Origin: Elusimicrobiota bacterium | GTDB lineage: Bacteria > Elusimicrobiota > Elusimicrobia > 2-02-FULL-39-32 | Direction of reading: 5' to 3' | Assembly: GCA_021730935.1 (NCBI GenBank) | Contig: JAKFYJ010000032.1 | Span: 1-39,965, forward strand | DNA length: 39,965 nucleotides | Shown: one piece after another, positions 1 to 39,965 of the stretch | Position numbering within the stretch: position 1 is the stretch's first letter | Layout: every line of letters starts with the position of its first letter | Notes under the pieces: model-generated | Seen by the model: only the letters and a program-made list of their open reading frames with translations | The model's database searches: none | Told to the model about the DNA's origin: nothing | Program-made: the position numbers and the translations under genes

Positions 1-62
1 GCGCCCGATTCTGCTCAAAGCGGTGCAGAAAACGGCGGAAGAAGTTTTCATTCCTCTGACGG
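1..62 (+). repeat. 62-bp exact duplicate of hisF at the window edge
   Basis: Bases 1-62 are identical to bases 721-782 inside hisF. At base 63 the two sequences diverge and the window continues into hisA. The piece is not a functional gene: the hisF frame is not continuous with the hisA frame, and the hisA frame has a stop (TGA) at 57-59. The junction falls where the paralogous HisF and HisA barrels align, just before the GGGVR phosphate loop. Most likely this is an assembly chimera at a contig end caused by hisA/hisF relatedness. A real partial duplication is less likely. Confidence 0.9.
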
Positions 63-68
63 GGATGC

Positions 69-554
69 GTGATTGAGTTTGGCGGCGGCGTGAGGGACAC
101 GCAAACTGTGGAAACGGCTTTTTCCATGGGCATCGACATGCTCGTTTTGGGGACCGCGGCCATAGAAAAATCGGAATGGGCCCAAGAAATGATTCAAAAA
201 TATCCCGGAAGGTTCATTGCGGGCATTGATTCGGTCAAAAATGTCGCGGCCACAGCGGGCTGGAAGCAGGGATCCAAATTTACGACGGAAGAGGCGCTCA
301 AAAAAATGGAGTCGATGGGGTTCCGCGAAGTGATTTTTACGGACATTTCGCGCGACGGCACGCTTGAAGGCCCCAATTTGGACGCCATCCGCGAAGCCCT
401 CACAAAGACGAAAATGAAATTCATCGCTTCCGGCGGAGTTTCCAACATCGAAGACGTCAAAGCTTTAAAAAAAATTCCCGGAGTCGCGGGTGTCATCATC
501 GGCAAAGCCCTCTATGACGGGCGGGTCACATTGGAAGAATGTCTCAAAATTTAG
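69..554 (+). CDS. hisA: Phosphoribosylformimino-5-aminoimidazole carboxamide ribotide isomerase (HisA), 5'-truncated
   Basis: Fourth-step histidine enzyme: it opens the ProFAR ribose to PRFAR by an Amadori rearrangement in a TIM barrel. Only the C-terminal 161 residues are present, against about 240-250 for the family. The first (beta-1) catalytic Asp is missing, and the GTG at 69 is only the first available start in the fragment. Visible barrel motifs in order: FGGGVRD phosphate loop, LGTAA, the second catalytic Asp in GIDSVKN, the [13 protein letters not shown] substrate loop, FIASGGVS and [11 protein letters not shown]. The 3' end overlaps hisF by 16 bases. The 5' part is lost to the chimeric window edge rather than to mutation, as far as can be seen. 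Confidence 0.93.
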
Positions 555-1300
555 CCGTACGCATCATCCCCTGCCTCGATGTAAACGCAGGACGTGTGGT
601 GAAAGGAACAAAGTTTTTAAACCTGCGGGATGCTGGGGACCCGGCGGAAGTGGCGGCAAGATATAACGTTGAAGGCGCGGACGAGCTGGTTTTTCTGGAC
701 ATCACGGCGAGTTCAGACAAGCGCCCGATTCTGCTCAAAGCGGTGCAGAAAACGGCGGAAGAAGTTTTCATTCCTCTGACGGTGGGCGGCGGCGTTCGGA
801 CGACCGACGACATTCGAACCTTGCTGAGAGCAGGAGCCGATAAGGTTTCCATGAACACTTCGGCGGTGGAGAATCCCAAGCTGGTGAGTCAGGGGGCTGA
901 AAAATTCGGGACGCAGTGCATTGTGGTGGCCATTGACGCCAAGCGCGAAGGAAAATCGTGGAGAGTGTATACGCACGGCGGACGAACTGCGACGAAACTG
1001 AACGCGGTCGCATGGGCGAAAGAAGCGGCGCGCCTTGGCGCAGGAGAAATCTTGCTCACAAGCATGGACGCCGACGGGACAAAGGCGGGATATGATTTGG
1101 AGATGGTGGAGACCGTCTCAAAAGCCGTGCAAATTCCCGTGATCGCCTCAGGGGGAGCGGGAAAAAAAGAGCATTTTTATGACGCGTGCAAAGCGGGAGC
1201 CAGCGCCTGTTTGGCGGCTTCGCTTTTTCATTACAAAGAGCTGTCCATCAAAGACGTAAAAAAACATTTAAACTCCAAGGGGGTTCCGGTAAGACTATAA
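539..1300 (+). CDS. hisF: Imidazole glycerol phosphate synthase, cyclase subunit HisF
   Basis: With the HisH glutaminase (not in this window) it turns PRFAR plus ammonia into imidazole glycerol phosphate and AICAR. The 253 aa match the family length. The two catalytic aspartates are visible as D14 (IIPCLDV) and D133 (VAIDAKREG). Phosphate-binding loops GGGVRT and ASGGAG, the THGGR stretch and [14 protein letters not shown] are intact. The ATG at 539 lies inside the end of hisA, with GGAAG only one base upstream, so translation probably depends on coupling to hisA. The next gene, hisI, begins one base after the stop. HisH must be encoded elsewhere or upstream of the window. Confidence 0.97.
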
Positions 1301-1301
1301 A

Positions 1302-1700
1302 ATGAACGCAATTGATAAATTTCTTGATTCTGTGAAGTGGGACGCGGACGGGCTTGTCGCCTGCATCGCGCAGGACCACAAAGACAACACGATTTTAATG
1401 GTGGCCTATATGAACCGCGAAGCGCTCAAGCGCACGCTGGATGAAGGACGCCTCTGCTATTGGAGCCGCTCGCGCAAAAAGTTCTGGCTGAAAGGCGAAG
1501 AGTCCGGCAATGTGCAGACTCTGAAAGAGCTTTATTTTGACTGCGACACGGACTGTCTCCTGGCCAAAGTGGAACAGATCGGGGACGCGGCCTGCCACAC
1601 GGGCATGAGGAGCTGTTTTTATCGCCGCATCGACAAAGACGGCTCTGTCACGGAAGTGGGACAAAGGATTTTTGATCCCGCGAAGGTGTATAAAAAATAA
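1302..1700 (+). CDS. hisI: Phosphoribosyl-AMP cyclohydrolase HisI (monofunctional)
   Basis: Opens the adenine ring of PR-AMP to ProFAR, the third histidine step. The 132 aa cover only the cyclohydrolase domain. Hallmarks are LCYWSRSR, FWLKGEESGN, FDCDTDCLL (metal site) and the zinc-ligand tail ACHTGMRSCFYRRI. There is no HisE pyrophosphohydrolase extension as in bifunctional HisIE (about 200 aa), so HisE should be a separate gene elsewhere. The ATG is one base after the hisF stop and has no obvious Shine-Dalgarno, suggesting coupled translation. It is the last his gene before the run switches to trp. Confidence 0.97.
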   Translation: MNAIDKFLDSVKWDADGLVACIAQDHKDNTILMVAYMNREALKRTLDEGRLCYWSRSRKKFWLKGEESGNVQTLKELYFDCDTDCLLAKVEQIGDAACHTGMRSCFYRRIDKDGSVTEVGQRIFDPAKVYKK

Positions 1701-1715
1701 ATACGCGAAGGACGA

Positions 1716-3212
1716 ATGAAACCTGACTTAAAGACATTCATAAAATTGTCGCAAAAGCATCACCTCGTTCCGACATACGAGGAGGTGGCGTGCGACACGG
1801 AAACGCCCGTGACGGTGTATGCCAAACTTTCTGCGCGAGAGCCTTATTCCGCTCTCCTGGAATCCGTAGAAGGCGGGGAAAAATTTGCGAGATATTCTTT
1901 CATCTCCGCATCTCACCACACGCGTTATGAGTGCCGGGGAGACCAGGTCACTTTTTATCAGGGCGGAAAATCTTCGACGGTCACCACCCGAAACCCTCTC
2001 GAAGAGCTCAAAAAACTTTTTGCGGAACTTAAACCTGCCTCCATCCCGGAACTCCCGCGCTTTTGCGGAGGCGCCATCGGATATGCCAGCTATGACATGG
2101 TGAGGAATTTTGAAGAGCTTCCGACTTATCAGCCCAAGGAAGCCATGGTTCCTGACGCGGTCTTCCTCCTGACCGACGAGTGCGTGATCTTTGACCACTG
2201 GAAACATAAACTGATTTTGATTAAATGGAACCTCACGGAAAACCATAAACCTGAAAACCTCAGGAAGGTTTATAACAAGGCCGAAAAATCTCTCAAAAAC
2301 CTGCGGTTACGGCTCAAGAACGCGCATGGCGTCAAACCCTTTGAGCCCTTGGGAGACGAGCCAGCCGTTCCCGCGCAAATCCGGTCCAACATGACTCCGG
2401 CGCAGTTTGAGGCGATGGTCGTGAAAGCGAAGGAATATATCAAGTCGGGCGATGTGATCCAGACCGTGCTCTCTCAAAGGTTCGAGACGGACACGAAGTG
2501 CGACGCGTTTGAGCTTTATCGCGCGCTCAGGATTGTGAACCCCTCGCCTTATCTTTTCCTTTTGCGGATGAAAGATTTCTCGCTCATCGGGTCCAGCCCG
2601 GAAATTTTGGTGAGGAAAGACAAGGATGCCGCTCTCACCTGCCCGATCGCCGGCACCCGGCGCAGAGGAAAATCTGAGGCGGAAGATCTCGCTCTGGAAA
2701 AAGAATTGCTCAGAGATCCGAAAGAGCGGGCGGAACACATCATGCTGGTGGATCTTGGACGCAATGATCTTGGACGATGCTGTGAACCCGGAACTGTCAC
2801 AGTGCCGCAATTCATGAAAGTGGAACGATATTCCCATGTGATGCACATTGTCTCCACCGTCGAAGGGCAAATAAAAAAAGGGGAAGACGCATTTTCTCTT
2901 TTCAAGGCGTGTTTCCCTGCGGGAACCGTCTCAGGCGCGCCCAAAATCCGCTCGATGGAAATCATTGAAGAGCTGGAAAAGATGCGGAGGGGAACCTATG
3001 CCGGCGCCGTCGGGTCCTTCTCCTATTCCGGAGACATGGACATGGCGATCACGATCCGCACCATGCTGATGAAGGGGCAAAAACTTTATGTTCAGGCAGG
3101 AGCGGGCATCGTGGCGGATTCGGACCCCGCGAGCGAAGAGAAAGAATCCCGCAACAAGGCCGCGGCTCTCTTCCGCGCCGTAGACATCGCCAAAAGGGGA
3201 TTTAAATCATGA
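1716..3212 (+). CDS. trpE: Anthranilate synthase component I
   Basis: Converts chorismate to anthranilate using ammonia from TrpG. The 498 aa match stand-alone TrpE. The N-terminal LLES motif near residue 48, the tryptophan feedback site in studied TrpE proteins, is conserved, so allosteric inhibition is likely. The C-terminal chorismate domain shows GSSPEILVR, PIAGTRRRG, ELLRDPKERAEHIMLVDLGRNDLG, PAGTVSGAPKIR and VQAGAGIVADSDP. A GAAGGAC Shine-Dalgarno (1707-1713) precedes the ATG. The 15-base gap from hisI leaves no room for a leader peptide or attenuator, so transcription is probably read through from his. It overlaps trpG by ATGA. Confidence 0.97.
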   Translation: MKPDLKTFIKLSQKHHLVPTYEEVACDTETPVTVYAKLSAREPYSALLESVEGGEKFARYSFISASHHTRYECRGDQVTFYQGGKSSTVTTRNPLEELKKLFAELKPASIPELPRFCGGAIGYASYDMVRNFEELPTYQPKEAMVPDAVFLLTDECVIFDHWKHKLILIKWNLTENHKPENLRKVYNKAEKSLKNLRLRLKNAHGVKPFEPLGDEPAVPAQIRSNMTPAQFEAMVVKAKEYIKSGDVIQTVLSQRFETDTKCDAFELYRALRIVNPSPYLFLLRMKDFSLIGSSPEILVRKDKDAALTCPIAGTRRRGKSEAEDLALEKELLRDPKERAEHIMLVDLGRNDLGRCCEPGTVTVPQFMKVERYSHVMHIVSTVEGQIKKGEDAFSLFKACFPAGTVSGAPKIRSMEIIEELEKMRRGTYAGAVGSFSYSGDMDMAITIRTMLMKGQKLYVQAGAGIVADSDPASEEKESRNKAAALFRAVDIAKRGFKS

Positions 3213-3799
3213 TCCTGGTCATCGATAATTTCGACTCTTTCACCTATAACATCGTCCAATATCTGGGCGAGATCGTGAACGGCAAAAAAGAGATTAAAAT
3301 TGTCCGCAACAACCAGATTTCCGTGAGCGGCATCAAGAAATTGAACCCCACCCACATCCTGATTTCGCCGGGGCCCTGCACGCCGAAAGAGGCCGGAATT
3401 TCGACGGAAATTTATGACCATTTTGCTGAGAACACTCCCATCCTGGGCGTCTGTCTCGGACACCAGTGCCTGGGCGCCGCCTATGGCGGGAAAATTATCC
3501 GCGCCAAACGCCTGATGCACGGAAAAACGTCTCAAATCAAACACGACAAGAAAGGCGTTTATGCGGGGCTCTCAAATCCGTTCACGGCCACAAGATATCA
3601 TTCCCTCGTGATAGAGAAAAAATCCTGCCCTAAAATTTTGGAAGTGACCTCCCATTCCGAAGACGGAGAAATCATGGGGGTGCGGCACAAAAAATATCCC
3701 TGGGTGGAAGGCGTGCAGTTCCATCCTGAATCCATTTTGACGACGGAAGGCAAAAAGATTCTTAAAAATTTCCTGGGTTTTAAAGTGAAGGGCAGATAA
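3209..3799 (+). CDS. trpG: Anthranilate synthase component II, glutamine amidotransferase
   Basis: Class I glutamine amidotransferase that feeds ammonia to TrpE. The 196 aa are a stand-alone TrpG, not fused to TrpD or TrpE. The oxyanion loop SPGPCTPKEAG, the nucleophile C82 in GVCLGHQCLG and the H172/E174 pair in QFHPES complete the catalytic triad. Such a subunit can be shared with PabB in folate synthesis when no separate pabA exists, which the window cannot show. It starts on the trpE stop (ATGA) and its TAA shares a base with the trpD start. Confidence 0.96.
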   Translation: MILVIDNFDSFTYNIVQYLGEIVNGKKEIKIVRNNQISVSGIKKLNPTHILISPGPCTPKEAGISTEIYDHFAENTPILGVCLGHQCLGAAYGGKIIRAKRLMHGKTSQIKHDKKGVYAGLSNPFTATRYHSLVIEKKSCPKILEVTSHSEDGEIMGVRHKKYPWVEGVQFHPESILTTEGKKILKNFLGFKVKGR

Positions 3800-4833
3800 T
3801 GCAAATTTCTGCTGTCTTGGAAAAACTTATTCTTAAAAAGAATCTGTCGCAGGCGGAAGCCTTTGAATCAGCGAAAGAAATTCTGGGCGGGACACTGACT
3901 CACGCACAGACGGCGGCGCTCCTGACCGCTCTCCGGGCCAAAGGCGAAGCCGTGGATGAAATCGCGGGCTTTGTTCTCGCCATGCGCGATTCTATGACAA
4001 AAATCGTCTCTGCCAGGAAAATCATCGTCGACACCTGCGGGACAGGCGGAGATTCAAAGGGGACTTTCAACATTTCAACTGCCGCGGCGTTCATCGTTGC
4101 CGGAGCGGGGTTCACGGTCGCAAAGCATGGCAACCGTTCCGTCTCAAGCGCCTGCGGAAGCGCGGACCTGCTGGAAGCCTGCGGAGTGAAAATCGACATC
4201 TCCAAAGAAAAAGCTGAAAAAATCCTTGAAGAAATCGGCATCGTTTTCCTTTTCGCTCCGCATTATCATCCGGCCATGAAAAATGTGGCTCCAGTGAGAA
4301 AAGAGCTCGGGATCCGAACCCTTTTCAATCTGCTCGGCCCCCTGGCCAACCCCGCGTCCGCCAATGCCCAGGTGATTGGAGTTTCAAACAAGGGGCTCGT
4401 CGGAACCATATCCAAAGTCCTGCAAAAAGTGAGCGCGAAATCCGGAAGCTGTTTCATCGTCCTCAATGAAGACGGGCACGACGAGCTGATCTTGAACGGA
4501 AAAGAAGCGGCGAACGAAATATTCAAAGGGAAGATCAGGTCGATTTCTCTCAAACCCAAAAATTTCGGCCTGAAAAAGGCGAGCGTCAAAGCCCTCAAGG
4601 GCGGCGACGCGAAAGTAAACGCGCAAATTATTTTCGACGTGTTGTCAGGCAAAAATTCTGAGCTGGGGAATGTCCTCATCGCGAACGCCGCCCTGGCAAT
4701 CTTCTGCGCGCAAAAGGCGGAGGGGGACAAAAAATCGGACCTCAAAAGCGCGGCTGCCGTTGCCAGAAATTCACTCCTGAGCGGAGCGGCGCTTGAAAAG
4801 CTGAAGCGTCTCGCCGAGGCCAGCCGTTCATGA
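3799..4833 (+). CDS. trpD: Anthranilate phosphoribosyltransferase
   Basis: Transfers phosphoribose from PRPP to anthranilate. The 344 aa are normal for the family. The PRPP/Mg site appears as DTCGTGGDSKGTFNIST followed by KHGNRSVSSACGSADLLEACG. The anthranilate-site segment is NVAPVRKELGIRTLFNLLGPLANP. The helical N-terminal domain contains AQTAALLTALRAKGE. The start overlaps the trpG stop by one base (TAATG) and the 3' end overlaps trpC by ATGA. Confidence 0.97.
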   Translation: MQISAVLEKLILKKNLSQAEAFESAKEILGGTLTHAQTAALLTALRAKGEAVDEIAGFVLAMRDSMTKIVSARKIIVDTCGTGGDSKGTFNISTAAAFIVAGAGFTVAKHGNRSVSSACGSADLLEACGVKIDISKEKAEKILEEIGIVFLFAPHYHPAMKNVAPVRKELGIRTLFNLLGPLANPASANAQVIGVSNKGLVGTISKVLQKVSAKSGSCFIVLNEDGHDELILNGKEAANEIFKGKIRSISLKPKNFGLKKASVKALKGGDAKVNAQIIFDVLSGKNSELGNVLIANAALAIFCAQKAEGDKKSDLKSAAAVARNSLLSGAALEKLKRLAEASRS

Positions 4834-5639
4834 ACATTTTAGACCAGATCGTGGAAACCAAACGGGTCGCGTTGGCCGAGACGAAAAAACGGGTCCCTCT
4901 CAGTAACCTCATCGAAGAATGCAGACACATGAAACAGCCGGTTTCCCTCAAAAAATCGGTCCATGTGAAGGGGGAACTCTCCATCATCGCCGAGATGAAG
5001 CAAAAAAGCCCGAGCGCAGGACAAATCCTTTCGTCTTATGATCCGGCGAGCATCGCACAAATTTATGAGAAAGCCGGAGCCAGGGGCATTTCAATTTTGA
5101 CGGAAGAGAGCTATTTCGGCGGATCGCTCGAACATATCGCGCAAGCCAAAGAAATTTCGCAACTCCCGATCTTGAGAAAAGATTTCGTTTTCGATCCGTA
5201 TCAGGTTTATGAAACCAAGGCGGCGGAAGCGTCCTGCGTGCTTTTGATCGCGGCGGTCCTGAGCCAGCCGCTTCTGCTGGAACTCATTGATCTGGCGCGC
5301 GAACTGAACCTCGACGCTCTCGTGGAAATCCACGATGAGCCGGAACTGGAACGGGCGCTGAACGCGGGCGCGGACATGATCGGGATCAACAACAGAAACC
5401 TCAAGGACCTTACGATCAATTTGGACACCTCCTTCAAACTCAGAAAATATATTCCGGAAGCCGTTTGCGTCATCTCTGAAAGCGGCATCGCAAGCCCCGA
5501 CACGATCACGCGCCTCAGAAAATCCTGGTTTCAGGGCGCTTTGATCGGCGAATCGCTTCTGAAAAGTCAGGACTGGGAATCCAAACTCCGCGCGTTTGTG
5601 GACGCCGGAACAACCTCGCAGGAAGCGGAGCTCAACTGA
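4830..5639 (+). CDS. trpC: Indole-3-glycerol phosphate synthase
   Basis: Cyclises CdRP to indole-3-glycerol phosphate with loss of CO2 in a TIM barrel. The 269 aa are monofunctional, since trpF is a separate gene next door. Visible motifs are IIAEMKQKSPSAG (catalytic Lys loop; Met replaces the more usual Ile), ILTEESYFGGS, LPILRKDFVFDPYQVYE, LVEIHDEPEL, GINNRNLKDL, VISESGI and ALIGESLL. It starts on the trpD stop (ATGA) and its TGA overlaps the ATG of trpF by one base. Confidence 0.97.
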   Translation: MNILDQIVETKRVALAETKKRVPLSNLIEECRHMKQPVSLKKSVHVKGELSIIAEMKQKSPSAGQILSSYDPASIAQIYEKAGARGISILTEESYFGGSLEHIAQAKEISQLPILRKDFVFDPYQVYETKAAEASCVLLIAAVLSQPLLLELIDLARELNLDALVEIHDEPELERALNAGADMIGINNRNLKDLTINLDTSFKLRKYIPEAVCVISESGIASPDTITRLRKSWFQGALIGESLLKSQDWESKLRAFVDAGTTSQEAELN

Positions 5640-6298
5640 TGGCCAAAAATTTCATAAAACCCGTTCAGGTAAAAATCTGCGGCGTCACGAATGAAGAAGA
5701 CGCGCTTTGGGCGGCCAACCTGGGGACGGATTTCATCGGCCTTAATTTTTATTCCGGAAGCCCCAGAAAAGTGAGCGCAGACAAGGCGCAGGAGATCGCC
5801 ACAAAACTGCCGCCTTTCGTGAAATCCGTGGGAGTTTTCGTGGACCCGGATCTCGAAGACATTGAGAAAATTCTTAAAAAAGTGCCTCTGGCCGCGGTCC
5901 AGCTTCACGGTTCCGAGACGAGAGAACTTTTGGAAAAAATTAAATCGCAGTTCCGCGTCCAGATCTGGAAGGCCGTCAAAGTGAAAGACGAAGAAAGCCT
6001 CAAAGCCATCACCGATTTTGCGGGATTGGCAGACCAGATTCTCCTGGACACTTTCAAAGACGGCGCGGAAGGAGGGACCGGAGAATCTTTCGACTGGTCT
6101 CTCGCGGTCAAGGCCAAAGCGTTGGGGCTTCCGATATTTTTGGCAGGCGGACTCAATCCTGAAAATGTCGCGGAAGCCATTGCCGCCGTGGAGCCGAAAG
6201 GCGTGGATGTGGCCAGCGGAGTGGAGAAAGACGGACACCCCAAGAAAAAAGATATGGAAAAGATGAAAAAATTTATATCAAAGGCGAAAGGATTATGA
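5639..6298 (+). CDS. trpF: Phosphoribosylanthranilate isomerase
   Basis: Amadori isomerisation of PRA to CdRP, the step between TrpD and TrpC. The 219 aa are normal. The catalytic Cys is in VKICGVTN, followed by [13 protein letters not shown], the VQLHG strand, the catalytic Asp in [14 protein letters not shown], the phosphate loop [10 protein letters not shown] and [14 protein letters not shown]. It overlaps trpB by ATGA. The order trpF-trpB-trpA-accD-folC is also found in many proteobacteria. Confidence 0.97.
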
Positions 6299-7473
6299 AA
6301 AAAGGACATTTCGGAATTTTCGGCGGGAGCTATGTTCCCGAAACCCTCGTCTCGGCCCTGAACGAGCTGGAAAAAGCATACGCCGAGGCGAAGACGAGCC
6401 GGGAATTTAAAGAAGAATTAAAATATTATCTCAAACATTATGTCGGGCGCCCCACGCCGCTTTTTTATGCCGCCAACCTGACTAAAATCCTCAAGGGTCC
6501 CAAAATATATCTCAAGCGCGAGGATTTGACGCACACCGGCTCGCACAAAATCAACAATACCATCGGCCAATGCCTGCTCGCAAGGCGCTTGGGGAAAAAG
6601 CGCGTGATCGCGGAAACAGGAGCGGGCCAACACGGTGTGGCCACGGCAACCGCGGCGGCGCTTTTTGGGCTTGAATGTGAAGTGTATATGGGCGAAGAAG
6701 ATGTCCGTCGCCAAGCCCTCAATGTTTTCCGCATGCGGCTCATGGGCGCGAAAGTGATCCCGGTCACTTCGGGCACCCGAACCCTCAAAGACGCCATCAA
6801 CGAAGCGATGAGAGACTGGGTCACAAATGTGAGATCGACATTTTATGTTTTGGGCTCCGTCGTCGGCACTCATCCCTATCCCACGATGGTTCGGGATTTC
6901 CAGTCCGTGATCGGAGTTGAAGCGCGCAAACAAATTCTGGACATGGAAGGCCGGCTTCCGACGGCCGTCGTGGCCTGTGTGGGCGGAGGATCCAATTCAA
7001 TCGGACTTTTTCATCCCTTTTTTAAAGACGACAAAGTGAAAATGATCGGAGTGGAAGCGGCAGGGTCCGGAATCAACACCGGAAAACACGCGGCGACTCT
7101 CTCAAAAGGACGTCCCGGAATTCTGCACGGCGCTTTGTCTTATGTCCTTCAGGACAAAGACGGACAGATCATGCCGACCCATTCCATCTCCGCGGGACTG
7201 GATTATCCCGGAGTGGGCCCGGAACATTCTTTTTATAAAGATTCTGGACGCGCGAAATATGTTTCAGCCACAGACAAGGAAGCCATGGAAGGGTTCATGC
7301 TCTTGTCGCATGTTGAAGGCATCATTCCGGCCCTGGAACCGTCTCACGCTATCGGATTTTTGAAGAATCACGCGCGGCAATTCTCGCAGAAAGATCTCAT
7401 CGTCGTCTGCCTTTCAGGGCGGGGAGACAAAGACGTCATGGAAGTTCAGAGAATTCTGGATAAAAAAATATGA
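6295..7473 (+). CDS. trpB: Tryptophan synthase beta subunit
   Basis: PLP enzyme that condenses indole, channelled from TrpA, with serine. The 392 aa and the N-terminus ([13 protein letters not shown]) fit the TrpB1 class that pairs with TrpA. The PLP lysine is K85 in TGSHKINN. Other marks are [22 protein letters not shown], the COMM-domain region [17 protein letters not shown], the PLP-phosphate loop [10 protein letters not shown] and [13 protein letters not shown]. It overlaps its neighbours by ATGA on both sides, consistent with equimolar TrpA and TrpB. Confidence 0.98.
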
Positions 7474-8264
7474 ACAGAATAGACGAAAAATTTAAAGAGC
7501 TTAAGCGCGAAAATAAAAAAGCCCTCTCGATATTTTTAACCGCGGGGTTTCCGGAACTTCATTCCATAGAAAAACTGGTTCCTGAACTGGCCGGATGCGG
7601 CGTGGATCTTTTCGAGATCGGGTTTCCGTTTTCAGACCCCATCGCCGACGGCCCCACGATCCAGAAAGCTTCCGAAGAAGCGCTCAAAAACGGAATGTCC
7701 TGGGACAAACTTCTGGCGCAGGTGAAAAACATACGCAAAAAAACCCAGGTCCCTCTCGTCCTCATGACATATTCCAACGCGCTTTTCTGCAGGGGATGGG
7801 AAAAATCCGTCCGTGAAATGAAACAGGCGGGGTTTGACGGAGCCATCTTGCCAGACATTATTCCAGAAGAAGGCGGAGACATAGAAAAAATATTCAGAAA
7901 AGCTGGATTAAACTTGATCTATCTTTTGGCGCCCACATCCACGAAAGAGCGCATAAAAATGGTTTCCTCAAGAGCGTCGGGATTCATCTATTGCGTTTCC
8001 GTGACCGGCGTGACGGGGGCCAGGAAAGACCTTCCGATCCAAGAAATTGAAAGCTTTTTGAAATCGGTGCGTTCCGTGGCGAAGGCCCCGGTGCTTCTGG
8101 GATTCGGGATTTCAAAGCCGGAGCACATTCAAAAACTCAAGGGCTCGACCGACGGGTTCATCGTCGCCTCCGCTCTCACCAACCTGATGAACGAACACAG
8201 AAAAAGTCCCGGCTTGCTCAATAAAATAAAAAACTTTGTCCTTCAGCTCGATAAAGCGAGGTAA
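7470..8264 (+). CDS. trpA: Tryptophan synthase alpha subunit
   Basis: Cleaves indole-3-glycerol phosphate to indole and G3P. The 264 aa barrel keeps the catalytic pair E49 and D60 ([15 protein letters not shown]), at the same numbers as the enterobacterial enzyme. Also present are [45 protein letters not shown] and the phosphate loop GFGISKPEH. It completes a full trp set on one strand, so the organism is predicted to make tryptophan from chorismate. Five bases separate it from accD, whose Shine-Dalgarno (GAGG, about 8258-8261) lies in the end of trpA. Confidence 0.97.
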
Positions 8265-8269
8265 ATAAA

Positions 8270-9109
8270 ATGGAAAACGCGGTGAAAGAAAAAACAAAAA
8301 CTTTATGGAACAAATGTCCGTCCTGCGACCAGATCATCTATAAAAAAGACCTGGAAGAAAACCTGAAAATTTGTCCCAAGTGCCATTATTATCTCCGCAT
8401 GTCCGCGCGCGAACGGATCGCGCTTTTGGCGGACACAAACGCGAGCGGTAAAGCCGTGTTCGAGGAAATGGACGCCAACTTTTTCTCTGAAGATCCTCTG
8501 CGTTTCGAAGACCCCGCGAAGAGCAAAAGCTCTTACGCGGCCAAACTCGCCTCGGAACAGAAAAAGACGGGACATTATGAGGCCATCGTCTGCGGCGAAG
8601 CGGAGATGGGAAAACACAAAGTCGTTCTCGCCGTGATGGATTTTGAATTCATGGGCGGAAGCATGGGCTCCGTGGTGGGTGAAAAAGTGACCCGCGCGAT
8701 CGAGCGTTCCCTCCAGATCAAAGCGCCCCTCTTGATCATTTCAGCTTCAGGCGGCGCGCGGATGCAGGAAGGCATTTTGTCTCTGATGCAGATGGCGAAA
8801 ACTTCTGCGGCCCTTGCCCGTCTCCACCAGGAAGGGATCCTTTGTATCTGCCTCCTCTGCGACCCGACGACCGGCGGAGTGACAGCTTCCTTTGCAACCC
8901 TGGGCGATATCCTGATTGCGGAACCCAAGGCCTTGATCGCGTTTGCCGGACCCAGAGTCATCGAGCAGACCATCCGTCAAAAATTGCCCGAAGGCTTTCA
9001 GCAGTCAGAATTTTTGATGCAGCACGGGATGGTGGACTGCATCGTGGAGAGAAAAAATCTTAAGGCCCAGATCATCAACTTCCTGAACATATTCAAGAAG
9101 AAAGCATAA
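8270..9109 (+). CDS. accD: Acetyl-CoA carboxylase carboxyltransferase subunit beta
   Basis: Beta half of the carboxyltransferase that makes malonyl-CoA for fatty-acid synthesis. It needs AccA, AccB and AccC, none of which is in the window. The N-terminal zinc ribbon uses C16, C19, C35 and C38. The crotonase-like domain follows with GGSMGSVVGEK, ISASGGARMQEG, DPTTGGVTASFA and FAGPRVIEQTI, and the tail QSEFLMQHGMVD is typical. The 279 aa are about the usual length. Linkage of trpA, accD and folC recurs across bacteria, so co-expression here is probably historical rather than pathway-specific. Confidence 0.97.
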   Translation: MENAVKEKTKTLWNKCPSCDQIIYKKDLEENLKICPKCHYYLRMSARERIALLADTNASGKAVFEEMDANFFSEDPLRFEDPAKSKSSYAAKLASEQKKTGHYEAIVCGEAEMGKHKVVLAVMDFEFMGGSMGSVVGEKVTRAIERSLQIKAPLLIISASGGARMQEGILSLMQMAKTSAALARLHQEGILCICLLCDPTTGGVTASFATLGDILIAEPKALIAFAGPRVIEQTIRQKLPEGFQQSEFLMQHGMVDCIVERKNLKAQIINFLNIFKKKA

Positions 9110-9124
9110 TCCGTCGACAGAACC

Positions 9125-10369
9125 ATGTCTCCAGCGCAGGCCCGAAATTATCTTGACCGCATCAGTTCAAGAGGCATGAAGCCCGGGCTGGAACGCATCC
9201 GCCTGCTCATGGAAAAAATGGGGCATCCGGAAAAACAGTTCAAGAGCGTCCACATCACGGGGACCAACGGAAAGGGCTCGACCGCAGCCATGCTGGAATC
9301 TATCCTGAGACGCGCCGGAAACCGCACGGGTCTTTATACATCGCCCCACATGGTGGATTTGACGGAACGGATCGTGATTCAGGGGCGGCCGATTGAATGG
9401 AAAGCATTTGCGGAGTGGATCGGAAAAATTAAAACCTGCGCCGGCTCATTTGAGAAGGAATTGACCTATTTTGAAACGGTGACCGCCGCCGCCTTTTGCG
9501 CTTTTGCCGGCGAAAAAGTGAAAATCGCCGTGATCGAAGTGGGCCTGGGCGGACGGTTCGACGCCACGAATGTCATCCCTCCGCCTGAAATCGCCGTCAT
9601 CACGAATGTGTCTCTGGAACATACGGAATATTTGGGCGGCACCCTCCAAAAAATTGCCTGGGAAAAATCTCATATCATCAAGGGAGGTTCGGCGTGCGTG
9701 ACCGGAATCACAGGTTCGGCCTTGAAGCCCGTCCGAAACGCCTGCAAAGAAAATAATGTTTCGATGACCGTCGTCCGGCCCGTTAAACAAAACATTCTTT
9801 CCAAATATAAACTTGCTCTCAAAGGGAGTTTTCAAGCCCTGAACCTGGGAATCGTGCTGGCATGCGTGAAAATATTGAGAAAAAAGGGCTGGAAAATTTC
9901 TGCAAAAGCTCTCGCGACTGGACTTCAGACCGTGAAATGGCCCGGCCGCTTTGAGCTGAAAAAGTTCGGAAAAATTCCTTTGATGATGGATGGAGCGCAC
10001 AATCCGGGCGCTATAAAAATTTTGATAAAATCTCTGAAACAATCTGTCTGGGGCAAAATGCCGTGCCGTCTTATTTTTAATACATTGCAGGATAAAAATG
10101 CTCTGGAAATGTCGCAGGCCCTTCAGAGGGGCCTCAAACTCAAACAGGTCCTCGTCCCCAAACTCGGCACGCCGAGATCATCAGATCCTGCGCATATCGC
10201 GGAATTATTCGCAAAAAACGGATCGGTTTCCGTGCACTCTTCAGTCAAAAGTCTGTGGGACAGCCTCCGCTTGAGCAACTTCTCTAAATCTGAATTTATA
10301 TTGGCGACCGGCTCTTTTTATGTGATCGGGGAATCCCGCAAAGCGTTGGGCTGGGGACATCTTTCATGA
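9125..10369 (+). CDS. folC: Folylpolyglutamate synthase / dihydrofolate synthase
   Basis: Mur-ligase-fold ATPase that adds glutamate to dihydropteroate and folates. The 414 aa fit the family. The P-loop is HITGTNGKGSTAAML, followed by GLYTSPHMVDLTERI, the FETVTAAAF helix, VIEVGLGGRFDATN and NVSLEHTEYLG. The lysine loop reads WEKSHIIK, where AG is more usual than SH before II. The C-terminal domain starts with DGAHNPGA. The ATG at 9125 has no clear Shine-Dalgarno in the 15-base gap from accD. It overlaps the ROK kinase by ATGA. Whether one or both activities are present cannot be told from sequence alone. Confidence 0.94.
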   Translation: MSPAQARNYLDRISSRGMKPGLERIRLLMEKMGHPEKQFKSVHITGTNGKGSTAAMLESILRRAGNRTGLYTSPHMVDLTERIVIQGRPIEWKAFAEWIGKIKTCAGSFEKELTYFETVTAAAFCAFAGEKVKIAVIEVGLGGRFDATNVIPPPEIAVITNVSLEHTEYLGGTLQKIAWEKSHIIKGGSACVTGITGSALKPVRNACKENNVSMTVVRPVKQNILSKYKLALKGSFQALNLGIVLACVKILRKKGWKISAKALATGLQTVKWPGRFELKKFGKIPLMMDGAHNPGAIKILIKSLKQSVWGKMPCRLIFNTLQDKNALEMSQALQRGLKLKQVLVPKLGTPRSSDPAHIAELFAKNGSVSVHSSVKSLWDSLRLSNFSKSEFILATGSFYVIGESRKALGWGHLS

Positions 10370-11316
10370 ACAAAAATTCGGCCGCTCTCGGCATCGATTG
10401 CGGCGGGACCAACATCAAGATCGCCTTGGTGCGGACTGACGGAAAAATTCTGGATTCCGTTCTGGAGCCGATCGATTTCGATTGCGCGCCCCAGGTCTCC
10501 GTTCATTCCATGGCCGAAAAAATCCAAAGATTCATCCATAAAAATAAAGCCGCAGGGATCGCGAGCGTGGGCATGGGCATTGCGGGAGAAGTGGACCAGA
10601 GCCGGGGGATCGTGAGATTTTCTCCGAACCTCGGATGGACCGATGTGCCTCTGAAAAAATTCCTCTCCCAAAAACTTAATCTCAAAATTTTCATCGAAAA
10701 CGACGCCAACTGCGCGGCCTGGGGCGCATTCTGCCTGGACGCCGGGCGGAACTGCGACAACCTCCTCTGCCTGACGCTGGGAACGGGCGTGGGAGGCGGC
10801 ATCGTCCTCAACAAAAAACTTTATCGCGGTTCAACCGGTTCAGCCGGAGAAATCGGGCACATGACGGTCCAATACGACGGGCGGCGATGCAAGTGCGGGA
10901 ATTTCGGATGCCTCGAAAGCCTGATCGGCGCCTGGGGACTGGTCAAGACGGCAGAAGAAGGAATGCGATCGGGACGGGCTTCGAACCTTAAAAAACTCAT
11001 TCAGGCCGGCTCAAAGCTCACGCCCCAACTGCTCGCAGAAGCGGCAAGGAAGAAAGACCCCTTTTGCGTGAAACTCTGGCAAACCGCGGGAGAACAGCTG
11101 GGAAGCGCGCTCTCGAACCTCGTGAACATTTTCAATCCCGACCGCATCGTGCTCTGCGGCGGCGTTTCCAAAGCGGGGAACCTCATCCTGCGGCCCGCCC
11201 TGCGTTCGCTCAAAAAACGGGCGTTCAAGACTCCCGTGGAAAAAGCAGAAATCACCGTTTCCAAATATGACCAGCAGCTCGGAGTGGCTGGAGCGGCGCT
11301 CCTTTTCCTGGAATGA
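10366..11316 (+). CDS. ROK-family sugar kinase (probable glucokinase)
   Basis: ATP-dependent hexose kinase of the ROK family, most likely making glucose 6-phosphate. The 316 aa carry the phosphate-1 motif GIDCGGTNIKIAL, GMGIAGEVD, the catalytic base D113 in IENDANCAAWGAF and the phosphate-2 loop LTLGTGVGGGIV. The ROK zinc signature follows: EIGHMTV, then CKCGNFGCLES. There is no helix-turn-helix N-terminus, so it is an enzyme and not a ROK repressor. The substrate could also be N-acetylglucosamine or N-acetylmannosamine. Position between folC and lptD, upstream of sugar-nucleotide genes, would suit hexose supply for glycans, but this is inference. Confidence 0.9.
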   Translation: MNKNSAALGIDCGGTNIKIALVRTDGKILDSVLEPIDFDCAPQVSVHSMAEKIQRFIHKNKAAGIASVGMGIAGEVDQSRGIVRFSPNLGWTDVPLKKFLSQKLNLKIFIENDANCAAWGAFCLDAGRNCDNLLCLTLGTGVGGGIVLNKKLYRGSTGSAGEIGHMTVQYDGRRCKCGNFGCLESLIGAWGLVKTAEEGMRSGRASNLKKLIQAGSKLTPQLLAEAARKKDPFCVKLWQTAGEQLGSALSNLVNIFNPDRIVLCGGVSKAGNLILRPALRSLKKRAFKTPVEKAEITVSKYDQQLGVAGAALLFLE

Positions 11317-13424
11317 TCAAAAAAAGTTTTTTTTTTATGGCGTCCGCGCTGTTCTTTGCCGCGCCCCTGCGCTCTGAACCCGTAAAAAAATCCTTGATCG
11401 CCCCGTCCACGGACGCGTTCCGCGCTCCCATTTATTTTGAATCAGATTCGCTCGAATACAGCGAAGCCAGCCAGGTGATTGTCGCCTCAGGCAATGTCAC
11501 GGTCCACCAGACTTCATATACCTTCCAGTCCAACCACGCGCAGTTCAACATACCCGACAAGTCCCTCTCGGCCTGGGGCCATGTGCGCTTCAAAGACATC
11601 CTGGGCAACCAAATCAACTCCATGTCTCTGGCGTATAACGCCGACAAAGGTTCCGCGAGGCTTCTGAACGCGGCGGGCGCATTTCAGGATTGGCTTTTCG
11701 CGGCCGAGCTCGCCGAGAGGGATGACGAAGGCAATTTCCTCCTGGAAAAAGCGCGCCTCTCCACGTGCGAGCGCGACATGACCAAATATCATCTTTATGG
11801 ATACCGCATCCGCCTGATGCCCGGCAAACGCATCACCGTCAAGCACGCCGTTTTCCGCCTCGGCCCCGTGCCCATCCTTTATCTGCCGTATTATTATTAT
11901 TCCCTCGGTGAAAAGCACCTGGCCTTTCAGATTTATCCCGGGCAGAACCAGTCCGAAGGCGGTTTTTTGAGGACGATCTGGGGATATGCCATCACGGACC
12001 AAACCTATGCGAAAATATATCTGGACTATCTTTCCAAACGCGGCGTGGGAACCGGCGGGGAATTCGATTATTATTTCAGCGACCGCGTGAAAGGCAGTGT
12101 CTATGGCTTCAGGATTTTTGACTTGCTCAGGCAGGAAGAGCGCTGGAACATCCGTCTGTCGCACTGGCAGAAATTCTCGGATCATCTCACCTGGCAGGCG
12201 AACGGCAACCAGCTCTCCGACGATTCTTTCCCGAACGATTTCTTCCGCGAAGATTTCAACCGCGTGGTGCGGGATTTCAATTCTTCCAGCGCGGTCACTT
12301 ATCAAAAGGGCTCCAATTTCTTCCGGGCTTTCGGGTCCCGCTCTGAACTCTTCGATGTGACAAGCCGGAAATTTTACGCTTCCGACGGATCGGCGCCCAG
12401 GATCGAATGGAACCAGGTCCAGACTCCGGCGGGATTTTGGGGCCTGGAAAAAATCATATCGGCAAGCTTCACGAACCACTATGCGGGCAAATCATTTTAT
12501 GGCGAGGACCTGACGAGAAGTTTCAGAACCGAATCGGACGAACGCTTTTCCCTGCTCCGAAAATTCCAGATCATTCCCTTCTGGAGCACTTTCGTGCCCA
12601 AGCTTAGCGTGAGCAACCAGTGGACAGACCGCCCGAAGGGAAGCGAGCAGATCAATTTCACCCAACGGCTCATCGCGGAAAGCAATTTGAGGCAGAGGTT
12701 CGGATACAATTTTGATCTGGACCTGACCCACACTTTCGTCCAGCGTCTCCAAAACAACACGGGGGACGACCTCGGGCGCGAAACTCACACCCTGAGATTT
12801 TTTTCGGTGGTCCACATCGCCGAAGATCTGGCCTCGTTCCGGTTTGACACCACGCACAACCTCCCGAAAGCGAAGGGGGAAGCCCTGGCATTTTTGGAGC
12901 GCAGAAATTATTCGCCTCTCATGGGCGAGCTGATCGTTGACCCCAGAGACAAGATCGAAATCTTTTTCCGCGAGCAATATCTTCTTTATGATTCCAACAC
13001 CGGTTCCATGCATCCTCTGAGCACGCAAAGCGAATTGAGTTTCGGGCGGAAAGCCCTCGGCGAAGATTATTATTCCATCGGCACCAGCTATTTTTCCGAC
13101 CGCGACAACCGTTTCGAGATCCGGCAGGCCGCGCGCTGGACGCCGTCAAAAACGTTCAAGCTCGAGGGCCGGCTTTATACGGGGATCGAATACAAGAACC
13201 AGTCCGCTTTTCAGCCTGTGAAGGGGGAAATCACGGAAAGAGAATTGCTGGTGAAAAAGGAATGGCGTTGCTGGATCTTCACTTTCACTTATCGCGACCG
13301 GCTTGGCGTGACAGAATTCCAGTTTAATTTGGAGCTGAAATTGGACAGCAACGAAAAAGAGAAAAACAGCAACCGGCAGAGGGAATCGGAGTTTTATCCG
13401 TGGAGAGGAGAAGCTTTAGAGTAA
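11313..13424 (+). CDS. lptD: LPS-assembly protein LptD (OstA/Imp), outer membrane
   Basis: Outer-membrane beta-barrel that inserts lipopolysaccharide with LptE. The 703 aa start with a signal peptide (hydrophobic residues about 6-17, likely cleavage near residue 21). An OstA jellyroll follows at about residues 40-140 (YFESDSLEYSEASQVIVASG and later repeats). The barrel is announced by STCERD and VPILYLPYYYYSLG. Many alternating Tyr/Phe strands run to the end. Only two cysteines exist, C152 at the jellyroll/barrel boundary and C653 near the C-terminus. The start codon is followed by A7-G-T10, and an in-frame ATG lies just after this tract (11337). The 3' end overlaps the convergent rmlD-like gene by 9 bases, with no visible terminator. 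Confidence 0.92.
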   Translation: MIKKSFFFMASALFFAAPLRSEPVKKSLIAPSTDAFRAPIYFESDSLEYSEASQVIVASGNVTVHQTSYTFQSNHAQFNIPDKSLSAWGHVRFKDILGNQINSMSLAYNADKGSARLLNAAGAFQDWLFAAELAERDDEGNFLLEKARLSTCERDMTKYHLYGYRIRLMPGKRITVKHAVFRLGPVPILYLPYYYYSLGEKHLAFQIYPGQNQSEGGFLRTIWGYAITDQTYAKIYLDYLSKRGVGTGGEFDYYFSDRVKGSVYGFRIFDLLRQEERWNIRLSHWQKFSDHLTWQANGNQLSDDSFPNDFFREDFNRVVRDFNSSSAVTYQKGSNFFRAFGSRSELFDVTSRKFYASDGSAPRIEWNQVQTPAGFWGLEKIISASFTNHYAGKSFYGEDLTRSFRTESDERFSLLRKFQIIPFWSTFVPKLSVSNQWTDRPKGSEQINFTQRLIAESNLRQRFGYNFDLDLTHTFVQRLQNNTGDDLGRETHTLRFFSVVHIAEDLASFRFDTTHNLPKAKGEALAFLERRNYSPLMGELIVDPRDKIEIFFREQYLLYDSNTGSMHPLSTQSELSFGRKALGEDYYSIGTSYFSDRDNRFEIRQAARWTPSKTFKLEGRLYTGIEYKNQSAFQPVKGEITERELLVKKEWRCWIFTFTYRDRLGVTEFQFNLELKLDSNEKEKNSNRQRESEFYPWRGEALE

Positions 13425-14282
13425 TTTCTTTACGAGAGAAAGGCCGTCTCGGACTGAGAGCATTCGGAACCCCCATTTTTCCGCCTTATCCGTTTTCAGC
13501 CCGCCCCTGACCGGCCGCTTGGCCGCCTGAGAGAGTTCGGAAGTGAGTCCCGGCGCGATCAAATCCCCGTTTAGCCCAAAAATTTCCGCCATAATTTTCA
13601 GAAAATCGAATCGGCTTAAAAAATCCCTGTCGGAAAGATGCACAATCCCTTCATGAGAGGACAGGCCGAGGTCCAGAATCGTCTGGACAATGTGAGGAAC
13701 GCAGGACGGCGTGCTCCATTGGTCCGTCAGCCCTTTTATTTTTTCACCCTTTTTTAGCTTGTCCACCGCCCACATCAGGAAATTGGACCGCGCATTCGCA
13801 TTCCAGTCATAAGGGACGCAGATTCTCGTGATCAAAGCGTTGGGGCGATGTTTTAAGACCAATTCTTCGGCTCTGAGCTTCGTGGAACCATAAACATTGA
13901 TGGGATTGGGCCGGTCAGTCTCAAAATAAGGCCCATTTTTACCGTCAAAAACATAATCCGTTGACAAATGCACGAGTTTGGCCCCAAATTCAGCCGAAGC
14001 CCGCGCCAAAAGTTCCGCGCCGTTCACATTGATCTTATGAGCCGCATCTTTGTCCCGCTCACAGACATCAACATCCGTCATGGCCGCCGTGTTCACGACC
14101 AGATTGGGCTGATGTTGCCGGAAAAAAGCGAACAAAGCGGACTCATCCGTCACATCCACATGCCGCTGTTTCTGCCGGATCGATTCAAGCCCGATCACGC
14201 TCATCCCGCGTTTGGACGCCGTTTCAACGATGCGGGAACCTATCCTGGAGAAGGGGCCTGTGACAAAAAGGTTTGTTTTCAT
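13416..14282 (-). CDS. RmlD-like NAD(P)-dependent sugar-nucleotide reductase
   Basis: Extended SDR of the dTDP-4-dehydrorhamnose reductase type, 288 aa. Visible: glycine-rich NLFVTGPFSRIGS, VNTAAMTDVDVCERD, HLSTDYVFDG, the YGSTK active-site pair and late PVRGGLKTDKAEKWGF. It resembles the second RmlD-like protein (17381-18262) in layout but differs in details such as DYVFDG against DQVFNG, so the two may reduce different 4-keto sugars. It is the only minus-strand gene in the window. The ATG lies only a few bases from a TGATATAAT extended -10 sequence and has no Shine-Dalgarno, suggesting a leaderless transcript. The product could be dTDP-rhamnose or another 6-deoxysugar. Confidence 0.85.
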   Translation of the reverse strand: MKTNLFVTGPFSRIGSRIVETASKRGMSVIGLESIRQKQRHVDVTDESALFAFFRQHQPNLVVNTAAMTDVDVCERDKDAAHKINVNGAELLARASAEFGAKLVHLSTDYVFDGKNGPYFETDRPNPINVYGSTKLRAEELVLKHRPNALITRICVPYDWNANARSNFLMWAVDKLKKGEKIKGLTDQWSTPSCVPHIVQTILDLGLSSHEGIVHLSDRDFLSRFDFLKIMAEIFGLNGDLIAPGLTSELSQAAKRPVRGGLKTDKAEKWGFRMLSVRDGLSLVKKLL

Positions 14283-14288
14283 ACGCCT

Positions 14289-14297
14289 ATTATATCA
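14289..14297 (-). promoter_or_regulatory. Extended -10 promoter (TGATATAAT) for the minus-strand reductase
   Basis: Read on the minus strand the bases spell TGATATAAT: a perfect TATAAT with the extended TGn element. No convincing -35 lies at 16-18 bases. The predicted transcription start falls at about 14282-14283, on the ATG of the minus gene, giving a leaderless message. The 11-base block TTTGATATAAT is mirrored by TTTGATATACT on the plus strand 28 bases away. Confidence 0.6.
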
Positions 14298-14329
14298 AAC
14301 GAAAAACCCTTCATTTGCCCTCAAGGATT

Positions 14330-14338
14330 TGATATACT
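14330..14338 (+). promoter_or_regulatory. Extended -10 promoter (TGATATACT) for the sugar operon
   Basis: TGATATACT combines an extended TGn element with TATACT (one mismatch to TATAAT). The best -35 candidate at 17-base spacing, TTCATT at 14310-14315, is poor. The expected start of transcription is near 14345, giving a leader of about 39 bases before rmlA and about 7 bases before the short upstream ORF. It is the only intergenic space ahead of the long sugar-nucleotide run, so it probably drives rmlA and what follows. Confidence 0.6.
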
Positions 14339-14351
14339 TTTTCCTCTGAAT

Positions 14352-14387
14352 ATGAATGATTTGCCGTTGATCACGCGCGGACGATGA
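14352..14387 (+). CDS. 11-codon upstream ORF (MNDLPLITRGR) coupled to rmlA
   Basis: ATG at 14352 opens an 11-residue ORF whose TGA overlaps the rmlA ATG in the ATGA arrangement used throughout this window. It begins about seven bases after the predicted transcription start. Neither it nor rmlA has a clear Shine-Dalgarno, so it could load ribosomes that then re-initiate at rmlA. It may also be chance. No run of regulatory codons of the attenuator type is seen. Confidence 0.35.
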   Translation: MNDLPLITRGR

Positions 14388-15445
14388 AAGCGCTCGTTTT
14401 GTCCGGAGGGAAAGGCACACGCCTGCGGCCGATTACGCACACGTCCGCGAAACAACTCGTTCCCATCGCCAATAAACCCATCCTTTTTTATGGGCTTGAA
14501 GCCATTGCGGAGGCCGGAATCCGCGAAGTGGGGATCATCGTCGGAGAAACAGAAAAGGAAATCCGCGCCGCGGTGGGGACGGGATCCAAGTGGGGCCTCA
14601 GAGTCACCTATATCCCTCAGGAAGCTCCCCTGGGCCTTGCTCACGCGGTCAAAATTGCGGAGCCCTTCATAAAAAAAGACGATTTCGTGATGTATCTGGG
14701 CGACAACCTCCTCAAAGAAGGCTTGGGCGGCCTCGTCAAAGAATTTAACCAGAAAAAACCCAATTCGCTCATCCTCCTCATGAAAGTGAAGCATCCGGAA
14801 CAGTTCGGCGTGGCGGAACTCCTTGACGGAAAAGTGAAAAAACTGGAAGAAAAACCCAAAAATCCGAAATCTGATTTGGCGTTGGTCGGCGTCTATCTTT
14901 TTGACAGTTCCATATTTAAAGCCGTGAACGCCATCAAGCCTTCGAAGCGCGGCGAACTGGAAATCACGGACGCGATCCAATATCTGATCGACAAGAAAAT
15001 GAAAGTTCTGCCTCAGACCGTTTCCGGCTGGTGGAAAGACACGGGCCGGCTCGACGATCTCCTCGAAGCCAACCGGCTGGTGTTGAGCGCCGCAAAGGGC
15101 AGAAACGAAGGCTCCGTCGATAAAAACAGCAAGATCGAAGGGAGCGTCATCATCGAAAAGGGCGCGAAAATCGTCAACAGCACGGTCCGCGGACCCGCGA
15201 TCATCGGAGAAAACGCCGAGATCGTCAATTCCTATGTCGGGCCCTATACATCGATTTATTTCAACAGCAAACTCAAAAACAGCGAGATCGAACACTCCAT
15301 CGTTCTGGAAAACTCGGTCATCGAAGACATCAAACGAATTGAAGGCTCATTGATCGGGCAGAATGCGACGGTCAAACAATCTCCGACGAAGCCGTCCGCT
15401 TATCGCATCATGATCGGCGACTCGTCCAGGGTGGAAATTCCATGA
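14384..15445 (+). CDS. rmlA: Glucose-1-phosphate thymidylyltransferase, long form with C-terminal beta-helix
   Basis: Makes dTDP-glucose (or a related NDP-sugar) from sugar 1-phosphate and NTP. The 353 aa are the long RmlA/StrD type. The Rossmann-like N-terminal part has LVLSGGKGTRLRPITHTSAK and KQLVPIANKPIL, YIPQEAPLGLAHAV and MYLGDNLL. Product-site residues sit in GELEITDAIQYL and GWWKDTGR. From about residue 240 the chain turns into left-handed beta-helix hexapeptides (KIEGSVIIEKGAKIVNSTV and onward), absent from the short RmlA (about 290 aa). It is the first gene of the sugar operon and overlaps the next by ATGA. Some long-form enzymes use other nucleotides, so dTTP specificity is probable, not proven. 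Confidence 0.85.
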   Translation: MKALVLSGGKGTRLRPITHTSAKQLVPIANKPILFYGLEAIAEAGIREVGIIVGETEKEIRAAVGTGSKWGLRVTYIPQEAPLGLAHAVKIAEPFIKKDDFVMYLGDNLLKEGLGGLVKEFNQKKPNSLILLMKVKHPEQFGVAELLDGKVKKLEEKPKNPKSDLALVGVYLFDSSIFKAVNAIKPSKRGELEITDAIQYLIDKKMKVLPQTVSGWWKDTGRLDDLLEANRLVLSAAKGRNEGSVDKNSKIEGSVIIEKGAKIVNSTVRGPAIIGENAEIVNSYVGPYTSIYFNSKLKNSEIEHSIVLENSVIEDIKRIEGSLIGQNATVKQSPTKPSAYRIMIGDSSRVEIP

Positions 15446-16398
15446 AAAAAGCGCGCTGGTTAGTCACCGGAGGGGCCGGGTTCATCGGGTCCCACATCGT
15501 TCAAAAATTAATCGAGCAGGGGGAAACCGTCAAGATCCTCGACGACTTTTCGTCGGGGACGATGGAAACCTTGAAACCCTTCAAGGGACACATCGAAGTC
15601 GTCCGGGGCGACATTCGGGACCCCAAGGCCTGCGCCAAAGCGGCCAAGGGCGTGGATTATGTCCTGCATCAGGCCGCCATGCGCTCCGTTCCGCGCTCGG
15701 TGCTGGAACCGGAAGACTGCACCTCCATCAATGTGGACGGGACCCTCAATGTCCTGCTCGCCGCTCACCGCGCGAAAGCCAAAAAATTCGTGCTGGCGTC
15801 ATCTTCCAGCATTTACGGCGATTCCACTCTTTATCCTCAGAGGGAAACTCATTTGCCTCAACCGATTTCGCCTTATGCCGCCTCCAAAATTTCGGGTGAA
15901 CATTATTGCCATGTGTTCACGAAAACATACGGACTGCCCTGCGTGTCGCTCAGATATTTCAATGTCTTCGGCCCGAGGCAGGACCCCATGTCCAAATACG
16001 CCGCGGTGGTTCCGCGCTTCATCATCTCCGCGCTCAAAAATGAGCCGCTCGAAATCCATTGGGACGGGAAACAATCGAGAGATTTTGCCTATGTCGGAAA
16101 CGTTGCCATGGCCAACATACTCGCCGCGACCACTCCCAACCTCAAGCGCGAAGTGTATAACGTCGCTTGCGGCACCACGACCTCTCTCCTGGACATCGCG
16201 CACCTCCTCGAGAAATTCATGGGGAAGGAACTCAAGAAAAAATTTTATCCCAAACGCGAAGGCGACGTCCGAAAAACCTATGCGGACATTTCCGGCCTTG
16301 AAAAAGATCTCAAACTTAAAAAACAAGTGAATTTTGAGGATGGGCTCCGCTCGACATTTGAATATTTCGTTGAAAACGACCGATGGCGAAAATATTAA
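15442..16398 (+). CDS. NAD-dependent UDP-sugar 4-epimerase (WbpP/GalE-like extended SDR)
   Basis: Extended SDR, 318 aa, resembling UDP-GlcNAc/UDP-glucuronate C4-epimerases of the WbpP group. Motifs: TGGAGFIGSHIVQ, LHQAAMRSVPRSV, SSSSIYGD, the YAASK active site with Ser/Tyr/Lys, LRYFNVFGPRQDP and the SRDFAYVGNVAMAN segment. The SVPRSV and RQDP stretches favour WbpP-like over classical GalE. A likely substrate is an N-acetylated UDP-sugar or UDP-glucuronate, the latter made by the dehydrogenase downstream. It overlaps rmlA by ATGA and rmlB by 16 bases. Exact substrate is uncertain. Confidence 0.82.
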   Translation: MKKARWLVTGGAGFIGSHIVQKLIEQGETVKILDDFSSGTMETLKPFKGHIEVVRGDIRDPKACAKAAKGVDYVLHQAAMRSVPRSVLEPEDCTSINVDGTLNVLLAAHRAKAKKFVLASSSSIYGDSTLYPQRETHLPQPISPYAASKISGEHYCHVFTKTYGLPCVSLRYFNVFGPRQDPMSKYAAVVPRFIISALKNEPLEIHWDGKQSRDFAYVGNVAMANILAATTPNLKREVYNVACGTTTSLLDIAHLLEKFMGKELKKKFYPKREGDVRKTYADISGLEKDLKLKKQVNFEDGLRSTFEYFVENDRWRKY

Positions 16399-17384
16399 TC
16401 ACCGGCGGTTCCGGCTTCATCGGGTCCAATTTCATCCGCTATTGGGGTGAAAAATATCCGAACGATGCCCTGACCAATTTGGACCGCCTCACATATGCCT
16501 CTCAGGGTTCCGCCGCGCTCAAAAAATCCAAAGTCCGTTTCGTCAAAGGCGACATTTGCGATAAAAAACTGGTTGAAAAACTCATGAAAGGAATGGAGAC
16601 AGTCGTCCACTTCGCCGCCGAAACCCATGTGGACCGCTCCATCCAAGACAGCCAGATTTTCCTCAAGACCAATGTCCTCGGCACCCAAACCCTCCTGGAA
16701 GCGGCCCGCAAAAACAATGTTTCCAAATTTATTTTCATATCCACCGACGAGGTTTATGGCTCCATCGACAAGGGGACCTTCAGCGAATATTCTCCGCTCC
16801 GGCCCAACAGCCCCTATGCCGCCTCCAAAGCGTCTGGGGACCTCCTCTGCCGGTCTTATTGGGTGACCTATAAATTCCCCGTGATTGTGACGCGCTGCTG
16901 CAACAATTATGGCCCCGCGCAGTTCCCTGAAAAAGTGATCCCGCTTTTCATCTCGAACCTCATGGAAGACAAAAAAGTTCCGCTTTATGGCAAAGGCGCC
17001 AACGTCCGCGAATGGATTCATGTGGATGATCACGCGAGCGCCGTGGAACAAGTGTTGGCCAAGGGGGAACCGGGCGAGATTTATAATATCGGCACAGGCG
17101 AAGAGCTCAACAACCGCGAGCTCACGAAAAAAATCATCGCGGCCCTCGGCAAAGACGAAAGCTGGATTGAACCCGTTCAGGACCGCCCGGGCCACGACCT
17201 GAGATATGCCCTTGATTCCTCCAAACTCCGCGCGTTGGGATGGAAACCCAAAACAAATTTTGACGAAGGGCTCCGCCAGACGGTGGAATGGTATAAAAAT
17301 AATGTTTCATGGTGGAAAAAGATCAAGCAAAAAGGCGCATACAAGTCTTATATTAAAAAGCAGTATGCGGGCCGCTCGAAATGA
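16383..17384 (+). CDS. rmlB: dTDP-glucose 4,6-dehydratase
   Basis: Converts dTDP-glucose to dTDP-4-keto-6-deoxyglucose using bound NAD. The 333 aa carry TGGSGFIGSNFIRY, the HFAAETHVDRSI substrate stretch, the family-defining T121-D122-E123 triad in STDEVYG, Y145 and K149 in YAASK, CCNNYGPAQFPEK, REWIHVDDHA and the late DRPGHDLRYALD. These are diagnostic for RmlB rather than other SDRs. It follows RmlA logically, and a probable reductase follows it, but no RmlC 3,5-epimerase is encoded in the window. Confidence 0.95.
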   Translation: MAKILITGGSGFIGSNFIRYWGEKYPNDALTNLDRLTYASQGSAALKKSKVRFVKGDICDKKLVEKLMKGMETVVHFAAETHVDRSIQDSQIFLKTNVLGTQTLLEAARKNNVSKFIFISTDEVYGSIDKGTFSEYSPLRPNSPYAASKASGDLLCRSYWVTYKFPVIVTRCCNNYGPAQFPEKVIPLFISNLMEDKKVPLYGKGANVREWIHVDDHASAVEQVLAKGEPGEIYNIGTGEELNNRELTKKIIAALGKDESWIEPVQDRPGHDLRYALDSSKLRALGWKPKTNFDEGLRQTVEWYKNNVSWWKKIKQKGAYKSYIKKQYAGRSK

Positions 17385-18262
17385 GAGTTTTGATGACGGG
17401 GACCTCCGGTCTCGTCGGGCATGATCTCTGGCCCATCCTTTCCGCCGACGGGCACGATGTCTGGGGCATTGGAAGAAAAAAACCCGACTTTGTAAATTTC
17501 ACGCAGTGGAGAAGCGGCGACATCGCTGACCAGGAAGCCACCGTGAAATCCATTGAGCGCATCAACCCCGACTGCGTGATTCATTTGGCGGCTCTCTCCA
17601 ACCCCGACGATTGCGAACGGGACCCCGAGACGGCCTATAAAGCCAACGCGCTCGGGACAAGGAACATCGCCCTTGCTTGCCAAAAGTTTGACACTGACAT
17701 GGTGTATGTCTCGACGGACCAGGTTTTCAACGGAAAGAAAAAGACGCCTTATCGGGAAAATGACCCTGTGGATCCGGTCAACACATACGGCCAAACCAAA
17801 GTGTGGGGAGAAAATTTCACGCGGGACCTGCTCCGGAGATTTTATATCGTGAGGACCGCTCTTGTGTTCGGGACTTCGCGCCCCACATTTGTGCCGAGAG
17901 TGGCTCGGGCCGCGGCCACGGGGGAAACGGTGGTGGCGGCAACCGACATCGTCAATTCTCCGACCTATTCAAAAGATTTGGCGAAAGCGTTGTCATTTTT
18001 AATCAAAACAGGGGCTTATGGAACTTATCACATCGCCAACGAAGGTCACTGCAACCGATACGAACTTTCGCAATTCATCGCTGAGTCCCTCGGAGCGAAG
18101 CTCACTTTCATAAAAAAGGGGAGCAGTGAGTCGCTCAAACTTCCGGCGAAACGTCCGGGATTCAGCCCCATAGAAAATTTTATCTGGAACCTTCAAGGAT
18201 TTCCAAAGATGAGGACCTGGCAGGAAGCCGTCTTGGATTTTTTAGAAGAACTACCCGAATAG
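17381..18262 (+). CDS. RmlD-like dTDP-4-keto-sugar reductase
   Basis: Second RmlD-type SDR, 293 aa: MTGTSGLVGHDLW, DCVIHLAALSNPDDCERD, VYVSTDQVFNG, YGQTK active site, VRTALVFG. It starts on the rmlB stop (ATGA), so it most likely reduces the RmlB product or an epimer of it. With RmlC it would give dTDP-rhamnose. Without a 3,5-epimerase a dTDP-6-deoxyhexose of gluco or galacto form is possible. The C-terminus keeps KRPGFSPIENF, similar to the KRPVRGG of the minus-strand paralogue. Function as a sugar reductase is well supported, the exact sugar is not. Confidence 0.85.
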   Translation: MRVLMTGTSGLVGHDLWPILSADGHDVWGIGRKKPDFVNFTQWRSGDIADQEATVKSIERINPDCVIHLAALSNPDDCERDPETAYKANALGTRNIALACQKFDTDMVYVSTDQVFNGKKKTPYRENDPVDPVNTYGQTKVWGENFTRDLLRRFYIVRTALVFGTSRPTFVPRVARAAATGETVVAATDIVNSPTYSKDLAKALSFLIKTGAYGTYHIANEGHCNRYELSQFIAESLGAKLTFIKKGSSESLKLPAKRPGFSPIENFIWNLQGFPKMRTWQEAVLDFLEELPE

Positions 18263-18278
18263 GAGAACCATAATCGCG

Positions 18279-19577
18279 ATGAATATCTGCATGATTGGCA
18301 CAGGATACGTTGGGCTGGTGACGGGAACTTGTTTCGCAGAGCTTGGAAACAAAGTCATTTGCGTCGATAACGACCCCAGGAAAATCGGGCTCTTGAAGAA
18401 AGGCGAAATGCCCATCTATGAGCCGGGACTGGAAGAGCTGGTCCATAAAAATGTGAAGGCCGGACGATTGTCCTTCTCCATGTCGATCGCAGACGCCATC
18501 AAGACCGCCGATTTCGCTTTCATCGCGGTGGGAACCCCGCCCAGGTCAGACGGGTCCGCGGATTTGTCTTATGTCGAAAACGTTTCGCGAGAGATCGCCC
18601 AGAACCTGAAAAAATATCTCGTCATCGTTGAAAAATCCACCGTGCCCGTGGAGACCTGCGAGTGGGTGAAAAAAACCGTCTCCAAATATAACCGCAAGAA
18701 AATTCCCTTTGATGTCGTTTCCAACCCGGAATTTTTGCGAGAAGGCACCGCCGTCACGGATTTCTTGAAACCTGACCGCGTGATCGTGGGGCTGGAATCT
18801 GACCGGGCAAAAAAATCGGTGCAGAAACTTTATGGCCCGCTCAAGTGCCCGATCCTTTTCACTGATACAAAGAGCGCCGAGATCATCAAGCATGCCTCCA
18901 ACTCTTTCCTGGCGACCAAGATTTCGTACATCAACTCGGTGGCGAAAATCTGCGAAAAAGTCGGAGCCAACGTCGAGCAGGTTGCAGAAGGCATGGGGTT
19001 TGATCCCAGGATCGGGAGATCTTTCCTGAACGCCGGATGCGGGTTCGGAGGTTTTTGTTTCCCGAAAGACCTTGAAGCCTTCCTCTGGATCTCCAAAAAG
19101 CTCGGAGCGGATTTCGAAATGCTCGAAGCCGTAAAAAAAGTGAATGAAGAGCAGATCATCCATTTCGTGCATAAAATTGAAGAAGCGCTCTGGATCATCA
19201 ACGGCAAAACCGTGGGCATCCTGGGCCTGGCCTTCAAGCCCAACACCGACGACATGCGTTTCGCGCCTTCCATCGACATCATCCGCATGCTCCAGGAACG
19301 CGGCGCCAAAATTCAGGCTTATGATCCCATCAGCATGCCGAACGCCAAGAAAGTCCTGCAGAACGTCGCCTTGAAAGACTCAGTTTATGACGTCGCCAAG
19401 GGCGCGGACTGCCTCGTGATCGTCACCGAATGGCCGCAGTTCCGCAAAATCGACCTCGGGAAGATCAAGAAGCTCCTCAGCCACCCCACAATTATCGACG
19501 GAAGAAATTTGTTCCTGCCCGAAAACATGAAAAAACTCGGGTTCCATTATTCTTCCATCGGAAGGAAATCGGTATAA
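18279..19577 (+). CDS. ugd: UDP-glucose 6-dehydrogenase
   Basis: Two-step NAD oxidation of UDP-glucose to UDP-glucuronate. The 432 aa have the Rossmann start [47 protein letters not shown], the Lys/Asn pair in [10 protein letters not shown] and the catalytic C260 in [11 protein letters not shown]. The C-terminal domain shows [19 protein letters not shown]. Catalytic residues are complete, unlike the paralogue at 24584-25885. AGGAG at 18261-18265 overlaps the previous stop, 13 bases from the ATG. It feeds the UDP-xylose synthase next door. Confidence 0.95.
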
Positions 19578-19579
19578 CC

Positions 19580-20518
19580 ATGAAAGTTCTAATCACCGGC
19601 GGCGCAGGGTTTTTGGGCAGCCACATCACCGATTATATGATCAAGCAGGGACACCATGTCACCTGCATGGACAACTTGGTGACAGGTTCAAAGGAGAACA
19701 TCCAACACCTTTTCGGAAATCCTCAATTCTCTTTTGTGAACCAGGATGTGACGAATTTCATTCATGTCCCGGGAAAAATTGATGCCGTGCTCCATTTCGC
19801 GAGCCCCGCGAGCCCCGTGGATTATCTGAAAATTCCCATCCCGACTCTCAAGGTTGGATCTCTCGGAACGCACAAGACTCTCGGCCTCGCTAAAGAAAAG
19901 AAAGCGATATTCATGATTGCCTCCACCTCTGAAGTTTACGGCGACCCTCTCATCAATCCCCAGAACGAAAAATATTGGGGAAATGTGAACCCTGTGGGGC
20001 CGCGCGGCGTCTATGACGAAGCCAAACGGTTCGCAGAAGCGATGACGATGGCTTATCACCGTTATCACAAGATGCCTGTCAGGATCTTGAGAATTTTTAA
20101 CACTTATGGGCCCCGCATGCGCTTGAAAGACGGGAGAGCCATCCCCAACTTTGTGACGCAAGCCATCAAGGGGAGCCCCATCACGGTTTATGGCGACGGG
20201 TCCCAGACCAGAAGCTTGTGTTATGTGGACGATCTGGTGCGCGGAATTTATAAACTCCTTCTCTCCAACATGAATGAGCCGGTCAACATCGGGAACCCCG
20301 AAGAAATCACGCTCATGGAACTGGCGGAGACGGTGAAGTCTCTCGTGAAAAGCAAAAGCAAGATCGTCCTGAAACCCTTGCCTGTGGATGACCCCAAAGT
20401 CCGCTGCCCCGACATCACGCTTGCGAAAAAATCTCTCAAATGGGAACCGCAGGTGTCCCTCAAAGAAGGGCTTGCGAAAACCATCCCATACTTTAGAAAG
20501 GCGTTAAAGGAATCATGA
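19580..20518 (+). CDS. UDP-glucuronate decarboxylase (UDP-xylose synthase)
   Basis: Extended SDR that decarboxylates UDP-glucuronate to UDP-xylose. The diagnostic run is [51 protein letters not shown] (Y145/K149), [19 protein letters not shown] and [16 protein letters not shown], all typical of UXS. The open frame extends upstream into ugd, but the ATG at 19580 is chosen because it gives the canonical [15 protein letters not shown] start at 312 aa and follows the ugd stop by two bases, with GAAGGA at 19561-19566. ugd plus this gene form a two-step UDP-xylose module. Confidence 0.92.
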
Positions 20519-21120
20519 TCTATAGCCAAAAATATCTCGAAGAAGCCGTGCAGATCATCAAGCAGATCGATCCTGCCAAGATTGAAATTCTGGCGGAAAA
20601 ACTGGCCGCCGTCCACAAAAATGGCGGGCGGATGTTTTTTCTGGGCGTGGGGGGAAGCGCGGCCAACGCCTCTCATGCCGTGAACGATTTCAGGAAAATC
20701 TGCGGGATGGAAGCCTATGCCCCGACCGACAATGTGAGCGAACTGACCGCCCGGATCAACGACGACGGCTGGGAAACTTCCCTCACGAACTGGCTCAAGG
20801 GGAGCCGGCTGAACAAGAAAGACGGAATTATGGTTTTTTCTGTGGGCGGGGGAAACGCGGAGAAGAACATCAGCCCCAACATTGTCCACGCGCTCAAATT
20901 TGCGAAACAAATCGGCTGCGGCATTTTCGGAATCGTGGGCAGAGACGGCGGATACACGGCCCAGGTTGCGGACGCGGCCTTGATCGTGCCCACCGTGAAC
21001 CCCGAAACCGTCACCACGCACGCCGAAGCTTTTCAGGCCGTTTTGTGGCACTTGCTCGTCTCCCACCCGAGCTTGAAGGCCAATCAAATGAAATGGGAAT
21101 CAGCAACTGGAACCAAATAA
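20515..21120 (+). CDS. SIS-domain sugar-phosphate isomerase, GmhA-like
   Basis: SIS-fold protein of 201 aa related to sedoheptulose-7-phosphate isomerase GmhA, which makes D-glycero-D-manno-heptose 7-phosphate. Evidence: [23 protein letters not shown] (phosphate-binding Ser-rich loop), [40 protein letters not shown] and the C-terminal [10 protein letters not shown]. It starts on the UXS stop. The presence of transaldolase, HddC-like and HddA-like genes next to it supports a heptose role. Many such SIS genes in glycan loci act on unknown ketose phosphates, so the substrate is inferred from context. Confidence 0.85.
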
Positions 21121-21121
21121 C

Positions 21122-21128
21122 GGAGGAA
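21122..21128 (+). promoter_or_regulatory. Strong Shine-Dalgarno (GGAGGAA) of the transaldolase gene
   Basis: GGAGG lies five bases before the ATG at 21132. The open frame extends upstream through the end of the SIS gene, so this site settles the start. It is among the strongest ribosome sites in the window, where most genes rely on ATGA coupling, and suggests higher or independent translation of the transaldolase. Confidence 0.85.
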
Positions 21129-21131
21129 CAT

Positions 21132-21890
21132 ATGAAATCTGAAACTTTAGAAAAATCTCACTCGACCGCAAGAATCATGAACCGCAAAGATTTGAAGATA
21201 AAAATATACGCGGACGGCGCCAACAAAGACGACATGGTGAGCGCATACAAGAGCAAGATGGCTGACGGGTTCACCACCAACCCTTCTCTCATGCGCAAAG
21301 CCAATGTCACGGATTACGAATCGTTCGCTAAATCCGTTTTGGCCGAAATCAAAGATGTGTCCATCTCCTTTGAAGTCTTCTCGGATGATCTGGACCAGAT
21401 GGAACGCGAAGCCCGCAAGATCGCGACCTGGGGCAAAAACATCCATGTAAAAATCCCGGTTCAAAACACCAAGGGACAATTCAGCGGCCCCCTCATCAAG
21501 AAACTTCACGCGGAAGGCGTGCCCCTGAACATCACGGCCATTCTAACGATCGACCAGGTGAAAAGAGTTTCGGAATGTTTAAGGGGCGATGTTCCTTCCA
21601 TCGTTTCCGTTTTCGCGGGCCGCATCGCGGACACCGGAGTGGACCCCATCCCCGCCATGCTGGAATCGGCAAAAATTTTGAAACCTTTGGCCAAGTGCGA
21701 GCTCCTTTGGGCCAGCACGCGGGAACTCCTCAATGTGGTTCAGGCTGAACAGTGCGGATGCCACATCATCACGGCTCCCAACGACATCCTGAAAAAGCTC
21801 TCCATGCTCGGCAAAGATCTGAGCGAACTGTCTCTGGACACGGTGAAAATGTTCCTGGAAGACAGCACAAAATCGGGATTCAAAATCTAA
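21132..21890 (+). CDS. Transaldolase-family protein
   Basis: Class I aldolase of the transaldolase/fructose-6-phosphate aldolase family, 252 aa from the ATG set by the Shine-Dalgarno. The Schiff-base lysine is K107 in NIHVKIPVQN. Other marks: the DGFTTNPSLM signature, PLNITAILT, SVFAGRIADTGVDP, LLWASTRE and CHIITAPNDIL. The length is between short TalC/FSA (about 220) and classical TalB (about 315). About 25 poorly conserved residues precede the barrel. Transaldolases make sedoheptulose 7-phosphate, the GmhA substrate, and the gene sits directly after the GmhA-like one, so a dedicated heptose-precursor role is plausible. A housekeeping pentose-phosphate role is the alternative. Confidence 0.88.
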   Translation: MKSETLEKSHSTARIMNRKDLKIKIYADGANKDDMVSAYKSKMADGFTTNPSLMRKANVTDYESFAKSVLAEIKDVSISFEVFSDDLDQMEREARKIATWGKNIHVKIPVQNTKGQFSGPLIKKLHAEGVPLNITAILTIDQVKRVSECLRGDVPSIVSVFAGRIADTGVDPIPAMLESAKILKPLAKCELLWASTRELLNVVQAEQCGCHIITAPNDILKKLSMLGKDLSELSLDTVKMFLEDSTKSGFKI

Positions 21891-21900
21891 AAGAGTTTCA

Positions 21901-22842
21901 ATGTCCAGCGGGAAAATTCTCATCACAGGGGTTGCCGGATTCATCGGAAGCAACCTGGCAGACCGCCTTTTAAAAGAGGGGTACGAGGTCACGGGGCTGG
22001 ACAACCTCGCCTACGGCGTGAAAGAACAGATCCCCGCCGGCGTGAAATTCATCAAAGGCGACATCCGCTCCAAGGATATTTATCCGGTCTTCAAAGGCAT
22101 GGACGCGGTTTATCACCTGGCGGCCAAAAACTGCATCTCAGACTGCCAGATCGACCCCGTGGAAACCAGCGACATCAATGTCACGGGAACCGTCAATGTG
22201 TTTGAAGCCGCGAAACAAGCGGGCGTAAAAAAAGTGATCTACGCCGAATCCTCCGCGATTTATGAGGGAAGCTCAAAATATCCCACGCCCGAAGAAGACG
22301 AAAAGCCCGAATCGTTTTATTCCGCGAGCAAGTTCGCAGAGAAAATTTTCGCCGAAGCTTATGTGCGGTTCCATAAAATGAATTTCACGGCGCTCCGATA
22401 TTTTTGCGTTTATGGCCCCAGGCAGGATTATCGCCGGAGCATCCCGCCCGTCATGAGCGCGTTCATCATCAAACTGCTCAGAGGCGAAAAGCCCACCATC
22501 TACGGCACGGGGGAAAAGCGGAGAGATTTTGTTTATGTTGATGACGTGAACGATTTCCACCTGCTTTGCCTGAAAGACCGGCGCACGGACGGCGGAACCT
22601 TCAATGTGGGGAGCGGAGAAAATTATTCCGTGCAGGACATTTTTAACGCCGTGGAAAGCATTTTGAAGACGGGCATCAACCCCGAACACAAGGCGGATCT
22701 CCCCGGAGAGTCGCAGTTGACCTTGGCCGACATCACAAAAGCCAAATCTCTGGGCTGGAAACCCAAAACTTCCCTGAAAGAGGGGCTCTCAAAATCCGTC
22801 GAATATATTCGGGAACATGTGATGGCTCAGGCAAAGGCGTGA
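21901..22842 (+). CDS. NAD-dependent sugar-nucleotide epimerase/dehydratase (extended SDR)
   Basis: Extended SDR of 313 aa with ILITGVAGFIGSNLAD, YHLAAKNCISDCQIDP, AESSAIYEG, the YSASK active site, LRYFCVYGPRQDYRR and RRDFVYVDDVNDF. It is GalE/WbpP-like but the substrate cannot be read from sequence. Its position between transaldolase and HddC/HddA-like genes suggests action on a heptose nucleotide, for example C4 or C6 epimerisation (an HldD/Hdd-type step) or C4-keto chemistry. It lacks a clear Shine-Dalgarno in the 10-base gap, and the nucleotidyltransferase starts on its stop codon (GTGA). Confidence 0.8.
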   Translation: MSSGKILITGVAGFIGSNLADRLLKEGYEVTGLDNLAYGVKEQIPAGVKFIKGDIRSKDIYPVFKGMDAVYHLAAKNCISDCQIDPVETSDINVTGTVNVFEAAKQAGVKKVIYAESSAIYEGSSKYPTPEEDEKPESFYSASKFAEKIFAEAYVRFHKMNFTALRYFCVYGPRQDYRRSIPPVMSAFIIKLLRGEKPTIYGTGEKRRDFVYVDDVNDFHLLCLKDRRTDGGTFNVGSGENYSVQDIFNAVESILKTGINPEHKADLPGESQLTLADITKAKSLGWKPKTSLKEGLSKSVEYIREHVMAQAKA

Positions 22843-23555
22843 ACGACAATTTGGCCAAAGCCCTCGTGCTCTCCGCGGGAAAAGGAACAAGGATCGCGGC
22901 TCTCTCCAGCCGGCGGCCCAAAGTTTTGCTTGAGATCGACGGACAGCCCGTCCTGCACCACAACTTGAGACTGCTCGCCAATCACCGCGTTCAGCAGGTG
23001 TGGATCAACCTGCACTATGAAGCGGAGCAGATTAAAGAATACGCCGGCAACGGCGAAAAATGGGGACTCAGCGTCCAATATTCAGAAGAGAAAGAAATTT
23101 TGGGCACGGCAGGCGCGGTCAAGAATCTGCGCAGCGAATTTTCGGATAAAAATTTTTTCGTGCTTTATGGAGACAACTATACGGACTGCAACCTCTCGGA
23201 GCTTATGCAAACGCACATTAAATCAGGCGCCATGGCGACCCTGGCCCTCTTTGACCCCAAACGAGTTCCCAACAGCGGAATCGCCGGAGGCAGAGTTTTG
23301 ATCAACGCTCAGGGCATCGTGGAAAACTTCATCGAAGGCCAGAGCGGCCAAAACGAAGGCCTCGTCAACGGCGGAGTTTATGCCCTGCATCCCTCGATCT
23401 TGAATGAAATCCCTGAAGGGTTTTCGGATTTCGGCAAGGACATTTTCCCAAAACTCATCAGCCAGGGCAAAAAAATTTCGTCTTATCTCATTCAGGGCTT
23501 TTGTTTCGGCATCGACACCCCGGAAGCCTATCAACAGGCGCAAAAATCACGATGA
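22839..23555 (+). CDS. hddC: Sugar-1-phosphate nucleotidyltransferase, HddC-like
   Basis: Predicted to attach a nucleotide (GMP in characterised HddC) to heptose 1-phosphate. The 238 aa start with a GTG overlapping the previous stop. They show ALVLSAGKGTRIAAL, the RRPKVLLEIDGQPVL lysine motif, EILGTAGAVKN, VLYGDNYTD (metal Asp), VENFIEGQSG, GLVNGGVYALHP and FGIDTPEAY. The short length without a beta-helix matches HddC/RmlA-short types and not GlmU or long RmlA. HddC assignment rests on the adjacent HddA-like kinase. Another NDP-sugar cannot be excluded. Confidence 0.78.
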   Translation: MNDNLAKALVLSAGKGTRIAALSSRRPKVLLEIDGQPVLHHNLRLLANHRVQQVWINLHYEAEQIKEYAGNGEKWGLSVQYSEEKEILGTAGAVKNLRSEFSDKNFFVLYGDNYTDCNLSELMQTHIKSGAMATLALFDPKRVPNSGIAGGRVLINAQGIVENFIEGQSGQNEGLVNGGVYALHPSILNEIPEGFSDFGKDIFPKLISQGKKISSYLIQGFCFGIDTPEAYQQAQKSR

Positions 23556-24583
23556 TCGTTTCCCGAACTCCTTTTAGAGTCACGCTCGGCGGCGGAGGAA
23601 CAGACCTGCCTTCTTTTTATGAAAAGCACGGCGGCATGATTTTGGCCATGGGCTTGGATAAATATATGTATGTCTGCATGAACCGCCCTCTCGTCGAAAA
23701 AAGGATCATCCTCCATTACACCAAAAGCGAATCTGTGGAACATGTTTCCGAACTCAAACATGAGCTCGCGCGCGAAGCGTTCCGCCTGCACGGCATCGAG
23801 CACAGCATGGAAGTGACGTCCCTCGCGGACATTCCGGCCTCCACCGGCCTCGGGTCCTCCTCGTGTTATCTGGTGGGGCTCCTCGTCGCTCTCCATGCGT
23901 ACCGCAAAGATTACATTTCTCTCCAGAGCATCGCCGAAGAGGCCTGCCACATCGAATTGGAAGTGCTCAAAAAAGGGATCGGGAAACAAGACCAATATAT
24001 GGCCGCATATGGCGGAATGACGGTTTTGGACATCGCCAAGGACGGAAAAGTGAAGGTCCGCCAGCTGGCTCTCTCCACCTGGGCCATCGCAGAGCTCGTG
24101 TCCAACTGCCACATTTATTATCTCCAGAAAAAACGCGACGCCGTCCAGATGCTGGAAGACCAAAACCAGGCGATGAAAAAGGAAACGAAAACCCGCTCGC
24201 AAGTGGAAGACAGCCTCTTGAACATCAAGGATTTGGGCCACAGAATTTTGAAGTCCGTGGAAGAAGGGGATTTCGATAATTTCGGACTGCTGATGGATGA
24301 GCATTGGAAGAACAAGAAAAAACTCTCGGACAAAATTTCGTTCAAAGAAGTGGACGACCTTTATGAACTCGTTAAAAAAGATCATGGGGTCCTGGGCGGA
24401 AAAATCATCGGGGCCGGCGGCGGCGGATTTTTGATGCTGTATACTCCTAAAAACGGCAAACAGCTCACAGAATTTATGATGGGCAAAGGTTATGCTCGGC
24501 TCAACTATAATGTCGAATTTGAAGGAAGCAAGGTCGTGACCGACCTGAGAAGTTCCCAGGGACTGGGAGAAGGACACAGTTAA
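23552..24583 (+). CDS. hddA: GHMP kinase, D-glycero-D-manno-heptose 7-phosphate kinase-like
   Basis: Phosphorylates heptose 7-phosphate at C1 in the GDP-heptose route. The 343 aa begin VSRTPFRVTLGGGGTDLPSFY, continue with GLDKYMYVCMNRP, HELAREAFR, the ATP loop DIPASTGLGSSSC, the AEEACHIELEVL helix, GIGKQDQYMAAYGG and the C-terminal KIIGAGGGGFLMLY. These match HddA and the related fucose kinase domain. The frame is open upstream, but the ATG at 23552 overlaps the previous stop (ATGA) and gives the standard N-terminus. The product would need a GmhB-type phosphatase, which is not in the window. Confidence 0.86.
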   Translation: MIVSRTPFRVTLGGGGTDLPSFYEKHGGMILAMGLDKYMYVCMNRPLVEKRIILHYTKSESVEHVSELKHELAREAFRLHGIEHSMEVTSLADIPASTGLGSSSCYLVGLLVALHAYRKDYISLQSIAEEACHIELEVLKKGIGKQDQYMAAYGGMTVLDIAKDGKVKVRQLALSTWAIAELVSNCHIYYLQKKRDAVQMLEDQNQAMKKETKTRSQVEDSLLNIKDLGHRILKSVEEGDFDNFGLLMDEHWKNKKKLSDKISFKEVDDLYELVKKDHGVLGGKIIGAGGGGFLMLYTPKNGKQLTEFMMGKGYARLNYNVEFEGSKVVTDLRSSQGLGEGHS

Positions 24584-25885
24584 ATGGCGAAAAAACCTGT
24601 CATCGGAGTTTTTGGTCTCTGGCATCTGGGATGCGTGCTTTCTTCCGCGTGGTCGAATAAAAAATGCCGCGTGATCGGGTTTGATTATGATCGGGAACTC
24701 ATCCAAAACTTAAACAACGCCGTCCCTCCGATTTTTGAGCCCAACCTCGCGGAAACCATAAAAAAGAATACTCGTCAAAAGTTTTTATCATTTACCTCGA
24801 ATATATCTGAATTGACTGCGTGCGACTTCGTTTTCCTGTCCTATGACACTCCCGTGATGGACGATGACGGAAGTGACCTCACGCCTTTGATCAAAGCCAT
24901 CCATGATTTGGCTGTCGTGCTCAAAAAAGGCGCCCTCGTGATTGTCAGTTCCCAGATGCCTGTGGGGACCTGTCAATCTTTCCGGAAAACGCTCAAAGCA
25001 AAAAATCCGTCCGTCGATTTGGTTTATTCTCCCGAAAACCTGCGGCTGGGCGAAGCGATTCATAATTATTTGAACCCGGGGCGCATCATTTTGGGATCCG
25101 AAGATAAATCAGCTGAGAAAAAAGCCCTCGGCCTTTTCAAAATGATCCCTGCGAAAGTTTTCACCATGAACCTCGAGAGCGCCGAAATGGTCAAGCACGG
25201 GATCAACGCGTTTCTGTCGACCTCCATCGTTTTCACCAACGACCTTTCCGACATCTGCGAGAAAACCGGAGCGGACATCCAGGATGTTGTGAGGGGGATG
25301 AAGTCGGATCCCAGGATCGGCGAGAAAGCGTATCTTTCGCCCGGCATCGGGTTTTCAGGCGGAACCCTGGGGAGAGACCTCAAAGTTTTGGAATCCGCCG
25401 GAAGCAAATCGAACGGATCAAAAAACATATTTTCAGAAATTCATTCCCGAAATTCTGCGCGCAAATTTTCTGTCTTGAAGCGCCTCAAATCTTTCTTCCC
25501 TCAGAATGAGCTCAAAAACAAAAAAATCGGAATTCTGGGCCTCACCTATAAACCCGGGACCAGCACCTTGAGGCGAAGCCTGCCCGCGGAAATTGTTCAG
25601 GAACTCCTCAAAGAATGTCCCTCGGTCACCATTTTTGACCCGAAAGCGGATTTCAGCCAATGGAGCGGAAAAACGCGTCTTCAGACAGCGCCGTCGGCCG
25701 AGCAAGTGGTCAAAGATTCTGACGCGGTTATGGTTTTGACCGAATGGCCTGAATTCAAAAACATAAAATGGAAATCTCTTCTGCGAAATAATAATCCCCA
25801 AATCATCTATGACACGAAAAACTGCCTCATGGACCTGAACCTCGGAGCCGCAGGCTACCAATACATACGCATAGGAAAAAACTGA
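24584..25885 (+). CDS. UDP-glucose/GDP-mannose dehydrogenase family protein lacking the catalytic cysteine
   Basis: Full-length member (433 aa) of the UDP-glucose dehydrogenase family with unusual features. The Rossmann loop reads GVFGLWHLGCV where GTGYVGL is usual. SYDTPVMDDDGSD, SSQMPVGTCQ and YSPENLRLGEA follow. The Lys and Asn of MVKHGINAF are kept. The active-site segment is GIGFSGGTLGRDL: T261 stands where C260 stands in the neighbour ugd, and the following FPKD becomes LGRD. The C-terminal ILGLTYKPGTSTLRRS domain is present. Without the thiol the usual oxidation of aldehyde to acid should not proceed, so it may do a single oxidation, epimerise, or bind NAD for another reaction. It is not degenerate otherwise and directly follows hddA. 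Confidence 0.85.
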   Translation: MAKKPVIGVFGLWHLGCVLSSAWSNKKCRVIGFDYDRELIQNLNNAVPPIFEPNLAETIKKNTRQKFLSFTSNISELTACDFVFLSYDTPVMDDDGSDLTPLIKAIHDLAVVLKKGALVIVSSQMPVGTCQSFRKTLKAKNPSVDLVYSPENLRLGEAIHNYLNPGRIILGSEDKSAEKKALGLFKMIPAKVFTMNLESAEMVKHGINAFLSTSIVFTNDLSDICEKTGADIQDVVRGMKSDPRIGEKAYLSPGIGFSGGTLGRDLKVLESAGSKSNGSKNIFSEIHSRNSARKFSVLKRLKSFFPQNELKNKKIGILGLTYKPGTSTLRRSLPAEIVQELLKECPSVTIFDPKADFSQWSGKTRLQTAPSAEQVVKDSDAVMVLTEWPEFKNIKWKSLLRNNNPQIIYDTKNCLMDLNLGAAGYQYIRIGKN

Positions 25886-25886
25886 C

Positions 25887-26750
25887 ATGAACCCATCTCT
25901 CAAAGGCAAGACCATCCTCATCACGGGGGGAAGCATCGGCATCGGCAAAGTGGTCGCGGAATTCTGCGCGAAGGCAAGCGCCCTTGTCATCATCACTTCC
26001 CGCACGGAATCGGATCTTAAAACGGAGCTCGAGATCTTAAAAAAAATCAGCCCCATGGACCACCAATACCGCGTGATGGATGTGGGGAATCGTTCCCAAG
26101 TCGAAGAAACGGCTGTCTGGGTGAAAGAAGAATTCGGATCTCTGGACGGGCTCATCAATAACGCGGGGATTTATGGTCCCATCGGACCCATTCAGGACAT
26201 CAGCCTGGACGATTTTGAAAAAACCATGCAGATCAATTTTATGGGCACCGTTTATATGTGCCATTATTTCGCGCCCCTCCTCAAAGAACGGAAAGGGAAA
26301 ATCATCAATTTTTCCGGCGGCGGCGCGTCCGGGCCCTTCGTAAATTATTCCGCCTATGCGTCATCGAAAACAGCGGTCGTCCGCCTCACCGAAAACATGG
26401 CCGAAGAGCTTGCGCCCCTGGGCATTGAGGTTAATGCAGTGGGTCCAGGATTTGTGGTGACGCGGCTCCATGAACAGACGATTCTGGCAGGCGAAGGCAA
26501 AGCGGGCAAGAACTTTTTAGAAAACACTAAAAAACAGATCGAAAAAGGCGGAGTCCCTCCGGAAAAGGCCGCGGCCCTCTCGGTCTATTTGATGTCCGAC
26601 GAATCCAAAGGCATCAACGGCAAATTCATCAGCGCGCCCTGGGACCCGTGGGAGAAACCCGAGTTCGTCGAGAAACTCAAGAAGGACAAAAATTTCGCGA
26701 CACTGCGCCGCATCGATGAGATGAACTTCAGGGACGCCAAACAGGCCTGA
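25887..26750 (+). CDS. Classical short-chain dehydrogenase/reductase
   Basis: Classical SDR oxidoreductase, 287 aa: ILITGGSIGIGKVVA (cofactor loop), INNAGIYG, the INFMGTVYMC helix, Ser in NFSGGGASG, the YASSK pair and VNAVGPGFVVTRLHE. It carries a C-terminal extension of about 40 residues after the fold (NGKFISAPWDPWEKPEF onward) that is longer than usual. NAD(P) preference is not clear. Located between the cysteine-less dehydrogenase and a methyltransferase, it probably reduces or oxidises a keto-sugar nucleotide. A fatty-acyl substrate is the alternative. Confidence 0.85.
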   Translation: MNPSLKGKTILITGGSIGIGKVVAEFCAKASALVIITSRTESDLKTELEILKKISPMDHQYRVMDVGNRSQVEETAVWVKEEFGSLDGLINNAGIYGPIGPIQDISLDDFEKTMQINFMGTVYMCHYFAPLLKERKGKIINFSGGGASGPFVNYSAYASSKTAVVRLTENMAEELAPLGIEVNAVGPGFVVTRLHEQTILAGEGKAGKNFLENTKKQIEKGGVPPEKAAALSVYLMSDESKGINGKFISAPWDPWEKPEFVEKLKKDKNFATLRRIDEMNFRDAKQA

Positions 26751-26751
26751 T

Positions 26752-27603
26752 TTGAATATTGAAAGGTGCGTCCTTTGTTCCGAACCGCAAGACCGGTTCA
26801 AGCCCTATTGCGAAAGAAGCGGATATAAAATTGTCCGGTGCGGCGCGTGCGGACTGATTTTTGTAAACCCAAGAGACGAAGAAGGCAGGATTGAAGGGCA
26901 ATATCTGGAAAACCTCACTTCGCCCGCGGCTTATTATGCGGCGACAGCCGAAGAAGATCGTGAAAATGGGGAGAAAGTATTAAAGGTCATTGAAAAATAT
27001 TCCAGGAAGGGGACTTTGCTGGACGTCGGGTGCAATGTGGGGACCTTTCTTGAAACAGCCAGAGATTCAGGCTGGAACGCCAGCGGGCTCGACGCAAACC
27101 CTGAAACTGTCAGCCATTGCAGGCAAAAGGGTTTGAATGTTTTTCAGGGGTTCTTCGGAAAGGACAAAAGCGCATCCGGATTGAGCGGAGAATTCGATGT
27201 GCTCGCGATGAACGACACGATCGAGCATTTCCCGAACCCAAGGGAAGCGGTCCGCGCCTCAAAGGCATTCATCAAAACGCGAGGATATATTTCGGTTCTG
27301 ACTCCGAACATCGAGAGTCCGCTTGCCAGAATGTTTCAGATCAAGCCGAAAGAGCATCTTTTTTATTTCAGCATGTCCACCCTGACGCAGATGCTCGAGG
27401 CGGAAGGGTTCAGGGTGGTGCACATGCAGGAGTGGCCGAGAAAGAGGAATGTCGGAGCCATGCATTTGGGCGCAACCTTCGAGAACCCCATGTGGAAATG
27501 GGTTTCAAAATTTTTAAGTCTCACAAAACTGGATATCATCGTAAACGCCATGCTCGAAATTTTATTTAAAGAACAAATATTAGCGGTCGCCCAAAAATCA
27601 TGA
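26752..27603 (+). CDS. Class I SAM-dependent methyltransferase with N-terminal zinc-binding motif
   Basis: The 283 aa start with TTG one base after the previous stop. Four cysteines C6, C9, C30 and C33 (CVLC and CGAC) form a likely zinc knuckle, followed by GLIFVNPRDEEG. The SAM-binding motif I is LLDVGCNVGTFLE at about residues 89-101, the acidic loop is GLDANPE, and AMNDTIEHFPNPREAV fits motif IV. This layout resembles C- or O-methyltransferases of sugar and glycan loci. It lacks the long C-terminal domain of the roughly 410-aa sugar C-methyltransferases, so O-methylation of a glycan end or sugar is as likely as C-methylation. It overlaps the next gene by ATGA. Confidence 0.85.
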   Translation: MNIERCVLCSEPQDRFKPYCERSGYKIVRCGACGLIFVNPRDEEGRIEGQYLENLTSPAAYYAATAEEDRENGEKVLKVIEKYSRKGTLLDVGCNVGTFLETARDSGWNASGLDANPETVSHCRQKGLNVFQGFFGKDKSASGLSGEFDVLAMNDTIEHFPNPREAVRASKAFIKTRGYISVLTPNIESPLARMFQIKPKEHLFYFSMSTLTQMLEAEGFRVVHMQEWPRKRNVGAMHLGATFENPMWKWVSKFLSLTKLDIIVNAMLEILFKEQILAVAQKS

Positions 27604-28526
27604 TCTCCGTCATCGTGCCGCTTTATAATGAGGAAAGCAACGTGGCGCCTCTTCACGCGTCTCTCACCCTGCGGCTTGAAGCGCTCTCGGAGCCCTATGA
27701 AATCATCTTCATCGATGACGGGTCCACCGACAGGACCTTTGAACGGATGAAAGGGCTGAAAAATATCCGCGCCATCCGCTTCGCCAGAAATTTCGGACAG
27801 ACGTCCGCCATGGACGCGGGATTCAAGGCCGCCCAAGGAGACATCCTCGTCACCCTGGACGGAGACCTGCAGAACGATCCGGAAGACATTCCAAACCTGA
27901 TCGCAAAAATCAGGGAAGGATACGACGTTGTTTCCGGCTGGAGAAAGGACCGCCACGATCCCCTGGGAAGAAAAGTGCTTTCCAAACTCGCCAACGGACT
28001 CACGCGCAAAGTGACCGGGCTCTATCTTCACGATCACGCCTGCGCCCTGAAGGCTTACCGCAAAGATATTTTCAAAGATGTCCACCTCTATGGTGAAATG
28101 CATGTGTTCCTTCCGGCCTATCTTTACGGCAGAGGCGCGAAAGTGGCGGAAATCCCTGTGAAGCATCACTCGAGGACTGAAGGCATTTCAAAACATTCCA
28201 TCGGGAAAGCCTTCAAAGACTTGTCGGACCTCGTGACGGTTTATTTCCTGTCCCAGCACATGAACCGGCCGCTTTTGTTTTTCGGCGGAATCTCGCTCCT
28301 CATGATCGGACTCGGAATCCTTTCCGCCTTGGCCGCGACCGTGCTTAAAATTCTGCAGATCAGGAATTACGGCCAGACGCCCCTGCCCATCCTCGCCGTA
28401 TTTTTGATGATCATCGGGTTCATGCTTTTCATGATGGGTTTTTTGGCGGAACTGGTATTGAGAGTTTATTTTGAGGGGCAGAACAAAACCCCATACATCA
28501 TCAAGGAAAAAATTGAAAATATATAA
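27600..28526 (+). CDS. Polyprenyl-phosphate glycosyltransferase (GT2, GtrB/ArnC/DPM1 type)
   Basis: Membrane GT2 of 308 aa that transfers a sugar from a nucleotide to undecaprenyl phosphate. The catalytic domain has SVIVPLYNEESNV, IIFIDDGSTDRT, FGQTSAMDAGF and the metal motif D87-G88-D89 in TLDGDLQNDPEDI, followed by VSGWRKDRHDP and HSRTEGISKHS. Two C-terminal membrane spans, about residues 225-250 and 262-287, fit the GtrB/ArnC topology. Its lipid-linked sugar would be a donor for the GT-C-like membrane proteins at 32140 and 34020. The sugar is unknown. Confidence 0.9.
   Translation: MISVIVPLYNEESNVAPLHASLTLRLEALSEPYEIIFIDDGSTDRTFERMKGLKNIRAIRFARNFGQTSAMDAGFKAAQGDILVTLDGDLQNDPEDIPNLIAKIREGYDVVSGWRKDRHDPLGRKVLSKLANGLTRKVTGLYLHDHACALKAYRKDIFKDVHLYGEMHVFLPAYLYGRGAKVAEIPVKHHSRTEGISKHSIGKAFKDLSDLVTVYFLSQHMNRPLLFFGGISLLMIGLGILSALAATVLKILQIRNYGQTPLPILAVFLMIIGFMLFMMGFLAELVLRVYFEGQNKTPYIIKEKIENI
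28503..28507 (+). promoter_or_regulatory. Shine-Dalgarno (AAGGA) selecting a TTG start for the Gfo/Idh oxidoreductase
   Basis: AAGGA lies five bases before TTG at 28513. The open frame also has an upstream ATG at 28471, which would add 14 residues inside the GT2 coding region. The TTG start with this site gives an N-terminus beginning just before the Rossmann strand, so it is preferred. Confidence 0.65.
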
Positions 28527-29541
28527 AACTCTTCGGACCGCCATCGTCGGATGCGGGCTGATCGGCAAAAAACGAGCCCGCTGGGTCCAGGAAGACCCCA
28601 GGACCGCTCTCGATTCCGTCGTGGATTTGAACCGCGCCAACGCCGACGCTCTCGCCGCGGAATTTCAGGTGAAGGCGGAAACGGATTGGAAGCAGGCCGT
28701 CAAAAATCCGGACATCGACATCGTGATCGTCTCCACGCCCAACCATCTGCTTTGTCCCATCGCCTCTGCCGCGCTGAAAGCGGGCAAACATGTTTTGATC
28801 GAAAAGCCCATGGGAAGGTCCCTGGCTGAAGCAAAAATAATGGCAAAGGCCTCCAAGTCAGCCGGCAAAAAACTTAAAGTCGGATTCAACCACCGCTATC
28901 ATCCCGCTTTGCTGGAAGCGCATGACATCATCGAAAACGGTGAAATCGGAAAAATTATAAACCTCCGCGCGATTTATGGTCACGGCGGCAGGATGGGGTA
29001 TGAAAAGGAATGGCGCGGCAACCCCAAACTCTCAGGCGGGGGAGAACTGACGGACCAGGGCGTGCACCTGATCAACCTCATGGAATGGTTTTGCGGGGAA
29101 CCCAAACAAGTTTCATGTTTTCTCCAGACCGCGCATTGGAACATCAAACCCTCGGAAGACAACGGGTTTGCGATCCTGCGCTTCAAAGGCGGCGTTCTGG
29201 GAAGTTTTCACAGCAGCTGGACGCAATGGAAAAACGCTTTTGCATTTGAGGTCTTCGGCGACAAAGGGTTTATTTCCATCAACGGCCTGGGGGGAAGTTA
29301 CGGAGCGGAAACCCTCACGATCGGGACAAGAAAAGCTCCGGGACAGGTCCCTGAGATGTCCTCAAAAACATTTGAAGGCGAAGATTTATCCTGGAAAAGG
29401 GAGTGGGACGATTTCGTTTCTTCCATCGAGAACCCCAAACGGCGGATGATGGGCGGCGCCGAAGAGTCTGTCAGCGTCATGAAAGTTCTGGACGCGCTTT
29501 ACCGATCGAACCGTTCCGGCAAAACCATAATTTTAAATTAA
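28513..29541 (+). CDS. Gfo/Idh/MocA family oxidoreductase
   Basis: NAD(P)-dependent sugar oxidoreductase, 342 aa from the TTG start. Rossmann domain: TAIVGCGLIGKKRA, VVDLNRANADAL, IDIVIVSTPNHLL and the hallmark HVLIEKPMG lysine. The C-terminal beta-sheet domain has KVGFNHRYHP, GGGELTDQGVHLINLMEW (catalytic Asp/His) and SFHSSWTQWKNAF. Related enzymes oxidise or reduce C3 of sugar nucleotides in O-antigen loci. It overlaps the GT2 stop by 14 bases. The substrate cannot be told from sequence. Confidence 0.9.
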   Translation: MKIYKTLRTAIVGCGLIGKKRARWVQEDPRTALDSVVDLNRANADALAAEFQVKAETDWKQAVKNPDIDIVIVSTPNHLLCPIASAALKAGKHVLIEKPMGRSLAEAKIMAKASKSAGKKLKVGFNHRYHPALLEAHDIIENGEIGKIINLRAIYGHGGRMGYEKEWRGNPKLSGGGELTDQGVHLINLMEWFCGEPKQVSCFLQTAHWNIKPSEDNGFAILRFKGGVLGSFHSSWTQWKNAFAFEVFGDKGFISINGLGGSYGAETLTIGTRKAPGQVPEMSSKTFEGEDLSWKREWDDFVSSIENPKRRMMGGAEESVSVMKVLDALYRSNRSGKTIILN

Positions 29542-29543
29542 AC

Positions 29544-29550
29544 AAAGGAG
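29544..29550 (+). promoter_or_regulatory. Shine-Dalgarno (AAAGGAG) before the GTG start of the GMD-family gene
   Basis: AAAGGAG sits six bases before GTG at 29557, a good ribosome site that supports a GTG start. It lies in one of the few true gaps (15 bases) of the run. Confidence 0.8.
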
Positions 29551-29556
29551 TCACAC

Positions 29557-30546
29557 GTGAAAAGAGCGCTGATCACAGGCATCACAGGACAAGACGGATC
29601 GTATTTGGCTGAATTTCTGCTTTCGAAGGGTTATGAAGTTCACGGCATCGTGCGGCGGGTTGCCATGGAAGACCCGGAACACCGGCTTTGGAGAATCAAG
29701 GATTTCATGCAGAATCTCAAGCTCCACGCCGCCTCTCTCGAAAGTTTCCCGAGCATCTATAAAGTCGTGCGTGAAATTAATCCGGACGAGTGTTATCATC
29801 TGGCCGCTCAAAGCTTCGTGAGCTATTCTTTCGAAGACGAATTTTCAACCATGAACACCAACATCAACGGAACGCATTATATGCTCTCCGCCGTCAAAGA
29901 GCTCGCTCCCAAGTGCCGGTTTTATTTCGCGGCGTCCTCCGAGATGTTCGGCAAAGTGGAGCAGGTTCCCCAGACAGAGAGAACCCGCCTCCATCCCCGT
30001 TCAACCTACGGAATCTCCAAAGTGGCGGGCTATGAACTCACCCGCAACTACAGAGAGGCCTATAACATCCACGCGTCCAGCGGGATCCTCTATAACCACG
30101 AATCTCCGCGCAGAGGGTTTGAGTTCGTGACGCGCAAGATCACGTCTCACGTCGCGAAAATCAAGCTCGGGCTCGCGAAAGAACTCCAGCTCGGGAACCT
30201 GGACGCCAAGCGCGACTGGGGACACGCCAGGGATTATGTGCAAGCCATGTGGCTCATGCTCCAGCAGAACCAGCCGGACGATTATGTGATCTCGACGGGC
30301 GAAACCCATTCCGTGCGCGAATTCTGCGACCTTGCGTTCAAACACGCCGGCCTCGACTATAAAAAATACGTGAAGATCAATCCCGCATTCTATCGCCCGG
30401 CTGAAGTGGACCTCCTGCTCGGAAGTTCCGCGAAGGCGAAGAAAAAGATGGGATGGAAAAACAAAACGCCCTTCAAAACCCTCGTCAAAGAAATGGTGGA
30501 CAATGACCTTGCGCTTCTCAAATCGAGAACTTCAAAGAAAGTTTGA
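29557..30546 (+). CDS. GDP-mannose 4,6-dehydratase family protein (possibly GDP-heptose dehydratase)
   Basis: SDR of the GMD family, 329 aa, somewhat shorter than typical GMD (about 345-375). Matches: ALITGITGQDGSYLAEFLL, CYHLAAQSFVSYSF, SSEMFGK (Ser where GMD usually has Thr; Glu kept), PRSTYGISK with Tyr/Lys, NHESPRRGFEFVTRKI, LGNLDAKRDWGHARDYV and the late RPAEVDLLLG. The segment normally GDLTD, whose Asp binds adenine, reads AASLE here. Substrate may be GDP-mannose, giving GDP-6-deoxy-sugars. Because HddA/HddC-like genes lie 5 kb upstream, it may be GDP-heptose as in the DmhA branch known from Yersinia and Campylobacter. The exporter permease starts 44 bases inside its 3' end. Confidence 0.85.
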   Translation: MKRALITGITGQDGSYLAEFLLSKGYEVHGIVRRVAMEDPEHRLWRIKDFMQNLKLHAASLESFPSIYKVVREINPDECYHLAAQSFVSYSFEDEFSTMNTNINGTHYMLSAVKELAPKCRFYFAASSEMFGKVEQVPQTERTRLHPRSTYGISKVAGYELTRNYREAYNIHASSGILYNHESPRRGFEFVTRKITSHVAKIKLGLAKELQLGNLDAKRDWGHARDYVQAMWLMLQQNQPDDYVISTGETHSVREFCDLAFKHAGLDYKKYVKINPAFYRPAEVDLLLGSSAKAKKKMGWKNKTPFKTLVKEMVDNDLALLKSRTSKKV

Positions 30547-31285
30547 CCTTCTCGCTCTCTTAACCCACAAAGAATTCGCTTTAAAATATAAGCGGACCTC
30601 CCTGGGAATTCTCTGGTCTCTTTTCAACCCGCTGCTGACAGCGCTGGTCTTCTTCGTGGCGTTCAAGATATTCATGCGCTTCAAGATGGAAAATTACACC
30701 TATTTCCTCCTGACCGCCCTCTTCGCGTGGAGCTGGTTTTCCTCCTCGGTCATCATTTCCGGACGCGCGCTCGTGGACAACGTGACTTTGATCAAAAAAA
30801 TCATATTCCCGAGGCATTATCTCGTCGCCGCCGTCATCCTGGCCCAAATGGTGAACCTCATCTTCTCGGTGCCCATCCTCCTGGTGATCGGAGCCGCAAA
30901 CGGCATTCACCCTTCTTTCGTCTGGGTGATCGGGATTCCTCTGGCCATGGCTGTCCAGTTCATGTTCACCTTCGGCATTTCTCTCATCATCGCCATTTCC
31001 AACACTTATTTCCGGGACATCGAATATCTCGTCGGAGTTTCCATGAACCTGGTTTTTTGGATGACGCCGATCACTTATCCCCTGTCCTCCATTCCGGAAA
31101 AATACAGAAACCTGGCCTATTTGAACCCGCTCACCAGCTTGATGAACCTCTGGCGTTCCATCTTTTTTGAAAACGTCCTCCCCTGGAAAGACCTCGGAAT
31201 TTCCGCCGTCACGGCCGTTTTTTTCCTTTTTATGGGTTTCGCGTTTTTCAGGCGGCTCGAGCGGCGCCTGGACGAGGTTTTATGA
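30503..31285 (+). CDS. wzm: ABC-2 type polysaccharide exporter permease (Wzm-like)
   Basis: Inner-membrane permease of 260 aa with six predicted spans that exports lipid-linked polysaccharide with the ATPase next door. The N-terminal amphipathic stretch LLALLTHKEFALKYKRTSLGILWSLFNPLL is typical of Wzm/KpsM-like proteins. Later come FPRHYLVAAVI, NTYFRDIEYLV, FWMTPITYPLSSIPE and NPLTSLMNLWRSI. The ATG used gives a 44-base overlap with the GMD gene. No later start lies before the conserved region, so the overlap is likely real. It overlaps the ATPase gene by ATGA. Confidence 0.92.
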   Translation: MTLRFSNRELQRKFDLLALLTHKEFALKYKRTSLGILWSLFNPLLTALVFFVAFKIFMRFKMENYTYFLLTALFAWSWFSSSVIISGRALVDNVTLIKKIIFPRHYLVAAVILAQMVNLIFSVPILLVIGAANGIHPSFVWVIGIPLAMAVQFMFTFGISLIIAISNTYFRDIEYLVGVSMNLVFWMTPITYPLSSIPEKYRNLAYLNPLTSLMNLWRSIFFENVLPWKDLGISAVTAVFFLFMGFAFFRRLERRLDEVL

Positions 31286-32019
31286 GCCTGCCTGCGATTG
31301 AAGTTTCAAAAGTGACCAAACAGTTTCCGGCCTATAAAAATCCTCCGGGATTCAAAGAATGGGTTCTGAAACTCCCTCAGGCTTTCAAAGCCGAAAAGAA
31401 ACAGACGTTCACGGCTTTGAACGACGTAAGCTTCACGGTGAAGAAAGGGGAATGCGTCGGAATCATCGGCAAAAACGGCGCGGGCAAAAGCACCCTCCTC
31501 TCCGTCCTGCTGGGAACCAGTTTTCCAACGGAAGGAACCCTCACGGTGAACGGAAAGCGCACGCCGCTGCTTGAACTTGGCGCGGGATTTCACCCCGATT
31601 TAACCGGACGGGAAAATGTTTATATCGCCGCTGTTTTACTCGGCCTCACCAAGAGTGAAGTCGACGACCGCATAGAAAAGATCATTGATTTCTCAGAGAT
31701 CCGGCCTTTCGTCGATGTTCCGGTCCGCACCTATTCGAACGGGATGTATCTTCGGCTGGCCTTCTCGGTTGCGATCCACACGGACCCCGAAATCCTGCTC
31801 ATCGACGAAGTCCTGGCCGTGGGCGACGAATCGTTCCAGAGGAAATCAGAAGCCGCCATCCTGGACCTCATCAAAAGCGGCGTCACCACCGTTTTCGTCT
31901 CGCACAACCTCGAAGCCGTTAAAAAAATTTCTCACCGCGTCCTCTGGCTCCACAAAGGACAGATCAAAGACCAGGGCGATCCTGCAGAAATCGTCGGCCA
32001 ATACCTGAAGTTTGAATGA
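31282..32019 (+). CDS. wzt: ABC exporter ATPase (Wzt-like, no C-terminal sugar-binding domain)
   Basis: ATPase of an O-polysaccharide/teichoic-type exporter, 245 aa. Walker A GKNGAGKST is at residues 63-71. The LLELGAGFHPDLTGRENVY segment and the YSNGMYLRLAFS signature (in place of LSGGQ) are typical of the Wzt/TagH group. Walker B is EILLIDEVLAVGDESFQ and the switch His is in VFVSHN. Wzt proteins with a carbohydrate-binding domain are about 400-430 aa. This one ends after the nucleotide-binding domain, so export should not depend on recognition of a capped chain by Wzt-C. It overlaps both neighbours by ATGA. Confidence 0.93.
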   Translation: MSLPAIEVSKVTKQFPAYKNPPGFKEWVLKLPQAFKAEKKQTFTALNDVSFTVKKGECVGIIGKNGAGKSTLLSVLLGTSFPTEGTLTVNGKRTPLLELGAGFHPDLTGRENVYIAAVLLGLTKSEVDDRIEKIIDFSEIRPFVDVPVRTYSNGMYLRLAFSVAIHTDPEILLIDEVLAVGDESFQRKSEAAILDLIKSGVTTVFVSHNLEAVKKISHRVLWLHKGQIKDQGDPAEIVGQYLKFE

Positions 32020-32153
32020 AACCCGCTCCGGCGCATCGGCTGATCCATGCGTGGATTGTTTTCATCTTCGCGCTCTTTCTCATCCGTGTCCTGCCTCAAG
32101 TCCGAGTTCAATACGCTCCCCTGATCCATAAAATATTCCATGTCAAAAATTAG
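32016..32153 (+). CDS. 45-aa single-span membrane ORF of unknown function
   Basis: Starts ATG on the stop of the ABC ATPase gene (ATGA) and ends with TAG 14 bases into the next gene. These are the same coupling patterns seen at accepted genes here. The peptide has a basic/His N-terminus (MKPAPAHRLIH), one hydrophobic span at about residues 10-26 (AWIVFIFALFLIRVL) and a basic tail ending KIFHVKN. Without it the 120 bases would be the longest non-coding gap inside the operon apart from the divergent promoter. It is in a different frame from the next gene, so it could instead be the displaced N-terminus of that gene or chance. No family recognised. Confidence 0.5.
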   Translation: MKPAPAHRLIHAWIVFIFALFLIRVLPQVRVQYAPLIHKIFHVKN

Positions 32154-34023
32154 TTTCATCCTGGCCCCAGCCCTGTTCGCCCTCTGCTTTCTCCTCGGCA
32201 AACGGATCCTGAAATTTGCAGGAATTGCTTCAGGGCATCTTCAGGTTCCCGTGGAAACCGCCCTCGGACTTGGAACGCTGTCCTATTCGGTCCTGATCCT
32301 GGGCTCCTTGGGAGGGTTCAACATGTCCGGATTTCTCGCGCTCCTCGTCATTTTGTTCGGCATGATCATTCCCGGAATCCGCGAAGGGCTCGCCATCCTC
32401 CGGCGCGAACTCCTTGTGTTCATAAATTCCGGTTCCGGCCTCTTCAAAATATTTCTTGTTATGTTCACGCTGATCTTCATGTTCAACTCGCTCATCCCCG
32501 ATCAATTTTACGATGTCCTGGTGTATCACCTCGCCGTCCCAAACGCCTATCTTGTGCACGGAAAAATTATCCCGGTCCCATTTAACGTCCACTCCGCTCT
32601 GCCCGAAACCGCCGAAATGCTTTTCACTCTCGGGATGGGATGGGTCCGGGGGGACAACCTGCCGCTCCTGTTCCAGCTGGGATTTTCTCTCCTCATCCTT
32701 TTCACCCTCACCCGGCTCAACCCCAAATCCGGCTGGATTGCCGCGATGATCTGGGCCACCGCTCCGATTGCGGTCGAGAACATCCGCTTCTCAAAAAACG
32801 ACATCCTCTTTTCACTCTGGATCCTCCTCTCCTTCTCTGTCCTCTGGACTCAAAAAGACAGGGCGTCAATCAAGTCCGCCGCCCTTGCCGGAACCTTTGC
32901 GGGGTTCGCCATGGGAACCAAATATACTGGAATCCCTTTCGCGGCAGTTTTCACTCTTTTTATTTTTTATGCCGTCTCAGAAAAAACATTCCCGGAAAAA
33001 ATAAAGTTGGCGGCAATTTTCAACACGGCGGCTCTGCTGATTTTCGCACCCTGGCTTTTCAAAAATATTTTGTTTTTTAAAAATCCTCTCTATCCGTTTT
33101 TTCAAAATATTTTCGGATGGGTCAACATGAGTCCGGCCAACTGGCAGGTCTTTCAGCTCGAACAGTCGCAATATCTCTCAGGCCGCTGGAAATTTGCCGA
33201 CATCTTCATCACCCTTTGGAAAAACACCTTTGAGGGGAATAAATTTCCATCCATGAACTTCGTCGGACCCGTCTGGATCGCTTTCCTCCCTCTGGTTGCG
33301 CTTCAATGCGTCACATCGCGCAAAATTCGGCTTTTGTCGTCCATCCTTGCCGTCGTGATCGTCCTGTCTTCCACACGGACAACTCTGGCCCGCTATTTTA
33401 TCCTCCCTCTCCTTCCGCTCTTCGCCCTGACGATTTCAGAATGCCTCGACGAACTGACCCTTTCGCCGTCCGCCGGAATGTTTAAGGGATTTATTTACGC
33501 AGGGATGTTCATAAACCTGATCGGGTGGATCCCGCTCCTCGAGAGGCTGTCCTATTGCCGAACAGCATTGTGGGGCATCCCGGAACCAAAACAGGAAAAA
33601 CTTTTTTCTGAAGGCTATTGGGATTCGGTCAAATTCGTCAACGAGAACCTGGCGGAAACTTCAAAAATTCTTTTCCTGGGCGAAACCAAATCCCATCTTT
33701 TTATGAGGCCCGTGATTGCACCCTCCGTTCACAATGAGCATTGGCTCGCGCAAATTTTGGACCAGGCCGGGGACAGCGAAACGATCTATGAACAAATGAA
33801 AGCCCGAGGCATCACTCACATCCTTTATAACGCCGACGAAATGGAACGGCTCAAGGGCTATCCCATGTTCTCCGGGCTTAAAGGCTCCCGTCATGAGTTG
33901 ACGAAGTTCTGGTCAAATTCATTAAAAATCGTCTATGACAGCTGGCCGGTTAAAATCTATGAAATCAATTCCGACGCGCCGTCTCATGAGCCCCTGCCGC
34001 GGACGCTGGAGGAATTCCTTTGA
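32140..34023 (+). CDS. Multi-span membrane protein, GT-C-like glycosyltransferase
   Basis: The 627 aa have roughly ten or more hydrophobic segments through about residue 480, then a soluble C-terminal part of about 150 residues (EGYWDSVKFVNENL, GITHILYNADEMERL). After the third span the loop SLIPDQFYDVLVYHLAVPNAYLVHG places acidic residues where GT-C enzymes such as PMT/ArnT (GT39) have catalytic Asp. NIRFSKNDILFSLW and MGTKYTGIP are also GT39-like. It probably transfers a sugar from polyprenyl phosphate on the periplasmic side. The ATG start lies inside the small ORF. It overlaps the next gene at TTGA. Function beyond GT-C-like is inferred. Confidence 0.75.
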   Translation: MSKISFILAPALFALCFLLGKRILKFAGIASGHLQVPVETALGLGTLSYSVLILGSLGGFNMSGFLALLVILFGMIIPGIREGLAILRRELLVFINSGSGLFKIFLVMFTLIFMFNSLIPDQFYDVLVYHLAVPNAYLVHGKIIPVPFNVHSALPETAEMLFTLGMGWVRGDNLPLLFQLGFSLLILFTLTRLNPKSGWIAAMIWATAPIAVENIRFSKNDILFSLWILLSFSVLWTQKDRASIKSAALAGTFAGFAMGTKYTGIPFAAVFTLFIFYAVSEKTFPEKIKLAAIFNTAALLIFAPWLFKNILFFKNPLYPFFQNIFGWVNMSPANWQVFQLEQSQYLSGRWKFADIFITLWKNTFEGNKFPSMNFVGPVWIAFLPLVALQCVTSRKIRLLSSILAVVIVLSSTRTTLARYFILPLLPLFALTISECLDELTLSPSAGMFKGFIYAGMFINLIGWIPLLERLSYCRTALWGIPEPKQEKLFSEGYWDSVKFVNENLAETSKILFLGETKSHLFMRPVIAPSVHNEHWLAQILDQAGDSETIYEQMKARGITHILYNADEMERLKGYPMFSGLKGSRHELTKFWSNSLKIVYDSWPVKIYEINSDAPSHEPLPRTLEEFL

Positions 34024-35585
34024 AGCGAACCGCTCTTCCGATCATTCTGGCCGCGTTGCTGATGTTCACACGAGGGCTCACCGTGATCCAGGCCCTGCCC
34101 CTGTGGGAAGGCTTTGACGAATGGCTGCATTATAGTTATGTGACCTACATCACAAGGACCTTGTCCATCCCGTCCTTCAACCAGTATTCCGTGCCCCGCG
34201 AAGTGGTGGATTCCCTGATGATCGCCCCGGGAGATTCCGTTTCCGGAGGGCATTTAACTTTTAAGGCCTATTGGGAACTCAGCGATGAAGAACGGGCCGC
34301 CGCCCGAACCGCGCTTTTTGGACTGATGAATGACGACCGGTCCCAATTTGTCCGCGCAAGCTGGCAAGCCCAGCATCCCCCGCTCTATTATTTCGTCCTC
34401 TCGCCCGTCAGAAAATTGTTGTCGGAGAAATCGCTGATTCAAAGCCTCTTTATTTTGCGGTTGGCGACGCTTTTGATCGTCTGCCTTGGCCTCATCCCGT
34501 CCTATTTCCTCTTCCGCCGTTTCTTCGACTCGCGAACATCCGCAATCGGCCTGATGTTCATCGCCCTCTATCCCGCCACCTTCATCCGTTTTGGGCCTCT
34601 GTGCAATGACGCTCTCGCGTTTCCTCTGCTGACGGCTTTCGTCCTGTGGCTGTTGGCGTATCCCCGCAAGGAAAGTTCAGCCCTTTTGTCTTTGGGCGGG
34701 GGCCTCCTTTTCGGTTTGGGGATAATCACGAAACTCTATGTCCTCACTGCTCTGCCGGCGATTCTTTTTGTCTATGTCCTTAAGGCCGCCCAAAAAGACG
34801 GACTCCTTAAATCCGCTTTGTTTTTTATCCTCTTCATGGCCGGCGCCTTCATCCTTGCCGGGCCCTGGCTGATCCTCAACATCGAACGCTATGGAACCTG
34901 GAACGCGACGATCCAGGCGGTGGTTTCCAAAGATATGAGTTTAGGGCAAAAATTCAGCGCCGCCCTGTCGGTGGATTGGAAAAGTTTTTGGATCTCAAAC
35001 GTGATCGGCCTCCTCTGGGCCGGCAACTGGTCGTTCGTCACATTTCCTTCTTATATATATAAATATTTTTCAGCGGCGCTCGCCGTCCTTTCGCTGGCGG
35101 GAATTTTTGCTTTCTGGAAAACGAGGCGTCATCCGGACTTTACAGAGAAGTCCATTCTGGCCCTCGTGTGCGCCGGATTTCTCATGGGTTTGATGCAGTT
35201 CCAGGTGAACCTGCAGGCCTGCGGCGTGACCGACCCTGCCCCGGGCTGGTATTGGACCGTTTTGCTCCCCGTCCATTTTTGCCTCCTTGGACTTGTCCTG
35301 TCTTATTATTTCGGCGCGAAAACACGCCATGTCCTTTTAGGGCTGACCTTCTGTTCGGGCTTCCTTTCGGCTTGGGGAACGATCGGATATCTTTTTCCAT
35401 ATTATGGAGGACTGCTCGATAAATCCGTCCTTTCAAACCATTTTTTCCACGCATTTTCGCTTTCAGAATCCGTCGCCCGCCTCCAGGCCATGAACTTTGT
35501 TCCCATCCCGCTCGCATGGACCCTGGCCGCAGAGTTATGTTTATGGGCCGCGCTGGCCGGAACGCACCTTTGGACTCCTGAATAA
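34020..35585 (+). CDS. Multi-span membrane protein, GT-C-like (GT39/DUF2142-like)
   Basis: The 521 aa start with TTG overlapping the previous stop. An N-terminal span is followed by the loop LWEGFDEWLHYSYV, with acidic residues at the place of the GT-C catalytic site, then a soluble loop to about residue 120. QAQHPPLYYFVLSP follows, which recurs in GT39-type enzymes. About nine to ten further spans run to the end, with FGPLCNDALAFPLL and ITKLYVLTALP in typical positions. It pairs with the preceding GT-C-like gene and the polyprenyl-phosphate GT2 upstream. A short AT-rich patch lies near 35053-35068 in an otherwise even gene. Substrate unknown. Confidence 0.75.
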   Translation: MKRTALPIILAALLMFTRGLTVIQALPLWEGFDEWLHYSYVTYITRTLSIPSFNQYSVPREVVDSLMIAPGDSVSGGHLTFKAYWELSDEERAAARTALFGLMNDDRSQFVRASWQAQHPPLYYFVLSPVRKLLSEKSLIQSLFILRLATLLIVCLGLIPSYFLFRRFFDSRTSAIGLMFIALYPATFIRFGPLCNDALAFPLLTAFVLWLLAYPRKESSALLSLGGGLLFGLGIITKLYVLTALPAILFVYVLKAAQKDGLLKSALFFILFMAGAFILAGPWLILNIERYGTWNATIQAVVSKDMSLGQKFSAALSVDWKSFWISNVIGLLWAGNWSFVTFPSYIYKYFSAALAVLSLAGIFAFWKTRRHPDFTEKSILALVCAGFLMGLMQFQVNLQACGVTDPAPGWYWTVLLPVHFCLLGLVLSYYFGAKTRHVLLGLTFCSGFLSAWGTIGYLFPYYGGLLDKSVLSNHFFHAFSLSESVARLQAMNFVPIPLAWTLAAELCLWAALAGTHLWTPE

Positions 35586-35601
35586 CCGGCCCGCCAGGCT
35601 A

Positions 35602-35610
35602 TGATATACT
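35602..35610 (+). promoter_or_regulatory. Internal extended -10 promoter (TGATATACT) before the tandem GT2 gene
   Basis: The 35-base gap after the GT-C-like gene contains TGATATACT, identical to the plus-strand element at 14330-14338. Transcription would start at about 35617, four bases before the ATG at 35621, which again has no Shine-Dalgarno. This could give an additional, nearly leaderless transcript for the last glycosyltransferase genes. Confidence 0.5.
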
Positions 35611-35620
35611 ATTAAGCTAT

Positions 35621-37345
35621 ATGCAAAATCCGATCCTCCACAGCATTTACCGCCTCTGGGACTCTCTCGGAAGAGAAGGCATCGACACCACCTTTCAGAA
35701 GGTTTTTTACCGCATCAAAAACCGTAAATTCCTCGTCAAGGAGAAATTTTTCCAGGGCGAAAACCGCCATCCCGACCGGGTCTACGAATTGTGGAGAAAA
35801 CAGAACGACCTGACTCCGGCCCAGATCCTGGCCATGAAAAGCCGCGCCACCGCTTTCGCCTATAAGCCCAAAATCGGGATCGTCATCCCCTGCTATAAAC
35901 CGGACATTCCGTTTTTCATCCGCGCCATTGAAAGCGTGCAGACCCAAATATACACCGGATGGGAACTCTGCCTTTGCGATGACGGGTCAAACCAGCCGGA
36001 ATTTGAAGAGCTCCTTCAGAACCTCGCGAGAAAAGATTCCAGAATATTGGTCAGGATCGAAAAAAAGAACGGGGGGATCATATCAGCGTCCCAAAAAGCC
36101 GCGGAACTGAGCCGATCCGAATTCATCGCCTTCATGGACCAGGACGATCTTTTGACGCCTGACGCCCTCTTTCGGGTCGCCGAAAAACTCAATGAGGACC
36201 GGACCCTTGACTTGATCTATTCCGACAACGACAAAGTGGACCTCTCGGAAAAACGGTGCGAAGTATATTTCAAGCCGGACTTTTCAGCCGACGAATTTTT
36301 CTGTCACAACTATATCGGACACCTCTCCGTTTTGAGACAATCAATTTTCGACGATATCGGAGGTTTCATCCCGGGGTTCGAAGGCGCGCAGGACTTTGAA
36401 ATTCTTCTCCGCGCTCTCGAAAAAACCAGCAAAATTGCCCACCTCCCCTATATCCTCTACAGCTGGAGAAAAACTCCGGGATCCACGGCCTCCAGCCCAA
36501 CCGCCAAGCGCTATGCCTATGAGTCCGGGAAAAGAGCTTTGGAAAATTTTTTTCAGAGGAAAGGACAAAGCGTCCGCGTCGAGGAGACCGATGAGCAGGG
36601 GCTTTATCGGTGCCGGTTTGAGATCAAGGGAACTCCTTTGGTCAGCATCGTCCTGTCTTCCCCAGGTTTATCCGAAGAGGCCGTCCGTTCCAAAAGCTCC
36701 TATCAAAACATTGAAGTGATCTCGCCCGCAACCGAATCGTCCAAGGCGAAAACTTTCAACGAAGGCGCGCTCAAAGCGAAGGGGGAATACGTCATCCTGA
36801 TTGACGGGAACATGGTCATCGCGCAGAAGGACTGGATCGAGTCCCTCCTGGAACCGGTCCAGAGACAGGGCGTTGGAATTGTCGGAGCCAAAATCCTGGA
36901 CGGCGCCGGCATCATCCTTGAGGGCGGCAAAGTTTTCGGACTGCAGGGGCTTGCGGGCTCCGCGTTCCGAGGCGTTCCGGACGATGCGGTGATATATAAT
37001 CAGCCCCACAGATTAATCAGAAACACTTCGGCGGTCAGCTGGGACGCCATGCTCGTGCCCCGGACCCTGTTTACGGAGCTTGGAGGCTTCGAAGAGGACA
37101 TGGGGGAATACGCCGATGTTGATTTCTGTCTGCGCGCGGGGCAAAAAGGAGCGGGGATCGTCTGGACGCCGTTCGCGGTCATAAGATCAAAGAACGGAAA
37201 CGCGCATGCCGCGCAGTTCAGCGGCGGAGCAGACGCAAAAACATTCCACGGCCGCTGGAAATCGGTTCTGGAAAAACCCGACCCGTTTTATAACGTCAAC
37301 TTGTCCCTGAAATACACTGATTTCTCTCCCAACGTCGGCGAATGA
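35621..37345 (+). CDS. Tandem-domain family 2 glycosyltransferase
   Basis: Cytoplasmic glycan-assembly enzyme, 574 aa. An N-terminal linker (about 1-80) leads to a complete GT2 domain: IGIVIPCYKPDIPFFI from residue 85, LCDDGSNQ, the metal motif D173-Q-D-D in FMDQDDLL and FEGAQDFEILLRALEK. A second GT2-like domain starts at about residue 340 (VSIVLSSPG). There the normal acidic motif is D395-G-N and the spacing from first strand to motif is about 54 residues, against 88 in domain one, so the nucleotide-binding part is shortened. The end GEYADVDFCLRAGQKG is well kept. The first domain is probably active and the second may be structural. It overlaps the next gene by ATGA. Confidence 0.86.
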   Translation: MQNPILHSIYRLWDSLGREGIDTTFQKVFYRIKNRKFLVKEKFFQGENRHPDRVYELWRKQNDLTPAQILAMKSRATAFAYKPKIGIVIPCYKPDIPFFIRAIESVQTQIYTGWELCLCDDGSNQPEFEELLQNLARKDSRILVRIEKKNGGIISASQKAAELSRSEFIAFMDQDDLLTPDALFRVAEKLNEDRTLDLIYSDNDKVDLSEKRCEVYFKPDFSADEFFCHNYIGHLSVLRQSIFDDIGGFIPGFEGAQDFEILLRALEKTSKIAHLPYILYSWRKTPGSTASSPTAKRYAYESGKRALENFFQRKGQSVRVEETDEQGLYRCRFEIKGTPLVSIVLSSPGLSEEAVRSKSSYQNIEVISPATESSKAKTFNEGALKAKGEYVILIDGNMVIAQKDWIESLLEPVQRQGVGIVGAKILDGAGIILEGGKVFGLQGLAGSAFRGVPDDAVIYNQPHRLIRNTSAVSWDAMLVPRTLFTELGGFEEDMGEYADVDFCLRAGQKGAGIVWTPFAVIRSKNGNAHAAQFSGGADAKTFHGRWKSVLEKPDPFYNVNLSLKYTDFSPNVGE

Positions 37346-39333
37346 CCCCTCCAACCCTGGTCACGATCATCCCCTGTTATGGGAATCCGCACGCCACCGA
37401 AAAGTGCCTGGAATCGCTTCTCAAGCAGAAAAATATTTCAAACAAAATCCTGGTTATCGAGAACGAAACCACCCAAAACAATGCGGTCCTCTCATCCCGA
37501 TATCCGGAGACGCTTTTCTTCAGGAATGAAAAGAATGAAGGCTTCACCGGCGCGGTCAACCGAGGATTAAAAGAAGCGTCAGCCTTCAACCCAGACTTCC
37601 TTTTCATTTTAAACAATGACGCGGTCCTCGAAGACGGAGCCATCGAAAAACTCCTGGAAGGTCTGAAACAAAATCCGAACGCAGGGATCGCCGCGCCGAA
37701 AATTTATGCGGATGCCGGAAAAAAAACGATCTGGGCGGCCGGAGGCGAGCTTTTTCCCTGGAAATTCATGGCCAGGAACCGCGGAGCGGGCCGTTCCGAC
37801 GGGCCGGAGTTTGACCGGGCGGAAACCCTGCCGTTTGTCTCCGGATGCGCCCTCCTGATCCGGAAAAAAACGCTTGATGATCTGGGCGGACTCGACGAAG
37901 ATTTTTTCACCTATGCCGAAGACCTGGATTTCTGCCTGAGGGCGCGGAGCAAAGGGTGGGAACTGCGCTATGAACCTTCGTCCCATGTGATCCATGAAGG
38001 GTCCCTCACTTCCGGCGGACAATACGAACCATTCCAGTCTTTTTATCGCTGGCGCAACCGCCTCCTCCTCGCCTCAAAGCACGGAACCCCGATTCACCGT
38101 TCCCTCTTTTATTTCTTTTTTTTCCCTCTCCTGGCCGCCAGAGACCTTTTCGTCTATGCGCGCAGAAAGAAATTCGCGTCGATCCCATTTTTATTCAGAG
38201 GACTGTTTGCCAAAGAACCTTTGCGCTCCCCAAAACCCAGCCGCCTCAAATGCGGATATCTTTTGTCCAATCCCATTTTAATTTCAATTTTCAAGGGGAT
38301 CGATTGCGGGGGAACATTTTTATCCGTTTTTTTTCCCAAACGATCCGTTCCCGCTGACATCCATAAAATACTCATCGCGAAAATCGATCACCTGGGCGAC
38401 GTCCTGATGTCTCTGTATTCGCTTCCGATATTGAAAAAGGCTTTCCCCGGAGCCGAAATTCATTTCATCTCCGGATCCTGGTCCAAGATCCTTCTCGAAA
38501 AGCACCCCCTCATTTCCAAAATTCATGTTTATGACGATTTCCGGCTGAACCGCAACGGTCCGCTGCAGGCCCGAATAAAAAAATCCATCTCGGATTTTAT
38601 TGAATTGAGGCGCGGTTTAAAAAATATTCCATTCGACCTTTCGTTCGACCTCCGGGCCTATTATCCCAACTTCGTCCCTCTCCTTCCTTTCTTCAGATCG
38701 AAATTCCGCTCCGGATACGGCACAGGCGGTTTCGGATTTTTTTTGGACCGACGGGTTGAGTGGAGGGAAGGCCTGCACGAGACGGAACACATCCTTCGAT
38801 TGCTCGAGCCTGCCCTCGGAAAGATTGAGCGGGAACCGCTGGACCTGGAATATCTGACCGATCATGAAAACGCCCAAAACATGCTCGACAAATTTAAAAT
38901 CGGGAACCGTCAGCCCTTTGCGGTCCTCCACCCCTTCTGCCAAAAATCCTTTCTGCGCGGCATGAAACAATGGAAAACCGGAGAATGGCGCAAAATAATT
39001 GCGCATCTCGAATCGAAAGGAATAAAAGTCCTGTGTTCCGGAGATGCCTTTGACCGGCCCATGATCGAGGCCCTCATTTCAGGGACCGGCGCCGTAAACA
39101 TCGGGGGAGAAATTTCAATCCAAACCTTGTCCGGACTCATAAAAAAGTCGCAATTCACCGTCACGCTGGACACTTTCTTCGCGCATCTTTCCGGAGCGCT
39201 CGGCGCGAAAACATATGAGCTGTTCAACGACGCTGAGCCTGTCCACCAGTGGAAAGCGTGGGGGGTCGGGGTGAAAACGTTTCCCATTCAGTCCGAGGCG
39301 GAAGATTTGATAAAGGAGTTCCCAATATCATGA
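37342..39333 (+). CDS. Fused GT2-GT9 glycosyltransferase (rhamnosyl-type plus heptosyl-type)
   Basis: The 663 aa hold two enzymes in one chain. Residues about 5-240 are GT2 of the WbbL/rhamnosyltransferase type: VTIIPCYGN, NEGFTGAVNRGLKEA, N91-N92-D93 in FILNNDAVLEDG, FVSGCALLIRK and FFTYAEDLDFCLRARSKGW. A basic, partly hydrophobic linker (about 240-335) follows. From H341 the chain is GT9, like ADP-heptose:LPS heptosyltransferases: KILIAKIDHLGDVLMSLYSL, AEIHFISGSW, VLHPFCQKSFLRGMKQW and a late LDTFFAHLSGALG where DTG is usual. There is no frame break between them. A heptosyl-type domain in a locus with heptose-activation genes is consistent, but donors are inferred. Confidence 0.87.
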   Translation: MTPPTLVTIIPCYGNPHATEKCLESLLKQKNISNKILVIENETTQNNAVLSSRYPETLFFRNEKNEGFTGAVNRGLKEASAFNPDFLFILNNDAVLEDGAIEKLLEGLKQNPNAGIAAPKIYADAGKKTIWAAGGELFPWKFMARNRGAGRSDGPEFDRAETLPFVSGCALLIRKKTLDDLGGLDEDFFTYAEDLDFCLRARSKGWELRYEPSSHVIHEGSLTSGGQYEPFQSFYRWRNRLLLASKHGTPIHRSLFYFFFFPLLAARDLFVYARRKKFASIPFLFRGLFAKEPLRSPKPSRLKCGYLLSNPILISIFKGIDCGGTFLSVFFPKRSVPADIHKILIAKIDHLGDVLMSLYSLPILKKAFPGAEIHFISGSWSKILLEKHPLISKIHVYDDFRLNRNGPLQARIKKSISDFIELRRGLKNIPFDLSFDLRAYYPNFVPLLPFFRSKFRSGYGTGGFGFFLDRRVEWREGLHETEHILRLLEPALGKIEREPLDLEYLTDHENAQNMLDKFKIGNRQPFAVLHPFCQKSFLRGMKQWKTGEWRKIIAHLESKGIKVLCSGDAFDRPMIEALISGTGAVNIGGEISIQTLSGLIKKSQFTVTLDTFFAHLSGALGAKTYELFNDAEPVHQWKAWGVGVKTFPIQSEAEDLIKEFPIS

Positions 39334-39965
39334 AACAAATCAGAGTCGGCTTTGACGCGCGCATGATCATGCATTCCGGGATCGGGACCTATACCCGCTC
39401 TCTCCTCAAAATCCTCACGCAGAACGGGAATCTGGATTTCACGCTGTTCGGAGACCTGAACAAACTCGCGAATTATCCCGCCCGCAAAGTCCTTGCCGAA
39501 TTCCCGATCTATTCCCTGAAAGAACAATTCCTGTTCCCGAAACTTTTGGCGCAAAACCCCATGGACCTCCTGCATGTGCCGCATTATAACGCCCCGCTCG
39601 GATTCAAAGGGAACCTCGTCGTAACCCTTCACGATTTCATCCACCTGAAATACCCGCCTTCAAAAATGGCCTATCTTTATGCCCGGGGCATGTTTGAAGC
39701 CGTCATCAGAAAAGCCGCTCGGGTCATCGTGGATTCCAACCACACCAAAAAAGATTTGATGGAAATGATAGGAACGGATGAGGGTAAAATCCGGGTGATT
39801 TATCCCGGGGTGGACGAAGATTTTTCCCCTGTGGCCAAAGCGGACGAGCCGGAGGACAAGCTCACGCTGGAACCTTATGTGTTATACGTCGGAAACCTCC
39901 GGCCCACGAAAAACATTCAAACGCTCGTGGAAGCGTTTCAGATGGCGAGAGCCAAGATCCCCGAG
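39330..39965 (+). CDS. Family 4 glycosyltransferase, 3'-truncated by the window end
   Basis: The first 212 residues of a GT4 enzyme. It opens with RVGFDARMIMHSGIGTYTRSLL, typical of bacterial mannosyl/glucosyl GT4 proteins, then LLHVPHYNAPLGFKGNLVVTLHDF, the VIVDSNHTKKDLME helix, KIRVIYPGVDEDFSP and the start of the donor domain LYVGNLRPTKNIQTLVEAF. The C-terminal donor-binding EX7E region lies beyond the window. The ATG overlaps the stop of the GT2-GT9 gene. AAAGGAG at 39312-39318 may serve it, 11 bases away. Confidence 0.92.
   Translation, partial: MKQIRVGFDARMIMHSGIGTYTRSLLKILTQNGNLDFTLFGDLNKLANYPARKVLAEFPIYSLKEQFLFPKLLAQNPMDLLHVPHYNAPLGFKGNLVVTLHDFIHLKYPPSKMAYLYARGMFEAVIRKAARVIVDSNHTKKDLMEMIGTDEGKIRVIYPGVDEDFSPVAKADEPEDKLTLEPYVLYVGNLRPTKNIQTLVEAFQMARAKIPE

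Follow-up and report, generated by a model that had tools for sequence, protein, structure and literature searches.

A cysteine-less branch of the UDP-glucose dehydrogenase family linked to genes of a probable octose pathway in surface-glycan loci

What reaction is left to an enzyme of the UDP-glucose dehydrogenase (UGD) family that has threonine in place of the catalytic cysteine? Such a protein, here called UGDc, is encoded in the 39,965-nucleotide stretch of DNA that we analysed (the window), a contig of a 2.7-Mb Elusimicrobiota genome. Judged by eye, the window carries his and trp genes, folC, a ROK kinase gene and lptD, followed by a surface-polysaccharide locus, to which UGDc belongs (Table 1). 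The most likely role of the UGDc branch, from the analysis, is a two-electron step in the making of octose nucleotides for surface glycans.

Table 1. Positions in the window of the UGDc gene, its diagnostic residues and its neighbours
Feature	Position	Strand	Basis
SIS-domain (GmhA-like) sugar-phosphate isomerase, LmbN-like role	20515..21120	+	Pfam SIS_2; nearest solved structures are phosphoheptose isomerases (47 bits)
Transaldolase, LmbR-like role	21132..21890	+	Transaldolase-type Glu/Phe active site; VSVFAGRIADT motif
NAD-dependent epimerase/dehydratase, putative LmbM-like role	21901..22842	+	Nearest solved structures are UDP-glucose 4-epimerases; linked to UGDc
Sugar-1-phosphate nucleotidyltransferase, LmbO-like role	22839..23555	+	Family models, structure matches
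GHMP sugar kinase, HddA-related, LmbP-like role	23552..24583	+	Family models, structure matches
UGDc, Cys-less UDP-glucose/GDP-mannose dehydrogenase-family enzyme	24584..25885	+	Family models, alignment with solved UGDs, AlphaFold
GLWHLG (residues 11-16), altered NAD-binding glycine loop	24614..24631	+	W13 in 83/84 and H14 in 84/84 of clade
Gln124 replacing active-site Thr (SpUGD Thr118, human Thr131)	24953..24955	+	Gln in 84/84 of clade, Thr in 25/25 canonical
Glu151-Asn152-Leu153-Arg154-Leu155: Glu141 equivalent kept, Phe142 to Asn, Glu145 to Leu	25034..25048	+	Alignment
Thr261-Leu-Gly-Arg-Asp265: catalytic Cys to Thr, Asp264 equivalent kept	25364..25378	+	Thr in 84/84 of clade, Cys in 25/25 canonical
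Classical SDR, candidate ketone reductase	25887..26750	+	Pfam; linked to UGDc across phyla
SAM-dependent methyltransferase	26752..27603	+	Strong match beside UGDc only in closest relative
Family 2 glycosyltransferase	27600..28526	+	Family models
Gfo/Idh/MocA oxidoreductase, LmbZ-like role	28471..29541	+	Pfam; linked to UGDc

Family membership and residue signature

The UGDc reading frame is open throughout, with no internal stop, and codes for 433 amino acids. Its product matches PF03721, PF00984 and PF03720, all above cut-off (E = 1e-35, 2e-21 and 4e-23), and scores 310.9 bits with TIGR03026 (cut-off 189.8). It is 31% identical to the window's own canonical UGD; the nearest named relative, among the best 80 of 330 relatives, is an Elusimicrobia MAG (73% identity). 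The AlphaFold model has a mean pLDDT of 92.7, and a Foldseek comparison places the predicted fold close to UGD structures (TM about 0.83-0.92), the best matches being BceC, the P. gingivalis UGD and UgdG (TM 0.87-0.92). By this model, the fold is that of the solved members of the superfamily.

An earlier note on the window had described UGDc as a full-length paralogue with T261 facing C260 of the window's UGD, and alignment bears this out, also against the catalytic cysteine of solved UGDs. The motifs GLWHLG, SPENLR and VKHGIN are present as that note had listed them, and the Lys/Asn pair, the Glu and the Asp that it took to be retained (K204, N208, E151 and D265) are invariant in the 84 clade members that were aligned with 25 canonical UGDs. 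It went wrong in holding that a single catalytic residue had been lost from an otherwise intact enzyme: Q124, N152 and L155 also replace Thr, Phe and Glu. Asn is found at position 152 in every clade member, as against Phe in every canonical UGD; position 155 is Leu in the clade, with one Ile among the 84, and Glu in 24 of the 25 canonical sequences. At the positions of W13 and H14 all 25 canonical enzymes have G and Y, giving the loop GxGYVG. Further sites are fixed or nearly so in each group and differ between them, namely L262 (Phe in canonical UGDs), R264 (Lys), Y322 (Phe) and T328 (Asp); E151, K204, N208, R244, D265 and K323 are fixed in both.

What do these replacements remove? We take Q124, N152, L155 and T261 to be the equivalents of Thr118, Phe142, Glu145 and Cys260 of the Streptococcus pyogenes enzyme, in which Glu145 is assigned to thioester hydrolysis. 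Among the residues that mark a canonical four-electron UGD, UGDc lacks the Cys of GGxCxPKD, Glu145 and Thr118, and it has Lys204, Asn208, Glu141 and Asp264. In human UGDH, Asp280 with a water molecule is the general base in oxidation, Lys220 stabilises charge, and Cys276 makes the covalent intermediates; when this Cys is changed to Ser the enzyme stalls as a covalent adduct (PMC3184952). To judge from which residues are replaced and which are invariant, and from these roles in the human enzyme, the UGDc clade has lost the thioester half of the machinery and kept the hydride-transfer half.

Spread and gene neighbourhood of the clade

Scanning one genome per species yielded 330 relatives, and the 80 best of them were retained. 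The search patterns contained PENLRLG and SAEMxKH, so the set is biased towards both, and T261, Q124 and the WH loop lay outside the patterns. To these loci were added related genomes, a viral contig and Lawsonia plasmid 3. The 84 collected members span more than 20 phyla, archaea included, and none has the Cys; a homologue in the same gene context that had regained it, which the earlier note had named as contrary evidence, was looked for among them and not found. In a quick maximum-likelihood tree the Cys-less sequences, together with the divergent L009 (Asn for Cys), split from canonical UGDs with 98% SH-aLRT support. Because Q124, N152 and T261 occur in 84 of 84 members, the signature is not due to chance, and because the clade splits off with such support, its sequences identify it as a separate enzyme family and not a product of decay. 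A pseudogene reading was likewise rejected on conservation. Within the UGD family, the UGDc clade represents a branch that is large and old and has lost the cysteine chemistry. The earlier note's preference for a changed reaction over decay gains support from the conserved clade and its signature, as does, from alignment, tree and loci, its suggestion that GLWHLG and GGT-x-RD mark a conserved clade with linkage to an HddA-like kinase.

Archaeal carriers (L058, L066, L093 and L102, from Nitrosopumilaceae, Methanoperedens and Thermoplasmata) have the Cys-less enzyme with all or parts of the gene set described below. The 44.7-kb IMG/VR contig 3300044712_000253 (L033, G060) encodes it together with SIS, transaldolase, epimerase, kinase, SDR and Gfo/Idh genes, and also has a canonical UGD-like gene; a giant-virus-like origin is suggested by proteins with collagen repeats, DUF4379 and DUF723. 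A divergent relative at L145:9496-10785 (G026:C34) has Asn for Cys (GGNIERD) and is accompanied by SIS and octose-type transaldolase genes and, by eye, by genes resembling those of a sugar aminotransferase and of the nucleotidyltransferase RfaE, possibly reflecting a variant pathway.

Which genes accompany UGDc? Linkage was scored in the 43 clade loci that extend over 15 kb or more, with 20 canonical UGDs of related genomes as a control. A GHMP kinase, an SDR and a Gfo/Idh oxidoreductase were each present in 41 of the 43, a nucleotidyltransferase in 39, a transaldolase in 38, an SIS isomerase in 36 and a HAD phosphatase in 31. SIS, transaldolase, nucleotidyltransferase and GHMP kinase genes occurred together in 34 of the 43 clade loci and in 0 of the 20 canonical-UGD loci (Fisher p = 7e-10, for sets that differ in taxonomy, with some shorter controls and with loci that are not independent). 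The commonest order, SDR-Gfo/Idh-kinase-nucleotidyltransferase-SIS-HAD-transaldolase, was seen in 12 loci, and 38 of 44 loci had all genes of the set co-stranded. About 20 named phyla, Methanobacteriota and Nitrososphaerota among them, contribute loci that combine SIS, transaldolase and kinase genes; a few UGDc loci, L143 for example, have no transaldolase or SIS gene nearby. No HAD phosphatase gene was found in the window's block.

A complete octose-type set, annotated as separate sugar genes, is present on plasmid 3 of a pig isolate of Lawsonia intracellularis (L115, 3580-34866), in the order SIS-HAD-transaldolase-UGDc-SDR-Gfo/Idh-kinase-nucleotidyltransferase with one extra gene in between.

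The transaldolase of the window is the only TAL_FSA gene of its genome. Glu and Phe characterise a transaldolase active site, and Gln and Tyr that of fructose 6-phosphate aldolase; all operon-linked copies have Glu and Phe. Most of these copies form one clade with the motif VSVFAGRIADT, separate from the ordinary transaldolases that related genomes encode. The idea that the window copy is a housekeeping transaldolase was rejected since it groups with this majority; a minority of linked copies (for example L042, L043 and several from Chloroflexota) lie outside the main operon clade and fall with ordinary ones. In L122 and L123, from the same family as the window genome, the locus reads rmlA-epi-rmlB-rmlD-UGD-UXS-transaldolase-GMD-ABC: the transaldolase is kept between UXS and GMD, and the SIS gene and the block from epimerase to Gfo/Idh are absent. 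This block therefore behaves as a cassette that is gained or lost around the transaldolase, and since these two loci keep the transaldolase without the rest, the enzyme may have a second job in this lineage.

Candidate substrates and reactions

The gene context expected of an LmbL-type octose enzyme (transaldolase, SIS isomerase, kinase, nucleotidyltransferase and Gfo/Idh) is found in the window among the genes at 20515-29541. LmbL, of lincomycin biosynthesis, is reportedly a UGD-family protein that acts as a 6,8-dehydratase. The lincomycin subcluster is lmbRSOPZNML (PMC7014725), and Lmb proteins have been classed as transaldolase (R), aminotransferase (S), guanylyltransferase (O), kinase (P), oxidoreductase (Z), isomerase (N), epimerase (M), 'C8 dehydrogenase' (L) and phosphatase (K) (PMC4351081 Table 2). 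LmbR makes an octulose by transferring a C3 unit to the acceptor ribose 5-phosphate (PMC5854111), and GDP-octose is converted to GDP-lincosamide by LmbM, LmbL, CcbZ and CcbS (PMC12945683).

By analogy, we think it fairly likely that UGDc is an active NAD-dependent enzyme of UGD fold, confined to two-electron chemistry, whose site of attack is C6 of an eight-carbon sugar bound to a nucleotide. We infer all of the reactions, as well as the C8 length and the nucleotide. The transaldolase would put a C3 unit on ribose 5-phosphate to give octulose 8-phosphate, which the SIS isomerase would convert to octose 8-phosphate; the GHMP kinase, a phosphatase and the nucleotidyltransferase would then yield an NDP-octose. 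Tentatively, the nucleotide is probably GDP, the best nucleotidyltransferase model being that of mannose-1-phosphate guanylyltransferase, with a score far below its cut-off. After the epimerase had reset one stereocentre, the Cys-less enzyme would take the C6 alcohol to the ketone. Most likely the bound NADH would next give the hydride back after loss of the 8-hydroxyl (6,8-dehydration), forming a 6-keto-8-deoxy-octose and probably making UGDc an internal-redox dehydratase; the SDR and Gfo/Idh enzymes would reduce or epimerise the product before its transfer to a surface glycan. Since C6 of an octose is a secondary alcohol, its oxidation would end at the ketone, and neither a Cys thioester nor a hydrolytic Glu145 would be needed; the coordinated residue losses would follow from this. 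Counting against the octose explanation are the UGDc loci that lack a neighbouring transaldolase or SIS gene, the linked transaldolases that lie outside the main clade, the retention of the transaldolase but not the block in L122 and L123, and the missing HAD phosphatase gene in the window's block.

Within the octose explanation we lean somewhat towards dehydration over net oxidation of C6. In the latter variant UGDc would be a plain C6 dehydrogenase that releases NADH and the 6-keto sugar, which the SDR would reduce with inversion, so that the two together form a C6 epimerase and no dehydration takes place. The frequent presence of an SDR near UGDc fits such a pairing, as does the fact that an LmbS-type aminotransferase was seen in neither of the two places looked at, the window and the annotated Lawsonia locus. 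However, an SDR could equally work after dehydration, the block already has an epimerase, and the equivalent lincomycin step is reportedly a dehydration; we regard this variant as rather unlikely. A heptose in place of the octose, as the earlier note had proposed in speaking of a heptose block and a heptose nucleotide, seems more doubtful still. The heptose pathway begins at sedoheptulose 7-phosphate, from which a GmhA-like isomerase and an HddA-like kinase could lead to an NDP-heptose, UGDc forming a 6-keto-heptose for epimerisation or reduction and the transaldolase merely supplying or balancing sedoheptulose 7-phosphate. The closest characterised relatives of isomerase and kinase are indeed heptose enzymes, the GDP-D-glycero-D-manno-heptose pathway (GmhA, HddA, GmhB, HddC) shares the fold classes of isomerase, kinase and nucleotidyltransferase, loss of Cys fits a heptose equally well, its C6 too being a secondary alcohol, and loci such as L143 do without a nearby transaldolase. 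But the window genes score far below the curated cut-offs of the heptose equivalogs (in bits, HddA 138 against 600, HddC 90 against 300, GmhA 50 against 209), and on these scores the heptose assignment was set aside; moreover, a specialised transaldolase clade travels with the block in many phyla, and we know of no described GDP-heptose pathway that includes a dedicated transaldolase or a UGD-like enzyme. The low scores and the dedicated transaldolase weaken the heptose reading, and a lincomycin-type octose (C8) pathway fits better.

Might UGDc have no new reaction at all? With Cys, Glu145 and Thr118 gone and a canonical UGD encoded 5 kb upstream in the same window, it could be a catalytically dead paralogue that serves that UGD as a structural or regulatory partner. 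This is very improbable, given that the equivalents of Lys204, Asn208, Glu141, Arg244 and Asp264 are invariant in 84 sequences from many phyla, that the predicted fold is intact, and that UGDc is linked to octose-type genes and not to UGD. Nor is it any more credible that Thr261 or another group stands in for Cys and that UGDc remains an ordinary four-electron dehydrogenase: its fold and most of its binding residues resemble those of UGDs, but the human Cys-to-Ser enzyme stalls, and Glu145 and Thr118 have been lost along with the Cys.

Implications and comparison with known systems

Hundreds of genomes label UGDc as, for instance, 'nucleotide sugar dehydrogenase', a name that predicts uronic acids as products, although these probably do not arise. 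Should the octose explanation be true, a route known mainly from one antibiotic class would be common, from Elusimicrobiota to Methanoperedens, as a part of surface polysaccharides. Its simple marker would then be the invariant Q/N/L/T signature. UGDc would also be a case of a four-electron oxidase turned into a two-electron enzyme by way of a secondary-alcohol substrate. More broadly, and with a little more doubt than belief, we suggest that a widespread, unrecognised pathway to an eight-carbon, probably 8-deoxy, surface-glycan sugar exists in bacteria, in archaea and possibly on the giant-virus-like contig, built on a UGD-fold internal-redox dehydratase, and that the lincomycin octose is one offshoot of it. 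Branched octoses of the C-4 hydroxyethyl type do occur in polysaccharides (PMC4753412); searches of the literature on octoses and octuloses in polysaccharides gave no match for the UGDc gene set.

With canonical UGDs of the TuaD/BceC/UgdG type, UGDc shares the three-domain fold (TM about 0.9 to BceC and UgdG) and the oxidation residues; it differs in replacing Cys, Thr118, Phe142 and Glu145 and in having GLWHLG for GxGYVG. With LmbL/CcbL the likeness lies in gene context and, probably, in chemistry. In a plasmid collection the best actinobacterial matches to UGDc had 30-31% identity, and two Streptomyces loci among them, when inspected, had ordinary surroundings. Both kinds of enzyme are encoded in operons with transaldolase, SIS isomerase, GHMP kinase, nucleotidyltransferase, epimerase and Gfo/Idh genes, and all the enzyme types of the lincosamide set recur with UGDc except the aminotransferase and, in the window, the phosphatase. 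The lincosamide clusters have LmbS, whereas UGDc loci nearly always have a classical SDR and a surface-glycan context.
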